Below the pieces are notes generated by a model, which was not told the origin of the DNA, made no database searches, and saw nothing but the letters and a program-made list of their open reading frames with translations. Below are positions 1 to 64,000 of a stretch of 64,000 nucleotides of DNA, in pieces (position 1 is the stretch's first letter; each line of letters begins with the position of its first letter). The translations under genes and the position numbers were made by a program. The stretch is from an uncultured Schlesneria sp. (GTDB lineage: Bacteria > Planctomycetota > Planctomycetia > Planctomycetales > Planctomycetaceae), in NCBI GenBank assembly GCA_903871875.1, contig CAIQIR010000084.1:1-64000 (forward strand). The letters are read 5' to 3'.

Positions 1-360
1 GCAGACAACCATTTGTACACGGTTTTTCGTTACGTCGAACGAAACCCCGTGCGGCCCACTCTGATGACTCGGGCTGAGGACTGGCCGTGGGGCAGCCTCT
101 GGCGTTGGGAGCACCCTTCGGAGCATGTTGAGAAGCCCCTGCTCTGCCCCTGGCCACTTCCCCGCCCGACGGACTGGGTGTCCCGCGTGAATCGAGCGTT
201 GACGAAAAAGGAACTCGAAGCGGTGCGGGAATCGGTAGTGCGTGGGCGTCCCTTCGGATCGGAGGCATGGCAGGACCTCACGGCGAAGCAACTCGGCCTG
301 GAGTCCACATTCCGCCCCCGCGGCCGTCCAAGAAAGACAAACGGCGATGGGGAATCATAG
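1..360 (+). CDS. REP-associated tyrosine transposase (RayT / Y1 family), C-terminal part
   Basis: The frame is open from the left edge, so the gene begins outside the window and only the last 119 codons are seen. The stretch YVERNPVR followed by AEDWPWGS is the conserved C-terminal signature of Y1/Transposase_17 proteins of the RayT group, which are thought to act on REP palindromes as single-copy domesticated IS200-like enzymes. The catalytic HUH and Tyr residues would lie upstream and cannot be checked. The end is basic (RPRGRPRK). No palindrome is visible just downstream, but a 20-bp perfect inverted repeat occurs at 46433-46477. Confidence 0.85.
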   Translation, partial: ADNHLYTVFRYVERNPVRPTLMTRAEDWPWGSLWRWEHPSEHVEKPLLCPWPLPRPTDWVSRVNRALTKKELEAVRESVVRGRPFGSEAWQDLTAKQLGLESTFRPRGRPRKTNGDGES

Positions 361-427
361 AAATATTGGACTTATCCCCTTTTCTTCGCTCAACAGGGCA
401 TCTTCATCGCGGCAATTGGGAAATCGA

Positions 428-2083
428 CTATTGAGCCGTTGGGCGGATCAATCTGCTGCCGAAGCTACTCGATGGCTTGGCGGGCTTCTTGCTGGTGTCT
501 GCCGTCGCCTTTGAATCGATGGTCTCGCTACTGGCCAGCGTCTGGATCAGTTTTCCAATCAGTTGATGAGTCTGGCGAGTCTGACGAATCACCAACACCA
601 GATTCTCCGACATGATAATGTCGGATCCGGTAAGATTGGTTGGGACGCGGATCAGGCCTCCTTTCGCATCGACAGAAATCTCCTGGATCGTTCCCACGGC
701 GTCAGGGCGCTCGATCGATTGCCAGGTGTCCGGCAGAATGAGCTTCGGCAGTTTGCCTCGAAGATCATTGGCCATCGGTCGCGGCAGGCGATAATAGCCA
801 GCGACCACCTCCGTCGGATCGAGTTGTGGAACCGCGACGACACGGGATTTCGACGCGCGCAGGGCCGTACGATAGTTCTCGAGCAACTGCAAAACTTCAT
901 CCAATGCATTTTCCGTGTGTCTGACTACAAGAATTCCGGGTTTGGGAGCTTCAATAACACCGTTGCGAACCGCTCCCTGATTCCATTGAGCCCGTGTCTG
1001 CTTCTGGATCGCATCTTCGAGCGCGATCGATTCGTTCTGATCGCGGCACAAATCGCGAACATCGTAGACGGCGGTCTTTTGAAATTGGCTGGCCGCCTCG
1101 GCGGTCGCGATCCACAGGACGTCGTCCCGCACATACCAAGTGAGGTCGAGGACTGACAGTAGCGACCGCAGAACGGCGCTTAACTTCTGGTCCGACAATT
1201 TCAACGACACAGACGTTCGTTCACGGATGGGACTTTTTTGATCCAATCGAATATTAATCCCCGCCTGACGTGCCAAGTCCTGGACAGCAACGATCAACGG
1301 AGTCTCTTCAAAATCGACCGTGACTTTCTTATCAAGGGCAAGTCGAACAGCGTCATTCTGGGGCGCGTCGAGCGTGAACGTGCGTCGTCCGTGCTGGCGA
1401 ATCGCCGACAGTAGCCCCGCAATTTCTCGATGGATATCGTCTGTTTGTCGGACGAAGACGACATCTCCGATCAGGTCGGCCCGGCCTGATTCTGGCAACT
1501 GATGCTGGCCATCCCAATCGCCTCCGCTACATCGCGTGATCGTGCGAACCAATTCCTGCGGTGGATAGCCCGCATCGATTAAATCGCCAAGATGATAGGG
1601 AACAGTCGCGTCATGCTTCACGTATTCTGCCCGCGAGGTGATTTGAAGAACGTCACCTTGCTGGTACCAAGCCAAGCCGATTGATTCCAGACGATTGAGC
1701 AACAAATAGATTGGCGCACCCGTTAATTCGTCGGAAACGGGATCGGTAACAAGCAGTTTCGTGTACGCCAGGGCTTTATAGTCAACCAGGACGTTGATTG
1801 ACTGATCACGTTGCAACCAAGTGAAGACGGCCTTGAGCGGTTGCCCATCGAATTTGACCGTGACCTTCGCCGCCAATTGGGTCGGGACGAGCGTTGCCGG
1901 ATCAACCGTTTTCGGCTCGTCGGGAATTTCAATGGACACATCCGCGACCAGCTGCCCTTCGGCCTTCAACACGGCCGATTGGTCCTGTCCGCTGCTGAAG
2001 TTCGGCTGGAGGCCGGTCAGAAAAAAGAACGCCGTCGCGATCGTCACTGCGTTCCATGGATGTTGAAGATTTGTCGATTGCAT
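428..2083 (-). CDS. exported protein with two secretin/TonB short N-terminal (STN)-like domains
   Basis: The 551-residue product starts with a signal peptide (hydrophobic about 12-30). It has two STN-like segments near residues 72-105 (VTVKFDGQPLKAVFTWLQ) and 247-283 (VTVDFEETPLIVAVQDLARQ), the fold found at the entry of secretins and TonB receptors. No secretin channel domain follows, so it is probably a soluble or peripheral periplasmic protein. The ATG is preceded by GAGG with good spacing. It lies 74 bp downstream of its paralogue, with which it shares the order of domains and the phrase DEPKTVDPATL. The two are probably cotranscribed. The function is unknown. Confidence 0.8.
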   Translation of the reverse strand: MQSTNLQHPWNAVTIATAFFFLTGLQPNFSSGQDQSAVLKAEGQLVADVSIEIPDEPKTVDPATLVPTQLAAKVTVKFDGQPLKAVFTWLQRDQSINVLVDYKALAYTKLLVTDPVSDELTGAPIYLLLNRLESIGLAWYQQGDVLQITSRAEYVKHDATVPYHLGDLIDAGYPPQELVRTITRCSGGDWDGQHQLPESGRADLIGDVVFVRQTDDIHREIAGLLSAIRQHGRRTFTLDAPQNDAVRLALDKKVTVDFEETPLIVAVQDLARQAGINIRLDQKSPIRERTSVSLKLSDQKLSAVLRSLLSVLDLTWYVRDDVLWIATAEAASQFQKTAVYDVRDLCRDQNESIALEDAIQKQTRAQWNQGAVRNGVIEAPKPGILVVRHTENALDEVLQLLENYRTALRASKSRVVAVPQLDPTEVVAGYYRLPRPMANDLRGKLPKLILPDTWQSIERPDAVGTIQEISVDAKGGLIRVPTNLTGSDIIMSENLVLVIRQTRQTHQLIGKLIQTLASSETIDSKATADTSKKPAKPSSSFGSRLIRPTAQ

Positions 2084-2157
2084 GTCAGCCTCGATCTCGA
2101 AGAATCTCAGAACTCAGAAGAGGGATGCATCAGCTGTCAAACGTCGTCGCCGAAATT

Positions 2158-3924
2158 TCATTTCGCAGGGATTGAGAAGTAACCACCGCCAAATCCACCG
2201 CCACCCATCCCGCCACCCATCCCGCCACCCATCCCACCACCCATCCCACCACCCATCCCACCACCCATCCCACCACCCATTCCACCGCCCATCATTCCAC
2301 CAGTCGTCCCGCCAGAGTCGCCGTTTTGGATCTTGTAGATGACGTTGTTGATTTCGTTGTGAATCTTGCGACTTTGCTGGATGATCAGGACAGAGTTGGG
2401 GACAATGGCTGCAACCCGATGGTCCTGGCCAGAGCCAACCTCGACGCCAACCGTATTTAACAATCCCGATTTTGATGCAACGAGGCGAATCGTGCCTTTC
2501 GCTTCTGGTTGAGCCGGTGACTTCCATGAGGGAGGTTGGATCAATTCCGGCAGAAGTTTCTCAAGGTCGAGAGCAATATCCTTTTGCAACCGGTAATAGC
2601 TGGTGATCAGTTCGTCCGGGTTGCCTTCAGAGACTTCGCGAGGGTTTGAAGCTCGTAGCGCCGTGCGATAGGCATCCAGCAATTTTGAGATATCGTCCAG
2701 ACATTGCTCGGTTTGGCGGGTAACAAGTACTCCCGGCTTTGGACAAATCATCATTCCGCCTTCCCCGTCCAGATTCTGCCATTTTCCACCTGTCTGAGTT
2801 TGGATGGCTGCCATCAATCCCGAGGACTCTTTTTGATCTCGACAAAGATCGCGGACGTCAAAAACGGCTGTCTTTTTTTCTGTATCGGCGGTAGCCAGCG
2901 TCGTGACCCATAGGACACCATTGTCCAGTCGCCAAGTGAGTCCCAATTTCAACAGTAACGCCCGCAGCACGGCATTGAGTGGTCTGCCCGTCATTTTCAG
3001 CGAGACGGGCGCCCTTTCCGAAATGCCCTCGTCATCCATTGGCTTATGGTCCAGGCGGATATCAGCACCGACTTTGCGAGAAATCTCTTGGATCGCGGCA
3101 TTCAGCGGAGTTTCGACAAATTCGACCGTCACCTTGTCATGCAGTTTCTGACGCAGGATTTCGTGTTGCGCGGGGTCGAGTATTAATGTGCGTTTCCCAT
3201 GTTTGCCGAGAGCGGCAAATAGGCCTGCAACCTCTTGATGTTGCTGGAACGTCTGGCGAACGAATAGCACGTCGCCCAACAGAACGGACGCGCCACCTTC
3301 TCCATCCAAATTCTGCCACTTTCCGCCCGTCGTCTGTAAAACCGTGTTGCGCACCGATTGGGGTTTGTAACCTGCGTCAAACAGATCACCTAAGTTGTAA
3401 GGGATCGTCGTCGTGTGTTGCTCGGATTGAGCAACGGAGGTGACGAACAAGGTGTCATCCTCGAAGTACCAACCGAGCTGCATACTTTGAAGTCGATTCA
3501 GTAGCAGATAAATTGGAGCACCGTCGGAATGATCCGTAATCGGTTCACCAACAAGGATCCCTTCATTGGCCAGCGCGTGATAGTCGACAAGGACGTTGAA
3601 AGACCGATCCTGCTGCAACCATTTTACGATGTCTCGTAGCGGTTGTTCATTGAACCTCACCGTGACTTGGATCGCCAGGGCCGGCGGAATCAACGTTGCA
3701 GGATCGACTGTTTTCGGCTCATCGGGAATGACAACCAGAGTGCTCGGCGGTTTCTCACCAGCGGCCGGTTGCGACGGGCCGGGTTCTTTCTCTGCAAGAC
3801 CCTTAGGAGCCACTGGGGCGTCGACCTGACCAACAACCTGTGATGGCGCCATCGCAAAGGACCACATCAGACAGACGGCGACAGTGGCTGGAGATAAAGA
3901 TCGAAGAATCCAAAGGGATTTCAT
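2158..3924 (-). CDS. exported STN-domain paralogue with a Gly-Met repeat tail
   Basis: The reading frame is open further upstream, but the ATG at 3924 begins a clear signal peptide (MKSLWILRSLSPATVAVCLM) and has GAGG in the same leader context as the downstream paralogue. The product is about 588 residues. It repeats the paired STN-like layout of the gene at 428-2083, then ends in about eight GGGM units and a GGGYFSIPAK end. The Gly-Met tail is encoded by 12-bp tandem repeats. The two genes look like a tandem duplication including the ribosome-binding region. No channel domain is present, and a role in envelope assembly is only a guess. Confidence 0.82.
   Translation of the reverse strand: MKSLWILRSLSPATVAVCLMWSFAMAPSQVVGQVDAPVAPKGLAEKEPGPSQPAAGEKPPSTLVVIPDEPKTVDPATLIPPALAIQVTVRFNEQPLRDIVKWLQQDRSFNVLVDYHALANEGILVGEPITDHSDGAPIYLLLNRLQSMQLGWYFEDDTLFVTSVAQSEQHTTTIPYNLGDLFDAGYKPQSVRNTVLQTTGGKWQNLDGEGGASVLLGDVLFVRQTFQQHQEVAGLFAALGKHGKRTLILDPAQHEILRQKLHDKVTVEFVETPLNAAIQEISRKVGADIRLDHKPMDDEGISERAPVSLKMTGRPLNAVLRALLLKLGLTWRLDNGVLWVTTLATADTEKKTAVFDVRDLCRDQKESSGLMAAIQTQTGGKWQNLDGEGGMMICPKPGVLVTRQTEQCLDDISKLLDAYRTALRASNPREVSEGNPDELITSYYRLQKDIALDLEKLLPELIQPPSWKSPAQPEAKGTIRLVASKSGLLNTVGVEVGSGQDHRVAAIVPNSVLIIQQSRKIHNEINNVIYKIQNGDSGGTTGGMMGGGMGGGMGGGMGGGMGGGMGGGMGGGMGGGGFGGGYFSIPAK
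2199..2293. repeat. 12-bp tandem repeat encoding the Gly-Gly-Gly-Met tail
   Basis: On the plus strand the unit reads approximately ccaccacccatc, repeated about eight times with small third-position changes. It encodes GGGM units at the C-terminus of the minus-strand STN protein. Such repeats can change copy number by slippage without shifting the frame. Confidence 0.85.
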
Positions 3925-4462
3925 ACGAGCCTCGATTTCAGTAAGTATTGACGACAGTCTGGACCTGTGACGAATTGAGTATTGCCGAACAAATCCGAAG
4001 TCGGCCACAACATCCGTTGTCCGTCTTCGGCTGCCTTGTTGAGAGTTGATCTGGAATAGAAATCTGTCGTAATGACAAAATGGATCAGGGAGTCTACCCC
4101 GTGATACCACCCGATTTCACTGCGGTTTTTCTCAGGCTTAAAGAAAAGTTGGCAGAAACTACACGGAAGATTTTCCAATGAACCGACTTCGCCAATGAAG
4201 CCCCGTGTTGATCGTCGAGCGACAATCGGTCGCGACTTGGTTCATGGCCATTCCCAAAGAGAAATTCCTGATGGGTTGTCTTCGATTCGTCCGTTCGTCT
4301 CTGTGTCTGATCGTTTCGACGACAGATTGGCTACTTCCATCGATCAGCAAGATTCGACGGGTCAGGTAGTCGCAATTGCCCCCACCCTTTGTTGATCGGG
4401 GAGAAAATGTTGGACAAGGGATTACAAAAAGCCATGACATTTCGTGTTCGATCCGCTGGGAT
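3925..4462. other. intergenic region without a recognisable gene
   Basis: About 540 bp upstream of the minus-strand STN operon. The open frames here are short and have no recognisable protein character. It should hold the promoter of the operon, but I see no convincing -35/-10 pair. Confidence 0.5.
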
Positions 4463-4660
4463 TCACGCATCAAGAATGGCATCAATTTTCTGCTCAATTT
4501 CCTCCAGGGAAGTCGCTTCAACAGGGATGTTTTTTCTTTCTTTCCTGGAATAGACCCGTGCCTCAAACTTTTCGACGATTGTGGCCATTCCAGAGTCCAT
4601 GACCGTTGTTGAACTCCGTCTAATCCTGACGTGACGATGAACCGTTGGATTCTCTGACAT
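4463..4660 (-). CDS. small hypothetical protein
   Basis: A 65-codon frame whose second half (EKFEARVYSRKERKNIPVEA, then a Glu/Ile/Lys/Asp-rich helix EEIEQKIDAILDA) reads like a real short soluble protein. The first 20-24 residues are less protein-like, so the true start may be an internal ATG at 4600 or 4588. No good ribosome-binding site decides this. A longer overlapping frame at 4159-4686 on the same strand looks unlike protein. Family not recognised. Confidence 0.4.
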   Translation of the reverse strand: MSENPTVHRHVRIRRSSTTVMDSGMATIVEKFEARVYSRKERKNIPVEATSLEEIEQKIDAILDA

Positions 4661-5289
4661 GTCTTTTGTCCGGCCAAATTCATCAAGCCATCGCCACCGT
4701 GTCTTTTCGGTGCTTCCTCACTTCGCTGCGGTCCGTTTGTGATCGTCCAGGTTGAAGGCGAGACTTTCGACTAACTGCGTCCAAGCAGACAGACGACCAT
4801 CGGCTTTCCTGATTTTGTCGAAGCCAAGAAAATCATCCCTACGAAAATCATCTCTGCCTGGAAATAAAACAAGCCACCTGTTGGTGGCTTGTCCTCGACC
4901 TGGTGAGGCTTGAATCGTAATTCATCATTGGCAGCATGTGAGGTGAAATCCGAGGACATGGAGCCGAGATGGACCTTCACGAAGAATCTGCCAATTTTAC
5001 CATTGTTCACGAGGTCGCCTACATTGAGCGCCAATTGCCGCCACACCGCCTCGGTCAGAGATTTGCCGGAATCTGACCTTCTTCGTTCCGACGTTTCTCC
5101 AGCATTAACCGAGTCGCTTTGAATCGCTTGAACAATTTGCGGTGAGCTGCTTGATTGCTCAACTTCAATCCTACCCGCAAATGAAAAAAGTCAATCCTGA
5201 AAATTGCCAGAAGCGTGAATACCTCATCGGGCTTGCCTCGCAATACAATCCGGGGGCTTCTGATTTTGCACGCGATACGAACACGAATC
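4661..5289. other. intergenic region, possibly decayed minus-strand gene
   Basis: About 630 bp with no gene I can support. Two short minus-strand frames (5055-5291 and 4771-5046) lie head to tail in different frames, and their sequence near 4890-5046 (GDLVNNGKIGRFFVKVHLGS) is mildly protein-like. A minus-strand terminator at 4869-4892 sits inside the second one. This could be the wreck of a gene, but nothing is recognised. Confidence 0.3.
4869..4892 (-). terminator. Rho-independent terminator, minus strand
   Basis: A perfect 10-bp stem (ACAAGCCACC with GGTGGCTTGT) with a 4-nt loop. On the minus strand it is followed by TTTTATTT, so it fits a transcript running leftwards from the region to the right, where no intact gene is seen. 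Confidence 0.6.
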
Positions 5290-5775
5290 ATGGGCGACTA
5301 TTTCAAGCCGTGGCGAAAAAAGATCGGTGTCGCGACGCTGGTGATAGCGTGCGTGTTGGCGGGTGGTTGGGTCAGGAGTATTAGCGATCAGGATGTTGTT
5401 TTTATTCAGCGTCAGCGCAACGCGTTCGTCGACAATCACGTCTTGATCTCGATGCAGGGAGCCATCAGCTGGAGTCGATGGTCGCCGATTGAGACAGACA
5501 CGCCAAAGCCGTTGGAATATCGGCACTCAAAAAATCCGGGCCCCTCTGACGATGATTGGAAAGGTGCTGAAGTCCATTGGCACTGGCAGTGGAATGGATT
5601 TGACTTCGGTGCCTCGTCGGTCAAAGAAACGATGTGGATGGGACAAGTAAAGCCGTGGACTCGAGAAGTCGAGGTGTGGCAAATCCCCTACTGGTTCCTC
5701 GTCGTTCCGCTGATGTTGCTCTCGGCGTATTTGCTATTCAGCAAACCACGAAACCTTCCAGCAACACGCCAATGA
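5290..5775 (+). CDS. small membrane protein with N- and C-terminal membrane segments
   Basis: The 161-residue product begins MGDYFKPWRKKIGVATLVIA, with a membrane segment at about 10-30, a roughly 90-residue extracytoplasmic part rich in Trp (HWHWQWNGFDFGAS), and a second membrane segment near the end (PYWFLVVPLMLLSAYLLF). This layout and the N-terminal MGDYFKPWRRK-type phrase recur in many planctomycete proteins of unknown function. I chose the ATG at 5290 over an upstream start in the same frame because the conserved start phrase begins there. Confidence 0.8.
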   Translation: MGDYFKPWRKKIGVATLVIACVLAGGWVRSISDQDVVFIQRQRNAFVDNHVLISMQGAISWSRWSPIETDTPKPLEYRHSKNPGPSDDDWKGAEVHWHWQWNGFDFGASSVKETMWMGQVKPWTREVEVWQIPYWFLVVPLMLLSAYLLFSKPRNLPATRQ

Positions 5776-5959
5776 CCCACGACCGACGGGCCGACACTTG
5801 CTGGATTGTCTGCGTCGTTCGACGGTAAGGTGGAGTGTCTCCCACGATCATCGCCATCACGTATTGTGCTGATCGCAACCGCCGGCCTACGGTCTCGAAG
5901 GGCGTCCATTGCCCCGCGCGTCAGACCCTGTTTCGGGCAACGCAGAAGCTGCAGCCACG

Positions 5960-7138
5960 TTAACGCTGAAAAATGGGCAACATCTGGTAAGGGGGCGTCA
6001 ATGCCAGAACGGTCAGTGCCGTCACGTAGGACTGTCCGTAGCGGGCTTCCTCACCTTCGTGCATCACCCACGAACCATCCGAACGTTGAGCACCCAGCAA
6101 CGTTTTCACTAACCGTGGGTAGAATTCGCTCCAATACTCACCGCCCAGATGGAACATTCCCTGACTGCAATAAAAGGCTCCGTAACAGGGATATTTCTCG
6201 CCAGCAACCGGGTGAGTATACTGATCGAAGGGAAGTCTCAGGATGTGTTTCGCCGCGTTCTGGGCGAGTTCCGAATGGTGTTCACCCGACAGAGACAACG
6301 AAAGCGCCCCCGCTCCGGCCATTCCTCGGGGGTAATTTGTCCCTTCGCTATTTGTGTGGATTTGGTAGCGGAACGTTTTCCGCTGCGGGTCGTAATTCCG
6401 TTTCATGTAGGCCAGTGCGTCGTCGATCAGTGTGGCATCCACCTCGAATCCGGAATTCTTCGCCGATCGCAGAAACATGACGCTCCAGGAGGTGACCGAA
6501 AGATCGCCGTCGCTGTCCCCGTGCCGTTTCAGATAACGCCAGGACCCCTCATCGTCCGGAAAGAGTTTGGGTTGCGAATAACGACGGCTGGTAAACGCGA
6601 GCGTTTTTTCGATCGCACCACGAAATCGCGATTCCTGATCCGCTCCACACATCCCGTAAAGTTCGGCGATCACGAGGGAGCAGATTCCGTGGTTGTAAGG
6701 CGAATGAAAGCTTTGCCGTTGTCGAGAAAATAGCCCGTCGGATTGCTGGCTTTCGAGAAGGAAATTGACGGCGACGTCCAGCTGTTTTCCGTACGGTCCT
6801 TGTCTGGGAATGTGACCTCGAGACATCAGCGCCATGACGCACAATGCGGAAATCCCGGGATCGTTTTCTGCGATGGTTTGAAATGAACCGTCGGATCGCT
6901 GCTGCCGGATGAGGAATGCCAACCCTCGATCGACCGCCGTCTCGACTTGCTGCCATTCGGTTTCGGTGAGAACTTTCTGCGAGATGGATCGAGGGCCGGT
7001 CGTCGCGTCGTTTTCGCGTTCTTGGCCGATCGCCAATTCAACAGTGTTCACGAGGATGATCACCGCCATCAGGGATGACCACGGCCCGCATCGGCAATGG
7101 GAGAGCGGCTTGAAAAAGCGAGTGACGTGTGAGTTCAT
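5960..7138 (-). CDS. exported prenyltransferase/squalene-cyclase-fold repeat protein
   Basis: The product is about 392 residues. The ATG at 7138 has GGAGG seven bases upstream and starts a signal peptide (hydrophobic about 22-40). The rest is a series of alpha-alpha repeats of the terpene cyclase/prenyltransferase type, with QRSDGSF, QQSDGLF and QRSDGSW phrases at the repeat ends. No DXDD or other terpene cyclase catalytic motif is visible, so it is probably a non-catalytic alpha/alpha-toroid protein, as is common in planctomycetes. It stands alone between plus-strand genes. Confidence 0.8.
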   Translation of the reverse strand: MNSHVTRFFKPLSHCRCGPWSSLMAVIILVNTVELAIGQERENDATTGPRSISQKVLTETEWQQVETAVDRGLAFLIRQQRSDGSFQTIAENDPGISALCVMALMSRGHIPRQGPYGKQLDVAVNFLLESQQSDGLFSRQRQSFHSPYNHGICSLVIAELYGMCGADQESRFRGAIEKTLAFTSRRYSQPKLFPDDEGSWRYLKRHGDSDGDLSVTSWSVMFLRSAKNSGFEVDATLIDDALAYMKRNYDPQRKTFRYQIHTNSEGTNYPRGMAGAGALSLSLSGEHHSELAQNAAKHILRLPFDQYTHPVAGEKYPCYGAFYCSQGMFHLGGEYWSEFYPRLVKTLLGAQRSDGSWVMHEGEEARYGQSYVTALTVLALTPPYQMLPIFQR

Positions 7139-7703
7139 TCTGTACCTCCCCACTTGGTCAACAGAAAATCTCTCGAATGTCTGACTATAGACTAAACGTC
7201 TTTGCCTCGGCGTGCAACTCGCAGCGTGGCCGCGATTGGCTGTTTCAGCCGACCGCAACGGCAAAGCGACAAGAGGCTGCCATCAAGACCGCTGTCGAGT
7301 GAACACTTTCTCTGCACGAAAAACGGCGAATCCATTCGGCGGCTGTGATGCCCCCCCCTTGTGGCTGAGGCCACCCCTACCCTGCTCGGAAGAGGCACCC
7401 TGCCGCCTGACTGGTATCCCCGGTTGGTGAGGTAGAAATTGGTACAGGTCCGCGTTGACCGAATCCTAACCGCGGGCGACGTGCAGCGTGGTCACCGCCT
7501 CCCGCCCAACGGCAGATCGAGACCCAACCTGGTGGATTGGCGACCATTTTTCGATTCGGCCATCCTCAACGACCGGCCTCATTTTTCGGTCTGGTCTCGG
7601 AACAAGTCTTGCATGGAAGTGTCGACACGCGATGAGCGACTGACGAACCCTTCGTCCTTTATCAGTTGATCAGACCCCATGTGACATCTGTACGGGAGTG
7701 GAA
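7139..7703. other. divergent intergenic region, no gene seen
   Basis: About 565 bp between a minus-strand and a plus-strand gene. No protein-like frame and no clear structured RNA were found. Promoters for both neighbours should lie here. Confidence 0.5.
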
Positions 7704-8168
7704 ATGAATACACAGCACCCGGGAACGCTGGTGGAAAACTTCGACAGTCAAGAGATTGCTCAGGAGGTGATCCGTGAGCTGATTGCCGTGGGGTTTTCCG
7801 CACGGCAAATCGGAATGGTGGCACATGATCGAGTGCCAGACCTGAACGCAATCAGATCAAGCTCGGGCCGGAGCCTCAAACTGGATAATCTACCTGGATT
7901 GCCGACTTTGCCCGTGGTCGCGCCGGGAATTGGTCCTGCAGTCGCCAGTGGAATCCTGGGCGTTTTGTTCTGGAGTACGGCGACAATCGGAGCGGCGGGC
8001 GCCATGGTCAGTGTGGGCGTTCCCTACGAGGTGGCCGAACACTTCGAGGGTCAATTCCGGGCCGGTCACTCGCTAGTTGTGGTGAAAGCGGGTACTCGTT
8101 CTGACATTGCCCGTTCGGTACTGAACCGATTTTCGCAACGGAATTATCTTTCGAGCTTCGCAGTGTAA
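7704..8168 (+). CDS. general stress protein 17M/YflT-like protein
   Basis: The 154-residue protein has an N-terminal alpha/beta half (TLVENFDSQEIAQEVIRELIAVGFSA), as in heat-induced stress proteins of the YflT/DUF1269 type. A Gly/Ala-rich central hydrophobic stretch follows at about 68-100, then a second alpha/beta half (GHSLVVVKAGTRSDIARSVL). I use ATG 7704, with GGGAG at 7694-7698, rather than the in-frame GTG at 7698. No partner gene points to a precise role. Confidence 0.65.
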   Translation: MNTQHPGTLVENFDSQEIAQEVIRELIAVGFSARQIGMVAHDRVPDLNAIRSSSGRSLKLDNLPGLPTLPVVAPGIGPAVASGILGVLFWSTATIGAAGAMVSVGVPYEVAEHFEGQFRAGHSLVVVKAGTRSDIARSVLNRFSQRNYLSSFAV

Positions 8169-8253
8169 TTCCGTCAAATGTGTCCATCAGCTTCCGCACG
8201 TGGCCTGCTTTCCGAGAGCTTCCCCGGCTCAATTTTTGCGCAAGGACACCAAC

Positions 8254-8715
8254 ATGACACTGAAATTAACCAGCAGCGCGTTTCAAGACGGAACGACGAT
8301 TCCCCGTCAGCATACCGCCGACGGGCAGGATGTTTCGCCGCCCCTGAAATGGACGACTCCCCCGCCCGGCACTCGTAGTCTGGCACTGATTTGCGAGGAT
8401 CCGGACGCCCCGAAAAGAACCTTCACTCATTGGGTGCTGTTTGAACTGCCCGCCACCTCCACGGAGCTGCGTGAAGGCGTTCCTGTGGAAGCCCGATTAC
8501 CCAATGGATCGATTCAAGGAGCCAATGACTTTGGCGGGGTTGGTTTCGGCGGTCCGTCACCCCCACCCGGCAAACCGCATCGTTACTTCTTCAAACTGTT
8601 CGCCCTGGATTGCACCATGGCGCTGCCACCCGGTGCGACGAAAGACAACCTGCAGACCGTCATGGAAGGCCATGTCCTGGAAGAAGCGACATTGATGGGA
8701 ACCTATGGTCGATAG
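8254..8715 (+). CDS. YbhB/YbcL-family (PEBP-like, Raf kinase inhibitor-like) protein
   Basis: A 153-residue protein with the phosphatidylethanolamine-binding-protein core: PEDPDAP-type ligand loop (CEDPDAPKRTFTHWVLFELP region, about residues 47-66) and the later GPSPPPGKPHRYFFKLFALD strand. Length fits the bacterial family. No signal peptide, so probably cytoplasmic. The ATG at 8254 follows an AAGGA site; the open frame upstream lacks protein character. It follows the stress-type gene by 85 bp and may share a transcript. Confidence 0.92.
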   Translation: MTLKLTSSAFQDGTTIPRQHTADGQDVSPPLKWTTPPPGTRSLALICEDPDAPKRTFTHWVLFELPATSTELREGVPVEARLPNGSIQGANDFGGVGFGGPSPPPGKPHRYFFKLFALDCTMALPPGATKDNLQTVMEGHVLEEATLMGTYGR

Positions 8716-8860
8716 CCCCTGCCCACTTTCTCTGAGAGGGTTGATTTGTTTGCGGCGGAAGAACGATGCGGGCGGCACGTCAGTTGCGTCATGAAGGGTG
8801 TGGTCGCCTCTATTTCGGAGATAGGGGACCTTCTCGAAAACTCAATGACTGGACGACCCC

Positions 8861-9679
8861 ATGAACAGCTTAAAACCAATTCGGCTGGCGGGCTTGTTAG
8901 GGCTTTGCAGCCTGACGTTCACGGCTTCGGTGTGGGCACAGGCCAACACGAACCAACCCCAGAATTCGGCGGACAATCCGCAACCGACGGTGACGAACCC
9001 GCAACCGGATCCCGCCAATCCCCAGACCAATCCCGTGGATCAAGTCAACGCGAATGCCAACCGCTGGTACAACGGCGTCGGTCAAAGTCCGTGGTTCAAC
9101 GATCCCGAAGTCCGTCGACAATTAAAGTTGAACGATGATCAAATCCGTCAACTCAATCAAGGCTATGCGCAGTCCTGGAATCGTTATTACCAGGGGCTGA
9201 ATCAGTTGGACAAAGGTCTGAACGAACAACAGCGAGTCCAGCAGCTGCATCAATTGAACGGCGGCTTCTATCGCGATCTTTCCCGATCTGCGAATACGGT
9301 CTACGCCGATCCCGCCGCACGCGAACGATTCCATCAACTGCAATGGCAATATCGCGGATATGGGGCACTGGCAGATCCGGCCATGCAACAGCAACTGAAT
9401 TTGAGCAACGCGCAGCGTCAGGACGCGATTCAGGCGAATCAAGCTTGGAACCGCCGAATGGCGAGCTGGCACCACGACTATGTGGCTGATCCCGACAGCG
9501 TGCTCCAGAAGTACAACGAATCGCGATCGGAATTTAATGAAGGCATGAGAAAGATCCTCACGCCACAGCAGCAAGTCGGGTGGGATTCCATCACGGGTCA
9601 GCCTTACGAATTCCCACCCCAAATCTACTTTCAGAATGTTCCGCTGACGACGACCACGGCCAAGCCGGTGCTGAAGTAA
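8861..9679 (+). CDS. exported Asn/Gln-rich protein of unknown function
   Basis: The 272-residue protein has a signal peptide (cleavage likely after VWAQA, residue ~28). A low-complexity Asn-Pro-Gln linker (about 29-60) is followed by a helical region with repeated DPEVRRQLKLNDDQIRQLN and DPAMQQQLNLSNAQRQD segments. Each has the 'L.L...Q...L' form seen in Spy/CpxP-like periplasmic proteins, and this could be a distant relative, but the LTXXQ motifs are not clear. It is the last gene before a terminator at 9720. Confidence 0.7.
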   Translation: MNSLKPIRLAGLLGLCSLTFTASVWAQANTNQPQNSADNPQPTVTNPQPDPANPQTNPVDQVNANANRWYNGVGQSPWFNDPEVRRQLKLNDDQIRQLNQGYAQSWNRYYQGLNQLDKGLNEQQRVQQLHQLNGGFYRDLSRSANTVYADPAARERFHQLQWQYRGYGALADPAMQQQLNLSNAQRQDAIQANQAWNRRMASWHHDYVADPDSVLQKYNESRSEFNEGMRKILTPQQQVGWDSITGQPYEFPPQIYFQNVPLTTTTAKPVLK

Positions 9680-9719
9680 TCAGGTCAGGTCATGGCCTGA
9701 CGGAAATCTGCCGCGGGTG

Positions 9720-9758
9720 CACCCTGTTAAGCCGGCCCGCCGTTGTCTTAACAGGGTG
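9720..9758 (+). terminator. terminator between convergent genes
   Basis: A perfect 12-bp inverted repeat (CACCCTGTTAAG and CTTAACAGGGTG) with a 15-nt loop, followed on the plus strand by AGTTTTGC. It lies between the 3' ends of the exported Asn/Gln-rich gene and a small minus-strand gene. Confidence 0.6.
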
Positions 9759-9797
9759 AGTTTTGCGAGAGCGGATCAAGATGCGTTGGATTGTCTG

Positions 9798-9947
9798 TTA
9801 AGGTTGTCGGCGATATTCGTCGTCCGCGACCTTCTCCAGGTGTTTTTCCACCAGCTGTCCCAACAGCCGCAGACAGACGGTTCCCACAATGGCCGCAGCG
9901 ACGAGGGCGCCGCCAATGATTAACAATTGAATTGTTTCGGTGGACAT
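9798..9947 (-). CDS. small single-pass membrane protein (49 aa)
   Basis: Starts MSTETIQLLIIGGALVAAAI, giving a membrane segment at about 6-30, then a charged helix (EKHLEKVADDEYRRQP). AGGAG lies eight bases before the ATG at 9947, which decides this start over a longer frame. Family not recognised. Confidence 0.6.
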   Translation of the reverse strand: MSTETIQLLIIGGALVAAAIVGTVCLRLLGQLVEKHLEKVADDEYRRQP

Positions 9948-9961
9948 GTTTGCTGCTCCTC

Positions 9962-9997
9962 TCTCCATCGTCCGGCCTGTCTCCATCGTCCGGCCTG
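9962..9997. repeat. 18-bp exact tandem duplication
   Basis: The unit tctccatcgtccggcctg occurs twice in direct succession, just upstream of the small membrane protein gene. It looks like a recent local duplication. No regulatory meaning can be read from it. Confidence 0.8.
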
Positions 9998-10189
9998 ACC
10001 TCAGGCCAATCCTCGGCAGTCATGATTTCCGGCGGTCACGTTTTCCTGTTGAAACATCGCCCTCGAGCCACCGGAGTTCGATCGGAGTGAATGTTGCATT
10101 TCCTGGACCTTGTTGATGGGCGTCAGCGAGGGACGGCACATCTTCTGCAGATCTTTTGCGTTCGATGCTGACGACACCGAAACAATTTC

Positions 10190-10199
10190 GGGGGGGGGG
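10190..10199 (+). promoter_or_regulatory. G10 homopolymer just upstream of the MMPL start
   Basis: Ten consecutive G, followed by CCCC, end five bases before the GTG start codon at 10205. The tract occupies the place of the ribosome-binding site and could itself pair with the anti-Shine-Dalgarno sequence. Its length would change translation if it slips, or may be a sequencing error. Confidence 0.45.
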
Positions 10200-10204
10200 C
10201 CCCT

Positions 10205-12610
10205 GTGTTTCGTCGACTGGGGTCTTTCATTTCTCAATGGTGGGTGCTTGTTTTGGGCTGCTGGCTAGCTGCCTTTATCACTCTGCGCCTGTTTTCGCCT
10301 CGGTTTGAAGATCTGGCCAAGGGGGGCGAATTTGTCTTTCTTCCGGCCGATGTGGCCAGCCGTCAGGCGGAATCGCAGTTCAATCGCGCCTTTCCCGGTC
10401 GTCGCATGACCAGCAGCATGGTGATTGTCGTTCGTCGCGACGAAGAAAGTGGCCTGACGGATGCCGATCGCCATTTCATCGACGACAAGCTGAAACCGGC
10501 CGTGGAACAAATTCGCGATCGTCTGAATTCGTCAACGCAGGTCGCCGGCGGGACCACCCGGTCCGCGGCGGCCACGGACACGCCACTGATCACGGACATT
10601 CACACCTATTCGGACCGCGGGATCGGAGAGTTGCTAGTCAGCCATGATCGAAGATCCAGCCTGGTGACGATCGATCTGTCGACCGATTTTCAAGATTCAC
10701 ACAACTGGCCGCCGGTGCAGAGTGTGGCCAAGATGATTGATGATTTCGCCCACAGCAACGAGTTACCGAATGGTTTGCAACTGGCTTTGACGGGTAGTGC
10801 GACATTGGGACGGGATCTTTCATTCGCGGAAAAGGAGAGTGCCAAAAACATCGGCCCCCTGACGATCGCGATGGTCGTCCTGCTGCTGATCGTGATCTAT
10901 CGAGCACCCCTGCTGGCACTGGTCCCACTGCTGACTCTGTTTGTGGCCGTCGACGTCTCGCTGCATTTGCTGACACTGCTGGCGGCTCACGGATATGTTC
11001 CATTGTTTCGAGGTCTGCAGGTCTATACGACCGTCATCAGTTACGGGCCGGGCATCGACTACTGCCTGTTTCTGATTGCCCGCTATAAAGAGAACCTTCT
11101 CGCGTGTGTGCCATCGCGTCAGGCTCTGGCGGATGCCGTGGGCCAAGTGGGGGCGGCCATCATGGCCAGCGGTGCCACGGTCATTTGCGGTATCGGCATG
11201 TTGACGTTCGCTCAATTCGGCAAATTTCACGAAGCGGGCATCGGGATCAGTATCGCCTTAATGATCACCCTGGCTGCCACGCTGACACTCACACCGGCGC
11301 TGCTGTTTTTGACAGGTCACTGGGCCTTCTGGCCCAAGTCGGGAATTCGCTTTCCGGACCCGGCCGAACCGGGGGCCGCGACAGACGATGTCGCCGTACA
11401 AACCAACCTGTTTCAGCCGCTGTGGACCTACATGGGGGAAGTGATCGGCCGCCATTCCTTAAGCGTTTTGGTGATCACGCTGGGGGCCATGCTGCCGTTC
11501 GTGGCCTTGGGGGTCTCGATCTACGGAAACGTCAACTACGGGCTGCTGGAATCGCTCCCCAAATCGGCGCAAAGCGCGTCGGGAGCCGTGCTGTTGGAGA
11601 AGGATTTCCCCGCCGGTATCGTCGGGCCGATCCAGGTGCTGTTGCAAAACCCACAGGTCGACTTTCGAGAGGAAGACGGTGTCACGTTTGTCAGCCAGAT
11701 CGTCGCCGGGCTGATGAAACAGCGTGAGCAATTAAAAATTGTCGATATTCGCAGCGTGTCCGGTCCGCTAGGGACAGAGGCCTCGGCACCCGAAGAATCG
11801 TCGGACGAATCGTTTTTCACGAAGGCCGTGGAAAGAACAAGCACACGGCGCCGGGGTGTCGAGCATTATGTTTCCACCGTGCCCGAACTGGAGGGGCATG
11901 CGACCGAAATGGACATCCTGCTATCCACCGATCCCTTCTCGACGGACAGTGTCCGCATTCTGGATCAGCTGACCTCCGCGATTCAAGAGGCGATGCCCAA
12001 GGATCAAAGGTCGAACACGACAATCGCGTTTGTCGGACCGACGGCCAGTGTGCGCGACCTGAATCTGATCTCGCAGAGTGATCATCAGCGGATTTTTGTG
12101 CTGGTGGTCGTCTGCGTGCTGTTCATTCTGATCGCGCTCTTGCGAACATTGACCGTCTCGTTGTATTTGATGGGCACGGTGCTGCTCAGTTACATCGCCA
12201 CGCTGGGGGTGACCTGGTACGTCTTTTCGCGACTCGATCCGCACGGCTTTGTCGGACTGGACTGGACCGTGTCGCTGTTTCTGTTTGTGGTGCTGATTGC
12301 GGTTGGCGAAGACTACAACATTTTTCTGGTGACCCGTATTCGCCAAGAGCAGCAGCAGCATGGTCCCCAGCAAGGGGTGATCGTGGCGTTGGCGCTGACC
12401 GGCGGAATTATTACCAGCTGCGGATTCATCATGGCGGGAACCTTCTCGTCGCTCTGCTTTGGTTCGCTGGTCCGTCTGCAGCAACTGGGCTTTGCGCTGG
12501 CCTTCGGCGTGTTACTCGACACGTTCGTCGTGCGACCGATTCTGGTGCCGGCGTTCTTACTGGTACTGAACGACCAGCGGTACGGAAACCTCAGCCGATA
12601 TCTGAAGTGA
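10205..12610 (+). CDS. MMPL/RND-family transporter
   Basis: The 801-residue inner-membrane protein belongs to the MMPL branch of the RND superfamily, which moves lipids or other hydrophobic compounds using the proton gradient. It shows the duplicated layout of a first membrane helix (WWVLVLGCWLAAFITLRLF), a periplasmic loop (about 35-215) and a helix bundle, all repeated in the second half. The charged membrane motifs SYGPGIDYCLFLIARYKE and VGEDYNIFLVTRIRQ match the proton-relay segments of MMPL proteins. The start is GTG, as no ATG precedes the needed first helix and the frame closes at a TGA at 10169. A run of ten G lies directly upstream. The substrate is unknown. Confidence 0.92.
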   Translation: MFRRLGSFISQWWVLVLGCWLAAFITLRLFSPRFEDLAKGGEFVFLPADVASRQAESQFNRAFPGRRMTSSMVIVVRRDEESGLTDADRHFIDDKLKPAVEQIRDRLNSSTQVAGGTTRSAAATDTPLITDIHTYSDRGIGELLVSHDRRSSLVTIDLSTDFQDSHNWPPVQSVAKMIDDFAHSNELPNGLQLALTGSATLGRDLSFAEKESAKNIGPLTIAMVVLLLIVIYRAPLLALVPLLTLFVAVDVSLHLLTLLAAHGYVPLFRGLQVYTTVISYGPGIDYCLFLIARYKENLLACVPSRQALADAVGQVGAAIMASGATVICGIGMLTFAQFGKFHEAGIGISIALMITLAATLTLTPALLFLTGHWAFWPKSGIRFPDPAEPGAATDDVAVQTNLFQPLWTYMGEVIGRHSLSVLVITLGAMLPFVALGVSIYGNVNYGLLESLPKSAQSASGAVLLEKDFPAGIVGPIQVLLQNPQVDFREEDGVTFVSQIVAGLMKQREQLKIVDIRSVSGPLGTEASAPEESSDESFFTKAVERTSTRRRGVEHYVSTVPELEGHATEMDILLSTDPFSTDSVRILDQLTSAIQEAMPKDQRSNTTIAFVGPTASVRDLNLISQSDHQRIFVLVVVCVLFILIALLRTLTVSLYLMGTVLLSYIATLGVTWYVFSRLDPHGFVGLDWTVSLFLFVVLIAVGEDYNIFLVTRIRQEQQQHGPQQGVIVALALTGGIITSCGFIMAGTFSSLCFGSLVRLQQLGFALAFGVLLDTFVVRPILVPAFLLVLNDQRYGNLSRYLK

Positions 12611-12665
12611 GGCGTGCGGCGGAACGAACGGGATGTGATGCTGCCACGTTGACGCGGCCGGCGCG

Positions 12666-14105
12666 TCACTTCGACAAGACACTCGAACGGTTGGCCCGCG
12701 TGATGGGCAGCGAGGACATCGTGGGACGGAAGATGGCGGCCGGAAGGTCCCGCACCAGGACGCCGGTCTCCGCAGAATCGACGAATAACCGCGGCGAGTG
12801 TACGGGGATCACCGCCGGCGTGGCCACCTGTCCGCGGTAGAAGACCGCCCCGCGCCAATTCAATGTCGCCAGACCGAAATGATTGAGCAGTGCCCGGGTC
12901 AGCATTCCCAGCAGGACCACCTGTCCCAAGCTGACCGTCAGAGACCACAGCGGATGGCTGCCGGTTGCACGAAAGGCGATGATGGCCTGAATCTGCTGGA
13001 ACACCACGATGGACATCCAGCCGGCGACGGCCACATTCCAGGTCAGGGGCGTGTTGGGCGGACTGAGCAGCCAGCCGATCGCGATCGAGGCCACGATGGC
13101 AGTCGGGATGATCGAACAGATGATCAAGCGAATCATCGACACGATCAACGCCGTCTTGGACAGCGAACCGTAGAAAATGCGAGGCCAGCCATCCCACGAT
13201 TCGCGGATCGAATCATACATGCTGGCTCGATACAGCCCTTCGTTTTGCAGTACGGCCAGTCGCGAACCGGACGACTTGGCGGCTTTGGCAAAGGCGACAT
13301 CTTCGCTGATCTGCGAGCGGACGCGTGCCCAGCCACCGACGGCGTCGTAGCATTTCCGACTGACCATCAGGAACGCGCCATTGGCATAACTGGTCGGCAG
13401 CTTGGGATTGTTGACGCGTCCTGGTTGGAACCAGACCATCATCAGCCAGGAACAGATCGGTACGGTGATTTGTTCCCAAACCGATTTCAGTTCCAATTGC
13501 GGCGTCAACGAGAGCAAGTCGACCTTGCGTCGAAGTGCCTCGTGAGCGGCGATCGTCAGGCTGTGATTGGAAATCTGCTCGCAGTCGGCATCGACGAAGC
13601 AGATCCAATCGCCGGTGGCCGCCTGCATGCCCAGATGCATGGCATGAGCTTTTCCCAGCCAGCCGGTCGGCAACGCATTGACATGGACGACGCGGACCAG
13701 GCCGGGAAACTGTGTTTCCATCCGGTCCATGAGGAAACCGGTGCGGTCGGTACTGCGGTCATTAACGGCGACGATTTCAAAATTGGGATGTTGTTGACGG
13801 ACCAGCGAACGCAGGCAGGTCTCGATGCATTCTTCTTCATTACGGGCCGCCAGAATCACGGTCAATCGCGGCAAGGGGCTGTCCGGAATCGGGGCGGAAG
13901 CCAGCAACGTTTGTCGATGCCTCATCCCCGCCAGGATCAGACTCAGTTGCAGCACCCACAGCGCGACCAGAATCCAGGGGACAATCTCAGACCATGCCAG
14001 ACCCGTGACCCACATCAGATTTTTATCCCGCCAGTCAATGAAGTTGATAACGTCAAAGGGAAGCTTGCCGCGATTGTCTTTCTCGTCGACAAACTCCCGG
14101 AACAA
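12666..14105 (-). CDS. family 2 glycosyltransferase, membrane-bound (HpnB-like)
   Basis: The protein has an N-terminal membrane helix (about 39-60), then a GT-A domain with PRLTVILAARNEEECIE, the nucleotide-binding DRSTD at 116-120 and the metal-binding DADC at 172-175. Three or four C-terminal membrane helices follow. The acceptor-side segment ESWDGWPRIFYG resembles hopanoid-associated glycosyltransferase HpnB, though no hopanoid genes are nearby. The listed start is TTG with GGGAGAG upstream. An ATG at 14015 (MWVTGLAW) is an alternative that keeps all domains. It is convergent with the MMPL gene, 55 bp apart. Confidence 0.88.
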   Translation of the reverse strand: MFREFVDEKDNRGKLPFDVINFIDWRDKNLMWVTGLAWSEIVPWILVALWVLQLSLILAGMRHRQTLLASAPIPDSPLPRLTVILAARNEEECIETCLRSLVRQQHPNFEIVAVNDRSTDRTGFLMDRMETQFPGLVRVVHVNALPTGWLGKAHAMHLGMQAATGDWICFVDADCEQISNHSLTIAAHEALRRKVDLLSLTPQLELKSVWEQITVPICSWLMMVWFQPGRVNNPKLPTSYANGAFLMVSRKCYDAVGGWARVRSQISEDVAFAKAAKSSGSRLAVLQNEGLYRASMYDSIRESWDGWPRIFYGSLSKTALIVSMIRLIICSIIPTAIVASIAIGWLLSPPNTPLTWNVAVAGWMSIVVFQQIQAIIAFRATGSHPLWSLTVSLGQVVLLGMLTRALLNHFGLATLNWRGAVFYRGQVATPAVIPVHSPRLFVDSAETGVLVRDLPAAIFRPTMSSLPITRANRSSVLSK

Positions 14106-14906
14106 ACGCTGTCTCTCCCGCTACAGGCGTACAGCGGCGTCGTAAAGATGAAGCCTACACCCAGTAAAATCCGCTTTTTTTATCTTTAGTTTTCGGCATA
14201 TCTCGCAGCGGACCGGAAAATATTCCGAATCTGCCGATGGAATCGATCACAACAGTTGGTCATGCGCACAAATCTGCCGGTTTCGCCGTGCAGGCACGGG
14301 GAATTCGGAAGCCTGGATTGCCCCGCATCGGTCAGCCCGTTTGGTGGTTTGCGGGCGCACCGCCAACATCAGCGGACGCTGAGAACCGACGTCACCGAAG
14401 CTTGATGGTCACCCGATCAGCAAAACCTGCTGCATCAATGATCGAAGGAATCGCCCATTGCCTGCCTGATATTTAAGATGCGGGCGTAGCGGGCGTCATC
14501 GCCGTCGGGGAAACGCGTGGGCCTGGATTTTCCGCTGAAGTATTTTTGTTCCCGCCGTGACGGAAGGACGAGGCGTTCGCGTGGATTCCCGGTTAACCAC
14601 TGAGTCACCGCGGTGATGAACATGGCCCCTGTGCGTCTGAGATCCTGGATGACGATCAATGATGTGGAAAATCGATGTCGAAAGCCGACGAAATCGTGCC
14701 GGACGGGAGTTGCTCACATCTCCGGTCCACATCGCCTGGATCAAACGTTTGCCGAGAGATGATGCGGACCCTGAAAAGGGATTCTTCGCGATCCAACACG
14801 CCGTCTGCCTTTCTGCGAAGTCGCTTCACGATAGAATAGGTCACCCCGCATTGCGGAATCGTTGAGGAATGAGCTTCGATCTGATCCGTCACGCTGGAGG
14901 TCGATT
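14106..14906. other. 800-bp intergenic region without a supportable gene
   Basis: Short open frames on both strands have no recognisable protein features. The part next to the glycosyltransferase is AT-richer (around 14165-14200) and probably holds its promoter. Nothing else could be identified. Confidence 0.5.
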
Positions 14907-15614
14907 GTGGTGGCAAGAAAATATCTCGCGTTCGACATCGAGACTGCGAAGGAAGTTCCGGGGGCGGATTTTGATTGGCGCCCTCATCGCCCACTGGGCA
15001 TCGCCTGTGCGGCGACACTTTGCAGCGACGCGAAAGAGCCGATCGTCTGGTACGGCAAGAGCCCCTCCGGAAAACCCGGCCCTCAGATGTCAAACGACGA
15101 CTGCAAAGAGTTGGTGACGTATCTGGTTCGAATGGCTGCGGACGGGTACACGATCGTGACTTGGAATGGTCTCGGCTTTGATTTTGACGTGCTGTCGGAA
15201 GAGTCCACGTTGGCTGACGAGTGCAAGGAATTGGCGTTAAACCATGTCGATCTGATGTTCCACATCTTCTGCGACCGCGGCTTTCCGGTGTCGCTGGCTA
15301 AGGCGGCGGAGGGGCTCAGAATTCCGGGAAAGCAGGAAGGGGTCACGGGGATCGAAGCGCCACGACTGTGGGCATCCGGACGCCACGACGACGTGATGGC
15401 CTATGTCACCCAAGACGTGAGAATCACGATGCAAGTTGCGGAATTGAGTGAACGGAAGTCCGCGTTCGTCTGGAAAACGCGGAGCAACGCGAACGGCCGA
15501 GTGGAACTCAAGCAGGGGTGGTTGGCCGTTCGCCACGCGATGCGATTGCCGAAGCCGGATACGTCGTGGATGAATGCACCGATTTCGCGAAGCGAGTTCA
15601 CGGGCTGGCTTTAA
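14907..15614 (+). CDS. DEDDy-type 3'-5' exonuclease (PolB exonuclease-like)
   Basis: The 235-residue protein has the three exonuclease motifs: FDIET near residue 8 (Exo I), TWNGLGFDFDVL at about 97-108 (Exo II, N..F.D) and YVTQDVRIT at about 172-180 (Exo III, YxxxD). This is the stand-alone RNase H-fold exonuclease family related to the proofreading domain of B-family polymerases. I chose the GTG at 14907 because GGAGG lies six bases upstream; the frame continues further back without a site. Single-strand DNA or RNA trimming is likely, but the pathway is not indicated. It ends just before a degenerate tRNA-Val fragment. Confidence 0.8.
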   Translation: MVARKYLAFDIETAKEVPGADFDWRPHRPLGIACAATLCSDAKEPIVWYGKSPSGKPGPQMSNDDCKELVTYLVRMAADGYTIVTWNGLGFDFDVLSEESTLADECKELALNHVDLMFHIFCDRGFPVSLAKAAEGLRIPGKQEGVTGIEAPRLWASGRHDDVMAYVTQDVRITMQVAELSERKSAFVWKTRSNANGRVELKQGWLAVRHAMRLPKPDTSWMNAPISRSEFTGWL

Positions 15615-15681
15615 AGAACCGCTCCCGCCAGAAGTCCCGTCGAGCCACCTCTCGACTCAAGATCAGCATTGTTTAATCTTC

Positions 15682-15714
15682 GGCGATGAGGGATTCGCCC
15701 CCCCTGATATCCAC
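15682..15714 (-). repeat. degenerate tRNA-Val 3' fragment (old attachment-site remnant)
   Basis: The first 16 bases (ggcgatgagggattcg) are identical to the antisense 3' end of the tRNA-Val gene at 26085-26158. The next part (gatatccac against gacatccac) stays similar after two base changes and one inserted base. The rest of the tRNA is absent. It resembles the left end of the 19621 element but is more decayed, so I read it as a relic of an earlier insertion in a tRNA-Val copy. Confidence 0.6.
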
Positions 15715-15777
15715 TGGCCGTCAAGGTCTTTGATCGGGGGTGGTCAAATTCCGGGAAGATGGCAGCATCAGTGCCGA

Positions 15778-15805
15778 TTGACAAGAACCGACCGGCCGGT
15801 ACAGT
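15778..15805 (+). promoter_or_regulatory. tetR operon promoter with palindromic operator candidate
   Basis: TTGACA (15778-15783) and TACAGT (15800-15805) are 16 bp apart and sit 28 bp before the tetR ATG. The spacer holds the 10-bp palindrome ACCGGCCGGT (15791-15800), which overlaps the -10 box. This is the usual position for autorepression by a TetR protein and would control the downstream exporter genes. Confidence 0.5.
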
Positions 15806-15833
15806 AAATAAAACTTTCTGGTCGGAAGCTTGT

Positions 15834-16460
15834 ATGTCAGCCAACGAAACTCGTAGCAAGATCTGTGAAGCCGCCATTCGCGCCGCGGCCCGGGATGGTC
15901 TGCTATCCATGACTCTGGACAATGTCGCCAAGGAAGCCGGTGTCAGCAAAGGGGGAGTGATGTATCACTTTCCCTCCAAAGACGAACTGGTGAGCGGCGT
16001 ACTGGAATACTTTGGAAACCAAGTCGAGCAGATGGTTTTGCAGCGGATTGCCGACGATCCTAACCCACGGTTTCGTTGGGCTCGGAGCATGCTGACTTGT
16101 CTGTTCCCGGATTCACCGTCGGACAACAAGACGGACGGATCGGCATTGTCTCCCGAGATCGTGGATGGTTTTATGCTGGCGGCCATTGCGGCGGCGGTGA
16201 ACAGTCCGGGGCTGATCGAGCCGTTGCGACAGGTCGGTCTGAGACTTCGTCAACGCCTTTTGAGCGATCCGGAAGACGGTCTGGAGCAGTTGCTGGTCTG
16301 GCTGGCGGTCGATGGCTTGTTCCTCTGGCAATTCGTGGGGCTGATCCGCCGCGATGAGCCGCTGTATGCCGAGATTGGCGCGGTGCTGCGAGCCAAGGTG
16401 GGCGCGGCTTCCAATGTTCCTTCCGGTCGTTCGGCGATCTCTGGTGAGGTACAGCGATGA
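15834..16460 (+). CDS. TetR/AcrR-family transcriptional regulator
   Basis: The 208-residue protein has an N-terminal TetR DNA-binding domain: TRSKICEAAIRAAARDG, then the helix-turn-helix LDNVAKEAGVSKGGVMYHFPSKDEL at about 33-57. A helical ligand-binding domain follows. The ATG at 15834 is used because the upstream in-frame codons overlap the promoter. Its last four bases overlap the start of the next gene (ATGA), so it is cotranscribed with the devBCA-like exporter. It probably represses that operon through the palindrome at 15791-15800; the inducer is unknown. Confidence 0.92.
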   Translation: MSANETRSKICEAAIRAAARDGLLSMTLDNVAKEAGVSKGGVMYHFPSKDELVSGVLEYFGNQVEQMVLQRIADDPNPRFRWARSMLTCLFPDSPSDNKTDGSALSPEIVDGFMLAAIAAAVNSPGLIEPLRQVGLRLRQRLLSDPEDGLEQLLVWLAVDGLFLWQFVGLIRRDEPLYAEIGAVLRAKVGAASNVPSGRSAISGEVQR

Positions 16461-17548
16461 GCACCAAGCTGACGACACTGCAGCGACGAAGACCTCTCTT
16501 GCTGGGAATTGCCGGATGCGTGGTCGTGCTGGGCGGAATCGCGGGCGCGTCGGCTGTGCATCAGATGAATTCGATGCCGGGTTCGAAAGCATCCACGGTC
16601 GGCGACGCGGCGACCCGATTGCGGCCAAAACATGTGCATGCGTTGGGTCGGCTGGAACCGGCGGGGCGAGTGCTGCAGATCTCGCCGCAATCCGGCAACG
16701 ATGGAACGCGCGTCGAGCGATTGCTGGTGCGTGAAGGCGACGACATTCCCGCCGGCACCACGGTCGCCGTGCTGGACAATGAACGTCTTCGCGAGGCGTC
16801 GCTCGCGGAAGCCGAAGCACGGCTGGGTCTCGCGCAATCTCGATTGGAGCAGACCAAGGCCGGCGCCAAGCCGGGCGACATCGCGGCTCAGCAGTTATCC
16901 GTGGATTTGCAGGCCGAGCAGATGAAAGTGTCCGAGCGGGAATTCCATCGTTCGCGCGAGCTGCACGCGAAGAACGTGGTGACCCGGGAAGATCTCGACA
17001 ACAAGCAGTGGCTGCTGGATCGAGTGACGCTGGAACATCGTCGCGCTCAGGAATTACTGAAGAGCATTCGCGAGGTCCGTGAGATCGATGTCCGTGTTGC
17101 CGAACGAGATGTCGCTTCCGCCGCGGCATCGGTCCGTCGAGCGCAGGTCGATCTGGACTCGTCTCAAGTTCGTTCGCCGGCGGCGGGTCGAGTTCTCAGA
17201 ATTCATACGCACGAAGGGGAACGCATTGGGAATCAGGGGCTGCTGGAACTCGGGGACGTGCTGCACATGCAAGCGGTCGCCGAGATCTTTGAGACGGACG
17301 TCGCACAACTGCGACTCGGTCTGAAAGCCGTCGTGAAAGTGGATTGTCTGTCAGAGCCCATTTCCGGCGACGTGGCCGAGATCGGCCATCGCGTCGCTCG
17401 TAAGGTGGTGCTCACGAATGACCCGGTCAGCGATACCGATGCTCGTGTCGTCGAAGTACGGATTCGTCTGTCACCTGCGGATATCGAACGCGTGGCCCGA
17501 CTTTCCAACGCCCGGGTGGAAGTCAACATCGAGCTGCCGGCCGAGTAA
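16457..17548 (+). CDS. DevB-like membrane fusion protein of an ABC exporter (HlyD family)
   Basis: The 363-residue protein has an N-terminal membrane anchor (about 13-34) and the DevB-type phrase ALGRLEPAGRVLQIS. A biotinyl/lipoyl-like half (VREGDDIPAGTTVAVLDN) is followed by a long coiled coil rich in Glu, Arg and Ala (about 112-225), the second lipoyl half (SPAAGRVLRIHTHEGE) and a beta-barrel domain. It would bridge the DevC/DevA pump to an outer-membrane channel. No outer-membrane partner is encoded in the window. ATGA overlap with tetR. Confidence 0.9.
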   Translation: MSTKLTTLQRRRPLLLGIAGCVVVLGGIAGASAVHQMNSMPGSKASTVGDAATRLRPKHVHALGRLEPAGRVLQISPQSGNDGTRVERLLVREGDDIPAGTTVAVLDNERLREASLAEAEARLGLAQSRLEQTKAGAKPGDIAAQQLSVDLQAEQMKVSEREFHRSRELHAKNVVTREDLDNKQWLLDRVTLEHRRAQELLKSIREVREIDVRVAERDVASAAASVRRAQVDLDSSQVRSPAAGRVLRIHTHEGERIGNQGLLELGDVLHMQAVAEIFETDVAQLRLGLKAVVKVDCLSEPISGDVAEIGHRVARKVVLTNDPVSDTDARVVEVRIRLSPADIERVARLSNARVEVNIELPAE

Positions 17549-17580
17549 CGCGAACGAGAGTCTCTCAGGTATTTGAAGTC

Positions 17581-18735
17581 ATGCTGTCGAGCCCCTTAGT
17601 CGCCTGGCACCAATTGAGCCATCACAAGATGAAGCTGGCGGTGGCGGCGGCGGGTGTGGTCGTGGCGGTGATGCTGATGTTGGTTCAGCTGGGGATCCGT
17701 GAAGGGGCGATGGAGAACAGCGTCGCGGTGGCTCGGCGAATCACGGCCGATCTGGTGCTGGTCAGCCCGCGGACACGCACGATCTTTCAGTCGTCGCAGT
17801 TTCCCCGTCGGCTCTTGTTTCGGCTGCCGGCTCATGACGCGGTGGCCGGAGTGGAAGAGATGTATATGGGTCAAGCGCGGTTCCATAACCCTTGGGAACA
17901 TCGCGAGCACCCGATCAGCGTGTTCGGTCTCGATCCGCAGTTTCCGATGTTGAATCTGCCCGGTTTTGCCGCCAGAGCCGACGATCTGGAGCGTCCCGAC
18001 CGCGTTCTGTTTGATGGATTCAGCCGGACGACCTATGGGCCCGTCGTGGACACCGTGAAGCGCCAGGGCTTTTTAGAGACCGAGATCAATTTCCGGCGGG
18101 TGCGCATCGTCGACACCATCAACGTGGGCATTTCGATCACCACTGACGGCAACCTGTACATGTCGCCGGCCAATTTCCTGAGGCTGTTTCCGGCGCGCGA
18201 TCCCGGTGCGATCGACGTCGGACTGGTACGATTGAAGCCGGGAGCCGATCGCGAGAAAGTCCGCGAGCAACTGGCGTCTTATGTGGGTCAGGAGGCGAGG
18301 GTCGTGACACGCGACGAGCTGATCGCCAGCGAAGTGCAGTTCCTACGAGAAAGCGCTCCGATCGACTTCATCTTCGGCATGGGAGCCGCGGTGGGGTTCT
18401 TCATTGGATTTGTGGTCGTCTACCAGATTCTTTACACCGAGGTGACCAATCACCTGCCGCAATTCGCGACGATGAAGGCGATGGGATTTACCGACGGCTA
18501 CCTGCTGAAAGTGGTGCTCAGCCAGGCGTTCATTCTGTCGATTCTGGGGTATATTCCCGGATTCTTTCTGGCTCTGGTGTTATACCGCGTGGCCACCGTG
18601 GCCATTCAAATGCAGTTCTCGATGACGGTGCAGCGCGCGACGATGGTGTTTCTGCTTACCTTGATCATGTGCGGTCTGTCGGCGTTGATTGCGATTCGCA
18701 AAGCCTGGACCGCCGACCCTGCGGACGTCTTCTGA
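17581..18735 (+). CDS. DevC-like ABC exporter permease (FtsX/MacB-type fold)
   Basis: A 384-residue permease with one membrane helix near the N-terminus (about 18-40), a periplasmic domain of some 220 residues, and three C-terminal helices (near 267-290, 313-335 and 350-372). This is the DevC/MacB-like topology. The PQFATMKAMGFTDGYLLKVVLSQA segment is the cytoplasmic coupling region of this family. It starts 32 bp after devB and its stop codon overlaps the devA start by one base. Confidence 0.9.
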   Translation: MLSSPLVAWHQLSHHKMKLAVAAAGVVVAVMLMLVQLGIREGAMENSVAVARRITADLVLVSPRTRTIFQSSQFPRRLLFRLPAHDAVAGVEEMYMGQARFHNPWEHREHPISVFGLDPQFPMLNLPGFAARADDLERPDRVLFDGFSRTTYGPVVDTVKRQGFLETEINFRRVRIVDTINVGISITTDGNLYMSPANFLRLFPARDPGAIDVGLVRLKPGADREKVREQLASYVGQEARVVTRDELIASEVQFLRESAPIDFIFGMGAAVGFFIGFVVVYQILYTEVTNHLPQFATMKAMGFTDGYLLKVVLSQAFILSILGYIPGFFLALVLYRVATVAIQMQFSMTVQRATMVFLLTLIMCGLSALIAIRKAWTADPADVF

Positions 18736-19457
18736 TGATCATCGAACCACTGCCGCAGACTCCCGCCAATGTTGCGAGCGAATTCGCGATCGCAGCTGGC
18801 CAATTGAATTTTTCGTTCGGAGAGGGAGAGCTGCAAAAGCAGATCCTGTTCGATGTCACGTTCAATGTCGCGCAGGGAGAAGTCGTACTGTTGACCGGTC
18901 CCAGCGGCAGTGGCAAGACCACGCTGCTGACGTTGATCGGCGGTCTGCGACATGTTCGCAGCGGTGAGTTGACGGTCCTCTCACAAGCCATGCATCAGGC
19001 CACGAAAACGGACCTGGTCCAGGTTCGCCGGAACATTGGCTTCATCTTTCAGCAACACAATCTACTGCCGTTTCTGACGGCACGAAAAAATGTCGAAATG
19101 ACGTTCCAACTGCATCCCGAAGTGCCCGCCGCGGAGGTCTACCAGCGGTCGGAGGAAATCTTGACCCGCGTCGGCCTGGGTGACCGTCTCGACTATCACC
19201 CCGCGCGTCTGTCCGGCGGGCAGAAACAGCGCGTCGCGATCGCGCGGGCTCTGGCGGCCGATCCGAAGTTGATCCTGGCGGACGAACCGACAGCGGCGCT
19301 GGACAGCCAATCGGGGCGAGACGTCGTCGATCTGCTGCAGGAATTAGCCCGCAGCAAGGGCTGCCCGGTGCTAATGGTGACTCACGACAATCGCGTTCTG
19401 GACATTGCCGACCGCATCATCCACATGGAAGACGGCCGAATCCAATCCGGTTCGTAA
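18735..19457 (+). CDS. DevA-like ABC exporter ATPase
   Basis: A 240-residue ATPase with Walker A GPSGSGKT (55-62), Q-loop Gln106, signature LSGGQ (159-163), Walker B LILADEP (179-185) and H-loop His217, so all catalytic parts are present. It is of the MacB/LolD/DevA subfamily. The ATG at 18735 overlaps the permease stop (TGATG), marking tight coupling. In cyanobacteria DevBCA exports heterocyst glycolipids; here, with a TetR regulator, a lipid or toxic compound is plausible but unproven. A strong terminator follows. Confidence 0.93.
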   Translation: MIIEPLPQTPANVASEFAIAAGQLNFSFGEGELQKQILFDVTFNVAQGEVVLLTGPSGSGKTTLLTLIGGLRHVRSGELTVLSQAMHQATKTDLVQVRRNIGFIFQQHNLLPFLTARKNVEMTFQLHPEVPAAEVYQRSEEILTRVGLGDRLDYHPARLSGGQKQRVAIARALAADPKLILADEPTAALDSQSGRDVVDLLQELARSKGCPVLMVTHDNRVLDIADRIIHMEDGRIQSGS

Positions 19458-19474
19458 GCGGCTTCTTGGTAAGA

Positions 19475-19512
19475 AAAAAGACCTGCTGGAGATGAATCCA
19501 GCGGGTCTTTTT
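19475..19512 (+). terminator. Rho-independent terminator after devA
   Basis: A 16-bp nearly perfect stem (AAAAAGACCTGCTGGA with TCCAGCGGGTCTTTTT, one G-T pair) with a 6-nt loop and T-run. The A-run on the other side makes it potentially bidirectional, and it may once have terminated a leftward tRNA-Val transcript before the element inserted. Confidence 0.85.
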
Positions 19513-19620
19513 CATTAAGCGACAAGGCATCCACAAGGACAACGCATTCCTGAAGAATCCCCAGAGAATTTTTCAGAAGTTCCTGTTGTCGTAAAGGATT
19601 GCCAAATAGGTCGTTAAAGT

Positions 19621-19644
19621 TGGGCGATGAGGGATTCGAACCCC
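19621..19644. repeat. left attachment repeat (tRNA-Val 3' end copy)
   Basis: 24 bp identical to 26085-26108. It covers the discriminator base, the 3' acceptor strand and the T arm of tRNA-Val, read antisense. Sequence identity ends sharply on both sides. Confidence 0.9.
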
Positions 19645-19655
19645 AATCGAATGCT

Positions 19656-19850
19656 ATGGCAAAAACTGCGATTTCGCAAGAACGTGGCGCGCATTCCGGC
19701 GCGCGTGAGAATACCACTGCCGTAAATAACGGTCTAACGCCCACGCCGCCTGACAAGCTTTTGTCACGCCTTCTGGCAATCTGGGCGGAACTTACGAATG
19801 CAGACCGGCTGAGACTGATCCAAGCGGCCCAAGAACTGGTTCACGATTAA
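19656..19850 (+). CDS. displaced integrase C-terminal segment (or small orphan frame)
   Basis: The frame runs without a stop through the left attachment repeat and on to 19850, in the same phase as the integrase gene has at the right repeat. In the excised circle, codons from 19644 onward would directly continue the integrase, adding 68 residues that end in a helix LLSRLLAIWAELTNADRLRLIQAAQELVHD-like region (helix about 43-62 of this segment). Planctomycete integrases often end in a comparable short helical tail. As it stands, an ATG at 19656 could start a 64-residue product, but there is no good ribosome-binding site, so it is probably silent while integrated. Confidence 0.55.
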   Translation: MAKTAISQERGAHSGARENTTAVNNGLTPTPPDKLLSRLLAIWAELTNADRLRLIQAAQELVHD

Positions 19851-20170
19851 CTTTGGGAGGAACTTGTTGTCGGAGATAACAGCTCACGCTTTCTGGGGAG
19901 GACCAGCCATGATTGTCGCCCTGGTGCCATGCGTACATGTAAAGCATTGTTTCTCTGAAGTTTACTGTCGCCAATAAACTTTGGAATGAGCCTGCGGAGG
20001 TATAACTGTGGAATTCATGAAAAGTCAGATTCCATGCCCCCAAAGCAGTGTCATACAATTCAGAGCGCCGCTTTAAGATGAGACAGTTGGAAGTAACATC
20101 GCATTCACAATCACGGCGGCGACACAGCAAGTTCAATCGACGCGGAACCAACTCACACGGAGGTGGACTC
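19851..20170. other. element-internal noncoding stretch
   Basis: About 320 bp with no supportable gene. It ends in GGAGGTG, the ribosome-binding site of the next gene, and should hold its promoter. Confidence 0.5.
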
Positions 20171-20788
20171 ATGGTTCAAGAAATCTGCAACGTTGCCACG
20201 TTATCTGCTCAGGGGATCCAATTGGGAGACCCGTTGCTCCGGGCAGAGCTTGAGGCACGGATTGTGGCCGATCAACCACAAGACGAAATCGCGGACAGGA
20301 TGGGGTTACTACCCGAAGTCGTCGCTGAGTACGAGACCGCATTCTTCAATCATCGTGGCTTGCGTTGGGATCAGGGACCAGCGTGGCGGGAAATCGTTGG
20401 CTGGCCTGATGACGGCGTACTTGACCAGTATGACGTGCGAAAATTTTGGTTGATGGTGGCGTCCCATTTAGGGATGTATTTCCTACGCAAGTACTTGAAC
20501 AGTGTGAGTCGAAAGACTTTAAATAAAGAAGGACTTCTCGCTTACATGCGTAAGAACCGGCGGCTGCCGATTGGCATGAAAAGGCTCGCCGTACAGACGT
20601 TTTTCCCGCCGTTGAGGGGCGAACGGCAACCTGAGATATTCAACTGCAGAACTGGTGGGCACGAACATTGCAAAAAGGTCGATGACGAGGTTGCTGCGGT
20701 TATTTACGACCGGGTCGAATGGCACGATGCTGAGGAGCAGCGGCGAGTCAAGCTTGCGAGCCAACTCGTGGCTTCCGAAGGGCAGTAG
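20171..20788 (+). CDS. island protein with a short HTH-like domain, function unknown
   Basis: A 205-residue protein. GGAGGTG lies eight bases before the ATG at 20171, which rules out the longer upstream frame. The N-terminal part, ARIVADQPQDEIADRMG at 29-45 followed by VVAEYETAFFNHR, looks like a small helix-turn-helix and is repeated in the patatin gene next door (ARVLADQPQAKIAERMG). Proteins with this phrase are frequent in planctomycete and proteobacterial islands and may resemble small terminase-like DNA-binding domains. The C-terminal half is basic and unrecognised. Confidence 0.7.
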   Translation: MVQEICNVATLSAQGIQLGDPLLRAELEARIVADQPQDEIADRMGLLPEVVAEYETAFFNHRGLRWDQGPAWREIVGWPDDGVLDQYDVRKFWLMVASHLGMYFLRKYLNSVSRKTLNKEGLLAYMRKNRRLPIGMKRLAVQTFFPPLRGERQPEIFNCRTGGHEHCKKVDDEVAAVIYDRVEWHDAEEQRRVKLASQLVASEGQ

Positions 20789-21037
20789 GACGGGGCGAGT
20801 CGTTAGCGTCCACTGCGCCTGCAAAGAGAAAACTGATTCGTGAAGGTTTTGCTCAACGCCATGTTTAGTGTTGACCATAATCCAGATTCTTTATGACGAC
20901 GAATCATTGGCATGGGTCACGGTCGCCAAAGGACTCGTGTTGCTGACAAGCAGTGCCATTTATCTTCGATTGTGCTTCCCAGGCGTAGCACAATCGCCCC
21001 GAAGAATGCGAATCGAAGGCTATTAAGGCTCCACCAA

Positions 21038-22498
21038 ATGGTAAAAAGCCCTCCAAGGCGGCGAAAACCTGCGTATTCCGGCGTCTGTCCCACACCAGAT
21101 TGCCTCTGGAGACGCATTTGTGAGACCGATTTGCCGTCACTTTTGCAGAGCGATGAAGCATTTTCTGCCGCGCTCGCAATTCATTTAGGCGATGAGCTTG
21201 TTCGGTCTGAACTTCAAGCCCGTGTCTTGGCCGACCAGCCACAGGCCAAAATTGCTGAACGAATGGGTATCACGATCGACACTGTGGCTGATTACCATGA
21301 TCTCGCAACCGTACTGTCGGATGCAGAACAAGATGCCGATGGGCAACGGGCGATTGGTCAAGATGTCCTTCGAGGACGCCTGAAGTCTGCCGGCCATTCG
21401 CTGGCTGCTATCGACTGGGCTGTTCATCTCTTGTCCGAAAACGGACTTCTTCGTACGACGATCCTCAAGGAGAAACAAGTCAGGATTATTCGGCCTGGGG
21501 TGAGCGAGGCCAAGGCGCGAATGATCGATGTGCCGGCAGTATCCGCGACCGACCAGTTCTGGGAGCGGTGGCAATCCGGAGCCTTCGCCTGGTCACCACC
21601 AAAATCGCACGATCCATATCCCAGCAGGCCGACTCAGGACGATGTTTCGGCAGAGGTCGCTGACACTTCCCTCGCTTTGGTGATGAAAGGTGGCGGAATC
21701 AAAGGCCTCGCATACGTTGGGGCTCTAGAGATTCTCAGCAAGAAATACAAATTCAATTGGTTCATTGGCACATCCGCCGGGGCTATTACGGCGATCCTCC
21801 TTGCAGCTGGATATACGCACGATGAACTCCTGGAAATCATGAGGGGCAAAGACTTCCGAGATTTCTTTGATGCTAAATGGTATCAAATCCCCTTAAATCT
21901 GTTTTTCCACAAGGGGCTCCATCATGCCAACAGCTTTACGGATTGGATGGACGAACTTCTGGCCAAAAAGTTGAAGAGCCAACGTCGCGTGCGCCTGTCG
22001 GATCTACCCAACAGGGTGACCGTCTATGCAAGCAAGCGTGGGACCGGTGCATTGAAGTTTGACTCAATCGACAGTGACGCGGACGCAGCCTACGCAGCAC
22101 GATGCAGTATGTCGATTCCTTGGGTGTTTGTACCACAATCTAACCAAGGATTGAAGACCTACGATGGTGGGATTCAGCACAACTATCCAGTTGATAGGCT
22201 TCTTGAGGACTATCCGGGAACCAAGTTTATCAGCCTTTATCTTGGGGCAGCGATCTACGAACCAATCAAATCGACGTCAGTGCTTGCCGATCTGATTTCG
22301 ATTACAACGGAAGCCTCAGATCCAGATGCCGTCGACAAGTATCGAACATCCACTGTCGTCATTGATCCGCGCCCAATTGGGACGTTGGATTTCGGCCTCA
22401 CCTATAGCGAGAAAGAGTTCCTCCTCGCAACTGGACGCGCTGCGGCGTTGGTTCATCGATTCTTTGGATCACCCCGTTCTGAAGAAGTTGCGAGGTGA
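21038..22498 (+). CDS. patatin-like phospholipase with N-terminal HTH-like domain
   Basis: The catalytic parts of a patatin lipase are all present. Counting from ATG 21038, these are the glycine-rich oxyanion loop GGGIKG (218-223), the nucleophile elbow GTSAG with Ser246, and the catalytic dyad Asp376 in YDGGIQ. The product is about 486 residues. The first ~200 residues hold the HTH-like phrase shared with the preceding gene and a second helical part. An upstream ATG at 20912 extends the frame but its sequence is not protein-like; AAGG precedes 21038. It should hydrolyse membrane lipids. Only three bases separate it from the polymerase gene, so the two are translationally linked. Patatins are known effectors in phage defence (e.g. 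CBASS CapV), but no sensor or cyclase gene is here. Confidence 0.88.
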   Translation: MVKSPPRRRKPAYSGVCPTPDCLWRRICETDLPSLLQSDEAFSAALAIHLGDELVRSELQARVLADQPQAKIAERMGITIDTVADYHDLATVLSDAEQDADGQRAIGQDVLRGRLKSAGHSLAAIDWAVHLLSENGLLRTTILKEKQVRIIRPGVSEAKARMIDVPAVSATDQFWERWQSGAFAWSPPKSHDPYPSRPTQDDVSAEVADTSLALVMKGGGIKGLAYVGALEILSKKYKFNWFIGTSAGAITAILLAAGYTHDELLEIMRGKDFRDFFDAKWYQIPLNLFFHKGLHHANSFTDWMDELLAKKLKSQRRVRLSDLPNRVTVYASKRGTGALKFDSIDSDADAAYAARCSMSIPWVFVPQSNQGLKTYDGGIQHNYPVDRLLEDYPGTKFISLYLGAAIYEPIKSTSVLADLISITTEASDPDAVDKYRTSTVVIDPRPIGTLDFGLTYSEKEFLLATGRAAALVHRFFGSPRSEEVAR

Positions 22499-22501
22499 AG
22501 C

Positions 22502-24244
22502 ATGATCAGTTTTCTTTTTTGGCTGTTCCGAGAAATCTGGGTGATCGACTTCGAATTCTATGCACCTGACGGTGAGCGTCCAAAACCGCTTTGCATGGTG
22601 GCACGGGAACTTCGGAGTGAGCGTCGGCTTCGAGTTTGGGGCGATCAATTGAAATTGCCGCCATTCGATCTGGGGCCGGATGTCCTGTTCGTCGCCTATT
22701 ACGCATCTGCTGAAATTGGATGCTTCATTGAACTCGGCTGGCCAACGCCAGCGCGAGTTTTAGACCTGTTCGTGGAGTTTCGAAATATTACGAATGGGTT
22801 GACGACGCCTTGCGGCTCAGGGCTGTTGGGTGCCATGAGTTTCTTCGGACTCGATTCGATCGAATTTGCCGAGAAAAACTCGATGCGAGAGCTCGCAATG
22901 CGTGGTGGTGAGTATACGGAATCGGAACGGTTGGCATTGATCGACTACTGTGAAGCAGACGTAGATGCCGTCGCAGCCTTGTTGCGATCGATGTCGCCGA
23001 ACATCGATCTCGCCCGCGCACTGATACGCGGGCGTTACATGAGCGCCGCGGCCCGAATGGAAGCGACCGGAATCCCTATCGACGTGGAATATATGCGGCG
23101 ATTGCAGACAAGCTGGGATTCAATCAAGGACCGCCTTATTGATGCAGTGGATGCGGATTACGGGGTCTATGTTGTGGCGAACGGGAGTCCACAGAAGTCA
23201 TTTTCGTCGAACCGCTTCGCCGAATGGCTCACAAGAAAAAACATCCCTTGGCCGCATCTTGAGTCAGGCAACCTTGATCTGTCGGACGATTGTTTCCGGG
23301 AGATGTCGAAAAAGTATTCCAGTGTGGCTCCCCTCCGGGAACTCCGGTACTCCCTTTCGAAAATGCGGTTGAATGATTTGGCCGTTGGATCAGACGACCG
23401 CAATCGAACCCTTTTGTCGGCCTTTCGGGCAGTGACCGGTCGGAACCAGCCTTCGAATGCCAAGTTCATTTTTGGACCGTCGTGCTGGCTTCGGGGCTTG
23501 ATCAAGCCGCCTAAAGGATGGGCGATCGCGTATATCGACTGGTCTGCACAGGAGATTGGAATCGCCGCGAAACTGTCGGGTGACGTCAACATGCAGGATG
23601 CCTACCTTTCAGGAGACCCGTACCTTTGGCTGGGCAAAATGAGCGGCGTGATCCCCAGCGATGCGACGAAGAAAACTCATCCCGAATTGCGAGATGTGTT
23701 TAAAGTGGTTTACCTCGCCGCAAATTATGGCATGGGTGAGCGCAGCTTGGCGCAGTTAATCGGTCAGACTGAGGCACATGCGAGGGAACTGCTGCGGATG
23801 CACCGGGAACGGTTTCCAACGTTCTGGGCCTGGTCTGATAGTGCCGTCGATCATGCCATGCTCAAGGGTTGGTTGACGACGGTTTTCGGCTGGGAACTGC
23901 ATGTTCGTCCAGATACCAAACCAACGAGTCTGCGGAACTTTCCAGTCCAGGCGAATGGCGCGGAAATGCTTCGCCTGGCGTGCTGCCTGGCGACAGAACG
24001 AGGTATCCGGGTTTGTGCTCCGGTTCACGATGCCCTGCTGGTTGAGGGGGCAGATGCCGAGATCGATGATGATGTTCGTGCGACACAGGCTGCGATGCAG
24101 GAAGCGTCGGCAACTGTGCTTGACGGCTTTGTGTTGCGGACTGATGTGAAGGTCATCCGCTATCCCGATCGTTACATGGACCCACGTGGTGAAAAAATGT
24201 GGAACCTTGTGGGCCAGCTCCTGAACGAATGCGATCCGAGTTAA
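22502..24244 (+). CDS. family A DNA polymerase with 3'-5' exonuclease domain
   Basis: A 580-residue protein. The N-terminal exonuclease has DFE at 16-18 (motif I), YYASAE with Glu71 where an Asp is usual (motif II) and YCEAD with Tyr149/Asp153 (motif III). The polymerase has motif A YIDWSAQE (Asp346), motif B with Arg397, Lys401 and Tyr409-Gly410 in the usual spacing, and motif C VHDA with His509/Asp510. There is no 5'-3' nuclease domain, as in phage-type enzymes. It could replicate the excised element. It follows the patatin gene by three bases, and a nested inverted repeat follows its stop. Confidence 0.92.
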   Translation: MISFLFWLFREIWVIDFEFYAPDGERPKPLCMVARELRSERRLRVWGDQLKLPPFDLGPDVLFVAYYASAEIGCFIELGWPTPARVLDLFVEFRNITNGLTTPCGSGLLGAMSFFGLDSIEFAEKNSMRELAMRGGEYTESERLALIDYCEADVDAVAALLRSMSPNIDLARALIRGRYMSAAARMEATGIPIDVEYMRRLQTSWDSIKDRLIDAVDADYGVYVVANGSPQKSFSSNRFAEWLTRKNIPWPHLESGNLDLSDDCFREMSKKYSSVAPLRELRYSLSKMRLNDLAVGSDDRNRTLLSAFRAVTGRNQPSNAKFIFGPSCWLRGLIKPPKGWAIAYIDWSAQEIGIAAKLSGDVNMQDAYLSGDPYLWLGKMSGVIPSDATKKTHPELRDVFKVVYLAANYGMGERSLAQLIGQTEAHARELLRMHRERFPTFWAWSDSAVDHAMLKGWLTTVFGWELHVRPDTKPTSLRNFPVQANGAEMLRLACCLATERGIRVCAPVHDALLVEGADAEIDDDVRATQAAMQEASATVLDGFVLRTDVKVIRYPDRYMDPRGEKMWNLVGQLLNECDPS

Positions 24245-24260
24245 TTGAAACGGTCGCGAA

Positions 24261-24325
24261 GCCACCGTCGACTTTTCGTCGAGTCAGCCACCGACTTTTT
24301 GTCGGTGGCCCTTCGACGAAAAGTC
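24261..24325. repeat. nested inverted repeat with internal direct repeats
   Basis: An outer 13-bp inverted repeat (GACTTTTCGTCGA at 24270-24282 with TCGACGAAAAGTC at 24313-24325) encloses a perfect 9-bp hairpin with a T5 loop (24287-24309). The start of the outer arm and the hairpin arm share the direct repeat GCCACCG. It lies between the polymerase stop and the winged-helix gene. It could be a terminator, an operator or an origin-like structure. Confidence 0.75.
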
Positions 24326-24379
24326 CGACGCGGTCAGTATTATCTTATTTGTCTTCTCTCTTCTGGTGTCTTTGTAAAT

Positions 24380-24766
24380 ATGTCAACCTTCGCATTGACC
24401 GATTCACAGATCCAACTTTCGGAAGCCAGTGTCGCACGCCGACACCAACAATCCCAAAGGAGGTCACGTGAATTCTTGCGTGGCCCCGTCCCAATAAATT
24501 GGCTCGCACATGCAGCTCGTCAAGGGAAACTGGCACAGGCAGCAGGCATTCTTGTTTGGTTCCGTTACGGTTGCCTCCAAACTCGCCACGGTGACAAACT
24601 CAATCTGACCGTTTCTGCAAATCAATACGAGCGATTCGGTTTGAGCGCAACAACATTCAGCCGTGGCTTGCGCAAACTGGAAGCGGCTGGCCTGATCACC
24701 GTCAGTCGATCGCCGGGTCGAAAACCACAAATTTCGATCGTGTCAGACTTTGAGGATAAACCTTGA
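24380..24766 (+). CDS. winged-helix DNA-binding protein of the element
   Basis: A 128-residue protein from ATG 24380. It has an N-terminal basic helix (ARRHQQSQRRSREFLRG), a helical pair (INWLAHAARQGKLAQAAGILVWFRYG), and a wing-type helix-turn-helix near the C-terminus (FGLSATTFSRGLRKLEAAGLITVSRSPGRKP region, about 92-122). Similar proteins recur beside integrases in planctomycete islands. It probably binds the repeat array just upstream, as repressor, excision factor or replication initiator; the sequence does not decide which. Confidence 0.78.
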   Translation: MSTFALTDSQIQLSEASVARRHQQSQRRSREFLRGPVPINWLAHAARQGKLAQAAGILVWFRYGCLQTRHGDKLNLTVSANQYERFGLSATTFSRGLRKLEAAGLITVSRSPGRKPQISIVSDFEDKP

Positions 24767-24850
24767 ACTCGTGGTCTAAAATCTGTGTCAAATCACGCTA
24801 TACGTACCCTGTAAACTCAAAGCTTAAAAATTCATTGAAGGATTAAATCA

Positions 24851-26125
24851 ATGGCTTCTGTCATAAACGACCCAGACAATCGAAAGCGTGTCGTTTTCAA
24901 GGGGTTGGACGACAAACGGCGGTCTATTCGCCTCGGGAAGATGGCGCGCCGCGATGCTGACAGCATCGCCCGGCATGTTGATGCCATTCTTGTTGCCGAA
25001 CTCTCTCGTTCACCGTTGGCTGCCTCGACAGCGGAGTGGCTGGGTGCAATCCCCGATGCGATGCACAAAAAGCTCGCGGCTGTCGGACTTGTGCATGCTC
25101 GCGGAACGGTGGCGGCCCCAACGCTCGGCCCATTCTTGGATACGTATCTCGCTCGCCGCGATGATGCTAAAGCGAGTACTCGGGTGTTCTACGGTCACAC
25201 CGCTCGGAACCTCAAGGAATTCTTCACTGACCGACGTTTGTTGGAGACGATCAACCCCGCCGAAGCTGACGACTTCCGGCGATGGCTCGTCACATCGGAG
25301 AAACTTGCTCCGGCGACCGTGGCGCGACGATGCAGTTTGGCTCGGACATTTTTTCGGGATGCTGTACGGCGTCGTTTGATCGAAAGCAACCCGTTCGAGG
25401 GCGTCGGCGGCGGCCCTAAAAACAACCCAGAACGCTCTCGGTTCATCGATAAGGAAACCGTCGCGAAAGTGATTGACGCTTGCCCGAATGCCGAATGGCG
25501 ATGTCTGGTGGCGTTGTCCCGATTTGCGGGTTTGCGAGTGCCATCGGAGGCCCTGCTGCTGAAATGGGAGGATATTCACTGGGACCAATCCCGCCTGATG
25601 ATTCACTCACCAAAGACGGAGCACCATGCCGGTAAGGCGACGCGGGTCTGCCCCATCTTTCCGGAACTTCGCGAGTACCTCGACGAACTGGATCAAATTA
25701 CGGCTCCGGGTACCGTCTACGTATTGGAACGCCTGCGCCACAACAGTGCCAAGCAATGTGATTGGAAAGCCACGAACCTGCGAACCACTTTCCACAAAAT
25801 CATCGAACGGGCTGGCCTGACTCCCTGGCCACGCCTCTGGCACAACATGCGAGCCAGTCGGCAGACCGAATTGGTGGAAGAATTTCCCGCCCACGTGGTT
25901 TCGTCCTGGCTGGGGAACACGGAACGCGTTGCCGAGAAACATTACCTGCAGGTTCTCGATTCCCACTTCGAAAAAGCGGCGCAAATTCCGGCGCGCACTG
26001 TGCGTGAATCGACAGTTTTGGAGGCGCATGGAGATACAGAAAACAAAGAAACCCCTTGTTTCCAAGGGGTTTCTTGTGGACTGATGGGCGATGAGGGATT
26101 CGAACCCCCGACATCCACGGTGTAA
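24851..26125 (+). CDS. tyrosine recombinase (integrase) of the element
   Basis: The 424-residue protein has an N-terminal arm and SAM-like core-binding domain (about 90-180), then a catalytic domain with Arg229 (FAGLRVPSE), Lys255, His331-x-x-Arg334 (HNMRAS), Trp353 in the H/W position and the nucleophile Tyr365 (KHYLQV). GAAGGA lies upstream of the ATG. The last ~27 codons pass through the tRNA-Val terminator and into antisense tRNA (GDEGFEPPTSTV), so the C-terminus in the integrated state is a by-product of insertion. In the circular form the frame would continue from 19644 to 19850. It is convergent with the tRNA gene. Confidence 0.93.
   Translation: MASVINDPDNRKRVVFKGLDDKRRSIRLGKMARRDADSIARHVDAILVAELSRSPLAASTAEWLGAIPDAMHKKLAAVGLVHARGTVAAPTLGPFLDTYLARRDDAKASTRVFYGHTARNLKEFFTDRRLLETINPAEADDFRRWLVTSEKLAPATVARRCSLARTFFRDAVRRRLIESNPFEGVGGGPKNNPERSRFIDKETVAKVIDACPNAEWRCLVALSRFAGLRVPSEALLLKWEDIHWDQSRLMIHSPKTEHHAGKATRVCPIFPELREYLDELDQITAPGTVYVLERLRHNSAKQCDWKATNLRTTFHKIIERAGLTPWPRLWHNMRASRQTELVEEFPAHVVSSWLGNTERVAEKHYLQVLDSHFEKAAQIPARTVRESTVLEAHGDTENKETPCFQGVSCGLMGDEGFEPPTSTV
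26046..26075 (-). terminator. terminator of tRNA-Val, inside the integrase frame
   Basis: A perfect 13-bp stem (AAGAAACCCCTTG with CAAGGGGTTTCTT) and 4-nt loop, nine bases beyond the tRNA 3' end. On the minus strand it runs into TTTGTTTTC. The element supplies it, replacing the one lost by insertion. Confidence 0.75.
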
Positions 26126-26158
26126 GCATGGCGCTCTAACCAGCTGAGCTAATCGCCC
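26085..26158 (-). tRNA. tRNA-Val (anticodon UAC)
   Basis: A 74-nt cloverleaf with acceptor GGGCGAT/ATCGCCC, D arm GCTC..GAGC, anticodon stem CCATG/CGTGG with loop CTTACAC (anticodon TAC, plus-strand positions 26122-26124), T arm GGGGG TTCGAAT CCCTC and discriminator A. CCA is not encoded. The 3' 24 bases are the attachment core of the element at its left, so the insertion restores a complete tRNA. Confidence 0.95.
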
Positions 26159-26388
26159 GGTGACGTTGGCCGGACCGCCAACGCCGCGAGCAGTCTATCG
26201 AATCACGGAAGGGACGTAAATGTTGTCGGTCTGGTTTCGTGGGCCGGTTCGGTCGGCGTGAATCGAACCGAAGAGCGATTTCGGTTGTGGATGATTCGTT
26301 CCGGGTGCTAGAGTGGGATGCCTGGAACTTGATATGACGCCGATCGAACCAGGCGTCAGCGTGAAGCTTGCTTGCTGGAGAACCGACG

Positions 26389-27231
26389 ATGCCGTTTCGG
26401 ACAATTTTCGTGGTGATGATGGCTGCCTCGATCATCAATTTGCCTGCCTCTGCGGCCGATATCGAATTTCCGGATGCGAATCTGGATACCGTCATCCGCG
26501 AGATCCTGAAAAAGAAGCAGATCGACAAGACGGACAAATCGAAAAAAATCACCGACGAAGACGTCGCCTCGATCTACTTTCTGGAAGCGCCCAATCGCGG
26601 TATTGAAAGCCTGGTCGGCGTCGAGAAATGTCGCAACCTGGCTCAAGTGAAGCTGACCGGGAACAAGATCAAGGATGTCAAACCGCTGGAAGAATGCGTC
26701 AACATTCAGTCGCTGGATCTGGCCAAGAATCAAATCGTCGATATCAGTCCCTTGGGCAAGCTGATCAAGCTGCAGTATGTGGAACTGGACGACAACCAGA
26801 TTCAGAAACTGGACGGGATCCAAAGCCTGAAGGCGCTGGGGGCTCTGTATCTCAGCCGGAATCAAATCGAATCGGTCCAGCCTCTGGCGGAACTGCCGAA
26901 ACTACATGCGATCTATTTGGACAAAAACCGGATCACGGATATCTCGCCGCTCAAAGGTCTGAAATGGCTGGAGCGACTGGATCTGAAAGAGAACCAGGTC
27001 AAAGACATCTCGGCACTGAGCGGGATGACGGAACTGCGGTATACGTTCCTCGAACGGAATCAATTGACCGATCTGTCGGTGCTGGTCGAGATGGCGAAGA
27101 AAGATGTCGCCGGAGAACGGCGGTTCGCCCCCTATTGGAGGCTGTACGTCGCAGGGAATCCGCTCAGCGAAGCGGGCAAGGCCCAACTGCAGGAACTGAG
27201 CAAGCTGGGTGTGCGAGTCAGCGTCGAATAA
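26389..27231 (+). CDS. exported leucine-rich-repeat protein (internalin-type LRR)
   Basis: A 280-residue protein with a signal peptide (ending near SAADIEF). About eight 21-22-residue LRRs follow, with the L..L.L..NQI.D...L pattern of the internalin A type, for example LQSLDLAKNQIVDISPLGKL-like units between residues 60 and 245. No LPXTG or other anchor is seen, so it is probably periplasmic or released. ATG 26389 has GGAG eight bases upstream. It stands alone between tRNA-Val and a convergent operon. Confidence 0.88.
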   Translation: MPFRTIFVVMMAASIINLPASAADIEFPDANLDTVIREILKKKQIDKTDKSKKITDEDVASIYFLEAPNRGIESLVGVEKCRNLAQVKLTGNKIKDVKPLEECVNIQSLDLAKNQIVDISPLGKLIKLQYVELDDNQIQKLDGIQSLKALGALYLSRNQIESVQPLAELPKLHAIYLDKNRITDISPLKGLKWLERLDLKENQVKDISALSGMTELRYTFLERNQLTDLSVLVEMAKKDVAGERRFAPYWRLYVAGNPLSEAGKAQLQELSKLGVRVSVE

Positions 27232-27305
27232 TCGGCGGGCTGTGATGCAGCGGGGCTGGCCGGTCAATGTCGCAGGGTCACGAACCTGGTGTGCGGCGTT
27301 GCGTT

Positions 27306-29537
27306 TCAATCGAGGAAACGCAGCAGCCGACGGTAGACGCCGTATCCGTCTTTTTCGGGAACGACGATCACCAGCATCCAGGCCTGCGGATCACTCGAAT
27401 CGAGCAGCAGTAGATCATCACATCCGCCGCCCCCTTTGGGGGCAGTTTGTCGGGTGATGGAAAAGAGTCCCGGATTGGAAGCGGCCACTGACGTTTGATA
27501 GATCCAGCGGAAGAAATCGGCCTCGCCATTTGCCGAGGCGGAGATTTTTGAAATGGGCCCCAGGTTGGGCTGATACATGTTAAATCGTACTCCGTCACGC
27601 CTGCGCTTCGAGAACCAGCCGACCGAACGATCGTAGGCCCAGCCGTCGTTGCCGGTGAAACAGGCGACCATGGCTTGCGGTCCAAAGATCTGGCTGGTGG
27701 CATCGAGCAGTTTCTGCGGGATGTTGTGGTCGCGAATGACGATCGAGTCGCGATCCGGCAAATCGAACTTCTTCCAGTCCACTTCCGGGGCCGTCATCGT
27801 ACCGGGAATGAAGAATATGCGATTCAGCTGGGGTGTCCACTTCACGACATCTTGCGTCGCTTCATATTGCGTTGGCATTCGTCCTTCGATGGTCAACGCG
27901 TCCCGGTTATAGCTGCGGTAAGGCACGGGATTTCCACCAGGGGTGGTCGGCGCTGTGCCAAAGAACGTCCCGGAATTTTCGGGTCCGAAATTCGTTCGAA
28001 ACGATTTGAACAGCCCTTTCTCAACATGGGTGGGCACGCGACGGTTTGAGGCGATGAACAGCAATTCAAATTGATTCGTACGCACGATCTCGCCGCTGGA
28101 ACTCACATCGCGAACGACGACCGTGCGACGTGCTTCCGCCGTGGACATGTAGCTGTTCGACAACCAGATGGTCAGCGCCGTCACTCCGAGGGTCGCCACG
28201 GGGAATGTGAACCAGGTCAGTTTACGGATCCGCAACCAACCGAGAATGAAATAATCCCCCGGTCCGATCATCGCCACCAGTGCGAACAGGATCAGTGCCA
28301 ACAGCGAAGTCGGTACCATTTGGACGCCCTCGGGCATCAATCGATCGAGCAACTCGCCTTGTGGTAGACGGAACCGATTCAGGATCTCATACGCCAGCCC
28401 AAACGGATCGGGGTTTGCGACGTCGGTCTCGACGGGCTGGCCTTTGACCCCCAAGGCCAATTGTCGTTTGATGGTCCCAGTAGCGGCAGGCTTGAAACGC
28501 ACTTTCCAAAGCGCACCGACGACCTTGAGCCAGGCGTCGTCCGCTGGGGCGATCTGTTGAGCGGAATCGTCCGTGCAGATCGCGGCGCAGCCGATACCAC
28601 ATTCGAGGACGATGGCGGGGGAGTTGGGTGAAGCGGCATCGCGGAGTAGTTTCCCTGCCGGGTCCACTTGAAAGACGATGTTCTGGCGATCGTCGGCGGC
28701 CAGACTGCGGAGAAATTCGAGGTGGAACGATTCCAGCACGCTGCCGGGCTCGACATAACAACTGCCCCCGGCCTTGATCCAGGCCAGCAGTCCCTCGAGT
28801 TGCGGCTTGCGGAGACTGCGGAACTCGTCCCCCATCAGCACCACCAGATCGTACCCGCAATAGGCCAATGGTTCGGCAGGCAAGTCGGCCGGGTCGAGTG
28901 ACGCGAAAATCGTTTTCACGTATTCGGCATCGTCGCTTTCGGTCGGTTCAGCTCTCCGATGGGAAATGAACTTTTCGAATTTCAGTCGTTCGACCAGTTT
29001 GTCTCGCTGGGCGGAACGTTTCTGAACCGTTCGTGATTCGCCGATCAGTGCGATGAACACTTTCTTGGTGGCAAAGGGGACGCGCAGCACGTGCGTTCCC
29101 AGTTTGCCGGTAAAGTTCTTGCCGCGAAACGAGATATCGACTTGCAGTTGATCGAGCGGGAAGAAGTCATCAATCGTCGGCAACATCACGCGAATTCGCT
29201 GGTCGGGACCGTTCAGCGTCAGTTCCTCGGTGTCGAACGTCGCCAACAGCTGATCATCGTGTTTGATCAGGAATTGGAATCGGCCTACGACCAATCCGGG
29301 GCCCTGAATCTTGATGTCCCACCAGGTCAACATCGGCCGACCGAGAACGAGTGGCGGCTGCATGGTCGACGATTCGATGGTGACCGTTTGCGAAGCCGCG
29401 AAGGCGAACGAAGACGTCGCCAGCCACACGAGACATGAAAACAAAACGATCCCGACCTGGTGACGCGGAGTGTTCCGGTGGGCGAATTGCTGGCGGCGAT
29501 AAATTGGAATCATCAGGGAACCAGACGGGGCGCTCAT
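27306..29537 (-). CDS. large membrane protein with a glutamine-amidotransferase-like domain
   Basis: The 743-residue protein starts at ATG 29537, overlapping the stop of the VWA gene by four bases. It has an N-terminal signal or anchor (around 28-48), a beta-rich region, and an amidotransferase-like alpha/beta segment (CGYDLVVLMGDEFRSL with PQLEGLLAWIKAGGSCYVEPG, about 235-270). Membrane helices follow near 430-450 and 460-485, then a large C-terminal domain. It is the last gene of the MoxR/DUF58/VWA run and probably part of one envelope machine. The exact role is unknown. Confidence 0.8.
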   Translation of the reverse strand: MSAPSGSLMIPIYRRQQFAHRNTPRHQVGIVLFSCLVWLATSSFAFAASQTVTIESSTMQPPLVLGRPMLTWWDIKIQGPGLVVGRFQFLIKHDDQLLATFDTEELTLNGPDQRIRVMLPTIDDFFPLDQLQVDISFRGKNFTGKLGTHVLRVPFATKKVFIALIGESRTVQKRSAQRDKLVERLKFEKFISHRRAEPTESDDAEYVKTIFASLDPADLPAEPLAYCGYDLVVLMGDEFRSLRKPQLEGLLAWIKAGGSCYVEPGSVLESFHLEFLRSLAADDRQNIVFQVDPAGKLLRDAASPNSPAIVLECGIGCAAICTDDSAQQIAPADDAWLKVVGALWKVRFKPAATGTIKRQLALGVKGQPVETDVANPDPFGLAYEILNRFRLPQGELLDRLMPEGVQMVPTSLLALILFALVAMIGPGDYFILGWLRIRKLTWFTFPVATLGVTALTIWLSNSYMSTAEARRTVVVRDVSSSGEIVRTNQFELLFIASNRRVPTHVEKGLFKSFRTNFGPENSGTFFGTAPTTPGGNPVPYRSYNRDALTIEGRMPTQYEATQDVVKWTPQLNRIFFIPGTMTAPEVDWKKFDLPDRDSIVIRDHNIPQKLLDATSQIFGPQAMVACFTGNDGWAYDRSVGWFSKRRRDGVRFNMYQPNLGPISKISASANGEADFFRWIYQTSVAASNPGLFSITRQTAPKGGGGCDDLLLLDSSDPQAWMLVIVVPEKDGYGVYRRLLRFLD

Positions 29538-31429
29538 GCCAGCACTCCCGACGGCCTTTTCTGGTAATACCACCATTCCGTCAGCAAGAAGAACAGCCCT
29601 GCCGCGGCGAACCATCCCCACAGCGGCTGGTCCGTTTTCAAACTGACACTCGACGCCGAGACGGACACTTCCGGGAAATGCAGCTTTTCGACGGCGTTCA
29701 ATCCCGTTTCGCTGGAAGACAACAGACTGACCCCGGTCTTGAGTGGTTCTGCCGTACCGGTGATTTCGTAAAGGCCCACATAAGGCGCCCAGATCCCGGA
29801 CAAATATCCCTCTTTGTCACTTTTGCCGGTATCGGTGTATCCGTGGGGGCCGCTCACGTGAACTTCGGTTTCGGGAACGATTCGCTGGGGAGGCAACGTT
29901 CCGGTTGGCTGAGCCTTCGCGTCTAACAAGTTCGCTTGTTGTGCGGCGATCTGAATGACGTTCTGAATCAGGATCGGAAATCCGACTCGGTAAACCAGCG
30001 ATGATCGATCGGTGTGGAACAGGAACTGGTAGATCAATTGTCCGTTGGAAGTCCGTTCGAGAATCAGCGGTCCCGAACGAGACTGGGCCAGGATTTCGTA
30101 ACCCGCCAATTCGAAATCGCGTTCGGTGACTCCCTTGGTCAGTTTGGGATCGTCGGCAATCTGCACGTCGAGCAACTGAACATGTTGCAGCAGCGGAGCC
30201 GTTCGACGCCAGTCGACGACTTCCGTTTGTCCCGAGACCAGATCGACCAGATTCGCCAAATCATCCGGCACAAATCCCACGTTCAAGGTGACCCGACTTT
30301 CCGGACCGGTGGTAATCGGGCCTTCGGCGAACTTCAGGTCGACCGACTTGGGTTCGTTGCCTGTACCGGGATACAGCACGATATTCGGCATCGCGGCCAG
30401 CGCGTTGCGATAGGTTTCCATGCTCGTCGGACAATAGACCGTCAGCGGCCGGGGCGCGGGGATTTCCAGGAAGGCGACGTTGTCTGCCGTCAGTGAATCG
30501 AAGCCGTCGGGTTTGATCCGCAGTTCCAGCGAAGCCGCCACGGTCGTGGTGACCTTGAACACCAGTCGCTCGGCGTTGCCGCCGTCAATCGAGACAGATT
30601 CCTGTTTAATCGACTGACCGTTTTGAAACAGTTCGTATTCACACAGGGTTTTCGCCGTGGGCGGACCTTTGGCTCCGTCTGGTGTTTTGGAGCCTTCAAT
30701 CCGGGCGAACACGTCCCAGCCGGTTCGAGATCGTCGGGCATTGAAGTCGACGATCCCCACATTGGCACCGGCGAAACCGAGCTTCTGGAAATTCAATTTG
30801 TAGGGCAGTTCAAAATCGATCTCGGCGGGCACATTACCGTCCGAAATCAAGGCGACCGTATCGATCGGCTGCACGCGAGACATGGCCTGGGCCATTCGCA
30901 AACCATCTTCCAAACGGCTGGCGACCTGGTTCACTTCCAACCGCGAGACCGCTTCCCGGAGTAACCGTTTGTTATCGGTAAAATCGGTCAGCTTCCTCGC
31001 GGTGGAACTGACAGAGATCAGGCAGAGTCGTTGATCGGGCAGCAGTTGGTCGATCAGCTTGCCGACTCGCTCTTTCGCCTCGTCGAGTCTCGATTTGCCG
31101 TTCGGGCCATCCAGGGCGGCCATGCTGGCCGAATTATCAATCAGCACGGGCAAGTATTGGGCCTGTTCCGCTCCGCTAGAGAGATAGGGTTGCATGGCGC
31201 CGATGATCAACGAGCACAGCAATAAAATCTGCAACAACAACAGCAGATTGCGTTTGAATTTCTGGAACGGCGAATTCACTCGCTGATCGCTGACGACTTG
31301 TCGCCAGAGGGCGAGCGAGGGAATGTCGAATCGCGGCCGACGCAGCTTGAGAAAATAGAAAATGATCAATGGCACCAGCAGTAAAAACCACCAGGCATTC
31401 AAGAGTGCCGAGAAGCTGGGCAGATTCAT
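29534..31429 (-). CDS. BatA-like membrane protein with von Willebrand A domain
   Basis: The 631-residue protein has two N-terminal membrane helices (about 8-28 and 58-80, with FYFLKLRRPRFDIPSLALW between them, as in BatA proteins). The VWA domain follows with a MIDAS motif DNSASM near 97-102 and the DTVALISDGNVP strand. After an extracytoplasmic beta-rich part the protein ends with a membrane helix (WGWFAAAGLFFLLTEWWYY). These proteins work with MoxR ATPases and DUF58 proteins, both encoded just upstream. Confidence 0.9.
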   Translation of the reverse strand: MNLPSFSALLNAWWFLLLVPLIIFYFLKLRRPRFDIPSLALWRQVVSDQRVNSPFQKFKRNLLLLLQILLLCSLIIGAMQPYLSSGAEQAQYLPVLIDNSASMAALDGPNGKSRLDEAKERVGKLIDQLLPDQRLCLISVSSTARKLTDFTDNKRLLREAVSRLEVNQVASRLEDGLRMAQAMSRVQPIDTVALISDGNVPAEIDFELPYKLNFQKLGFAGANVGIVDFNARRSRTGWDVFARIEGSKTPDGAKGPPTAKTLCEYELFQNGQSIKQESVSIDGGNAERLVFKVTTTVAASLELRIKPDGFDSLTADNVAFLEIPAPRPLTVYCPTSMETYRNALAAMPNIVLYPGTGNEPKSVDLKFAEGPITTGPESRVTLNVGFVPDDLANLVDLVSGQTEVVDWRRTAPLLQHVQLLDVQIADDPKLTKGVTERDFELAGYEILAQSRSGPLILERTSNGQLIYQFLFHTDRSSLVYRVGFPILIQNVIQIAAQQANLLDAKAQPTGTLPPQRIVPETEVHVSGPHGYTDTGKSDKEGYLSGIWAPYVGLYEITGTAEPLKTGVSLLSSSETGLNAVEKLHFPEVSVSASSVSLKTDQPLWGWFAAAGLFFLLTEWWYYQKRPSGVLA

Positions 31430-31487
31430 GGCTGCGTTCCTCCCGGATTGGAGGCGAATGTCCCGCGGTCGATGAGTCGTGTCGCCA

Positions 31488-32384
31488 TCACTGGACCCAT
31501 CCTTTCCGTTTCAATGTGTCAAACAGCATTGTTTCGAGCGGCAAGTCCGAATCCAGACACAGGAATCGTCCGCTGCGCTGGCGGCACAGCGTGGCGAGGT
31601 GATCCTGTAGGCCGCGCAGGTGGTCGTGATAGAAGCCGATCAGATCGCCGACCGACGAGACGTCGAGTGTCATCCCCGTTTCAGAATCGACGAAGCGCAG
31701 ATCTCCGGTCAGTTCGGGATTCAGTTCGAGTCCGCACAGGAGTTGGATGCCGAAGACTTCCAGGCCGGCGCTGTACAGCTGATTCATCGGACGTTCCATG
31801 GCACCGAACGTCAGAAAATCGGACAGCACCACGCAAATGCCGCGACCGCGATGCTGCTTGAGCACCGCTTCGACCGCCTCATCAATCGGAAAATCGCCGC
31901 CAGGCGGCAGGTTTTCGAGGAAGGAAAAGACCCGCTTCATGCTGGCCCGGCCCGTACAGGGGGGCAGAATCTGAGGAGTCTCGCCGGCATGTTGGCAGGC
32001 AAAGACACTGACCTTTTCGATGTTCATCAGGCCCATTACGGCGAAGCAGGCGGCCAGTTGTTTCGCCTTTTCAAACTTTTCGCCGAATCGCATCGAGGCA
32101 GATGCGTCGACCAGAATCACCACGTGCATTTCTTCTTCGTGGCGATAAAGTTTCACATAGGCGCGATTAAGTCGCGCAAAGATATTCCAGTCGACATACC
32201 GCATGTCGTCGCCAGCCGAGTAGTCGCGGTAGTCATTGAATTCGGTACTGGTGCCGCCTTTGCCCGCGAGATGCTCACCGCGACTGCGATTGGTCATCCG
32301 CCGCATGGGCAACAGCCGCATCCGCTCGACCCGCGCCAGGGTTGAGTTATCCAGCAGTGACGTAAATTGCTTTGCTGCATCCAT
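31488..32384 (-). CDS. DUF58 family protein
   Basis: A 298-residue protein with the DUF58 core SRGEHLAGKGGTSTEFNDYR followed by YVDWNIFARLNRAYVK, then a VWA-like fold with DASASMRFG near 92-100. DUF58 proteins are the usual cytoplasmic partners of MoxR ATPases and BatA-like VWA proteins; the three together are thought to act as a chaperone or maturation system. The gene lies 58 bp upstream of the BatA-like gene. Confidence 0.93.
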   Translation of the reverse strand: MDAAKQFTSLLDNSTLARVERMRLLPMRRMTNRSRGEHLAGKGGTSTEFNDYRDYSAGDDMRYVDWNIFARLNRAYVKLYRHEEEMHVVILVDASASMRFGEKFEKAKQLAACFAVMGLMNIEKVSVFACQHAGETPQILPPCTGRASMKRVFSFLENLPPGGDFPIDEAVEAVLKQHRGRGICVVLSDFLTFGAMERPMNQLYSAGLEVFGIQLLCGLELNPELTGDLRFVDSETGMTLDVSSVGDLIGFYHDHLRGLQDHLATLCRQRSGRFLCLDSDLPLETMLFDTLKRKGWVQ

Positions 32385-32573
32385 CGTTGGCCAACCCGTC
32401 TATTCGTTCTCAGTCTGCATGATTTACTGTTTCCGAGTGCAAGACAATTGCACGTCGATTTCGATGTTGAGCCGCTGCTTCGACAGGCCGCCATTCATCG
32501 CTCAGTCACCTTGATCATTTGTGTGGTGAAGTCAGTATTGCCCCGCTCCATATCCGACTCAGATCGTGGATCG
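32385..32573. other. gap inside the MoxR-VWA gene run
   Basis: About 190 bp without a gene between the 32574 gene and the DUF58 gene. It is AT-richer than its surroundings and could hold a secondary promoter, but no clear element is seen. Confidence 0.4.
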
Positions 32574-33782
32574 TCACGGGAGTTCGCTGAAGCCTCCTAA
32601 AAACCATTGGGATTGTCCTGCGAATCCTTCGCCGAACTGAAGCAAGAGTTCAGGCTCTGCCAGGTCGCCCTCTTCAAGATATGGCGTTGCGGCGGTGCCT
32701 TGAATCCAAAGTACCAGGTCGAGCTGAATCGGATTGAGAAAGACGCGTCGCAGGTTGATGCCTCGCGTCGGTTTGCCACGCCAAAAGGGGATTAATTTCT
32801 GGCCTTGCAGAATCGGTTCGATTTTCGTCAATACTCGCAGCCAGTTGTCAATCATTTCTTGATCGAGATCGACCTTAACGGCACTGGTTTGACGAGGGTT
32901 CGGGATCCATTCGCGATCATCGTCGGTTTCCGCCAGTATTCGCTGCCACATTTGACGATTGAGCGTCAGCACCTGTTCCAGATGCCCGAGTGCAACCTCC
33001 ATTCGTTTGGGTTCGATCACGGGAAGTCTCAGCATGTGGACGAAAGCCAACAGATCGAGGAAGGGATCGAACGAGAATTTGTCGTTCGTGTGGTGGTGCT
33101 GTTCCAGCAGAAACGCATGTGGTGTTTTGACGTGTTTAAAAAACAGATGTGCGGAAACGTCGAATAAGCTCTGGGCATCGTGGGCCATCCCGATTTCGCC
33201 GAGTGCCAGTAGACAGTGACAACCGCTACGCAGCAAATCGACATCAGCGCGATCGAAGGCAATGGCGAGGTCCTCATCACTAATGCGAACCCCAAATCCC
33301 AGTTTATTGATCGTGGGCGTTAGAGCCTTCAGGCGAATCGGCCGCGATCCGAGGTTCAGTGAGATTCTTCCCACGCGAATGGCGACTTTGGTCTCGTCAT
33401 TGGCGATCTTTGCTAACGTCGCGTCGACCTGGGTCAGGCCATCCAGCCAATCTTGCAAGATCTGACGAAGGGTCGGATAGGTCAGCGGCTCGGCCGGTAC
33501 CGTTGCGACGGGCAGAATGTCTTTCAGTTCAGTGATATCGTATGTCTGAAATTCATATGCAGCCAATCGTTGTCCCAACCGCTGGACAGCCTGAGCGAAT
33601 TGAACCAGACCCAGGCCAAACCGGGCATTGTCATCCTGAGGTTGTTCTTGGAGCTGAGCATTCAACGCGACGATGCCGTCGGCAAAATTGCCGGAGGCCA
33701 GGATGTCATCCACATTCGGCATGGCCGCTGAAGTGGAGACAGCCAAGGCTAAAAAGGCAATGCAGACAAGTGCGGAGTGCAT
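32574..33782 (-). CDS. exported hypothetical protein with a TPR-like start
   Basis: A 402-residue protein from ATG 33782, with GAGGT six bases upstream; a TTG further up gives a weaker start. It has a signal peptide (MHSALVCIAFLALAVSTSAA), then a TPR-like helix pair (ILASGNFADGIVALNAQLQE). The rest is unrecognised and mostly alpha/beta. Its place between moxR and DUF58 suggests a role with that system. No family could be named. Confidence 0.8.
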   Translation of the reverse strand: MHSALVCIAFLALAVSTSAAMPNVDDILASGNFADGIVALNAQLQEQPQDDNARFGLGLVQFAQAVQRLGQRLAAYEFQTYDITELKDILPVATVPAEPLTYPTLRQILQDWLDGLTQVDATLAKIANDETKVAIRVGRISLNLGSRPIRLKALTPTINKLGFGVRISDEDLAIAFDRADVDLLRSGCHCLLALGEIGMAHDAQSLFDVSAHLFFKHVKTPHAFLLEQHHHTNDKFSFDPFLDLLAFVHMLRLPVIEPKRMEVALGHLEQVLTLNRQMWQRILAETDDDREWIPNPRQTSAVKVDLDQEMIDNWLRVLTKIEPILQGQKLIPFWRGKPTRGINLRRVFLNPIQLDLVLWIQGTAATPYLEEGDLAEPELLLQFGEGFAGQSQWFLGGFSELP

Positions 33783-33861
33783 GATTACCTCATTCAACTG
33801 GCCGCGAAAGCCGAATCGAGTGACTGATTTTCCCTTTCGCGGGCTTTCTCGTTACTTCTGA

Positions 33862-34875
33862 TCACATTGTCTCCGACAACGAACTGACACATTCGCTCAC
33901 CACCTGGTTGATGTCGAGATTTTCGGCCTGACCGTCGTAGTTCAGCAGCATGCGATGGCCGAGCACTTCGCAGGCGAAATGTCGAATATCTTCGAAGGCC
34001 ACGTGAGCCCGGCCTTCGGCCAGTGCTCGAACACGGGCGGCGCGGATCAATGCCTGGGCCGCCCGCGGGCTGGCTCCCCATTTGATAAACTGACGTACGC
34101 GAGTGGGGGCAAAATCGCTGATCGGATGCGTGGCCAGCACCAGGCGGACGGCATAGTCGCGGATCGCGTCGGTCACCACGACTTTCTCAAGGATCTGCCG
34201 CAGCGCCATGATCCGTTCGGAATCGAGCAGCTTGGGGATCTCGACCGGTGTCTTGAGGATGGTGCGACTGACGACTTCGTTGAGTTCGTCGCGATTCAAA
34301 AATGGCACGACGACCTTGAACATGAAGCGGTCGAGTTGGGCTTCGGGCAGCGGATAGGTCCCTTCCTGCTCGATCGGGTTTTGCGTGGCCAGCACGAAGA
34401 ATGGCTCTTTCAACTGGAAGATATGTCCACCGGTCGTGACCGAGTGTTCCTGCATCGTTTCCAAGAGGGCTGATTGCGTCTTGGGCGAGGCGCGGTTGAT
34501 TTCGTCAGCCAGCAACAGCTGTGTAAAGATTGGTCCCTTGCGGAACTCGAAGCGGTATTGGCCATTTTCGTCGCTCGACATCACGTTCGTGCCAACGATA
34601 TCTGCAGGCATCAAATCGGGCGTAAACTGAATGCGGCGAAAATCCAGATCGAGCACGCGCGACAGGGCTTTGACCAGCTCGGTCTTGCCCAGGCCGGGGA
34701 CCCCTTCCAGCAGCACGTTGCCCCCGCACATGATCGCGGTTAAGGCGGCTTCGACCGTGCGAGTTTGCCCGACGATGACCCGCCCGATTGCGGCGCGGGC
34801 CTCGGCGAATTGCGTTTTGAAATGTTCGGCTTCGGCTTCCAGAGAAACCAGTTCACCAACTTCGACGGCGCTCAT
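33862..34875 (-). CDS. MoxR-family AAA+ ATPase
   Basis: A 337-residue AAA+ ATPase with Walker A GVPGLGKT (58-65), Walker B LLLADEI (120-126) followed by NRASPKTQSALLEAM-type sensor I region, the ATQNPIEQEGTYPLPEAQLDRF stretch typical of MoxR, and the C-terminal lid with ASPRAAQALIRAARVRAL. I use ATG 34875 because the sequence before it (TTG start) lacks a ribosome-binding site. The enzyme probably remodels the VWA proteins encoded on either side. Confidence 0.95.
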   Translation of the reverse strand: MSAVEVGELVSLEAEAEHFKTQFAEARAAIGRVIVGQTRTVEAALTAIMCGGNVLLEGVPGLGKTELVKALSRVLDLDFRRIQFTPDLMPADIVGTNVMSSDENGQYRFEFRKGPIFTQLLLADEINRASPKTQSALLETMQEHSVTTGGHIFQLKEPFFVLATQNPIEQEGTYPLPEAQLDRFMFKVVVPFLNRDELNEVVSRTILKTPVEIPKLLDSERIMALRQILEKVVVTDAIRDYAVRLVLATHPISDFAPTRVRQFIKWGASPRAAQALIRAARVRALAEGRAHVAFEDIRHFACEVLGHRMLLNYDGQAENLDINQVVSECVSSLSETM

Positions 34876-35020
34876 GTAACTCTTTCTATACAAGGAGGAC
34901 GTTATTTCTCAGGAGCGTTCAGTGTTCCGTGTGCAGCACCGACGTCCGGGTCAGTCTGATAGTTTGCGGGACCAGGAACGCTACGTGGTCATTTCTGAGC
35001 AACTTCATTGTTGTTGGGCT

Positions 35021-38000
35021 TTATTGTTGTTCATCGCGTTTTCGTTTCAGAGCCAATAGTCGTTCGGTCGTCGACGTGGGTGAATTGCTCGACGACGGCG
35101 GTGGTGCCTCGGACAGAGGTTGTCGCACGACGGTTGAGGAACTTGAGGTGGTCGTTGACGTCGGCTTGGGAAGCGGTCGGTCGGACTGAGGCGGCAAGGG
35201 CCGTTCTGTTCGTCGTGACTCAATGGACGCCGTCGCGCTTTGTTTGGCTTGCAGTAGCGCGCCCATGGTGGCTGACGTCGCCGCTCGACGGCCCAGCCCG
35301 AGGGCGGACTTGATCGAAGCGAGATCGATCTGAATGCGGCGGAGTGCCACATCAATCGGTACGAGGATGGCCAGCGCGATCAGCAACCAGTCGAAAATCG
35401 GTTTGGAACTGCGTTTGGGGGCTCGGCCGTGGCGGAAGATATCGTCTTTCACCGGATCGCCGGAAAGGACACGTCCGCCCGTGCGATCGGCGACTTCTTG
35501 CAGAGTCTGACGATTCGAGCGGAACCGTAAATACTCGGGTGAATAAGGCACGATGAAACCGCCAAACGCCAGATCCTTGCGGTCGCTGCCAATTCCCTGG
35601 GCGATGGCGTGATAACGGCCATGCCCCCAGAGAGGGACGGTCGCCTGATAGCGACGGGGTGCGACCTGTTTCAGTTGGACATTTTCGGACTTCTGATTAG
35701 GACCGGCGAGCTTGGCGGTGAGATCGAGAAAGCTTTCTTCTGGATTGAAGTCTTCGACGACGATCACCGCATCTCCGCCAGCGGTGTGAGTCGACATCCG
35801 CAGGTGCCCGTCCTTTTTGACTCGGCTGATATCGGTCAGCAGTTGTTTGATGAACGGCTGAAAGTGATCCCACTTCTGCCACTGTTCACCCCAGTTGGTG
35901 CTGAAGTCGGACGTGAACGCGGCGGTTTTGCCCAATCCATGCTGCCAGACGGAAAGAATCGGATCCTGTGCATCAGCATCGGCCGCGTCGGGCGGTACGG
36001 TCAGGATGGTCATCGCGGGCGTGCCCTTGGCAGTCGTAATGACATAGCCTTTCAGTTCGGGCAAGCCGTCGATGCCTTTGAGAATTGGTGAGGGAAAGGC
36101 GACTTCGGGTGTAAATTTTTTGTTTTGCAGCATGCTGCGTTTCAGCGTTTTGGATTCCTTGATGAAGATCGCCGGAAGTTGATTGGGATCATCCGGGAAG
36201 TAATAGCGGCCTCCCGTGACTTCGGCGACCGATTGCATCTTCGAGATTTCCAAACCGCCGTGCGGGAAGATGGCGACCATCGAGACGCTGACTTTGGCAT
36301 CAATAAAGTCTTTGATCAATGCCGGCGTCGGGGGCTGTGGATCACCATCGGAAATGATGATCATGTGTCGCGTCGCCGCGTCGCTTTCCATCAACCCCTT
36401 CAGCCCCAGCGCCATCGTGTTTTGAAAACTGGGCATGTCGCCAATTTGAGCACCATTGATCAGCGGAACGACTTTTTCGTAATCACCGGCCGGAGTCAGT
36501 TCGAACAGCCATTTCTCGCCCTCTTGCGTGTAGGCGAGCACCCCGACTTCGTCCTGTGCCCCCAGGACCTTGATCGCCTGTTTGGTGATTCGCTTACCCC
36601 AGGTGTTCCCTTCGGCGAATTCGCAGGTGTGCAGAATGATGGCCAATGCCCCCTTGGGCAGTACTTTCTTTTGCGAGACATCCATCGAAACCGGCAGAAT
36701 GTCCTCGATCACCGTGCGATGATAGCCGCCGGGACCAAAGCTGTTCGGACCGCCGACCATTAGGAAGCCGGATCCCAGGTTGTAAACGGCGTCACGCACC
36801 GCCTGCAGTTGCTGAACGTCGAATTGATCATGCGGCACGTTCACGAAGATGATGCAGTCGTATCCCATCAGCGACGTCGCGTCGCGCGGCAGATCGATTC
36901 CGTCCATCCGTTCGACGGAACGCTCGCTTTCGCGGATCGCGCGTTCCATCTGTTCCCAATCTCGCCGATCACCGGATCCATCGGTGACCAGCAGCACCTT
37001 GCCTTCGCCTTCGACGAAGATATAATTCAGGACCGAATTATTCTGGGGTAGACTGTCCTGCGCCTTCGGCACTTCGATGCTGGCGGTGTACTCGTAGTAT
37101 CCCGTTGATCGCAGTGTGATCGGGACTGTGTAGCGATTTGTGCCGGCTTTGTAGTCGATTTCTTGTTCGGCGATGACGTTGCCGTTTTCGCGAAGAACCA
37201 GTTTTCCTTTGCCGTCGTTGAGCGATTTGACGAGCATGCCCGCTTCGTAGGTTTCACCAAGCTTCACCGCCTGGGGTAAATCCAACCGCTCCAGCCAGAC
37301 TTCGTTGCTGTAAGAATAATCAATCGGCAGCACGTCAACGGCCACGCCGCGGGCCTTCAGGTCGTCCAAAATGCGAGACAAGCTGCCTTCGGTCTGGACG
37401 CCGTCGCTGATGAGGACCACCTTGCCCTGATTATCCTCGGGCAGCAGTGCACCGGCATACGACAGCGTCTGCTCGATATTCGTGGCGCCCCGATCCACCT
37501 GCGAGTTAAACGCTTCGAACGGGAAGCTCATACTGGGCGACAGCTCGCAGGCGGGTGTCTTGCCGAAAATGATCAGACCGGCCTGATCTGACTTGCCTTT
37601 GGGACGCTGCGTTTGCACCGTCTGCGTGATGTATTTCAATGCGTCATCGGGGCTGTAGATCGAATCGCTGACATCGAGGGCGAACACGACCGACATCACG
37701 TCGAGCGACCGAACGGCGCGTGGTTCGGCCATGACCATCACCAGCAGACCCAAAAGACCCAGCCGCGTGAACAGCGCAAACAGGCCTCGCAGCCTGGGCA
37801 AACCGGCATAGCCAGCTTGATGCATCCACCACACCCAGGGGGCCAGCAGAATCAGGCTGAGCATGGCCGGTCGAGCGAACATCCAAACATGGCCGAATTC
37901 CAGCCAGGCACAGACACCACAAAACAGGACAAGAAATGTCACCAGCGGCCACAGATCGCGCCATCGAAAGGCGCGTCGCGGCGTGGGGAAAAAGCTGGAG

Positions 38001-38023
38001 ATGAAGCGACGCAGCTTTCTCAT
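35021..38023 (-). CDS. giant VWA / amidotransferase-like membrane protein
   Basis: A 1000-residue protein with three membrane helices at the start (about 25-42, 51-68 and 85-100). A VWA domain follows with MIDAS motif DVSDS (117-121), then a beta-sandwich linker and an amidotransferase-like domain (GSGFLMVGGPNSFGPGGYHR). A second VWA-like domain has IIISDGDP, and a late membrane helix (IFDWLLIALAILVPIDVAL) precedes a low-complexity Ser/Thr/Pro tail. Proteins of this build are a planctomycete hallmark. It overlaps the preceding ABC-NHL gene by four bases (ATGA) and lies 145 bp before moxR. Confidence 0.9.
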   Translation of the reverse strand: MRKLRRFISSFFPTPRRAFRWRDLWPLVTFLVLFCGVCAWLEFGHVWMFARPAMLSLILLAPWVWWMHQAGYAGLPRLRGLFALFTRLGLLGLLVMVMAEPRAVRSLDVMSVVFALDVSDSIYSPDDALKYITQTVQTQRPKGKSDQAGLIIFGKTPACELSPSMSFPFEAFNSQVDRGATNIEQTLSYAGALLPEDNQGKVVLISDGVQTEGSLSRILDDLKARGVAVDVLPIDYSYSNEVWLERLDLPQAVKLGETYEAGMLVKSLNDGKGKLVLRENGNVIAEQEIDYKAGTNRYTVPITLRSTGYYEYTASIEVPKAQDSLPQNNSVLNYIFVEGEGKVLLVTDGSGDRRDWEQMERAIRESERSVERMDGIDLPRDATSLMGYDCIIFVNVPHDQFDVQQLQAVRDAVYNLGSGFLMVGGPNSFGPGGYHRTVIEDILPVSMDVSQKKVLPKGALAIILHTCEFAEGNTWGKRITKQAIKVLGAQDEVGVLAYTQEGEKWLFELTPAGDYEKVVPLINGAQIGDMPSFQNTMALGLKGLMESDAATRHMIIISDGDPQPPTPALIKDFIDAKVSVSMVAIFPHGGLEISKMQSVAEVTGGRYYFPDDPNQLPAIFIKESKTLKRSMLQNKKFTPEVAFPSPILKGIDGLPELKGYVITTAKGTPAMTILTVPPDAADADAQDPILSVWQHGLGKTAAFTSDFSTNWGEQWQKWDHFQPFIKQLLTDISRVKKDGHLRMSTHTAGGDAVIVVEDFNPEESFLDLTAKLAGPNQKSENVQLKQVAPRRYQATVPLWGHGRYHAIAQGIGSDRKDLAFGGFIVPYSPEYLRFRSNRQTLQEVADRTGGRVLSGDPVKDDIFRHGRAPKRSSKPIFDWLLIALAILVPIDVALRRIQIDLASIKSALGLGRRAATSATMGALLQAKQSATASIESRRTERPLPPQSDRPLPKPTSTTTSSSSTVVRQPLSEAPPPSSSNSPTSTTERLLALKRKRDEQQ

Positions 38024-39924
38024 AATTCCAGCTCCACGATTCGGCGGTTCCCCGTGTCACACACATACAACCGTCCGCGGCGGTCGATCGCCACTCCCCA
38101 GGGGGTGGAAAATTGTGCCGTTGTCTGACCCGATCCCGGTTTACCGTAACGCCCGAGCAACCGACCGTCTCGACGGAATTTGGAAATGCGTCCTCCACCA
38201 TATTCGACCACGATCAGATCGCCATTTTGATCGACGGCAATGTCGTACGGATAGTGGACTTCAGCGACTTTGTCGCCATCAGCCAGGACGGCAATCAGCT
38301 TACCGTCTTCTTGAAATACCTGAATGCGATTGTTGAACGCATCGACGACAAACAGTTCGTGTTCGCACCAGACGATGCCGCTTGGTCGCTGAAATTGTCC
38401 GGGTTCGGTCCCCGGTCCGCCGAACTGCAGCAGGAATGTTCCGTCAGGCCGAAATTTCTGTACGCGATCGTTTTGGCCATATTCACACACGTAAAGGTTC
38501 TGGTCGGGATCTTGTGTGATTTTCACCGGATAGACGAAGTCACCCGGTTCGCTTCCATACTGACCGAACGTTCCCGTGACCTGGCCCTGATGATCGAACA
38601 ACACAACGCGATGATAGTGCGTGTCGGCGACAGCGATGCGACCATCCTGCAGCACGCAGATTCCCTCGGCCTTACCGACGGAATACTCGGGCATCCACCA
38701 CTGTCGCTGGATGTCGCCATTTTTGTCGAATACCAGCACTCGTCCGACATTGTCGAGGACCAGGTATTCGTCGTTCGGAGAAACTGTCATCCCTCGCGGA
38801 GCCGGCACGCGCGGTCCGTCGGGGGGCATCAGCCAGTTCGATTCCTTTCGCACCGAGAGTGTGGGCGAGGCGTCCTCGAAACAGCCAGACAGGCCGACGA
38901 TCAGCAGCAACAACAGGACTTTCAAGATGACTCGTTCACCGCGCTGGACCCGAGCCATTCCGCGCGGTCGATAGATGAACTGCCTGATCGTTCCAGTCCG
39001 TTCGTCGCGGATATCGATTTCCGCCGCCGAACCCACAAATCGAGAGGCCTCGACCTGTAGCGGACTATCCGTGCTGGCTTCGACTTCCAGACATTCGGGA
39101 CGGACACAGGCATCGCCACGCCGCGAATCGGATGATGGCGATGGAGCAGGCTCGCGCTGTGGCGGGCACCAACGAGTCCTCTCGTCGGGAGGCAGCCAAT
39201 TGCAGGGGCCGAGTAACGTGGCCAGTTCGGGTGATGCGGGTTTTTGATAAAGCTCGCTGACGTCACCGCAATATGACACGCGGCCGTTTGTCAGGCAGAT
39301 GGTTTGGCTGGCTTCCCGCAGCACAACTTCCGGCGCATGGGTCGAAAAGACCAGCGACGTGCCGCTGACGGTGCAGTGCTGGCGGATCACATCCCAGTAC
39401 CGACCGCTGCGTGCCGAATCGACATGCGACAGCGGTTCGTCCATGACCAGAACCTGGGCACCGGAAAAGAGTGCTCGGACGACGTTCAATCGCGATTGTT
39501 CGCCTAAGGACAATGAATCCGGTTTTGCGGCGGCCTTGTCCAGCAGATCAAACTTCGCGAGTAGATCATCCGCCCGTGCGGACGTTTGCTTGTCGAATTG
39601 CGGCGACACGTTGGTCAAATGGTCCCGTACGGACAGATGAGGCCAAAGACCTGGATGTGGTGGTGCCCAAAAGACAGACAACCGATTGGCGGAAGCGGCG
39701 CCGCGAAACCGAATTCGCCCCGACGAAGGGCGTTCGAATTCCACCAGCAGATTCAACAGCGATGTTTTTCCCGCACCGGATTCACCCAATACGGCTGTCA
39801 CACCCTGATCGATGTCCAGTGTCACATCGTCCAGTCGCGGTGAACGACGACCAGCCAGCGAGACGGATTCAAGCGACCAAAGCACGGGGATCACTTTCGA
39901 GCGACAAAAGAGACGGAATGACAT
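38020..39924 (-). CDS. fusion of an ABC ATPase (ModC-like, with TOBE-like part) and an NHL-repeat lipoprotein
   Basis: Residues 1-325 form an ABC ATPase: Walker A GESGAGKT (47-54), signature LSLGEQSR (138-145), Walker B VLVMDEP (158-164) and H-loop His196, then a TOBE-like end. Directly after this, in frame, comes ILKVLLLLLIVGLSGC, a lipoprotein signal with the lipobox Cys at 348, followed by about six NHL/beta-propeller repeats (FGQYGSEPGDFVYPVKITQD and similar). A cytosolic ATPase joined to an exported lipoprotein is odd; a TTG at 38925 could start the second half separately. No permease is nearby. Confidence 0.85.
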   Translation of the reverse strand: MSFRLFCRSKVIPVLWSLESVSLAGRRSPRLDDVTLDIDQGVTAVLGESGAGKTSLLNLLVEFERPSSGRIRFRGAASANRLSVFWAPPHPGLWPHLSVRDHLTNVSPQFDKQTSARADDLLAKFDLLDKAAAKPDSLSLGEQSRLNVVRALFSGAQVLVMDEPLSHVDSARSGRYWDVIRQHCTVSGTSLVFSTHAPEVVLREASQTICLTNGRVSYCGDVSELYQKPASPELATLLGPCNWLPPDERTRWCPPQREPAPSPSSDSRRGDACVRPECLEVEASTDSPLQVEASRFVGSAAEIDIRDERTGTIRQFIYRPRGMARVQRGERVILKVLLLLLIVGLSGCFEDASPTLSVRKESNWLMPPDGPRVPAPRGMTVSPNDEYLVLDNVGRVLVFDKNGDIQRQWWMPEYSVGKAEGICVLQDGRIAVADTHYHRVVLFDHQGQVTGTFGQYGSEPGDFVYPVKITQDPDQNLYVCEYGQNDRVQKFRPDGTFLLQFGGPGTEPGQFQRPSGIVWCEHELFVVDAFNNRIQVFQEDGKLIAVLADGDKVAEVHYPYDIAVDQNGDLIVVEYGGGRISKFRRDGRLLGRYGKPGSGQTTAQFSTPWGVAIDRRGRLYVCDTGNRRIVELEL

Positions 39925-40046
39925 AATCGTAGCGGTACGCCTGACGCAACGCTATCGAACCGAATCATTTTGCGAAAGAGCCGCCATGCATCAAAGGGAG
40001 CCGCAGGGAGAATAAGATCCCCGCGGTGGGACGCCAGGCGTGGCCT

Positions 40047-43000
40047 TTATTCGGGGTCAGAATCGGGCTCGGCGTCGGATGTCGGTTCCGCTTCGGCGTC
40101 GTTCTTCGGGGACGACTCCTTCTTCTGGACAAAACGGTGCGGCTTGCCTTCTCGATATTCGGCCAGGAGTTTTTCCTGTCCCTTGATTTGAGGAGCCAGC
40201 TTCACGGCGGCCTCTTGGAACTCGACCGCCTTATCAAAATGCCCGCATTCGGCATGGGCGGCGGCCAAGGTCGCACAACAGATATAGGTCTTTGTGATGC
40301 GGGCCTCGTAAGCCTGTTCAGCGTGCTTGAGCGCTTCCGGGCCATTGCGGATTTTGTCGTCGTTGCAATTGGATAACACCGACGCGAGATAGAGGTGCCC
40401 CTTTTCGCAGTCGGGGTTAATGCGCAGAATTTCCTCGTAATCTTTGATAGCGGCGGCGAAATCACCACGGAAACGACTTAATCGCGCCCGTTCGATCAAT
40501 GCGATCACGAAAGCGGGGCGCAGTCGGATGGCCTCGGTGAAATGCTCGTGTGCCTCGTCCAGTTTGCCCTCACGCCATGTGCGCTTACCCGCGTCGAAAG
40601 CCTTGCGGCTGGGAATCCAGGAATCGGGTCGCGCATAAAGACGCGTCGTTCCGACTTTGACCTTTTTCTGACGAAGAGCCATGTTGGACAGTACGCAAGG
40701 ATAATGATGGATGTTGCCCGACGTTGCTGCTGCTTCCAAGTAGGTCCGAGCTAATTCCGATTGGCCGCGATTTTCGAGAAACAGTCCCGCAAACAAATAG
40801 GCGTAGGCGGCATTTCCAATCGACGAGAAGTCGATCAATTCATCGAACGATTCGCGATTCCAGGGATACGGATCTGGCTGATGCAACGCTCGACGGAAAA
40901 AGTGGACCAGGATCGGCATCGGATGAGTCGAATTGAAGCGGGTCTCAATTTCTTGAAAGTACCCGTCTCGGGCGGCCGTGTCTTTCAGTTTGTCGGCCAG
41001 GATGGCCGCCAGGATCAAACTGTATTCATCAGGAGCCCGTTTGTTCGTGGCGTCGACCAGCATCTCCTGAGCCTTTTTCAGGTTGCCGTCGGCGATGTCG
41101 CCGATGGCGCGGCTCCAGATTTGATCCGACCTGAGCGGCGGTTTCGCTGCCTTCCAGGTTTGTTCGGTGAAGGCACGTGCCCCTTTGATATTTCCTCGCC
41201 CGCGGCGCAGGCAAAAGTGGTACCAGTTGTCGGCTGATCCGTCATAGCGTTCCGAAACGGCGCGGTAATACTGTTCGGCCACCGTCCATTGTTTCAAGCC
41301 TTCAGCACACGTGGCGGCCGCAATCAGCCCCCATCCCGAATAAGACTCGGCCGCGGCAAGAGCGTGTGGCTGTGCCGCTTTCCATTCGCCTTTGTTCATC
41401 AAGATGTAGGCGATTTGGGACTGGGCGTTCCAGTATTCCAGGCTGTAACTGGGTAATTCCAGCGACTGTTCCAAGGTCGCCTGGCAGGCTTTCATCTCAT
41501 CCCGATCGCGATACTCATCGGCGAGTGCGAAATGGGCTTCATAGGTGGGCGTGATCTCAATCGATTTTTTCAGACAGCGTTCGGCGTCGTCCGGGTGATG
41601 CCAGCGGCGGTGCTTTTGTCCCAGAAACAGCATCAGCTGGGCGTTGTTGCCATATTTGGCTTCCCACTCCTCCGCGCTCTTTTGGGGGAAATCTCCACTC
41701 ATCTGGATTTCCCAGGCAATTGAGCGTGGCTGATAGGGCGCCACTTCACTGATTCGTTTGAAGGCGTCGTTGTATAAGTCGGGAATGTTAGAGGATCCGG
41801 AACGCAGCAGGTCCTCGAACAGGATATCCCGATGCCGAATCAACTCGGTGGCGACCCGGTTATAGAAATCCGGGTTCACGCGATGGGCCCAGACCGTGAA
41901 GGGAGCGGCAGGCAGTTCCACGCTCGTGGAATCGGCGACTTTCACCAAATCGGTCATCGCCGCTCGGCCTCGTTCTCGATCGGTCGAGTAAACACGAAGG
42001 CAAGGACCTAGCCGGTGCTTTTCGACCAGCGGAGCCAGGGCGTCGATGGAGATGTCCGATTTCATACCCAGCAGCGTGTTTTCGCAGTCGACGACGCGCC
42101 AGGCTTGAATGAACGAGGCGTCGTAGGCCAGGTCCGCCAGTGCCTGCCAGGACGGTTCTGATTGATCGCTGTTCTTCTGGCTGGCTTGCCGAAGTTGTTC
42201 GATCATTTCGACTCGAGCCCGGTGTTCGTCCGCGGGGTCGGCCAATTTGTCGGGTTCTTCCTTGTGGCGCTCTGCGATCAGTCTGGCACCTTCCGGCAAC
42301 TGCGGAATTGCCAACAACTGACGATAAATACCGGGCCACATTCGATCGGCTCCGCCTTCCGTGACGCTGCGGGTCAAACCCACCGCGCGCATGTCGCAAA
42401 TCAATTCGACCGCGCGACAACTGGCGGGAGTGACCTTCATAAATGCCTCGATTGCGGCCAAACCCGAGTCTTTATCGAAATGGGGATCGACCAATCGCAT
42501 TCGCAGATACAGTGCGAGTTCGTTGTCTGGTCCCGTTGTTCCTTCCAAGATCTCTGGCTGATATTTGCAATAGGCTTCGATCAACTTGAGCCAATCGGGA
42601 GCCGCCAGCCCGTCGGCCGTTTTCGCAGTCTCGATGTCTTCCAGGGCTTTGACATGATTCCCCGTCAGCGCCCGTGCGTAGGCTCGATGAGACAGGCCGA
42701 ACGGAGTTTTGCCGTATTTGGCCAGCAACCGTTGTGCATAAATTGTCGATCGGGCTTTGAAGGCCTTGGACGCGGCGCTCCAGTGAAAATCGACCAAATG
42801 CCCGAGATTGGCGTAGGCTCGAGAAAGGGCTCCGAGGTTCTCCGGCGATTCGGGCTGATTTCGACGTTGCGCATGTAGCTGTCGCAGGACAGAGAATTGC
42901 GTCACGAAATCCAGATGTTCTTCGATCGTCTGAGCCTTCTCGGTTGCAGGTCGTTTTTCGTTGACTGCCGGCGAGAATCCCAATTCCTTCAATGCCTTGG

Positions 43001-43520
43001 TAAATGTCTCGCGAGATAAGATCTCGAATTGTTCGGCCAGTGCATCCAAGCGATTCTCGACGGGCAAGCGAAGCGTCGTGTTTGACCAACTGCGCCACTT
43101 GCCAGACGCATCCGGCAGGGACAGTTCGAGATCGACTGCAAATTGGGTGTTGTCGTCTGGAACGTGCGTGAACCGAACGTCCAACTGATAGGGGTAAGTC
43201 TCCGGCGATTCGGACACAAACGTGATCTCGCCAATCGACGCATCCAGCGTCGCAAGTCCGAATTCGTCTCGGGCCGTCACGAGCAAGCTTTGTCGAATGA
43301 GTTCGCGACCGAAGGAACCGCAGAACCCTCCGGGTAATTTGTTTTCGATGTCAGTGGTGCTCAGTGTGAAGACCTGAGCACCGACCTTGGTGATCCCGGC
43401 CTTCGGCAGGCGGCGCGCTTCGGCTGGCGGATCGGCTTGCGCCGCGGCGCCAATCCATAACAGGGTCATTGCGGTCCAGAACGACAAACCAGATGACGTT
43501 GCTCTACCTACAGGATTCAT
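40047..43520 (-). CDS. very long exported TPR protein
   Basis: A 1157-residue protein from ATG 43520 (MNPVGRATSSGLSFWTAMTL), which starts a signal peptide; an upstream in-frame start lacks support. Residues about 50-210 are a beta-rich domain of unknown type. The rest is a chain of tetratricopeptide-like helices, clearest near the end, as in DEAHEHFTEAIRLRPAFVIA and AAIKDYEEILRINPDCEKGH. The acidic tail (PKNDAEAEPTSDAEPDSDPE) is low complexity. It is probably a periplasmic scaffold. It lies 122 bp upstream of the ABC-NHL gene on the same strand and could head that operon. Confidence 0.85.
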   Translation of the reverse strand: MNPVGRATSSGLSFWTAMTLLWIGAAAQADPPAEARRLPKAGITKVGAQVFTLSTTDIENKLPGGFCGSFGRELIRQSLLVTARDEFGLATLDASIGEITFVSESPETYPYQLDVRFTHVPDDNTQFAVDLELSLPDASGKWRSWSNTTLRLPVENRLDALAEQFEILSRETFTKALKELGFSPAVNEKRPATEKAQTIEEHLDFVTQFSVLRQLHAQRRNQPESPENLGALSRAYANLGHLVDFHWSAASKAFKARSTIYAQRLLAKYGKTPFGLSHRAYARALTGNHVKALEDIETAKTADGLAAPDWLKLIEAYCKYQPEILEGTTGPDNELALYLRMRLVDPHFDKDSGLAAIEAFMKVTPASCRAVELICDMRAVGLTRSVTEGGADRMWPGIYRQLLAIPQLPEGARLIAERHKEEPDKLADPADEHRARVEMIEQLRQASQKNSDQSEPSWQALADLAYDASFIQAWRVVDCENTLLGMKSDISIDALAPLVEKHRLGPCLRVYSTDRERGRAAMTDLVKVADSTSVELPAAPFTVWAHRVNPDFYNRVATELIRHRDILFEDLLRSGSSNIPDLYNDAFKRISEVAPYQPRSIAWEIQMSGDFPQKSAEEWEAKYGNNAQLMLFLGQKHRRWHHPDDAERCLKKSIEITPTYEAHFALADEYRDRDEMKACQATLEQSLELPSYSLEYWNAQSQIAYILMNKGEWKAAQPHALAAAESYSGWGLIAAATCAEGLKQWTVAEQYYRAVSERYDGSADNWYHFCLRRGRGNIKGARAFTEQTWKAAKPPLRSDQIWSRAIGDIADGNLKKAQEMLVDATNKRAPDEYSLILAAILADKLKDTAARDGYFQEIETRFNSTHPMPILVHFFRRALHQPDPYPWNRESFDELIDFSSIGNAAYAYLFAGLFLENRGQSELARTYLEAAATSGNIHHYPCVLSNMALRQKKVKVGTTRLYARPDSWIPSRKAFDAGKRTWREGKLDEAHEHFTEAIRLRPAFVIALIERARLSRFRGDFAAAIKDYEEILRINPDCEKGHLYLASVLSNCNDDKIRNGPEALKHAEQAYEARITKTYICCATLAAAHAECGHFDKAVEFQEAAVKLAPQIKGQEKLLAEYREGKPHRFVQKKESSPKNDAEAEPTSDAEPDSDPE

Positions 43521-43958
43521 TCGTAAGGTTCCAATTTTAGCCCGAGCCAAGTAACCGTCCGCCATTGAAATTATCAGAATACCCGGTCAAGACAATGCGA
43601 CTAGTGAACAGTGATCAAACGGATTAAAGACCCACGTGAAACAGGGAGGCTGTTCCTCAGCAGAGGGTTTCCGGGACAGACTTCAATGACGACATCATAT
43701 CGTCGATTGGGTGGAACCGGTCGACGATTTTGGGAACGCGTTGATCTTCTGGCGGGATGAATCTTGTCCGTAGGCAAGAGGTTGCGTCGTCGCGTTAAAC
43801 GGACCTGGCTGGCGGTTCTTTTCCTCGGTTGACCCGCGATGGACGAAATCGCATTGAATTATCTGGTCGATTCAGAAGATAATCCGAATTCTGACGCAAG
43901 TGATCGTGCGGCCGTGACATCCCAGGGGGGGCACAGCGCCGCGGAAGGAAATTTGTTG
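43521..43958. other. divergent intergenic region
   Basis: About 440 bp between the TPR gene and the DUF1501 gene. It should contain both promoters. An in-frame extension of the DUF1501 gene covers its right end, but this has no protein character. No repeat or RNA structure stands out. Confidence 0.5.
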
Positions 43959-45380
43959 ATGCTGAGCATTCAATCTTCCGGAGTACGCCTGTGCGATCAT
44001 GTTTCGCGCCGCGAAGTCATGCGGATCGGCGGACTGGGAGCTTGCGGACTGTCGCTGTCACAACTGTTGAATGTCCGTTCCGTTCTGGCTAAAGACGCCG
44101 CCTCGAATGACGTGATCAATGCCTCGGGCGGAAAAGCCAAATCTTGCATCGTCCTGTTTCTGATGGGCGGACCGCCGCAGCATTCGACCTGGGATCCCAA
44201 GCCCCACGCGCCGCAAGAGGTCCGAGGACAAATTGGTCCGATTGCCACTGCCATTCCCGGCGTTCAGTTCGGTGAATTGATGCCGAAGCTGGCTTTGCGA
44301 GCGGACAAGCTGGCCGTATTGCGAGCCGTCTCGACCAACGACAATGCCCATTCCTCCAGCGGCTATTACATGTTAACGGGGCAGCCGCACGCCCCGATGA
44401 ATGCCGAAAACGTCAATCCTGGCGCGCCGAATGACTGGCCAAACTGGGGCGCCGTATTGCAGCGACTGGCGCCGCCCGCGCAAGACTTGCCGACGTCAGT
44501 TCGTCTGCCGCATCAGATCTTCAACACCGATGGTTCGGTCTGGCCGGGGCAAGATGGCGGAATGCTGGGCCGCGCGGCCGATCCCTGGTTGTTCCGATGC
44601 ACACCCGCATCGCCCGATTATCGCGTCGCCGAATTCCAGCTTCCCGGTGATGTGTCCCTGGACCGTCTGGCCGCACGACGCGATCTGGTGCGGACGATCA
44701 ACCGTCAACCCGACATGATGGCCGGATTGGGGCTTGCCAAAACGTTCGGCGATCAGCAGGAACGGGCCTATCGGGTCTTGGCCTCGGCCACTTCGCGCGG
44801 GGCGTTCGATTTGTCCGCCGAAACCCCTCAGACGCGAGATCGCTATGGCTCGACCCAATTTGGCCAGAGTTGTTTGCTGGCGCGACGACTGATCGAAGCC
44901 CAGGTGCGACTGGTTCAAGTCAACTGGTATCGCGGTGCCGACGAACCGTTCGATCGACCCTGTTGGGATTCGCATGTCGACGAGACGAATCGCTTGAAGA
45001 ACGTGCTGTTGCCGCCGACGGACGCGGCGTTCTCGGCGTTGCTTGACGATCTGAGCGATCGAGGATTGCTTGATGAAACGCTGGTGGTTTGCATGTCGGA
45101 ATTCGGGCGCAGTCCCAAGATGAATGCCGTTGCCGGTCGCGATCATTGGGGATCGGTCTTTTCGATCGCCATCGCAGGAGGAGGAATCCGCGGCGGTACC
45201 GTGTACGGGGCATCGGATGAGTTGGGGGGGTATCCCAAGTCGGGCCGGATTGGTCCGGAAGACCTGACGGCGACAATCATGCACTGTCTGGGATTTTCGC
45301 CCGATACCGAATTTGTCGATACACAAGGGCGGCCGCACCCGCTAAGCCGTGGTCAGGTGATTCAATCCATCCTGGCCTGA
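43959..45380 (+). CDS. DUF1501 family protein (exported, sulfatase-fold)
   Basis: A 473-residue protein. The ATG at 43959 (MLSIQSSGVRLCDHVSRREV) follows AAGGAA and starts a twin-arginine-like leader with SRREVMRIGGLGACGLSLSQLL. The family core is present: LFLMGGPPQHSTWDPKP near 67-83, NAHSSSGYYMLTGQPH, CWDSHVDETNRLKN and the late metal-site SEFGRSPKMNAVAGRDHWGS. DUF1501 proteins are expanded in planctomycetes, belong to the alkaline-phosphatase/sulfatase fold and usually pair with a DUF1549/DUF1553 gene. That partner is missing here. Confidence 0.93.
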   Translation: MLSIQSSGVRLCDHVSRREVMRIGGLGACGLSLSQLLNVRSVLAKDAASNDVINASGGKAKSCIVLFLMGGPPQHSTWDPKPHAPQEVRGQIGPIATAIPGVQFGELMPKLALRADKLAVLRAVSTNDNAHSSSGYYMLTGQPHAPMNAENVNPGAPNDWPNWGAVLQRLAPPAQDLPTSVRLPHQIFNTDGSVWPGQDGGMLGRAADPWLFRCTPASPDYRVAEFQLPGDVSLDRLAARRDLVRTINRQPDMMAGLGLAKTFGDQQERAYRVLASATSRGAFDLSAETPQTRDRYGSTQFGQSCLLARRLIEAQVRLVQVNWYRGADEPFDRPCWDSHVDETNRLKNVLLPPTDAAFSALLDDLSDRGLLDETLVVCMSEFGRSPKMNAVAGRDHWGSVFSIAIAGGGIRGGTVYGASDELGGYPKSGRIGPEDLTATIMHCLGFSPDTEFVDTQGRPHPLSRGQVIQSILA

Positions 45381-45430
45381 GGTGTCCTCGGCTTCTCGCT
45401 AACGTTTTTGGGAGAGCACCTGCCGGCGGT

Positions 45431-46327
45431 TTAGATACCGCTGCCATCTTCAAAGTGATGCGGAAACTGCTGGTCCATTTCCAAAGCCGGATTGGCGGTC
45501 GTGTTGCGAGCAACGATCCGAGCGGGGACACCGGCGACCGTGCAGTGTGGAGGGACCGAATCCAAGACTACGCTGCCTGCACCAATTTTTGCACCGGCCC
45601 CGATCTCGACATTCCCGAGAATCTTCGACCCTGCACCGATCAAAACACCCTGCCGAACCTTGGGATGCCGGTCGCCAGATTGTTTGCCCGTTCCACCAAG
45701 CGTCACTTCGTGCAGGATCGAAACGTTGTCTTCGATGACCGATGTTTCCCCGACCACGATGCCCGTGGCATGGTCCATTAAAATGCCGGAGCCAATTCGA
45801 GCTGCCGGATGAATGTCGACGCCGAAGACTTCCGAAATTCGATTTTGCAGAAAGACCGCCAGAAATCGACCACCATGATTCCAATGCCAATGCGCCACGC
45901 GATACGCCTGAAGCGCCTGAAAACCTTTGAAAAAAACGAATGGCTTCAAATAGCCCCCCGCGACCGGATCGCGATCGACGATCGCCTGCAAATCCCGGCG
46001 GATCGCCGTTCTCATCGTGGCACAAGCGGCAAAGGCCTGCAAAATGAGCGACTTCAGACGATCTTCGCCCACGCTCTCCATCGCCAATTTCGACGACAGA
46101 ATTCCGCCCAAAGCGTCTTCGAGACGCAGGGGTTCGAGGACCGATTTATTCAGGAACAGGCAGAGGCATGAACTCTGACTTTCTTCCGCCTTGGCCTCTT
46201 GGCGGATGGCCGTCCAGACTGGATCGGCCGCGTCGTCGATTGGGGTGGGCGCATTCGCCTGAATTTCCGCGACCAGTCGAATCACATCGAAGGCGTCTGC
46301 CGGTTTCTTTAAGATCGGAAGCGACAT
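45431..46327 (-). CDS. cysE: serine O-acetyltransferase (CysE)
   Basis: A 298-residue protein from ATG 46327 with AGAGG upstream; earlier in-frame codons run through a palindrome and are not protein-like. It has the N-terminal helical SATase domain (about 60-180), then the left-handed beta-helix of hexapeptide repeats with the catalytic MDHATGIVVGETSVI segment, the LGGTGK loop and the end VPPHCTVAGVPARIV. It makes O-acetylserine for cysteine synthesis. The DUF2292 gene just upstream belongs to a family often linked to sulfur genes. Confidence 0.93.
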   Translation of the reverse strand: MSLPILKKPADAFDVIRLVAEIQANAPTPIDDAADPVWTAIRQEAKAEESQSSCLCLFLNKSVLEPLRLEDALGGILSSKLAMESVGEDRLKSLILQAFAACATMRTAIRRDLQAIVDRDPVAGGYLKPFVFFKGFQALQAYRVAHWHWNHGGRFLAVFLQNRISEVFGVDIHPAARIGSGILMDHATGIVVGETSVIEDNVSILHEVTLGGTGKQSGDRHPKVRQGVLIGAGSKILGNVEIGAGAKIGAGSVVLDSVPPHCTVAGVPARIVARNTTANPALEMDQQFPHHFEDGSGI

Positions 46328-46432
46328 CAATCGAGCCTCTCGCTGGGGGATGGACTGGGGCTTTGATAGCAGCGACATCTGGAAATAGTTGTCTTGAATG
46401 CTACGATTGCCACTCGTCGCATCAACCGGTCC

Positions 46433-46477
46433 TCGGTGACATGCTGTTCGCAGACCCTGCGAACAGCATGTCACCGA
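46433..46477. repeat. 20-bp perfect inverted repeat between DUF2292 gene and cysE
   Basis: The arms tcggtgacatgctgttcgca (46433-46452) and their exact complement (46458-46477) surround a 5-nt loop. There is no T-run on either side, so a simple terminator is unlikely. It could be a REP-like palindrome, an mRNA-stability hairpin or an attenuator ahead of cysE. Confidence 0.85.
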
Positions 46478-46553
46478 ATCGACCCGGATCGGGATTCTAA
46501 CCAATTCGAAGCGATTGTTCGCTGATCGACGAGGTCAATCACGTCTTTCAAAA

Positions 46554-46772
46554 TCACCGCGACGAGATGTCGTCACGCAAGTGGGTCTTGAATTGCCGTT
46601 TGCGAGCAATGCGATCGATCTGAATCACGCTGCCGTTTCGCACCGTAATCGTGATTTCGCCGAACTGCAAGCCCCTGAGGGCCTGGCGGATATTATCCAC
46701 GACGGCTTCGGACATTGCATCGCCCGATACGGCGTCCAGCAGGTCTGGCGAAGTTGAAGGAATCGTCGGCAT
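46554..46772 (-). CDS. DUF2292 (YezD-like) small protein
   Basis: A 72-residue protein from ATG 46772, with GGGAG nine bases upstream. The C-terminal half IRQALRGLQFGEITITVRNG, then VIQIDRIARKRQF, is the DUF2292 domain: a helix followed by two strands with G.I.I.V..G.V..I. Family members are often next to sulfate or cysteine genes, which fits cysE downstream, 226 bp away. Molecular role unknown. Confidence 0.85.
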   Translation of the reverse strand: MPTIPSTSPDLLDAVSGDAMSEAVVDNIRQALRGLQFGEITITVRNGSVIQIDRIARKRQFKTHLRDDISSR

Positions 46773-46854
46773 GGGTGGCTCCCAAATCAATCGGAAAGAA
46801 AGGTTTGCGAAGATCGTTTTGATATCAGCGCAGTGAGGTTTCGGCCGCTCCATT

Positions 46855-47205
46855 TCAACCGCTCGACAGATCCAGTCTTCCTGGTGCTCGATCATTCATC
46901 GATAAGTGGGAGACCAGGGCCGGTCGTGCCCGCCTTTGCAACTTGGGCCGAGGCACGCCGGTGCTCTGCTGGATCTGAATCGACTCGACGACCGTTGACA
47001 CACCTGTCACTCGGCGAGCGATCCCCATGGCGATCGCCTTGTCGTAATAGTCCGACACCACCCCGGACAGTTCTACAATCCCGCAGAAAGCCACCACCGA
47101 AATACGATCGAAACGGGAGCCACCGACATCGATCAAAGCATCTTCCACACGAGCGGCTGTCTCGGAGTTATGGAGAGACTGATAGAGTTCATTCGTTTTC
47201 ACCAT
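46855..47205 (-). CDS. BON-domain protein
   Basis: A 116-residue protein with a single BON domain at about 12-80: VEDALIDVGG, ISVVAFCGIVELSGVVSDYYD, IARRVTGVSTVVESIQI. BON domains are thought to bind lipid surfaces. No signal peptide is seen, so it may be cytoplasmic. AAGGTG precedes the ATG at 47205. It lies 82 bp upstream of the DUF2292 gene on the same strand. Confidence 0.88.
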   Translation of the reverse strand: MVKTNELYQSLHNSETAARVEDALIDVGGSRFDRISVVAFCGIVELSGVVSDYYDKAIAMGIARRVTGVSTVVESIQIQQSTGVPRPKLQRRARPALVSHLSMNDRAPGRLDLSSG

Positions 47206-47834
47206 GAAATCACCTTATGAAATTGACCGCGTGCTTCCTGTTGCAAGACGATCGAACAGGATCGCGGAGAGAGACGCAAAACAACCCTTGAACGGAACGA
47301 GAGACACGTAGAGAGATCGACGAGTTCGCTAAAGACCAGATCGTGTCAACAACAGCGAATCGCGGTCCAAGCCGAACACGAAAGACAGCGTCGTCTGTCG
47401 GCATGTCGTGACACATGCAGGGAATCGCCGCGAACATTAAGGCGGCGAATGCTTTGCTCCGCAAGCAGTGGCTTCATAAGAGAGATCCAAGCTCTCGACC
47501 GAAGTTTCCGAGTTCTTATCGGAAGGAACCGGCCGTGTCGTGATTGGGTGGTGAGTTCTCGCCCGGCGCTATAAATATCACCATCTGAATGTTGCTTTAT
47601 TATCGACAGCTGTTTCGACTCTGTCAAGCACTCTTTTTCCAGATTTTCGATGACCGGTCCGATCTGCCGATCCTCGCTCTTTCGGTGGGACTTGGCCGAG
47701 TTAACTTTTGTTCACGGATGCACGTTCGTGGCGACTTTCTTCCGACGAGATGAAATTACCTTGCCGTGTAAGTTCCGCAGCCAGCAACGGATCTTTCTGT
47801 TTCTTCGGGAATCGCGTTTTTTATTCGAATTGGC
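47206..47834. other. long intergenic region without gene
   Basis: About 630 bp of noncoding sequence. Frames on both strands are short and not protein-like. It separates the leftward BON/DUF2292/cysE genes from rightward genes and must contain the BON promoter. A promoter-terminator pair begins just to its right. Confidence 0.45.
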
Positions 47835-47863
47835 TTGACAATCTTTCGTTATTCGCCGAAAAT
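47835..47863 (+). promoter_or_regulatory. candidate promoter of a structured leader
   Basis: TTGACA at 47835-47840 and GAAAAT at 47858-47863, with 17-bp spacing, inside an AT-rich stretch. A transcript from here would reach the terminator hairpin at 47999 after about 130 nt. Confidence 0.4.
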
Positions 47864-47927
47864 AAAAACACGATTAAATTAGTGATATATAGTTCGTGGC
47901 TCATCAGGCAGTCGAGTACAGCAATCC

Positions 47928-47999
47928 CAGCCTGCGGAGGCTCTGATGGAAAGAGATGTGCCCTACTCTTTCTTGGCGGTGGTTCCGCAGGCTGTTTTT
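47928..47999 (+). terminator. long terminator hairpin ahead of the 48038 gene (possible attenuator or sRNA end)
   Basis: An 11-bp perfect outer stem (CAGCCTGCGGA with TCCGCAGGCTG) encloses an inner 7-bp stem (GAAAGAG with CTCTTTC) and is followed directly by TTTTT. It ends 38 bp before an ATG. An upstream CATCAG (47902-47907 area) can pair with CTGATG inside the 5' half, so an alternative fold is possible. Confidence 0.6.
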
Positions 48000-48037
48000 C
48001 AAACCTTCAAGCCTATTGGCAGGACAATAAATTCATC

Positions 48038-48415
48038 ATGACTCAAAACTGGAAATGGTGGTCCCCGGCGGTGTTGGGAATGTGGGTGTGGGGCGGAATT
48101 GCGCCGTTGTCCGCTCTAGCTGATGTCCCCCAAGTTCGACGTCGTGACTACATCGTCATGGACCGCCGCCTTTTGAAGTATCTCAATCCGCTGGAACGGC
48201 TGAACTGCGGATATTGCGAATACACGAATGGTGTTCTGGCCTACGTGCAGGAAATTGCCGGCCGCACCGAACAGTATTGGTGTCCGATCAAACATGCAAT
48301 CGGTCTAAAAACAAGGCACAGCCGCTATTCACATTTTCTCGACTTCGGCGACGCCGAACAGTACCGGCAACGGATCGAGCAAGTGCGGCGAGATTTTGAA
48401 GACCTTCGGAAGTAA
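48038..48415 (+). CDS. exported small protein with CxxC...C motif
   Basis: A 125-residue protein. It has an N-terminal membrane or signal segment (WKWWSPAVLGMWVWGGIAPL), then a conserved-looking core LNCGYCEYTNGVLAYVQEIA, RTEQYWCPIKHA and FLDFGDAEQYRQRI. The cysteines (CGYC and YWCPIKH) could bind a metal or cluster. I recall similar short proteins in planctomycetes and proteobacteria, without a known function. The frame is open upstream but crosses the terminator hairpin, so ATG 48038 is preferred. Confidence 0.72.
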   Translation: MTQNWKWWSPAVLGMWVWGGIAPLSALADVPQVRRRDYIVMDRRLLKYLNPLERLNCGYCEYTNGVLAYVQEIAGRTEQYWCPIKHAIGLKTRHSRYSHFLDFGDAEQYRQRIEQVRRDFEDLRK

Positions 48416-48614
48416 GAGGATCGCGGTCAATTGTCCACATCATTCCAACTGTTTTACTCACCGCGGAAGACGTCGCGCTCAAACTCGGGCTAAGTGGTGG
48501 AGCGGAAAAAAGGCGATCGCTTCGAAGAGTTTCGTAGTCGATGGCGAGGATGCCATCGAGCCGATTAATGTTTGAATGACGATCCTTGAACTCGTGAGCG
48601 GAAGACCTTGAATT

Positions 48615-48914
48615 ATGGACGATTCCACAACAAACAGCCTTCAGCCGATTGCCAGCACAACGCCGCAATACGAGTTCAAGATATTCTCCGGTACGACGCA
48701 TGTCAGGCGGGGAACCTTGATCAATTGGTTTCTGGAGGGTGGGAATTTCAGCTCGATAGACTGGGCCAAAGTCGACGAACAGCTCAATGGATTCTTAGCC
48801 GAAGGGTGGGAAGTGTTTTCGGCAAATGCCAGTTCTTACGGCAATCTGATGTTTGGGATCGGGACCCAAGATCCAATCATCACCTTTGTCCTTCGCCGAC
48901 TTCGACAGTCTTAA
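48615..48914 (+). CDS. small hypothetical protein
   Basis: A 99-residue acidic protein, probably cytosolic. The sequence FEGG-like turn followed by WAKVDEQLNGFLAEGWEVFS and ITFVLRRLRQS resembles short DUF4177-type alpha/beta proteins ('L..GWE.......F.L.R'), with a Trp-Glu after the helix and a final strand. This similarity is from pattern only. No good ribosome-binding site. Start could be this ATG only. Confidence 0.6.
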   Translation: MDDSTTNSLQPIASTTPQYEFKIFSGTTHVRRGTLINWFLEGGNFSSIDWAKVDEQLNGFLAEGWEVFSANASSYGNLMFGIGTQDPIITFVLRRLRQS

Positions 48915-49123
48915 GTTCTGCCACGGTCTTTTTCGGGATGGTCTCAACAAGGACTCGTGCCGACGACAATGTCGAGCGGACTTGAGGACCCTATCTGGAC
49001 AATCCGAGTTGATCAAAGAATCGGCGAAGTTCTGAGCGAGGTTTTCTGACGCAAAACGGGAGTCGCTGGATACAATCTGGCGGCTTTCCTTATTTTTTCA
49101 AATCCGGTCAGTGAGCGTGATTC

Positions 49124-49261
49124 ATGGATCTGTACCGATGGTTGACACCGTCTGTGTCCGACCCGAGGGTATACCTCGTAGTTTTTGGTCTCTGCACAGC
49201 CGTCGCTTGCGTCGTCCATTTTGCCGGTTTTCTTTTTCAAAAGCATCCGCCAAAGAAGTAG
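49124..49261 (+). CDS. 45-residue single-pass membrane protein
   Basis: The frame from ATG 49124 gives MDLYRWLTPSVSDPRVYLVV, continuing as a membrane helix (about 16-38), then FQKHPPKK and a stop at 49261. The sharp hydrophobic segment with a charged end is typical of small membrane proteins. No strong ribosome-binding site is seen. It is below the length usually considered, so confidence is moderate. Confidence 0.4.
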   Translation: MDLYRWLTPSVSDPRVYLVVFGLCTAVACVVHFAGFLFQKHPPKK

Positions 49262-49441
49262 GAGTCAGCGAATCCCGTCCCCACGCGTTTCTGATCCCGG
49301 CATTGAGGCACGACCGAACCGTCCTCGCCGCTTGCGACGCGAAGGTGGTTATGCGACGCTCAATCGGGATGAACGTCTCGCCCGTCGTCAGGTTGTCGGG
49401 TGTCTTTCGGATTTGCTCTTCTTCTGAGTTTCTGGTTCCGT
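49262..49441. other. short noncoding stretch before the oxidoreductase gene
   Basis: About 180 bp without protein-like frames. No clear promoter or ribosome-binding site for the next gene is visible. Confidence 0.35.
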
Positions 49442-50866
49442 ATGGCTCGCTACTTCAAATTCAAAACAGCTGACGAATTGGCCGCCGAAGCTCGTGCTCT
49501 TGGGGGTGATCTGCCGATTTCGAGCGATTTTTCTTCGCTGTTCCAGCCGATTTCGATCGGCTCAATGACGGTTGGCAATCGGTTCTGCATCCAACCGATG
49601 GAAGGTTGCGATGGAACTTTAGAGGGCGCCCCGGACGAATTGACCTATCGCCGTTTTCGGCGATTCGGTGCGGGTGGGGCCAAGCTGATCTGGGGCGAAG
49701 CGACTGCGATCGCCGATGCGGCGAGAATGAATCCGCGACAATTGTGGCTGCATGATGGCACGGCATCGGCGATGGAACAGATGCTGCGCGGGTGTCGTGA
49801 GGCGCACCGGGAGACGTTTGGATCAGAACAGGGGCTGATGGTCGGTCTGCAATTGACGCATTCGGGCCGCTACAGTTTTCGTCGTCCGCTGATCGCGATG
49901 CACGACCCGCTGCTAGACCCGATCACGATTGATAAGTCGACCGGACGCGTCGTCGACGATTCGTTTCCACTGCTGACGGACGACGACCTGCGACGGATTG
50001 AGGATCAATATCTGGCCGCGGCGCGGCTGGCGGCGAAGATTGGTTGCGACTTCGTCGATATCAAGCAGTGTCATCGCTATCTATTGTCCGAAATGCTGGC
50101 GGCGAAGAATCGTCCGGGCGAGTTCGGTGGCTCGCTGGAGAATCGAACTCGACTGGTTCGCAACGTCATCACTCGAATCCGGGCGGAACTGCCTTCACTG
50201 GTACTGGCGTCGCGGATCAATGTCTATGACGGCATACCCTTTCGAAAACAACAGGATTCACAGGGGAAGCCGGTTCCCTACGAACCGCCGCTGCAGACGT
50301 CCTTTGGTGTCGATACCACTCACTACGAACAGCTCGATTTGACCGAACCGCTGCAAGTTGTCCAGAGATTGGTGGAATGGGGTGTTTCCGTGGTGAATAT
50401 CACAATGGGCAATCCCTACGCGAACCCACATGTCGTGCGACCCGCCGAATTCGCTCCGGTGGATGGATATCAAACACCGGAACACCCTTTAATCGGTGTA
50501 TTACGTCATTTTGATGCCACGGCAGCAATCCAGCGACAGATTCCTTCCGTCCCCATTGTCGGCAGCGGATATAGTTGGTTGCAGGACTTTGCGATTCACG
50601 CCGCGGCGGGGAACCTGGAAGCAGGCAAATGCTCGCTGGTCGGACTGGGCCGCGCGACCCTGTCGCAACCCGATTTCGTCAAACAACTGCTGGATCACGG
50701 TCATTTGAACCGGAAAACCACCTGCCGGACCTTCTCCTACTGTACCAACCTGATGCGGGCGAAAGACCATCCCCTGGGACAAACGCCGACCGGTTGCCCG
50801 CCCTTTGATAAAGAGATTTACGACCCAATCTGGAAGGAAGTACAGGAAAAAAGAGGCCATTCCTGA
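49442..50866 (+). CDS. NADH:flavin oxidoreductase, Old Yellow Enzyme family
   Basis: The 474-residue protein is a TIM barrel of the OYE/2,4-dienoyl-CoA reductase group, without the C-terminal flavodoxin-like half. Visible parts are IGSMTVGNRFCIQPMEGCDG (N-terminal FMN-side strand), GLQLTHSGRYS (usual QL.H.GR), CDFVDIKQCHRYLLSEML with EFGGSLENRTR, and the FMN-phosphate loop near VGSGYSWL and VGLGRATLSQPDFV. The HGY motif of relatives is HRY here. The ATG at 49442 starts the conserved part. Substrate unknown. Confidence 0.9.
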   Translation: MARYFKFKTADELAAEARALGGDLPISSDFSSLFQPISIGSMTVGNRFCIQPMEGCDGTLEGAPDELTYRRFRRFGAGGAKLIWGEATAIADAARMNPRQLWLHDGTASAMEQMLRGCREAHRETFGSEQGLMVGLQLTHSGRYSFRRPLIAMHDPLLDPITIDKSTGRVVDDSFPLLTDDDLRRIEDQYLAAARLAAKIGCDFVDIKQCHRYLLSEMLAAKNRPGEFGGSLENRTRLVRNVITRIRAELPSLVLASRINVYDGIPFRKQQDSQGKPVPYEPPLQTSFGVDTTHYEQLDLTEPLQVVQRLVEWGVSVVNITMGNPYANPHVVRPAEFAPVDGYQTPEHPLIGVLRHFDATAAIQRQIPSVPIVGSGYSWLQDFAIHAAAGNLEAGKCSLVGLGRATLSQPDFVKQLLDHGHLNRKTTCRTFSYCTNLMRAKDHPLGQTPTGCPPFDKEIYDPIWKEVQEKRGHS

Positions 50867-51012
50867 GTTCCTGAACCTTCGGTAAATCACGCGATATATT
50901 CAGGAAAAGCGCGGGAATCTGTCTTGCGGCATCCAACAGATCAACCTATTTTTGTGTATTCGCACGGATGCGGTTTGCCGTGACTACGATTCCTTTCAAG
51001 GGGCTGAACTTC

Positions 51013-52767
51013 ATGATGAGGCTTCAACTTCACGAATCTGATGGTTTAAGGATCTGTCGAACGTTGTCCCGGACTTTTTTTTCGCTCTTCATGCTCTGTG
51101 AAGTGATGGGCATTCCAGCCACCAGTCTCGGTGCGGATCCGCTGTCCGCTGCGGAATACAACCCTCAGTTCGTTTCTCCCGGCACCCTGTTCATCTGTGG
51201 CGGGGGTGTTTTACCGTCTCAGTTGATTGACCGTTTCATCGAATTCGGTGGTGGTTCCAAAGCGCGAATCGTGGTGATCAGTTCGGCCAGCTACTACGCC
51301 GATTTTGACATTCTCAGTCGCCTGTCTCATTGGCAAGATCGTCTGGCGGACGGTCGGATGGCCTCGTTTGACGTCTTACATACCCGGTCACGCGACGAAG
51401 CCGACGATCCGGAATTTTCGAAGATTCTGGAATCTGCCACGGCCTTGTGGTTTCTGGGTGGCAATCAGAACTGGCTGACCCAAGTCTATCTCGGTACGAA
51501 AACAGAAGCGCGAATGCATGCGATTCTGGCTCGCGGCGGCGTCGTTGGCGGCAGCTCTGCCGGAGCGGCCATCATGTCTCGTTGCATGATCGCGGACGGG
51601 AAAACAGAACCCATCATGTCGACTGGATTCGGTTTTCTGCCGGGTACGATTGTCGATCAACACTTCCGCAAACGCGGTCGATTGGAACGATTGGAACGGG
51701 CATTGGAATTGCGTCCCGGCCTGGTCGGGATCGGAGTTGATGAAGGTACCGCGCTGATTGTTCGCGGACGTTCGATGGAAGTCATCGGCGAATCGGACGT
51801 TTGCTTGTGTCTGGCTCCGTCGGCCCAGCGTCCGGCGCGCGTGGAACCGCTGGTGGTTGGGAAACATGCTGACTTGGTGACTTTGCGGCGTGCGGCTGTG
51901 GCACGAGCCGATACCGTGATCGCCGCTTCTGGTTCGCATGTTCCCGATGTTCAACACGGGACCCTGGTCATTGCCGGTGGTGGTCCGACGCCCCAAGAAG
52001 TGATTGATACCTTTTTGCGAGCCGCAGGCGGAATGGAAGCTTCGATTGTCGTCGTCTCGAACGCCATTGGTGACACACCGCCGGAACATGCCGCCGTTTG
52101 TGGTTGGCTGCGTGATGCGGGGGCAAAGAACGTCCGAATGCTGCATACCACCTCGGGCGAAGATTTGTCCAACCCCAGTCTGGTCGCGCTGTTGAAAGAG
52201 GCTCAAGGCGTCTGGTTCACCGGTGGTCGTCAATGGCGGCTGGTGGATGCATTTCTGGATACGCATGTCGAAGAATTATTTCATGATGTGTTGCGGCGCG
52301 GCGGTGTCATCGGCGGCACGTCGGCCGGAGCCACGATTCAAGGCGAATACCTGGTTCGCGGCAACCCTCTGGGCAACGAAGAAGTCGCGACCGAAGGGTA
52401 TGAACGCGGTTTTGGATTTTTGCCGGGTGTGGCGATCGACCAGCATTTCACTCAGCGCGAGCGCCTGGATGACATGGCCCAGTTGAAGAAAGACCATCCA
52501 GAACTGATCGGTGTCGGTGTCGACGAATCAACGGCCGTCGTGGTTCGTGGCAGTACGATGCAGGTTGTCGGTCAACACAACGTGACGATCTTTGATCGTC
52601 AGTCGGAAGGGGCACCGCAAACGCCAGATTATGCGGTGCTGAAATCGGGCGAACGTTACGATTTCCGTCAACATCGACGGATGGAGACAGCGGCGTTGGT
52701 GGGGACGGCGGCAACGGTAGGGGCGGCAGCGACGGCGGGGACCGAATTGGCCGCTCCGACCAAATAG
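51013..52767 (+). CDS. exported protein with two cyanophycinase-like (peptidase S51) domains
   Basis: A 584-residue protein with a signal peptide (about 1-41). The first S51 domain (about 55-265) has Ser182 in GGSSAGA and IVDQHF at 213-218. The second (about 315-525) has Ser437 in GGTSAGA and AIDQHF at 474-479. Both nucleophile elbows are kept. Cyanophycinases cut Asp-Arg polymer into dipeptides, but no cyanophycin synthetase is in the window, so the substrate may be another isoaspartyl or acidic peptide. The Ala/Thr-rich tail is low complexity. Two neighbouring ATGs (51013, 51016) are equivalent. Confidence 0.88.
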   Translation: MMRLQLHESDGLRICRTLSRTFFSLFMLCEVMGIPATSLGADPLSAAEYNPQFVSPGTLFICGGGVLPSQLIDRFIEFGGGSKARIVVISSASYYADFDILSRLSHWQDRLADGRMASFDVLHTRSRDEADDPEFSKILESATALWFLGGNQNWLTQVYLGTKTEARMHAILARGGVVGGSSAGAAIMSRCMIADGKTEPIMSTGFGFLPGTIVDQHFRKRGRLERLERALELRPGLVGIGVDEGTALIVRGRSMEVIGESDVCLCLAPSAQRPARVEPLVVGKHADLVTLRRAAVARADTVIAASGSHVPDVQHGTLVIAGGGPTPQEVIDTFLRAAGGMEASIVVVSNAIGDTPPEHAAVCGWLRDAGAKNVRMLHTTSGEDLSNPSLVALLKEAQGVWFTGGRQWRLVDAFLDTHVEELFHDVLRRGGVIGGTSAGATIQGEYLVRGNPLGNEEVATEGYERGFGFLPGVAIDQHFTQRERLDDMAQLKKDHPELIGVGVDESTAVVVRGSTMQVVGQHNVTIFDRQSEGAPQTPDYAVLKSGERYDFRQHRRMETAALVGTAATVGAAATAGTELAAPTK

Positions 52768-53003
52768 TCGCCTGCGCGATGTTCGCCGGGTCAGGGGTTT
52801 CCCAGAGTGGGTTGTCTGGCTGCGCGTGTGTTCGCATTTCGCCTCGACTCAACTATAACTTCGTGAGTGTCAGGGTCGGCGCGCCCCGTCGGATTGGAAG
52901 ATCCTGCCCGCGGGCGTGGATGTGCGGCGACCGGAACGTTCTTGTTTCCGGTGAAGAAACGGCCGCGTTCAGCGCTAACGCGGTCCTAAGAGGAGAATCG
53001 GTT

Positions 53004-53540
53004 GTGTTTCCGATGGATGGTTTCGCGAATGAACGCAGGTTCCGCGCGGCTTGGGAAGCCGTGAAAATCATTCGAGGTGTGCGCTATTCATTGTTCACCT
53101 TCGGTGAAACCGATCTGCCGTATTATTTGATTTTGTCGGGCTTGAAAGAAGATCAAGCGGTCAGCGTCACTCAAGGGGATGTGAAGATCACGCGTCCCAT
53201 GATCATCACGCCCGACCGTTACATGCCCGAGTTTGAAGACTTCTTCGAGGATGCAGATGACGAGAATCTGGCCCAGTTCATCATGGCGCGAACGGCCTCA
53301 TTTTCGAATTTGAAATTCCGCAATCAGACCGGATCAAAGCGGCTGGTCAGCGACAGTGTGGAAGAAACGGCTGCCAAGCTGAATCGGAAACTCGATGACG
53401 AAGACGAAGATCGAGTGGCGATCCTGACCGCTCCGGCGGCCCTCGCGGGCTTCGCCGTCTTGCGGTACGCGTCGGAACGGATCATGCAAAGCGCGCCTGA
53501 CAATATTCAGGAGCTGCGGGAAAAAGGCTTCCTGCCCTGA
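53004..53540 (+). CDS. conserved hypothetical protein (178 aa)
   Basis: Starts at GTG 53004 with GGAG nine bases before; an ATG at 53013 is an alternative. The sequence (AAWEAVKIIRGVRYSLFTFG, DLPYYLILSGLKED, VSVTQGDVKITRPMII) reads as a folded cytosolic protein. It includes an acidic stretch FEDFFEDADDENLAQFIMAR and a C-terminal amphipathic helix. The family is familiar from planctomycetes but unnamed. It is convergent with the following minus-strand gene. Confidence 0.75.
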   Translation: MFPMDGFANERRFRAAWEAVKIIRGVRYSLFTFGETDLPYYLILSGLKEDQAVSVTQGDVKITRPMIITPDRYMPEFEDFFEDADDENLAQFIMARTASFSNLKFRNQTGSKRLVSDSVEETAAKLNRKLDDEDEDRVAILTAPAALAGFAVLRYASERIMQSAPDNIQELREKGFLP

Positions 53541-53636
53541 GGGCAACAAAGGTCTTCTCCCCGTAATCCCGAGAATGGCTTGCTGCCTTAAAAGTGGACT
53601 AGCAGGCCGACGGCGTTCCGCGACCGTTTGCCCGTG

Positions 53637-55442
53637 TTACTTCCAGAAGCCGGCCAATAGCCAGGCGATTCCCGGTTCCACCGTCGAATCCTGACCCTGA
53701 GCCCAAACTGTTCGTAACAGGTCGGCCGAGACCACCGCGCCCACGATCGAGACGCACAGCGATGCGAACAGCAAGCTGCAAAAACCGGCGCTCCATTCGG
53801 CTTCTTGAACGACAGTGACTTTCCGCGGCATCGTGATTTCAAACTGGCTCGAGCCTTCGCTGAAACTTTCGCTCGCATCTTCACCCTCGTCGTCGAAGGC
53901 CAGGTCGTCGAAATCACCGGCGCCGCTCAGGTCTTCGTCCGAGACTTCCAGCTCTTCCATGGGCTCTTCGACCGAATCGTCCAGATCGAAAATCCCCGAT
54001 TCGACCGATTGCTTCTTGCGCTTCTTCGAGACCGGCGCTTCGTCCTCGTCTTCAAAGATGACGACGCTTTGTCCCGAGTCGGCTGGCGACTGCAATTCGG
54101 ACGTGTCGCTGCTGTCGTAGTCATCCAGATCCAGCAAGTTGGAGTCGAAATCTTCGTCGATACTCAGTAGCGGCTGCGTGGCCGAGCTGTCGTCTTTGTC
54201 GTCCAGATCCGGCAACAACATCGGGGTCGTCGATTCGATATCGTCGTCGTCATCGGCAAGCGGTGGTCCACGGCGAATCTTGCTGCTGCCGCCTTTCCGC
54301 TTTTTTTTGCCCAGATGACTGCTGCTGCTGGGCGACGCCAGATTGATGTCGCTGTCATCACCCAAGGTAATGCCGCTGTCGACGAAGCGAATCCCGCTAT
54401 CCATCCCTTCGAGCGAGATGCCGCTGTCGGCCGGTTGCATCAACTGGACACCACTATCCTCGGACAAACGGATGCCGCTGTCGCCACCCAATCGAATGCC
54501 ACTGTCTCCGGCCAAAGGCAATCCGCTGTCGTGGCCCAGTTTGATACCGCTATCGCCTGCCAACTGAATGCCACTGTCGCCGGCTAATTGAATGCCGCTA
54601 TCGCCATCGAGCGAAATCGTCATTTCGGCCGAGTCGCTCAGAACGGGGGCATCTTTGTCGGTGTGGCCCAGATCGAAGTCAATTCCGCCAATTCCGGAAT
54701 CGAGCGGTGCCTTTTCGAGTTTCGCGGCCAGTTCGCCGGGTGTTCCCCCGTGTGAACCTCGGCCCAGCAACATCACGTCGCTGTCGCTGTCGGGCAAGCC
54801 CTTTTTCGACTTCTTCCCAATCAGTTTGACGTCGCTGTCGCTATGAAACAGCGGCGCCATGCGGACATCGCTATCCGAATCGATCATCGAGCCACTGGTC
54901 GGTAACAATTTGACGTCGCTGTCCGAATCGATCATCGAATCGGACGAATCAACCATCTTGACATCGCTATCGGAATCCGACTTCATCCCGGCTTTCGGCT
55001 TGACGATTTTCACATCGCTATCGCTGCCCGGTTTTGTGCGTTTGGGTGGTTCGACCAATCGGACATCGCTGTCAGAATGCATCAAGTCGATCGCCGCGAC
55101 TTCCGCGCTGCTTCCCGAAAGCTTCTTTTTCTTGGAATCGTCGGCCAGCACCAGTCGGACATCGCTGTCGGAATTCAGTCCGGCCGGCTGTTGTCGGCTG
55201 AACGTTTGTCGCGGGGGCTCTTGATCGTCGTCCGATTCGTCCATAATCGGCAGATCGGGGTCCGAATCGGGTTGCTGACGGCGACGATATTCGGCAATGT
55301 CATCTGCCTTGAACTTCCAGGTTCCCCGATCGGCAAACCCGCGAACATCGCCTTTTTCACGCAGACGAATCAGTTCGTCCGGCTTGAGGCCCAGCTGGAC
55401 AGCGGCTTCTTCCAGGCTCAGATATTTTTTGTTGGGGGCCAT
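53637..55442 (-). CDS. HTH-repeat-membrane protein with SDSDV and DSGI repeats
   Basis: A 601-residue protein. An N-terminal MerR/excisionase-type helix-turn-helix (YLSLEEAAVQLGLKPDELIR, then RGTWKFKADDIAEYRRR) is followed by about eight SDSDV[KR][LIM] repeats and about eleven DSGIxL repeats spaced by variable linkers. An acidic Ser/Asp/Glu region and a membrane helix near the C-terminus (CSLLFASLCVSIVGAVVSADL) follow. The repeats are strongly acidic, with regular short strand-like hydrophobic ends. ATG 55442 is preferred; a TTG at 55493 extends the frame. A membrane-tethered DNA-binding protein is plausible. Confidence 0.82.
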   Translation of the reverse strand: MAPNKKYLSLEEAAVQLGLKPDELIRLREKGDVRGFADRGTWKFKADDIAEYRRRQQPDSDPDLPIMDESDDDQEPPRQTFSRQQPAGLNSDSDVRLVLADDSKKKKLSGSSAEVAAIDLMHSDSDVRLVEPPKRTKPGSDSDVKIVKPKAGMKSDSDSDVKMVDSSDSMIDSDSDVKLLPTSGSMIDSDSDVRMAPLFHSDSDVKLIGKKSKKGLPDSDSDVMLLGRGSHGGTPGELAAKLEKAPLDSGIGGIDFDLGHTDKDAPVLSDSAEMTISLDGDSGIQLAGDSGIQLAGDSGIKLGHDSGLPLAGDSGIRLGGDSGIRLSEDSGVQLMQPADSGISLEGMDSGIRFVDSGITLGDDSDINLASPSSSSHLGKKKRKGGSSKIRRGPPLADDDDDIESTTPMLLPDLDDKDDSSATQPLLSIDEDFDSNLLDLDDYDSSDTSELQSPADSGQSVVIFEDEDEAPVSKKRKKQSVESGIFDLDDSVEEPMEELEVSDEDLSGAGDFDDLAFDDEGEDASESFSEGSSQFEITMPRKVTVVQEAEWSAGFCSLLFASLCVSIVGAVVSADLLRTVWAQGQDSTVEPGIAWLLAGFWK

Positions 55443-55935
55443 CTTTTCGAACTCCGCTCCGGAAGAAAACCAAACTGGTGGACGGTCAGCCAATCATTGC
55501 CACCGCGCGACAGCGATGATGACAATTATGACAACATCCCGAGCCGAAAATAACATTTAATCAGAAAACTCGCCTGAAATATTCTCTAGGGCACGGCAAG
55601 CATCCTTCAGGTCTCGTTCCTGGCAACAAAGAAACGACGATCCGACACATGGTGAACCTATGATCGGCGTTTCGTGAAATCGGACTTGGCCCACGTGACC
55701 GCGAGTTGCCGACAGGAATCATGAAATCGACAAATCGCAGGCAGGATCGTTAGGGTCGGCGTGCCGCTAACTCGAGTCTACCGCGTGATTTTCTCCGTTC
55801 GCAAGCACGGATTTTTGACTTCGGATTCCGGATGCGAAAGTCCTCCTGATGGCGTGAGATGTTCCCGGTCCAGTGACTTTGCCGGATCTGCCGCAGGAAT
55901 CGATTATGACGAATCTGATTTGGCAAATCCTCAGG
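55443..55935. other. intergenic region upstream of the HTH-repeat gene
   Basis: About 490 bp between two minus-strand genes. No supportable gene or strong hairpin is seen. It should hold the promoter of the HTH-repeat gene and the 3' end of the ABC permease transcript. Confidence 0.45.
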
Positions 55936-57726
55936 TCAGTCCATGCTGTCGGGGTTTGGCTCCAAACGTCGCACAATCCGGGAAAAAGACTGCATCGCAT
56001 TCCGTCTGAGCCACCACCACAAGGCTCCATAGATCGCGAAGTGGACTCCGATGACGAACCACGCAAATCGAGGATTCATGACATAAAAAGTATTGGTAAT
56101 CGGGTCGACGCCGCGCGACAGATTGCCCGTCCCGAACAGGACCTGCAACGGGTTGAGCCAACGCATCAAAAAAATCAACCACGGTTCCTGGGCCTGATTG
56201 AGACTCGGGTTTTGATTGAGATCCAGGTTGTCCCACGAAACAATCAAAATCACCGGCAGGGCACAGGCGGCCCCGATGAAAGCGAAGGTTGATAGAACCG
56301 CTTGGATTTGCGTCCGCATGCGTAAGCCCATTTGGAAACCGGTCCACATGATGACGGGCATGTAAATGACGGTCGCCAGTGAGATGGTCGTCAATTCCAG
56401 CCAGAAATTCGCGCTTTGCCACGTGGTCGCACCCTGGATCACATAGCCGCTCCAGATCGCTTGGAACAGCACCAGAATGGCAAAAGGGACCGTCAGGATC
56501 ATGATCAAGCGTCGGACGCCGGCCAGTTTTTCCCGCACGATTTCGGCGGGTGCGATGGGGCAAACCAATAGGACATCCAGGGTCTGGCGGATCCGTTCGG
56601 ACGGGATCGCTCCGGTCGCATGAATCGTCAGGCAAATGACGGAAACGACCCAGAAGAATGCCGGAAAGATGCGAAAGGGGCTGGTGAAATCGGTGCGGCT
56701 TTCCGTCAGGACCGCTGAAATGGCCAGGATCAGTGGCGCGAGTAGGAGCATCAAGATCCGAAACTGATAGCGAAATGTTCCCAGTGATTTCTTTTGCGTT
56801 TCCCGCCAGGCGATCGGATCGAAGTGCGGCAGGCTGATACGGTCTGGCACCAGGATAATGCCACCGGTCGTCGCTTTGTTCAGCTCGTTAAAAAAGCGAT
56901 CGGCGAATCGGAACATCTCCAGCACGATATTGTGAGCAGGGACAAACGCCCGCATGATCAACACTTTTGACGCCAAAAACAGGCACGCGATGCTTAGCAA
57001 CATCGGCAAGATGACCAGACCCAGGAGACTCATCACTTGGGGCTGCATCATCATATCGGTGATCGCGTCCCAGAATGTTACCACCGGGGCGGGCGGGAAG
57101 TTCCGCATGCGTAGAGAAATGACGATTCCGTAGGTGAGCGGAACGACACCGCTACCAAGGATCAGCAAGAGCAGGTAGGTCATCACAAACGCGACCGACG
57201 TGGTCCGAAACCAGGACGAAGTGAGAATCGACAGTGATCCCACCACCATCGTCAGCGAGATCAACGCGACGATGGCGAAGATCAGTTCCCCCAGCTCAAC
57301 GCCCCCAATGCCGTAGACAATTGCAAACAAGGGCAGGGACAGTAACTGGTACGTTCCCATCGCGAAAATGCGGCTGAGGAATTTTTCGAAAATGATGGTC
57401 CAGGGACTGAGTTTCGTCAGCAGCAACAGCGCGAGCGTGTCTTTTTCTTTTTCCACCGTCAAGGCGCCGCAGGTGATGGGCGGCAACAGCAACAGGATCA
57501 TCCACGCCTGTGTCAGAGTGAGGATCAAAAACAGATTGCGACCCTGACCGAAGTTCACCACGCCCGATGCCGATCCGCCGCCGTTCAGGTTGTGGTATTG
57601 CAGCAATGCTGGAACATACAGCGCCGCCGCATAGAGGGTTCGCAGGATATAGGTGCGTTTGTTTTGCGCCTGCTCGATCAATTCCTTGGTCAGCAGTGGC
57701 AGGCTGAAAAGTTGCAGGAACTGCAC
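55936..57726 (-). CDS. ABC-2 type transporter permease
   Basis: A 596-residue membrane protein of about twelve helices, starting at GTG 57726 with AAGGA eight bases upstream. It has the ABC-2 pattern LTVEKEKDTLALLLLTKLSPWTI (cytoplasmic coupling helix after the first helices) and a similar segment in the second half (SERIRQTLDVLLVCPIAPAEIV), so it is a fused pair of half-permeases. The ATPase lies 70 bp upstream. The substrate is unknown. Confidence 0.88.
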   Translation of the reverse strand: MQFLQLFSLPLLTKELIEQAQNKRTYILRTLYAAALYVPALLQYHNLNGGGSASGVVNFGQGRNLFLILTLTQAWMILLLLPPITCGALTVEKEKDTLALLLLTKLSPWTIIFEKFLSRIFAMGTYQLLSLPLFAIVYGIGGVELGELIFAIVALISLTMVVGSLSILTSSWFRTTSVAFVMTYLLLLILGSGVVPLTYGIVISLRMRNFPPAPVVTFWDAITDMMMQPQVMSLLGLVILPMLLSIACLFLASKVLIMRAFVPAHNIVLEMFRFADRFFNELNKATTGGIILVPDRISLPHFDPIAWRETQKKSLGTFRYQFRILMLLLAPLILAISAVLTESRTDFTSPFRIFPAFFWVVSVICLTIHATGAIPSERIRQTLDVLLVCPIAPAEIVREKLAGVRRLIMILTVPFAILVLFQAIWSGYVIQGATTWQSANFWLELTTISLATVIYMPVIMWTGFQMGLRMRTQIQAVLSTFAFIGAACALPVILIVSWDNLDLNQNPSLNQAQEPWLIFLMRWLNPLQVLFGTGNLSRGVDPITNTFYVMNPRFAWFVIGVHFAIYGALWWWLRRNAMQSFSRIVRRLEPNPDSMD

Positions 57727-57795
57727 GAATCAAGTCCTTGGTGTTGTTGTCGCGAATCGCCGTTGTATCGGTGTCACAGGTCCCCTCCCGTTGGA

Positions 57796-58728
57796 TCAGG
57801 CGGTCTGGCCTTCCGTCAGCTTCATGAAGGCGGTTTCCATATCCATGACCTCGGGCTGGAACATGCGAATCCGGGCCCCTTCCGCGTGAATGATGTCGTG
57901 CAAATCTTCGACTTCCAGACGTCCCTCTTCAAAGCGAATCGAGATGCGATCGGCCTGATCGTCAACCGACGTGACCCCCTCGACGGCACGAAGTTTGGCG
58001 ATCAATTCTGGCGTTTGACGGGCGACCTGAACATGTACGATCTTGAGCACCCCCAGCCGCTGATAAATCTCGGCGATCGATCCTTGGGCCACCATGCGCC
58101 CGGCTTCAATAATACCAATCGTGGTGCATAGCTGTGCCAACTCATGCAGAATGTGGCTGGAAATCAGGATGGTCTTGCCCATCTCTTTCAAGGCTTTGAG
58201 CAATTCCCGCATTTCGATGCGAGCTCGTGGATCCAGGCCCGAGGCCGGTTCATCGAGTAACAACACGGCGGGATCGTGTAACAACACTCGTGCGAGCGAC
58301 AAACGCTGCTTCATGCCGCGTGACAGCGAATCGACTTGCGAGTCGATCTTGCCCGTCAGGTCGGTCAATTGCAGCACATCGTCGACGACCGATTTGCGTT
58401 TGGCGATCGGCAGGCGATACGCGGCCGCAAAGAAATGCAGGTATTCCCGCGCCGTCAAATCTTCGTATACGCCAAAAAAGTCGGGTACATAGCCGATCTG
58501 TTCGCGAACCAGGTGTGGCTTGGAGCGAATATTGAAGCCCATGACTTTGGCGAACCCGTGGTAGTCCGGTTGCAACGTGGCCAGGACCCGGATTGTCGAC
58601 GATTTCCCCGCTCCGTTCGGCCCGATGAAGCCGAACACTTCCCCGCGAGGAATTTGCAGCGTGATGCCTTTGACGGCTTCCAGCTTTCCATACTGAATCG
58701 ACAAATTCTGTACATCAACCGCCAGCAT
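57796..58728 (-). CDS. ABC-2 transporter ATP-binding protein
   Basis: A 310-residue ATPase with Walker A GPNGAGKS (36-43), signature LSRGMKQR, Walker B VLLLDEPASGLDP and H-loop SSHIL, followed by a C-terminal domain of about 80 residues (LRAVEGVTSVDDQADRISIR) as in drug/polysaccharide ABC-2 exporters. GGAAAGG lies before the ATG. It forms an exporter with the permease just downstream. Confidence 0.93.
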   Translation of the reverse strand: MLAVDVQNLSIQYGKLEAVKGITLQIPRGEVFGFIGPNGAGKSSTIRVLATLQPDYHGFAKVMGFNIRSKPHLVREQIGYVPDFFGVYEDLTAREYLHFFAAAYRLPIAKRKSVVDDVLQLTDLTGKIDSQVDSLSRGMKQRLSLARVLLHDPAVLLLDEPASGLDPRARIEMRELLKALKEMGKTILISSHILHELAQLCTTIGIIEAGRMVAQGSIAEIYQRLGVLKIVHVQVARQTPELIAKLRAVEGVTSVDDQADRISIRFEEGRLEVEDLHDIIHAEGARIRMFQPEVMDMETAFMKLTEGQTA

Positions 58729-58963
58729 GCCGGGCCTTTCCAGACAAATGGAGAGCGTCTTTGCGGCTTCCCGTCAGTGTCGTCCTGATCGCCGATCAGA
58801 CAGGGCGAAGACGCCGTGTCTGACAGTAATCATTTCTCACGACCGACGGCAAGTGCTTCGTCAATCTCGATCAGGGCGGCTCCGCGCTTCCATGATACCC
58901 ATTGAATCAAGCGAGTTGCGCAACGGGACCGGAATCATTCGCTTTCTGTCTGGCTGAAGAGGC

Positions 58964-60442
58964 TCACGTCATGGGCCAGGTCAGCACCGGTTTGCGAGTC
59001 GCATTCACTTCTTCGGGACGACTGACGGGCGTTGTATGGGGGGCTGTCTGTAACAGTTCCTTGTCTTCAGCCACGATCTTATGAATGGCTTCGGAGAAAG
59101 CATCCAGTGTGGCTTTCGATTCGGTCTCGGTCGGCTCAAACATCATTGCTTGCGGGACGACCAGCGGGAAATAGACGGTCGGTGGATGGAAGCCAAAATC
59201 GAGCAATCGTTTGGCGATGTCCATGGCCGAGATGCCGCGTTCTTTCGCCAGTCGATCGGCCGACGCCACGAATTCGTGCAGACAATGCTCGCCATGGGCC
59301 GACGGCAGAACGTCTGCCAGTAATTCCTTGAGGTAATTGGCGTTCAAGATCGCCTGTTCTGCAGCCGAACGAACGCCCGCTGCGCCCAGCGTGCGCAAGT
59401 AGCAATAGCCGCGAACCAGGATCCCAACATTTCCGAAAAACGAACGGACCCGGCCGATCGTTTTCTTGGGCGTGGCAAGTTCGAATCGCTTGCCGCTGCC
59501 GTCGTCGTGTTGACGAATGACGGGGCCGGGCAGGTAATCGGCCAGAAAATCACGCACGCAAATCGGTCCGGCACCGGGGCCACCGGCACCATGCGGTCCC
59601 GTAAAGGTTTTGTGGACGTTATAGTGCATCATGTCGCCGCCGAAATCGCCGGGACGCGTGATGCCCATAATGGCGTTCATATTCGCACCATCGATATAGA
59701 CCAGCCCGCCGACGTCATGCACGATTTTGGCGATCGCCGCGATATCCTTTTCGAACAACCCCAGCGTGTTCGGATTGGTGATCATGAACACGGCGGTCTT
59801 ATCGTCGACATGCTGCTTCAATTCTTCCAGATCGACGAAACCTTCGCGTCGTCCATCGGCGTCGATGCCTTGCAGTTCGACACATTCGAACCCCGCCATC
59901 GCCGCGCTGGCCGGATTGGTTCCGTGAGCACTCGCGGGGAAAATGACTTTTGTGCGCTGTTCGCCCTTGTCACGAAAGTAGGCTGCCGCGACGAACAGGG
60001 CCGTCAATTCGCCGTGGGCTCCGGCTGCGGGTTGCAGCGAGACGGCGGGCAGGCCCGAAATCTCCGCCAGCATTTCCTGCATCTCGTACAACATGTCGAG
60101 CAACCCTTGAATGTTGCCGACAGTTTGATGCGGGTGCAGATCGACAATTCCGGGCAGGCCCGACAGTCGCTCGTGTCGCTTGGGGTTGTACTTCATCGTG
60201 CAACTGCCCAGCGGGTAGAAATGCGTATCGACCGACATATTCAGCGTCGACAGATTGACGAAGTGCCGCACCACATCGGGCTCGGCCAGTTCCGGCAGCG
60301 GTGGTGGTGACGCGGCGAGAAAGTTCGCGGGCACCAAATCCTCCAGTGGCCAGTCCGGGACATCCGATGGGGGAAATTCTGCCCCGCGCCTCCCCGAGTG
60401 TGACAGCTCTGAGAGTAATTGCGTGGCTTGCCGATTTCGCAT
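58964..60442 (-). CDS. gcvPB: glycine dehydrogenase (decarboxylating) subunit 2
   Basis: A 492-residue PLP enzyme, the catalytic P2 half of the glycine cleavage P protein. It shows FYPLGSCTMKYNPK, the HGTNPASAAMAGF segment and the PLP lysine in YNVHKTFTGPHGAGGPG (about Lys278). ATG 60442 is used; the TTG nine bases upstream is an alternative. It decarboxylates glycine and passes the aminomethyl group to the H protein. The gcvPA, gcvH and gcvT genes are not in the window. Confidence 0.95.
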   Translation of the reverse strand: MRNRQATQLLSELSHSGRRGAEFPPSDVPDWPLEDLVPANFLAASPPPLPELAEPDVVRHFVNLSTLNMSVDTHFYPLGSCTMKYNPKRHERLSGLPGIVDLHPHQTVGNIQGLLDMLYEMQEMLAEISGLPAVSLQPAAGAHGELTALFVAAAYFRDKGEQRTKVIFPASAHGTNPASAAMAGFECVELQGIDADGRREGFVDLEELKQHVDDKTAVFMITNPNTLGLFEKDIAAIAKIVHDVGGLVYIDGANMNAIMGITRPGDFGGDMMHYNVHKTFTGPHGAGGPGAGPICVRDFLADYLPGPVIRQHDDGSGKRFELATPKKTIGRVRSFFGNVGILVRGYCYLRTLGAAGVRSAAEQAILNANYLKELLADVLPSAHGEHCLHEFVASADRLAKERGISAMDIAKRLLDFGFHPPTVYFPLVVPQAMMFEPTETESKATLDAFSEAIHKIVAEDKELLQTAPHTTPVSRPEEVNATRKPVLTWPMT

Positions 60443-60574
60443 TGTCTTCAATTCTTTCTACCAATTCCGTGGATCGTCGTCCGGCGGATTTTAAGCTTTT
60501 TTTCCGCTACGAACAGTCTCACCAGGACTTCCCCAAAATGGCGGTTGATTTGTTGCCTTTTCACTCAAGAAATA

Positions 60575-61258
60575 TTAGCTATTGACCCCACTGCCCCAGC
60601 GTTTCATCAGTGTATTGGGCACGCCCAGTTGATCGCAGATGCGCGCCACGATGAAGTCAACCAGATCGGAAATCGATTGCGGATCGTGATAAAAACCGGG
60701 CATGGCGGGCAAAATCACGGCTCCGGCTTCGGCGAGCCGCTTCATATTGTCGAGCGCAATCACGCTCAGGGGGGTTTCACGCGGGACGACAATCAGCTTG
60801 CGACGTTCTTTCAGCTGCACATCAGCGGCTCGATGGATCAAGTTCTGCGATTGTCCGGTGGCGATACTGGCGAGTGTTCCCATGGAACAAGGGCAAATAA
60901 CCATCCCGCTGGTCAAGAACGAGCCGCTCGCAATACCCGCCGAATAGTCACGATAGTGATGGTAGATGATCTGACCTGCGGTACTATCGTTGGCGCGGGG
61001 CGCTGGATTTGTGGCAGCGCCTGGTGTCGTTTGTGGGAGCCGACGATCGCTGTCCGGTGCCTGATCATTTGGAAACAGTTGCCGTGGATCGAAATGGTCC
61101 AAGCTGATCGTGACGCCCAACTCCTTTTTGAAGACTTCGACCGCTGCCGGGCTGATCGTGAGATGCACAGTTTGCCCCGCCGCGACCAGTACTTCCACTA
61201 AGCGCGTCGCATAAACAGAGCCGCTGGCCCCTGTCATACCGACGATCAAATTACTCAT
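60575..61258 (-). CDS. ubiX: flavin prenyltransferase (UbiX family)
   Basis: A 227-residue flavoprotein with the FMN-binding start VGMTGASGSVYATRLVE, SGSFLTSGMVICPCSMGTLA and the late VPRETPLSVIALDNMKRLAEAGAVILPAMPGFY that is nearly diagnostic for UbiX/Pad1. It makes prenylated FMN for UbiD-type decarboxylases. A Pro/Asp/Ala-rich insert (about residues 65-95) is unusual for the family. No ubiD is in the window. It lies 132 bp upstream of gcvPB on the same strand. Confidence 0.93.
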   Translation of the reverse strand: MSNLIVGMTGASGSVYATRLVEVLVAAGQTVHLTISPAAVEVFKKELGVTISLDHFDPRQLFPNDQAPDSDRRLPQTTPGAATNPAPRANDSTAGQIIYHHYRDYSAGIASGSFLTSGMVICPCSMGTLASIATGQSQNLIHRAADVQLKERRKLIVVPRETPLSVIALDNMKRLAEAGAVILPAMPGFYHDPQSISDLVDFIVARICDQLGVPNTLMKRWGSGVNS

Positions 61259-61455
61259 CGAACCCGCCTTTTTGCAGAAAATCTCAGAAGTTGACCTCTA
61301 TGGCATATCCGAACGGACACCAAACCTGAAGCCCGTCGCCGCACGGTGGAAAGGGCGTTGTCACGGCGGCTGCTTTCCCCTGACGGAGTGCGCGGGCTAC
61401 ATTGACAGGGAATGTCGCATGGTGCGACTTCGAATTGTAGTACTGTCTTCGAAGA

Positions 61456-63750
61456 ATGACCGTGCTGAACTCGTTTCTCAATCCCTGGATGCTGGCGGGG
61501 TTGGCAGGTTTGCTGCTGCCGGTGATCGCGCATCTGTTGAGTCGGAAAAAGTACGATCAGGTCGACTGGGGGGCGATGCAGTTCCTGGAACTCGACCCGC
61601 GAGCCCGCCGTCATATTCGCCTGGAAGAATTACTGCTGTTGCTGGTGAGAATGGGGTTGGTCGCGCTGCTGGTCGTGGCCTTCGCGCGTCCTTGGATTGG
61701 CGGAGCATGGCTGGGTGGTATGGCTTCGACCGAGCCGCGTGATGTCGTGCTGGTGATTGACGGTTCATACAGCATGGATTGGGACAGCCAACCCGCCTCT
61801 CCCCGGGTTCAATCACTTCAGCTGGCGCGACAGTTTTTAAACGAGCTGCGGTCCAGCGATACGATCCAGATCATCGACGCGCGCGAGCAACCTCGTCTGC
61901 TCTTGCCGGAACCGGTTCGAGACATCTATCGCGCTCGCGAAACTCTGAACGAGCTGCCTGCTCCATCGGGTACGGCAGATCTCGCGGCCGCCGTCAAACG
62001 AGCGGTGCAGATCTTATCCGTCGGGACCAATCTGCACCGCGAAGTCGTCGTCTTCACCGATTTGCAGGCGTACGGCTGGAAAGCCGACGATCCGGCGTGG
62101 TGGTCAAGATTCGACGACACGCGCAGCCAGTTGCCAGTTTCGCCCCGGATCTGGGTCGTCGACGCGGCCCAGGGAGAACTGGGGCACGCCGCCAATTTCA
62201 CGATCGAACGGATACAGCTGTCGCGAGAAATGGCCGTGCGAGGCCTGCCGATCAAGATTGCCAGCAAAGTGAAGTACTCCGGCGGCGATGCACCCTTCAC
62301 GCGCAAGGTGTATCTCGAAATCGACCAGCAGCGGTTGAACGATCAGACGGTCCAATTGAAATTGACTCCGGAAGGAGAAACGAGTGTCGATTTTGAATAT
62401 CGATTCGAATCGCCCGGCACGCACTTGATCAGCCTGGTTTTGGATAACGATGCCCTTCCCGGCGACAACCGGGCCGATGCCGTCGTCACGGTCGCCGAAT
62501 CGCTGCCGGTCTTGCTGATCGATGGAGATCATCGGCCCGATCCAACAAAAAGTGAGACGTACTTTGCAAAAGCGGCGCTCCTGGCGACAGGGGATGATCA
62601 TCCCTGGATCAAAGCCACCGTCATCACTCCCGACGAGTTCACGATCGAACGTTTGAAACCGATGTCTGTGGCTGTTGTCGCCAATGTGGAAACGCTCAAC
62701 GAATCAGTCATCGAAGCTCTGCGGCAATTTGCGATCAGTTGTCACGGCGTTCTGTTCACACTCGGCGACAAAGTCGATAAGGATCGCTATCGAGAGATGC
62801 TATTCAAGGCCGGTGCGGAACTGTTTCCGTGTCGACTCGAATCGCTCGCGGCGGAAGAGACCAACGAAAAGCGGGGTGTTCGCATCGCCAGCAACAGCCT
62901 GGAGCTTTCGTGGCTGCGCCCATTTCGAGCGGATCAAGGCGGGACGCTCAGTGATGCTCGCTGGTCACGCTGGTGGAAAGTCGCGGTCCCCGATCTGCCA
63001 GTGCGGTCGTCGGGGCCGCCGACGGCGAAGAATGACCTCACGGACGATGAGCTCGTGGTCCAAACCGACGCTGCGCACGAATCACCCCTCGTGGGGAATG
63101 CCGTTGTCGAAGCTCGCCTGACGAACGGCGACCCGCTGCTGATCGCACGACGATTCGGTCGAGGGACGACGGCCGTGTTGACGTCATCGCTCGACGCGGA
63201 TTGGAATACGCTCCCCGCGAAACAGGACTATGTGCCGTTTCTGCACGAGTTGTTGTTCTCACTGGCCTCACCCACGACATCACGCAATACCGAGGTCGGA
63301 TCGCCACTGCTGCTGGTGGTTCCCGCCAATCTGAAGATCGGCGAGTTCCAATTTCTGACCCCCACCAACGAATCATTGCCCGCCGAGAAACTCGACGATC
63401 CCTTTCAGCCGATGGTTCGCCTGAGGACAACCGCGTTGCCGGGCGTCTATCGGTTCATTCGCAAGTCGCCCCTGCCCAACGAGCTGAATCGGCCTGAATA
63501 TTTCGCGGTGAATTTCGATCGCGCCGAATCGAATGTCACGCCGTTGACGCTGGCGCAGCGTGAGTTTCTCTCAGACCAGGATCGCCTGAAGTTCATCGCC
63601 GACTTGCTCGATTTGCGGCAAAATATGTTTGCGGAAGACTCGCGCGCCGAATTCTGGTGGCTGCTGCTGTACGTCTTTCTGGGCAGTCTGGCGATCGAAA
63701 CCTGGATGACTCGTCGGATGGTTCGCGGCGGTTATTCCGATGGGGCTTAG
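61456..63750 (+). CDS. BatA-like VWA membrane protein
   Basis: A 764-residue protein with the BatA N-terminal domain (FLNPWMLAGLAGLLLPVIAHLL, then RRHIRLEELLLLLVRMGLVALLVVAFARPW), giving two membrane helices. The VWA domain follows with MIDAS DGSYS at 102-106 and VVVFTDLQAYGW, then a beta-sandwich region and a C-terminal membrane helix (EFWWLLLYVFLGSLAIETWM). It resembles the gene at 29534 but stands alone on the plus strand. Its DUF58 and MoxR partners may lie beyond the window or be those at 31-35 kb. Confidence 0.9.
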   Translation: MTVLNSFLNPWMLAGLAGLLLPVIAHLLSRKKYDQVDWGAMQFLELDPRARRHIRLEELLLLLVRMGLVALLVVAFARPWIGGAWLGGMASTEPRDVVLVIDGSYSMDWDSQPASPRVQSLQLARQFLNELRSSDTIQIIDAREQPRLLLPEPVRDIYRARETLNELPAPSGTADLAAAVKRAVQILSVGTNLHREVVVFTDLQAYGWKADDPAWWSRFDDTRSQLPVSPRIWVVDAAQGELGHAANFTIERIQLSREMAVRGLPIKIASKVKYSGGDAPFTRKVYLEIDQQRLNDQTVQLKLTPEGETSVDFEYRFESPGTHLISLVLDNDALPGDNRADAVVTVAESLPVLLIDGDHRPDPTKSETYFAKAALLATGDDHPWIKATVITPDEFTIERLKPMSVAVVANVETLNESVIEALRQFAISCHGVLFTLGDKVDKDRYREMLFKAGAELFPCRLESLAAEETNEKRGVRIASNSLELSWLRPFRADQGGTLSDARWSRWWKVAVPDLPVRSSGPPTAKNDLTDDELVVQTDAAHESPLVGNAVVEARLTNGDPLLIARRFGRGTTAVLTSSLDADWNTLPAKQDYVPFLHELLFSLASPTTSRNTEVGSPLLLVVPANLKIGEFQFLTPTNESLPAEKLDDPFQPMVRLRTTALPGVYRFIRKSPLPNELNRPEYFAVNFDRAESNVTPLTLAQREFLSDQDRLKFIADLLDLRQNMFAEDSRAEFWWLLLYVFLGSLAIETWMTRRMVRGGYSDGA

Positions 63751-63764
63751 TGAATCGTTTATTC

Positions 63765-63786
63765 AATCGACGATAAATCGTCGATT
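63765..63786 (+). terminator. hairpin after the BatA-like gene
   Basis: A perfect 10-bp stem AATCGACGAT / ATCGTCGATT with a two-base centre, 14 bp after the stop. There is no clear T-run, so it may be a weak terminator or another stem-loop. Confidence 0.4.

Positions 63787-64000
<214 letters not shown>

What the first reader, a model, noticed from the sequence alone, without database searches (positions are those of the whole stretch)
24851..26125. Integration splits the integrase gene: its 3' end is swapped between integrated and circular states
Seen: the integrase frame enters the 24-bp attachment core (26085-26108) in the phase GDEGFEP and ends in antisense tRNA-Val. At the left end the same core is followed, in the same phase, by an open coding stretch to 19850. 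Joining 24851-26107 to 19644-19850 gives one uninterrupted frame of about 487 residues, ending in a helical tail like those of other planctomycete integrases. Inference: the long protein is made only from the circle, and the integrated form makes a version with a 5-residue PTSTV end. This could be a built-in switch biasing the enzyme towards integration or excision.
Basis: partly seen in the sequence, partly recalled or inferred. Interest (0 to 1): 0.8.

Follow-up and report, generated by a model that had tools for sequence, protein, structure and literature searches.

The report
Integrase swaps tail when inserting
A mobile element in what is probably a planctomycete bacterium carries its own landing site inside its integrase gene, so inserting into a tRNA gene cuts a conserved tail off the enzyme, and many related elements are built the same way.

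Summary
The 24-bp core (19621-19644, 26085-26108) lies in the 3' part of a tyrosine integrase. Integrated, the gene ends GDEGFEP-PTSTV (424 aa) in antisense tRNA-Val; joined across the core the frame runs 487 aa, ending in a 68-residue tail. Of 32 elements (window included) with an att repeat of at least 15 nt found without using the tail (24 + 8), 29 carry a homologous tail in the integrase's phase; 3 do not. Six more pairs located by the tail have exact cores in matching phase. The tail is bipartite: a DNA-conserved arm-type site, repeated across the core, and a protein-conserved helix. Unsplit integrase-core-tail genes occur in nine virus contigs, four with terminal repeats (free DNA), and a tenth, terminally repeated contig has an unrecognised tail. 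So the long form belongs to free element, the short form to the integrated one; catalytic residues stay in both. That the swap controls direction is untested, and no expression or activity data exist. Closest known: archaeal suicidal integrases and mycobacteriophage integration-dependent repressors. New variant of a known kind.

The parts
24851..26108 (+). integrase codons shared by both forms (419 codons + 1 base); conserved RVPSE (R at 229), K255, HNMR (331-334), W353, Y365 (codon 25943-25945) all lie here
   Evidence: assignment of catalytic residues from recalled tyrosine-recombinase motifs
26108..26125 (+). 3' end of the integrated-form gene (PTSTV-stop); all but the first base is tRNA sequence beyond the core
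26085..26108 (.). attR core copy, 24 bp, = 3' end of tRNA-Val
19621..19644 (.). attL core copy, 24 bp
26085..26158 (-). tRNA-Val(tac), target gene, kept intact
19644..19850 (+). tail codons (68 residues + stop), joined to the integrase only in the circle
19752..19847 (+). tail helix module (DKLLSRLLAIWAELTNADRLRLIQAAQELVHD); the aligned module is conserved at second codon positions across 42 tails; helical nature is a reading of the sequence pattern
19689..19702 (+). arm-type site candidate, left (GCGCATTCCGGCGC), inside tail codons
   Evidence: (D11)
25981..25994 (+). arm-type site candidate, right (GCAAATTCCGGCGC), inside integrase codons in another reading phase
   Evidence: (D11)
26046..26075 (-). 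hairpin with T-rich 3' side on the tRNA strand; likely a terminator that the element supplies to the tRNA, encoded antisense in int
19621..26108 (.). the integrated element, repeat spacing 6464 bp

Best explanation
The element's attP is nested in its integrase gene: arm-type site, tRNA-terminator hairpin, tRNA-derived core and second arm-type site are all read as integrase codons, followed by a conserved helical tail. In the free circle the gene is continuous and encodes the long integrase. Recombination at the core with a tRNA 3' end puts the tail at the far end of the element (attL), where it has no conserved start, and gives the integrase a few tRNA-antisense codons and a host stop. The catalytic part is untouched, so the short form could still act, for example in excision. 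Shown by sequence: nesting, phase, conservation, exchange, unsplit genes in what is probably free DNA. Inferred: the tail works in the free state, most likely promoting or licensing attP x attB integration, and its loss on integration biases the system against repeated forward reaction.
For: Set A: 24 of 70 integrases (68 distinct) had an att repeat of at least 15 nt upstream; 21 of 24 read into a homologous tail in phase; leave-one-out found 21 of 21 in phase, 19 with E < 1e-3 (L043 0.0011, L079 0.0059), no significant hit in the five other frames. Independent set B (84 integrases): 8 had such a repeat, 8 of 8 in phase, E 9e-18 to 0.018. Six further pairs found through the tail have 20-30 nt exact cores in the same phase. 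Codon information in 42 tails: arm stretch conserved at all three positions, helix at second positions with weak third positions. Left and right arm sites match within an element better than across elements (14.6 against 12.8 of 16; codon-shuffled 11.7; 32 elements). Unsplit genes with a recognised tail in 9 virus contigs, 4 with terminal repeats of 44-119 bp. Integrase stop or frame overlaps an antisense tRNA in 117 of 152 distinct integrases, 12 tRNA types. Tail starts: ATG before the helix in 9 of 42, any ATG/GTG/TTG in 26, start with SD-like in 3.
Against: Three of 24 set-A pairs lack an in-phase tail (L046 has one in another frame and an early int stop; L069 and L092 have none). L226 has int and tail out of frame. 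In 46 of 70 set-A and 76 of 84 set-B integrases no repeat of 15 nt was found; 19 of the 46 had at least 10 kb of upstream DNA searched and 18 of the 76 at least 9 kb; six of the 19 were later resolved farther upstream, the others are open. dN/dS in the one close pair is 0.06 for int, 0.23 for the linker, 0.56 for the whole tail and 0.30 for the helix on few changes, so the tail evolves faster than the enzyme. The arm motif is within 2 mismatches on both sides in 16 of 24 set-A elements only. No element was seen in both states. No expression or activity data. The helix also ends an ion channel, a kinase and an aminotransferase, so it is not integrase-specific.
Confidence: 0.65

Rival explanations
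1. No switch: attP is nested in int only for compactness, so that enzyme and site travel as one cassette. The tail helps in the free state, and its loss on integration has no regulatory meaning.
For: Arm sites, core and hairpin are packed into int codons; catalytic residues lie before the core in both forms; integrases sit at 12 kinds of tRNA.
Against: The helix is kept at protein level in highly diverged elements and is removed by integration, so two enzyme forms would alternate.
Confidence: 0.3
2. The tail is a destabilising signal, as in mycobacteriophage BPs: the free-element integrase is short-lived, the integrated form stable.
For: Same logic is described for the BPs repressor, and the BPs integrase has a C-terminal proteolysis signal (PMC4557955 passages).
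Against: Tail ends are not conserved; 1 of 42 ends in AA; the conserved part is an internal helix.
Confidence: 0.12
3. Tail conservation is only DNA-level (attP arm sites), and the open frame is incidental.
For: The GGAESGA stretch is conserved at all three codon positions and repeated on the other side of the core.
Against: The helix lies beyond the arm site and shows a coding pattern: strong second, weak third positions; phase kept in 29 of 32 elements.
Confidence: 0.04
4. The tail is expressed as a separate small protein from attL in the integrated state, for example as a directionality factor.
For: The window tail has an in-frame ATG at 19656-19658; 26 of 42 tails have some ATG, GTG or TTG before the helix.
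Against: ATG in only 9 of 42 tails, start plus SD-like in 3 of 42; unsplit fusions exist.
Confidence: 0.03

Closest known systems
Archaeal SSV-type (suicidal) integrases
   Same: att site lies inside the integrase gene, and integration separates two parts of the gene.
   Different: There the split separates an N-terminal part from the catalytic C-terminal part, and several truncated forms could not recombine in vitro; here only a tail after the catalytic Tyr is exchanged. The review (PMC8371274, passages seen) says self-disrupting recombinases are found exclusively in archaea; these are bacterial.
Integration-dependent immunity of mycobacteriophage BPs and relatives
   Same: attP inside a coding frame; prophage form is shorter because a host stop follows the core; two forms of one protein mark free and integrated states.
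   Different: There the split gene is the repressor and the lost part carries an ssrA-like tag (PMC4557955, PMC9934374, passages seen); here it is the integrase and 1 of 42 tails ends in AA.
Tyrosine integrases with arm-type sites flanking a tRNA core (for example oenophages)
   Same: Direct-repeat arm sites on both sides of a tRNA-derived core (PMC8074189, passages seen).
   Different: In the oenophage passages attP is described upstream of int; here both arms and the core are integrase codons.

Membership tests
Tyrosine recombinase (phage integrase) | Catalytic domain with conserved R, K, H/R, W/H and Tyr | tested here: met
   PF00589 5.5e-9; phrog_1 1.1e-35; RVPSE, HNMR, W353, Y365; R229, K255, R334, W353, Y365 invariant in A2
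SSV-type suicidal integrase | Recombination site inside the integrase gene | tested here: met
SSV-type suicidal integrase | Integration cuts the catalytic domain from the N-terminal part | tested here: not met
   the catalytic motifs lie before the core
SSV-type suicidal integrase | Archaeal element | tested here: not met
   of the 80 named relatives kept, 76 titles name planctomycete taxa (by recalled taxonomy) and 4 say only 'bacterium'
BPs-type integration-dependent system | attP within the repressor gene | tested here: not met
   attP is within the integrase
BPs-type integration-dependent system | Integrated form is shorter because of a host stop after the core | tested here: met
   424 against 487 aa
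BPs-type integration-dependent system | Long form carries an ssrA-like C-terminal tag | tested here: not met
   window tail ends VHD; 1 of 42 tails ends AA; proteolysis itself not testable here
Arm-site dependent integrase | Repeated arm-type sites on both sides of the core | tested here: met
   window 19689-19702 and 25981-25994; binding itself not testable here

The most novel reading that the evidence does not exclude
Planctomycetes hold a large, multi-lineage class of bacterial self-splitting integrases in which integration itself swaps a dedicated helical domain off the enzyme, so that the site of the reaction encodes its own directionality switch; the helix is a portable module that at least one other integrase family with different arm sites has taken up.
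Probability: 0.4. Interest if true: 0.87.

Novelty: new variant of a known kind. Interest (0 to 1): 0.77.

Why it matters
It would extend self-splitting integrases, reviewed as exclusive to archaea (PMC8371274, passage), to bacteria on a wide scale, and in a form where the enzyme keeps its active site and only changes its tail. It makes a clear test possible: does a single recombination event, with no extra factor, change which way an integrase works? It also warns that integrase annotations ending in tRNA-antisense peptides (GFEPxTS and the like) can be truncated versions of longer proteins, and it gives a way to find the far end of such elements by their tails.

Tried and rejected
Tried without result: genome-contig scan with the single protein (no relative; the alignment scan worked). 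Plasmid and phage collections: 3 and 4 records, all at or below 29% identity. Viral scan with the tail alignment could not be run. PDB search with the tail: 12 weak matches, best E 0.024, a TRAP-transporter subunit; with the integrase: none. Structure prediction of the unsplit protein of L208 was never accepted, so nothing is said about the fold beyond sequence pattern. Empty site: one of 12 scanned loci with the right-flank LRR gene (L354, G007) has tRNA-Val(tac) beside it, with another left flank and no ABC gene; no integrase was searched for there; none of nine scanned loci with the left-flank ABC gene has a tRNA (a tenth, L379, not scanned). So a fully syntenic empty site was not found. 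Of the 24 lax 'fused' hits I kept L204, L206, L208, L217 and the tandem case L145; the rest look like arm-site codons in the linker. Of eight stretches fetched for far tails (L247-L254), six were paired with an integrase; L248 and L253 were not, L253 because its core peptide differs by eye from that of L045. Of 14 stretches fetched for other integrase families, only L400 gave a clear att pair; in 7 no tail was found by the script's pattern and in 6 no repeat of 16 nt was reported. No paper on this arrangement in planctomycetes was found in ten searches of an open-licence library. Passages of PMC4739549 and PMC10111431 were seen and held nothing of use. Older work on Streptomyces and Pseudomonas elements with attP at the int 3' end is recalled only and was not read.

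Full report
WHAT WAS CHECKED. The window holds an element of about 6.46 kb between two exact 24-bp repeats, 19621-19644 and 26085-26108. The right copy is the 3' end of a complete tRNA-Val(tac), 26085-26158, minus strand. The integrase ORF 24851-26125 (424 aa; PF00589 5.5e-9; phrog_1 1.1e-35) runs through the right copy as GDEGFEP and stops in the antisense tRNA after PTSTV. The left copy is followed in the same phase by codons to a stop at 19850. Joining right end to left end in a script gives 1464 nt, 487 residues, one stop at the end. Conserved motifs RVPSE, HNMR, W353 and Y365 lie before the core, so both forms keep the active site (residue roles recalled).

THE TAIL IS REAL. A search of 149 relatives gave matches in 136, many of them weak. 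I fetched 60 stretches and, with eight loci and the window, examined 70 integrases, 68 distinct. In 24 of 70 a repeat of at least 15 nt matching the tRNA end region lies in the upstream DNA held; 21 of 24 read, in the integrase's phase, into tails that align with each other. Leave-one-out HMMs recover 21 of 21 in that phase, 19 below E 1e-3 (L043 0.0011, L079 0.0059; window 6e-8), with no significant hit in the five other frames. The three exceptions are L046 (tail present in another frame, early stop in int), L069 and L092 (no recognisable tail). An independent set of 84 further integrases (loci, those with the same last 60 residues as set A dropped) had 8 such repeats; 8 of 8 carry the tail in phase (E 9e-18 to 0.018). 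In the other 46 and 76 integrases no such repeat was found in the DNA held; 19 of the 46 had at least 10 kb upstream and 18 of the 76 at least 9 kb, so contig ends do not explain all of them. Six of those 19 were resolved farther upstream through the tail itself and so test only core and phase: exact cores of 20-30 nt and equal phase in 6 of 6, among them L071/L249, on the contig that names as Blastopirellula marina DSM 3645 (L193).

TWO KINDS OF CONSERVATION. Over 42 tails (21 + 8 + 6 + 7 unsplit), the GGAESGA stretch has high information at all three codon positions (third positions 0.59-1.51 bits), whereas in the helix D..L..lv..W..L....R..I the second positions are high (1.8-1.95 bits at four key hydrophobic sites) and third positions mostly below 0.35, apart from the Trp codon (1.62) and a few at 0.4-0.65. 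The first is a DNA site: a 14-bp motif, GCnnAWTCCGGYGC with element-specific variants, lies mostly 95-150 bp before the core in int and 40-90 bp after it in the tail, within 2 mismatches on both sides in 16 of 24 set-A elements; in the window the two copies are read in different phases. Own left and right sites match 14.6 of 16 on average, sites of different elements 12.8, codon-shuffled 11.7; own beats cross in 192, ties in 43 and loses in 21 of 256 comparisons (32 elements). I read these as arm-type sites for the integrase. The helix is protein-level. In the one close pair dN/dS is 0.06 (int), 0.23 (linker), 0.56 (whole tail), 0.30 (helix), on few changes: constraint on the helix is supported mainly by the deep alignment.

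UNSPLIT GENES IN FREE DNA. Virus-contig scans gave integrases with core and tail in one frame in nine contigs (seven distinct tails): L204/L206, L208, L217, L266, L271/L273, L280, L325 (HMM E between 1e-15 for L208 and 2e-4 for L217, with L325 weakest at 0.005). Four of these nine contigs have exact terminal repeats of 44, 119, 80 and 69 bp; a tenth (L225/L301) with an unrecognised tail has 99 bp. Of all 12 contigs so examined, 5 have terminal repeats; of ten control contigs chosen because the integrase ends in a tRNA or another short end, none has (Fisher 0.04). The controls are few and chosen by me; that terminal repeats mean free DNA is inference. L226 has int and tail out of frame, against the rule.

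FAMILY-WIDE DESIGN. Of 152 distinct integrases in sets A and B, 117 overlap an antisense tRNA (108 stop inside it, 9 pass through), in 12 tRNA types, Val 48 the commonest; 24 had no tRNA called, 8 ran into a contig end, 3 had a tRNA near but not overlapped. Within 90 nt of the tRNA end lies, in 85 of 117, a terminator-like hairpin on the tRNA strand (143 of 351 in shuffles, so the test is lax), in the window 26046-26075; I think it replaces the tRNA's own terminator. A second integrase family shows the same plan: L400, PF00589 3.6e-14 but no significant BLASTP match to the window protein (best E 0.77), 50-bp core in tRNA-Phe, 14.5 kb, tail in phase, another repeat of 19 bp on both sides of the core. 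By eye, tail-like helices follow tRNA-antisense peptides in several more loci; others end an ion channel, a kinase and an aminotransferase.

MECHANISM. Shown from sequence: attP is nested in int; integration exchanges the C-terminus; the tail is conserved as protein; the long frame exists in what is probably free DNA. Inferred: the long enzyme acts in the free state, the short one in the integrated state, and loss of the tail biases direction. Rivals are compactness without a switch, a destabilising tail, DNA-only conservation and separate expression of the tail; they are weighed in their own section. Few usable starts in the tails (ATG in 9 of 42, any start codon in 26, start plus SD-like in 3) speak against the last.

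COMPARISON. Archaeal SSV-type integrases also carry att in the gene, but lose the link to the catalytic domain; a review states that self-disrupting recombinases are exclusive to archaea (PMC8371274, passages). Mycobacteriophage BPs and relatives put attP in the repressor, and the lost part is an ssrA-like tag (PMC4557955 and PMC9934374, passages); here the gene is the integrase and 1 of 42 tails ends in AA. It works like both in part and is a member of neither. Hence: new variant of a known kind.

LIMITS. No reads, transcripts, proteins or assays; one genome per species; no element seen in both states; no fully syntenic empty site; structure prediction never ran.

Noticed in passing
window 20912-22498 and 22502-24244: Cargo of the element: a patatin-like phospholipase (PF01734; PADLOC phospholipase effector 8.6e-10) next to a family-A DNA polymerase (PF00476; PADLOC RTasPolA 1.7e-19), with an HTH-like protein at 24245-24766; possible defence or replication cargo.
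   Followed up: partly
L400 (G115:C1:3841500-3861400): A different tyrosine-integrase family (PF00589 3.6e-14, no significant BLASTP match to the window protein) with a 50-bp tRNA-Phe core shows the same split and an in-phase tail, with its own repeat on both sides.
   Followed up: partly
L388:1175-2104, L392:1296-2699, L399:2-1387: The tail helix also ends an ion channel, a Ser/Thr kinase and an aminotransferase: a portable planctomycete C-terminal module, or scars of integration.
   Followed up: partly
window 26046-26075: Strong hairpin followed by T-rich DNA on the tRNA strand, inside int codons; terminator-like hairpins in 85 of 117 relatives, 143 of 351 shuffles.
   Followed up: partly
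L145, L082, L248: Possible tandem elements: at L145 a second, partial integrase frame runs in phase into the neighbour's tail; at L082 two integrases lie in tandem with different phases; at L248 two very similar tails.
   Followed up: no
L396 (G000:C162:54700-57300) and L002 (G000:C177): The window's own genome has another tail-like stretch and an integrase remnant with two internal stops.
   Followed up: no
G169 (L277, L427): A probable provirus contig with integrase at one end and a tail at the other, sharing a 14-nt core.
   Followed up: partly
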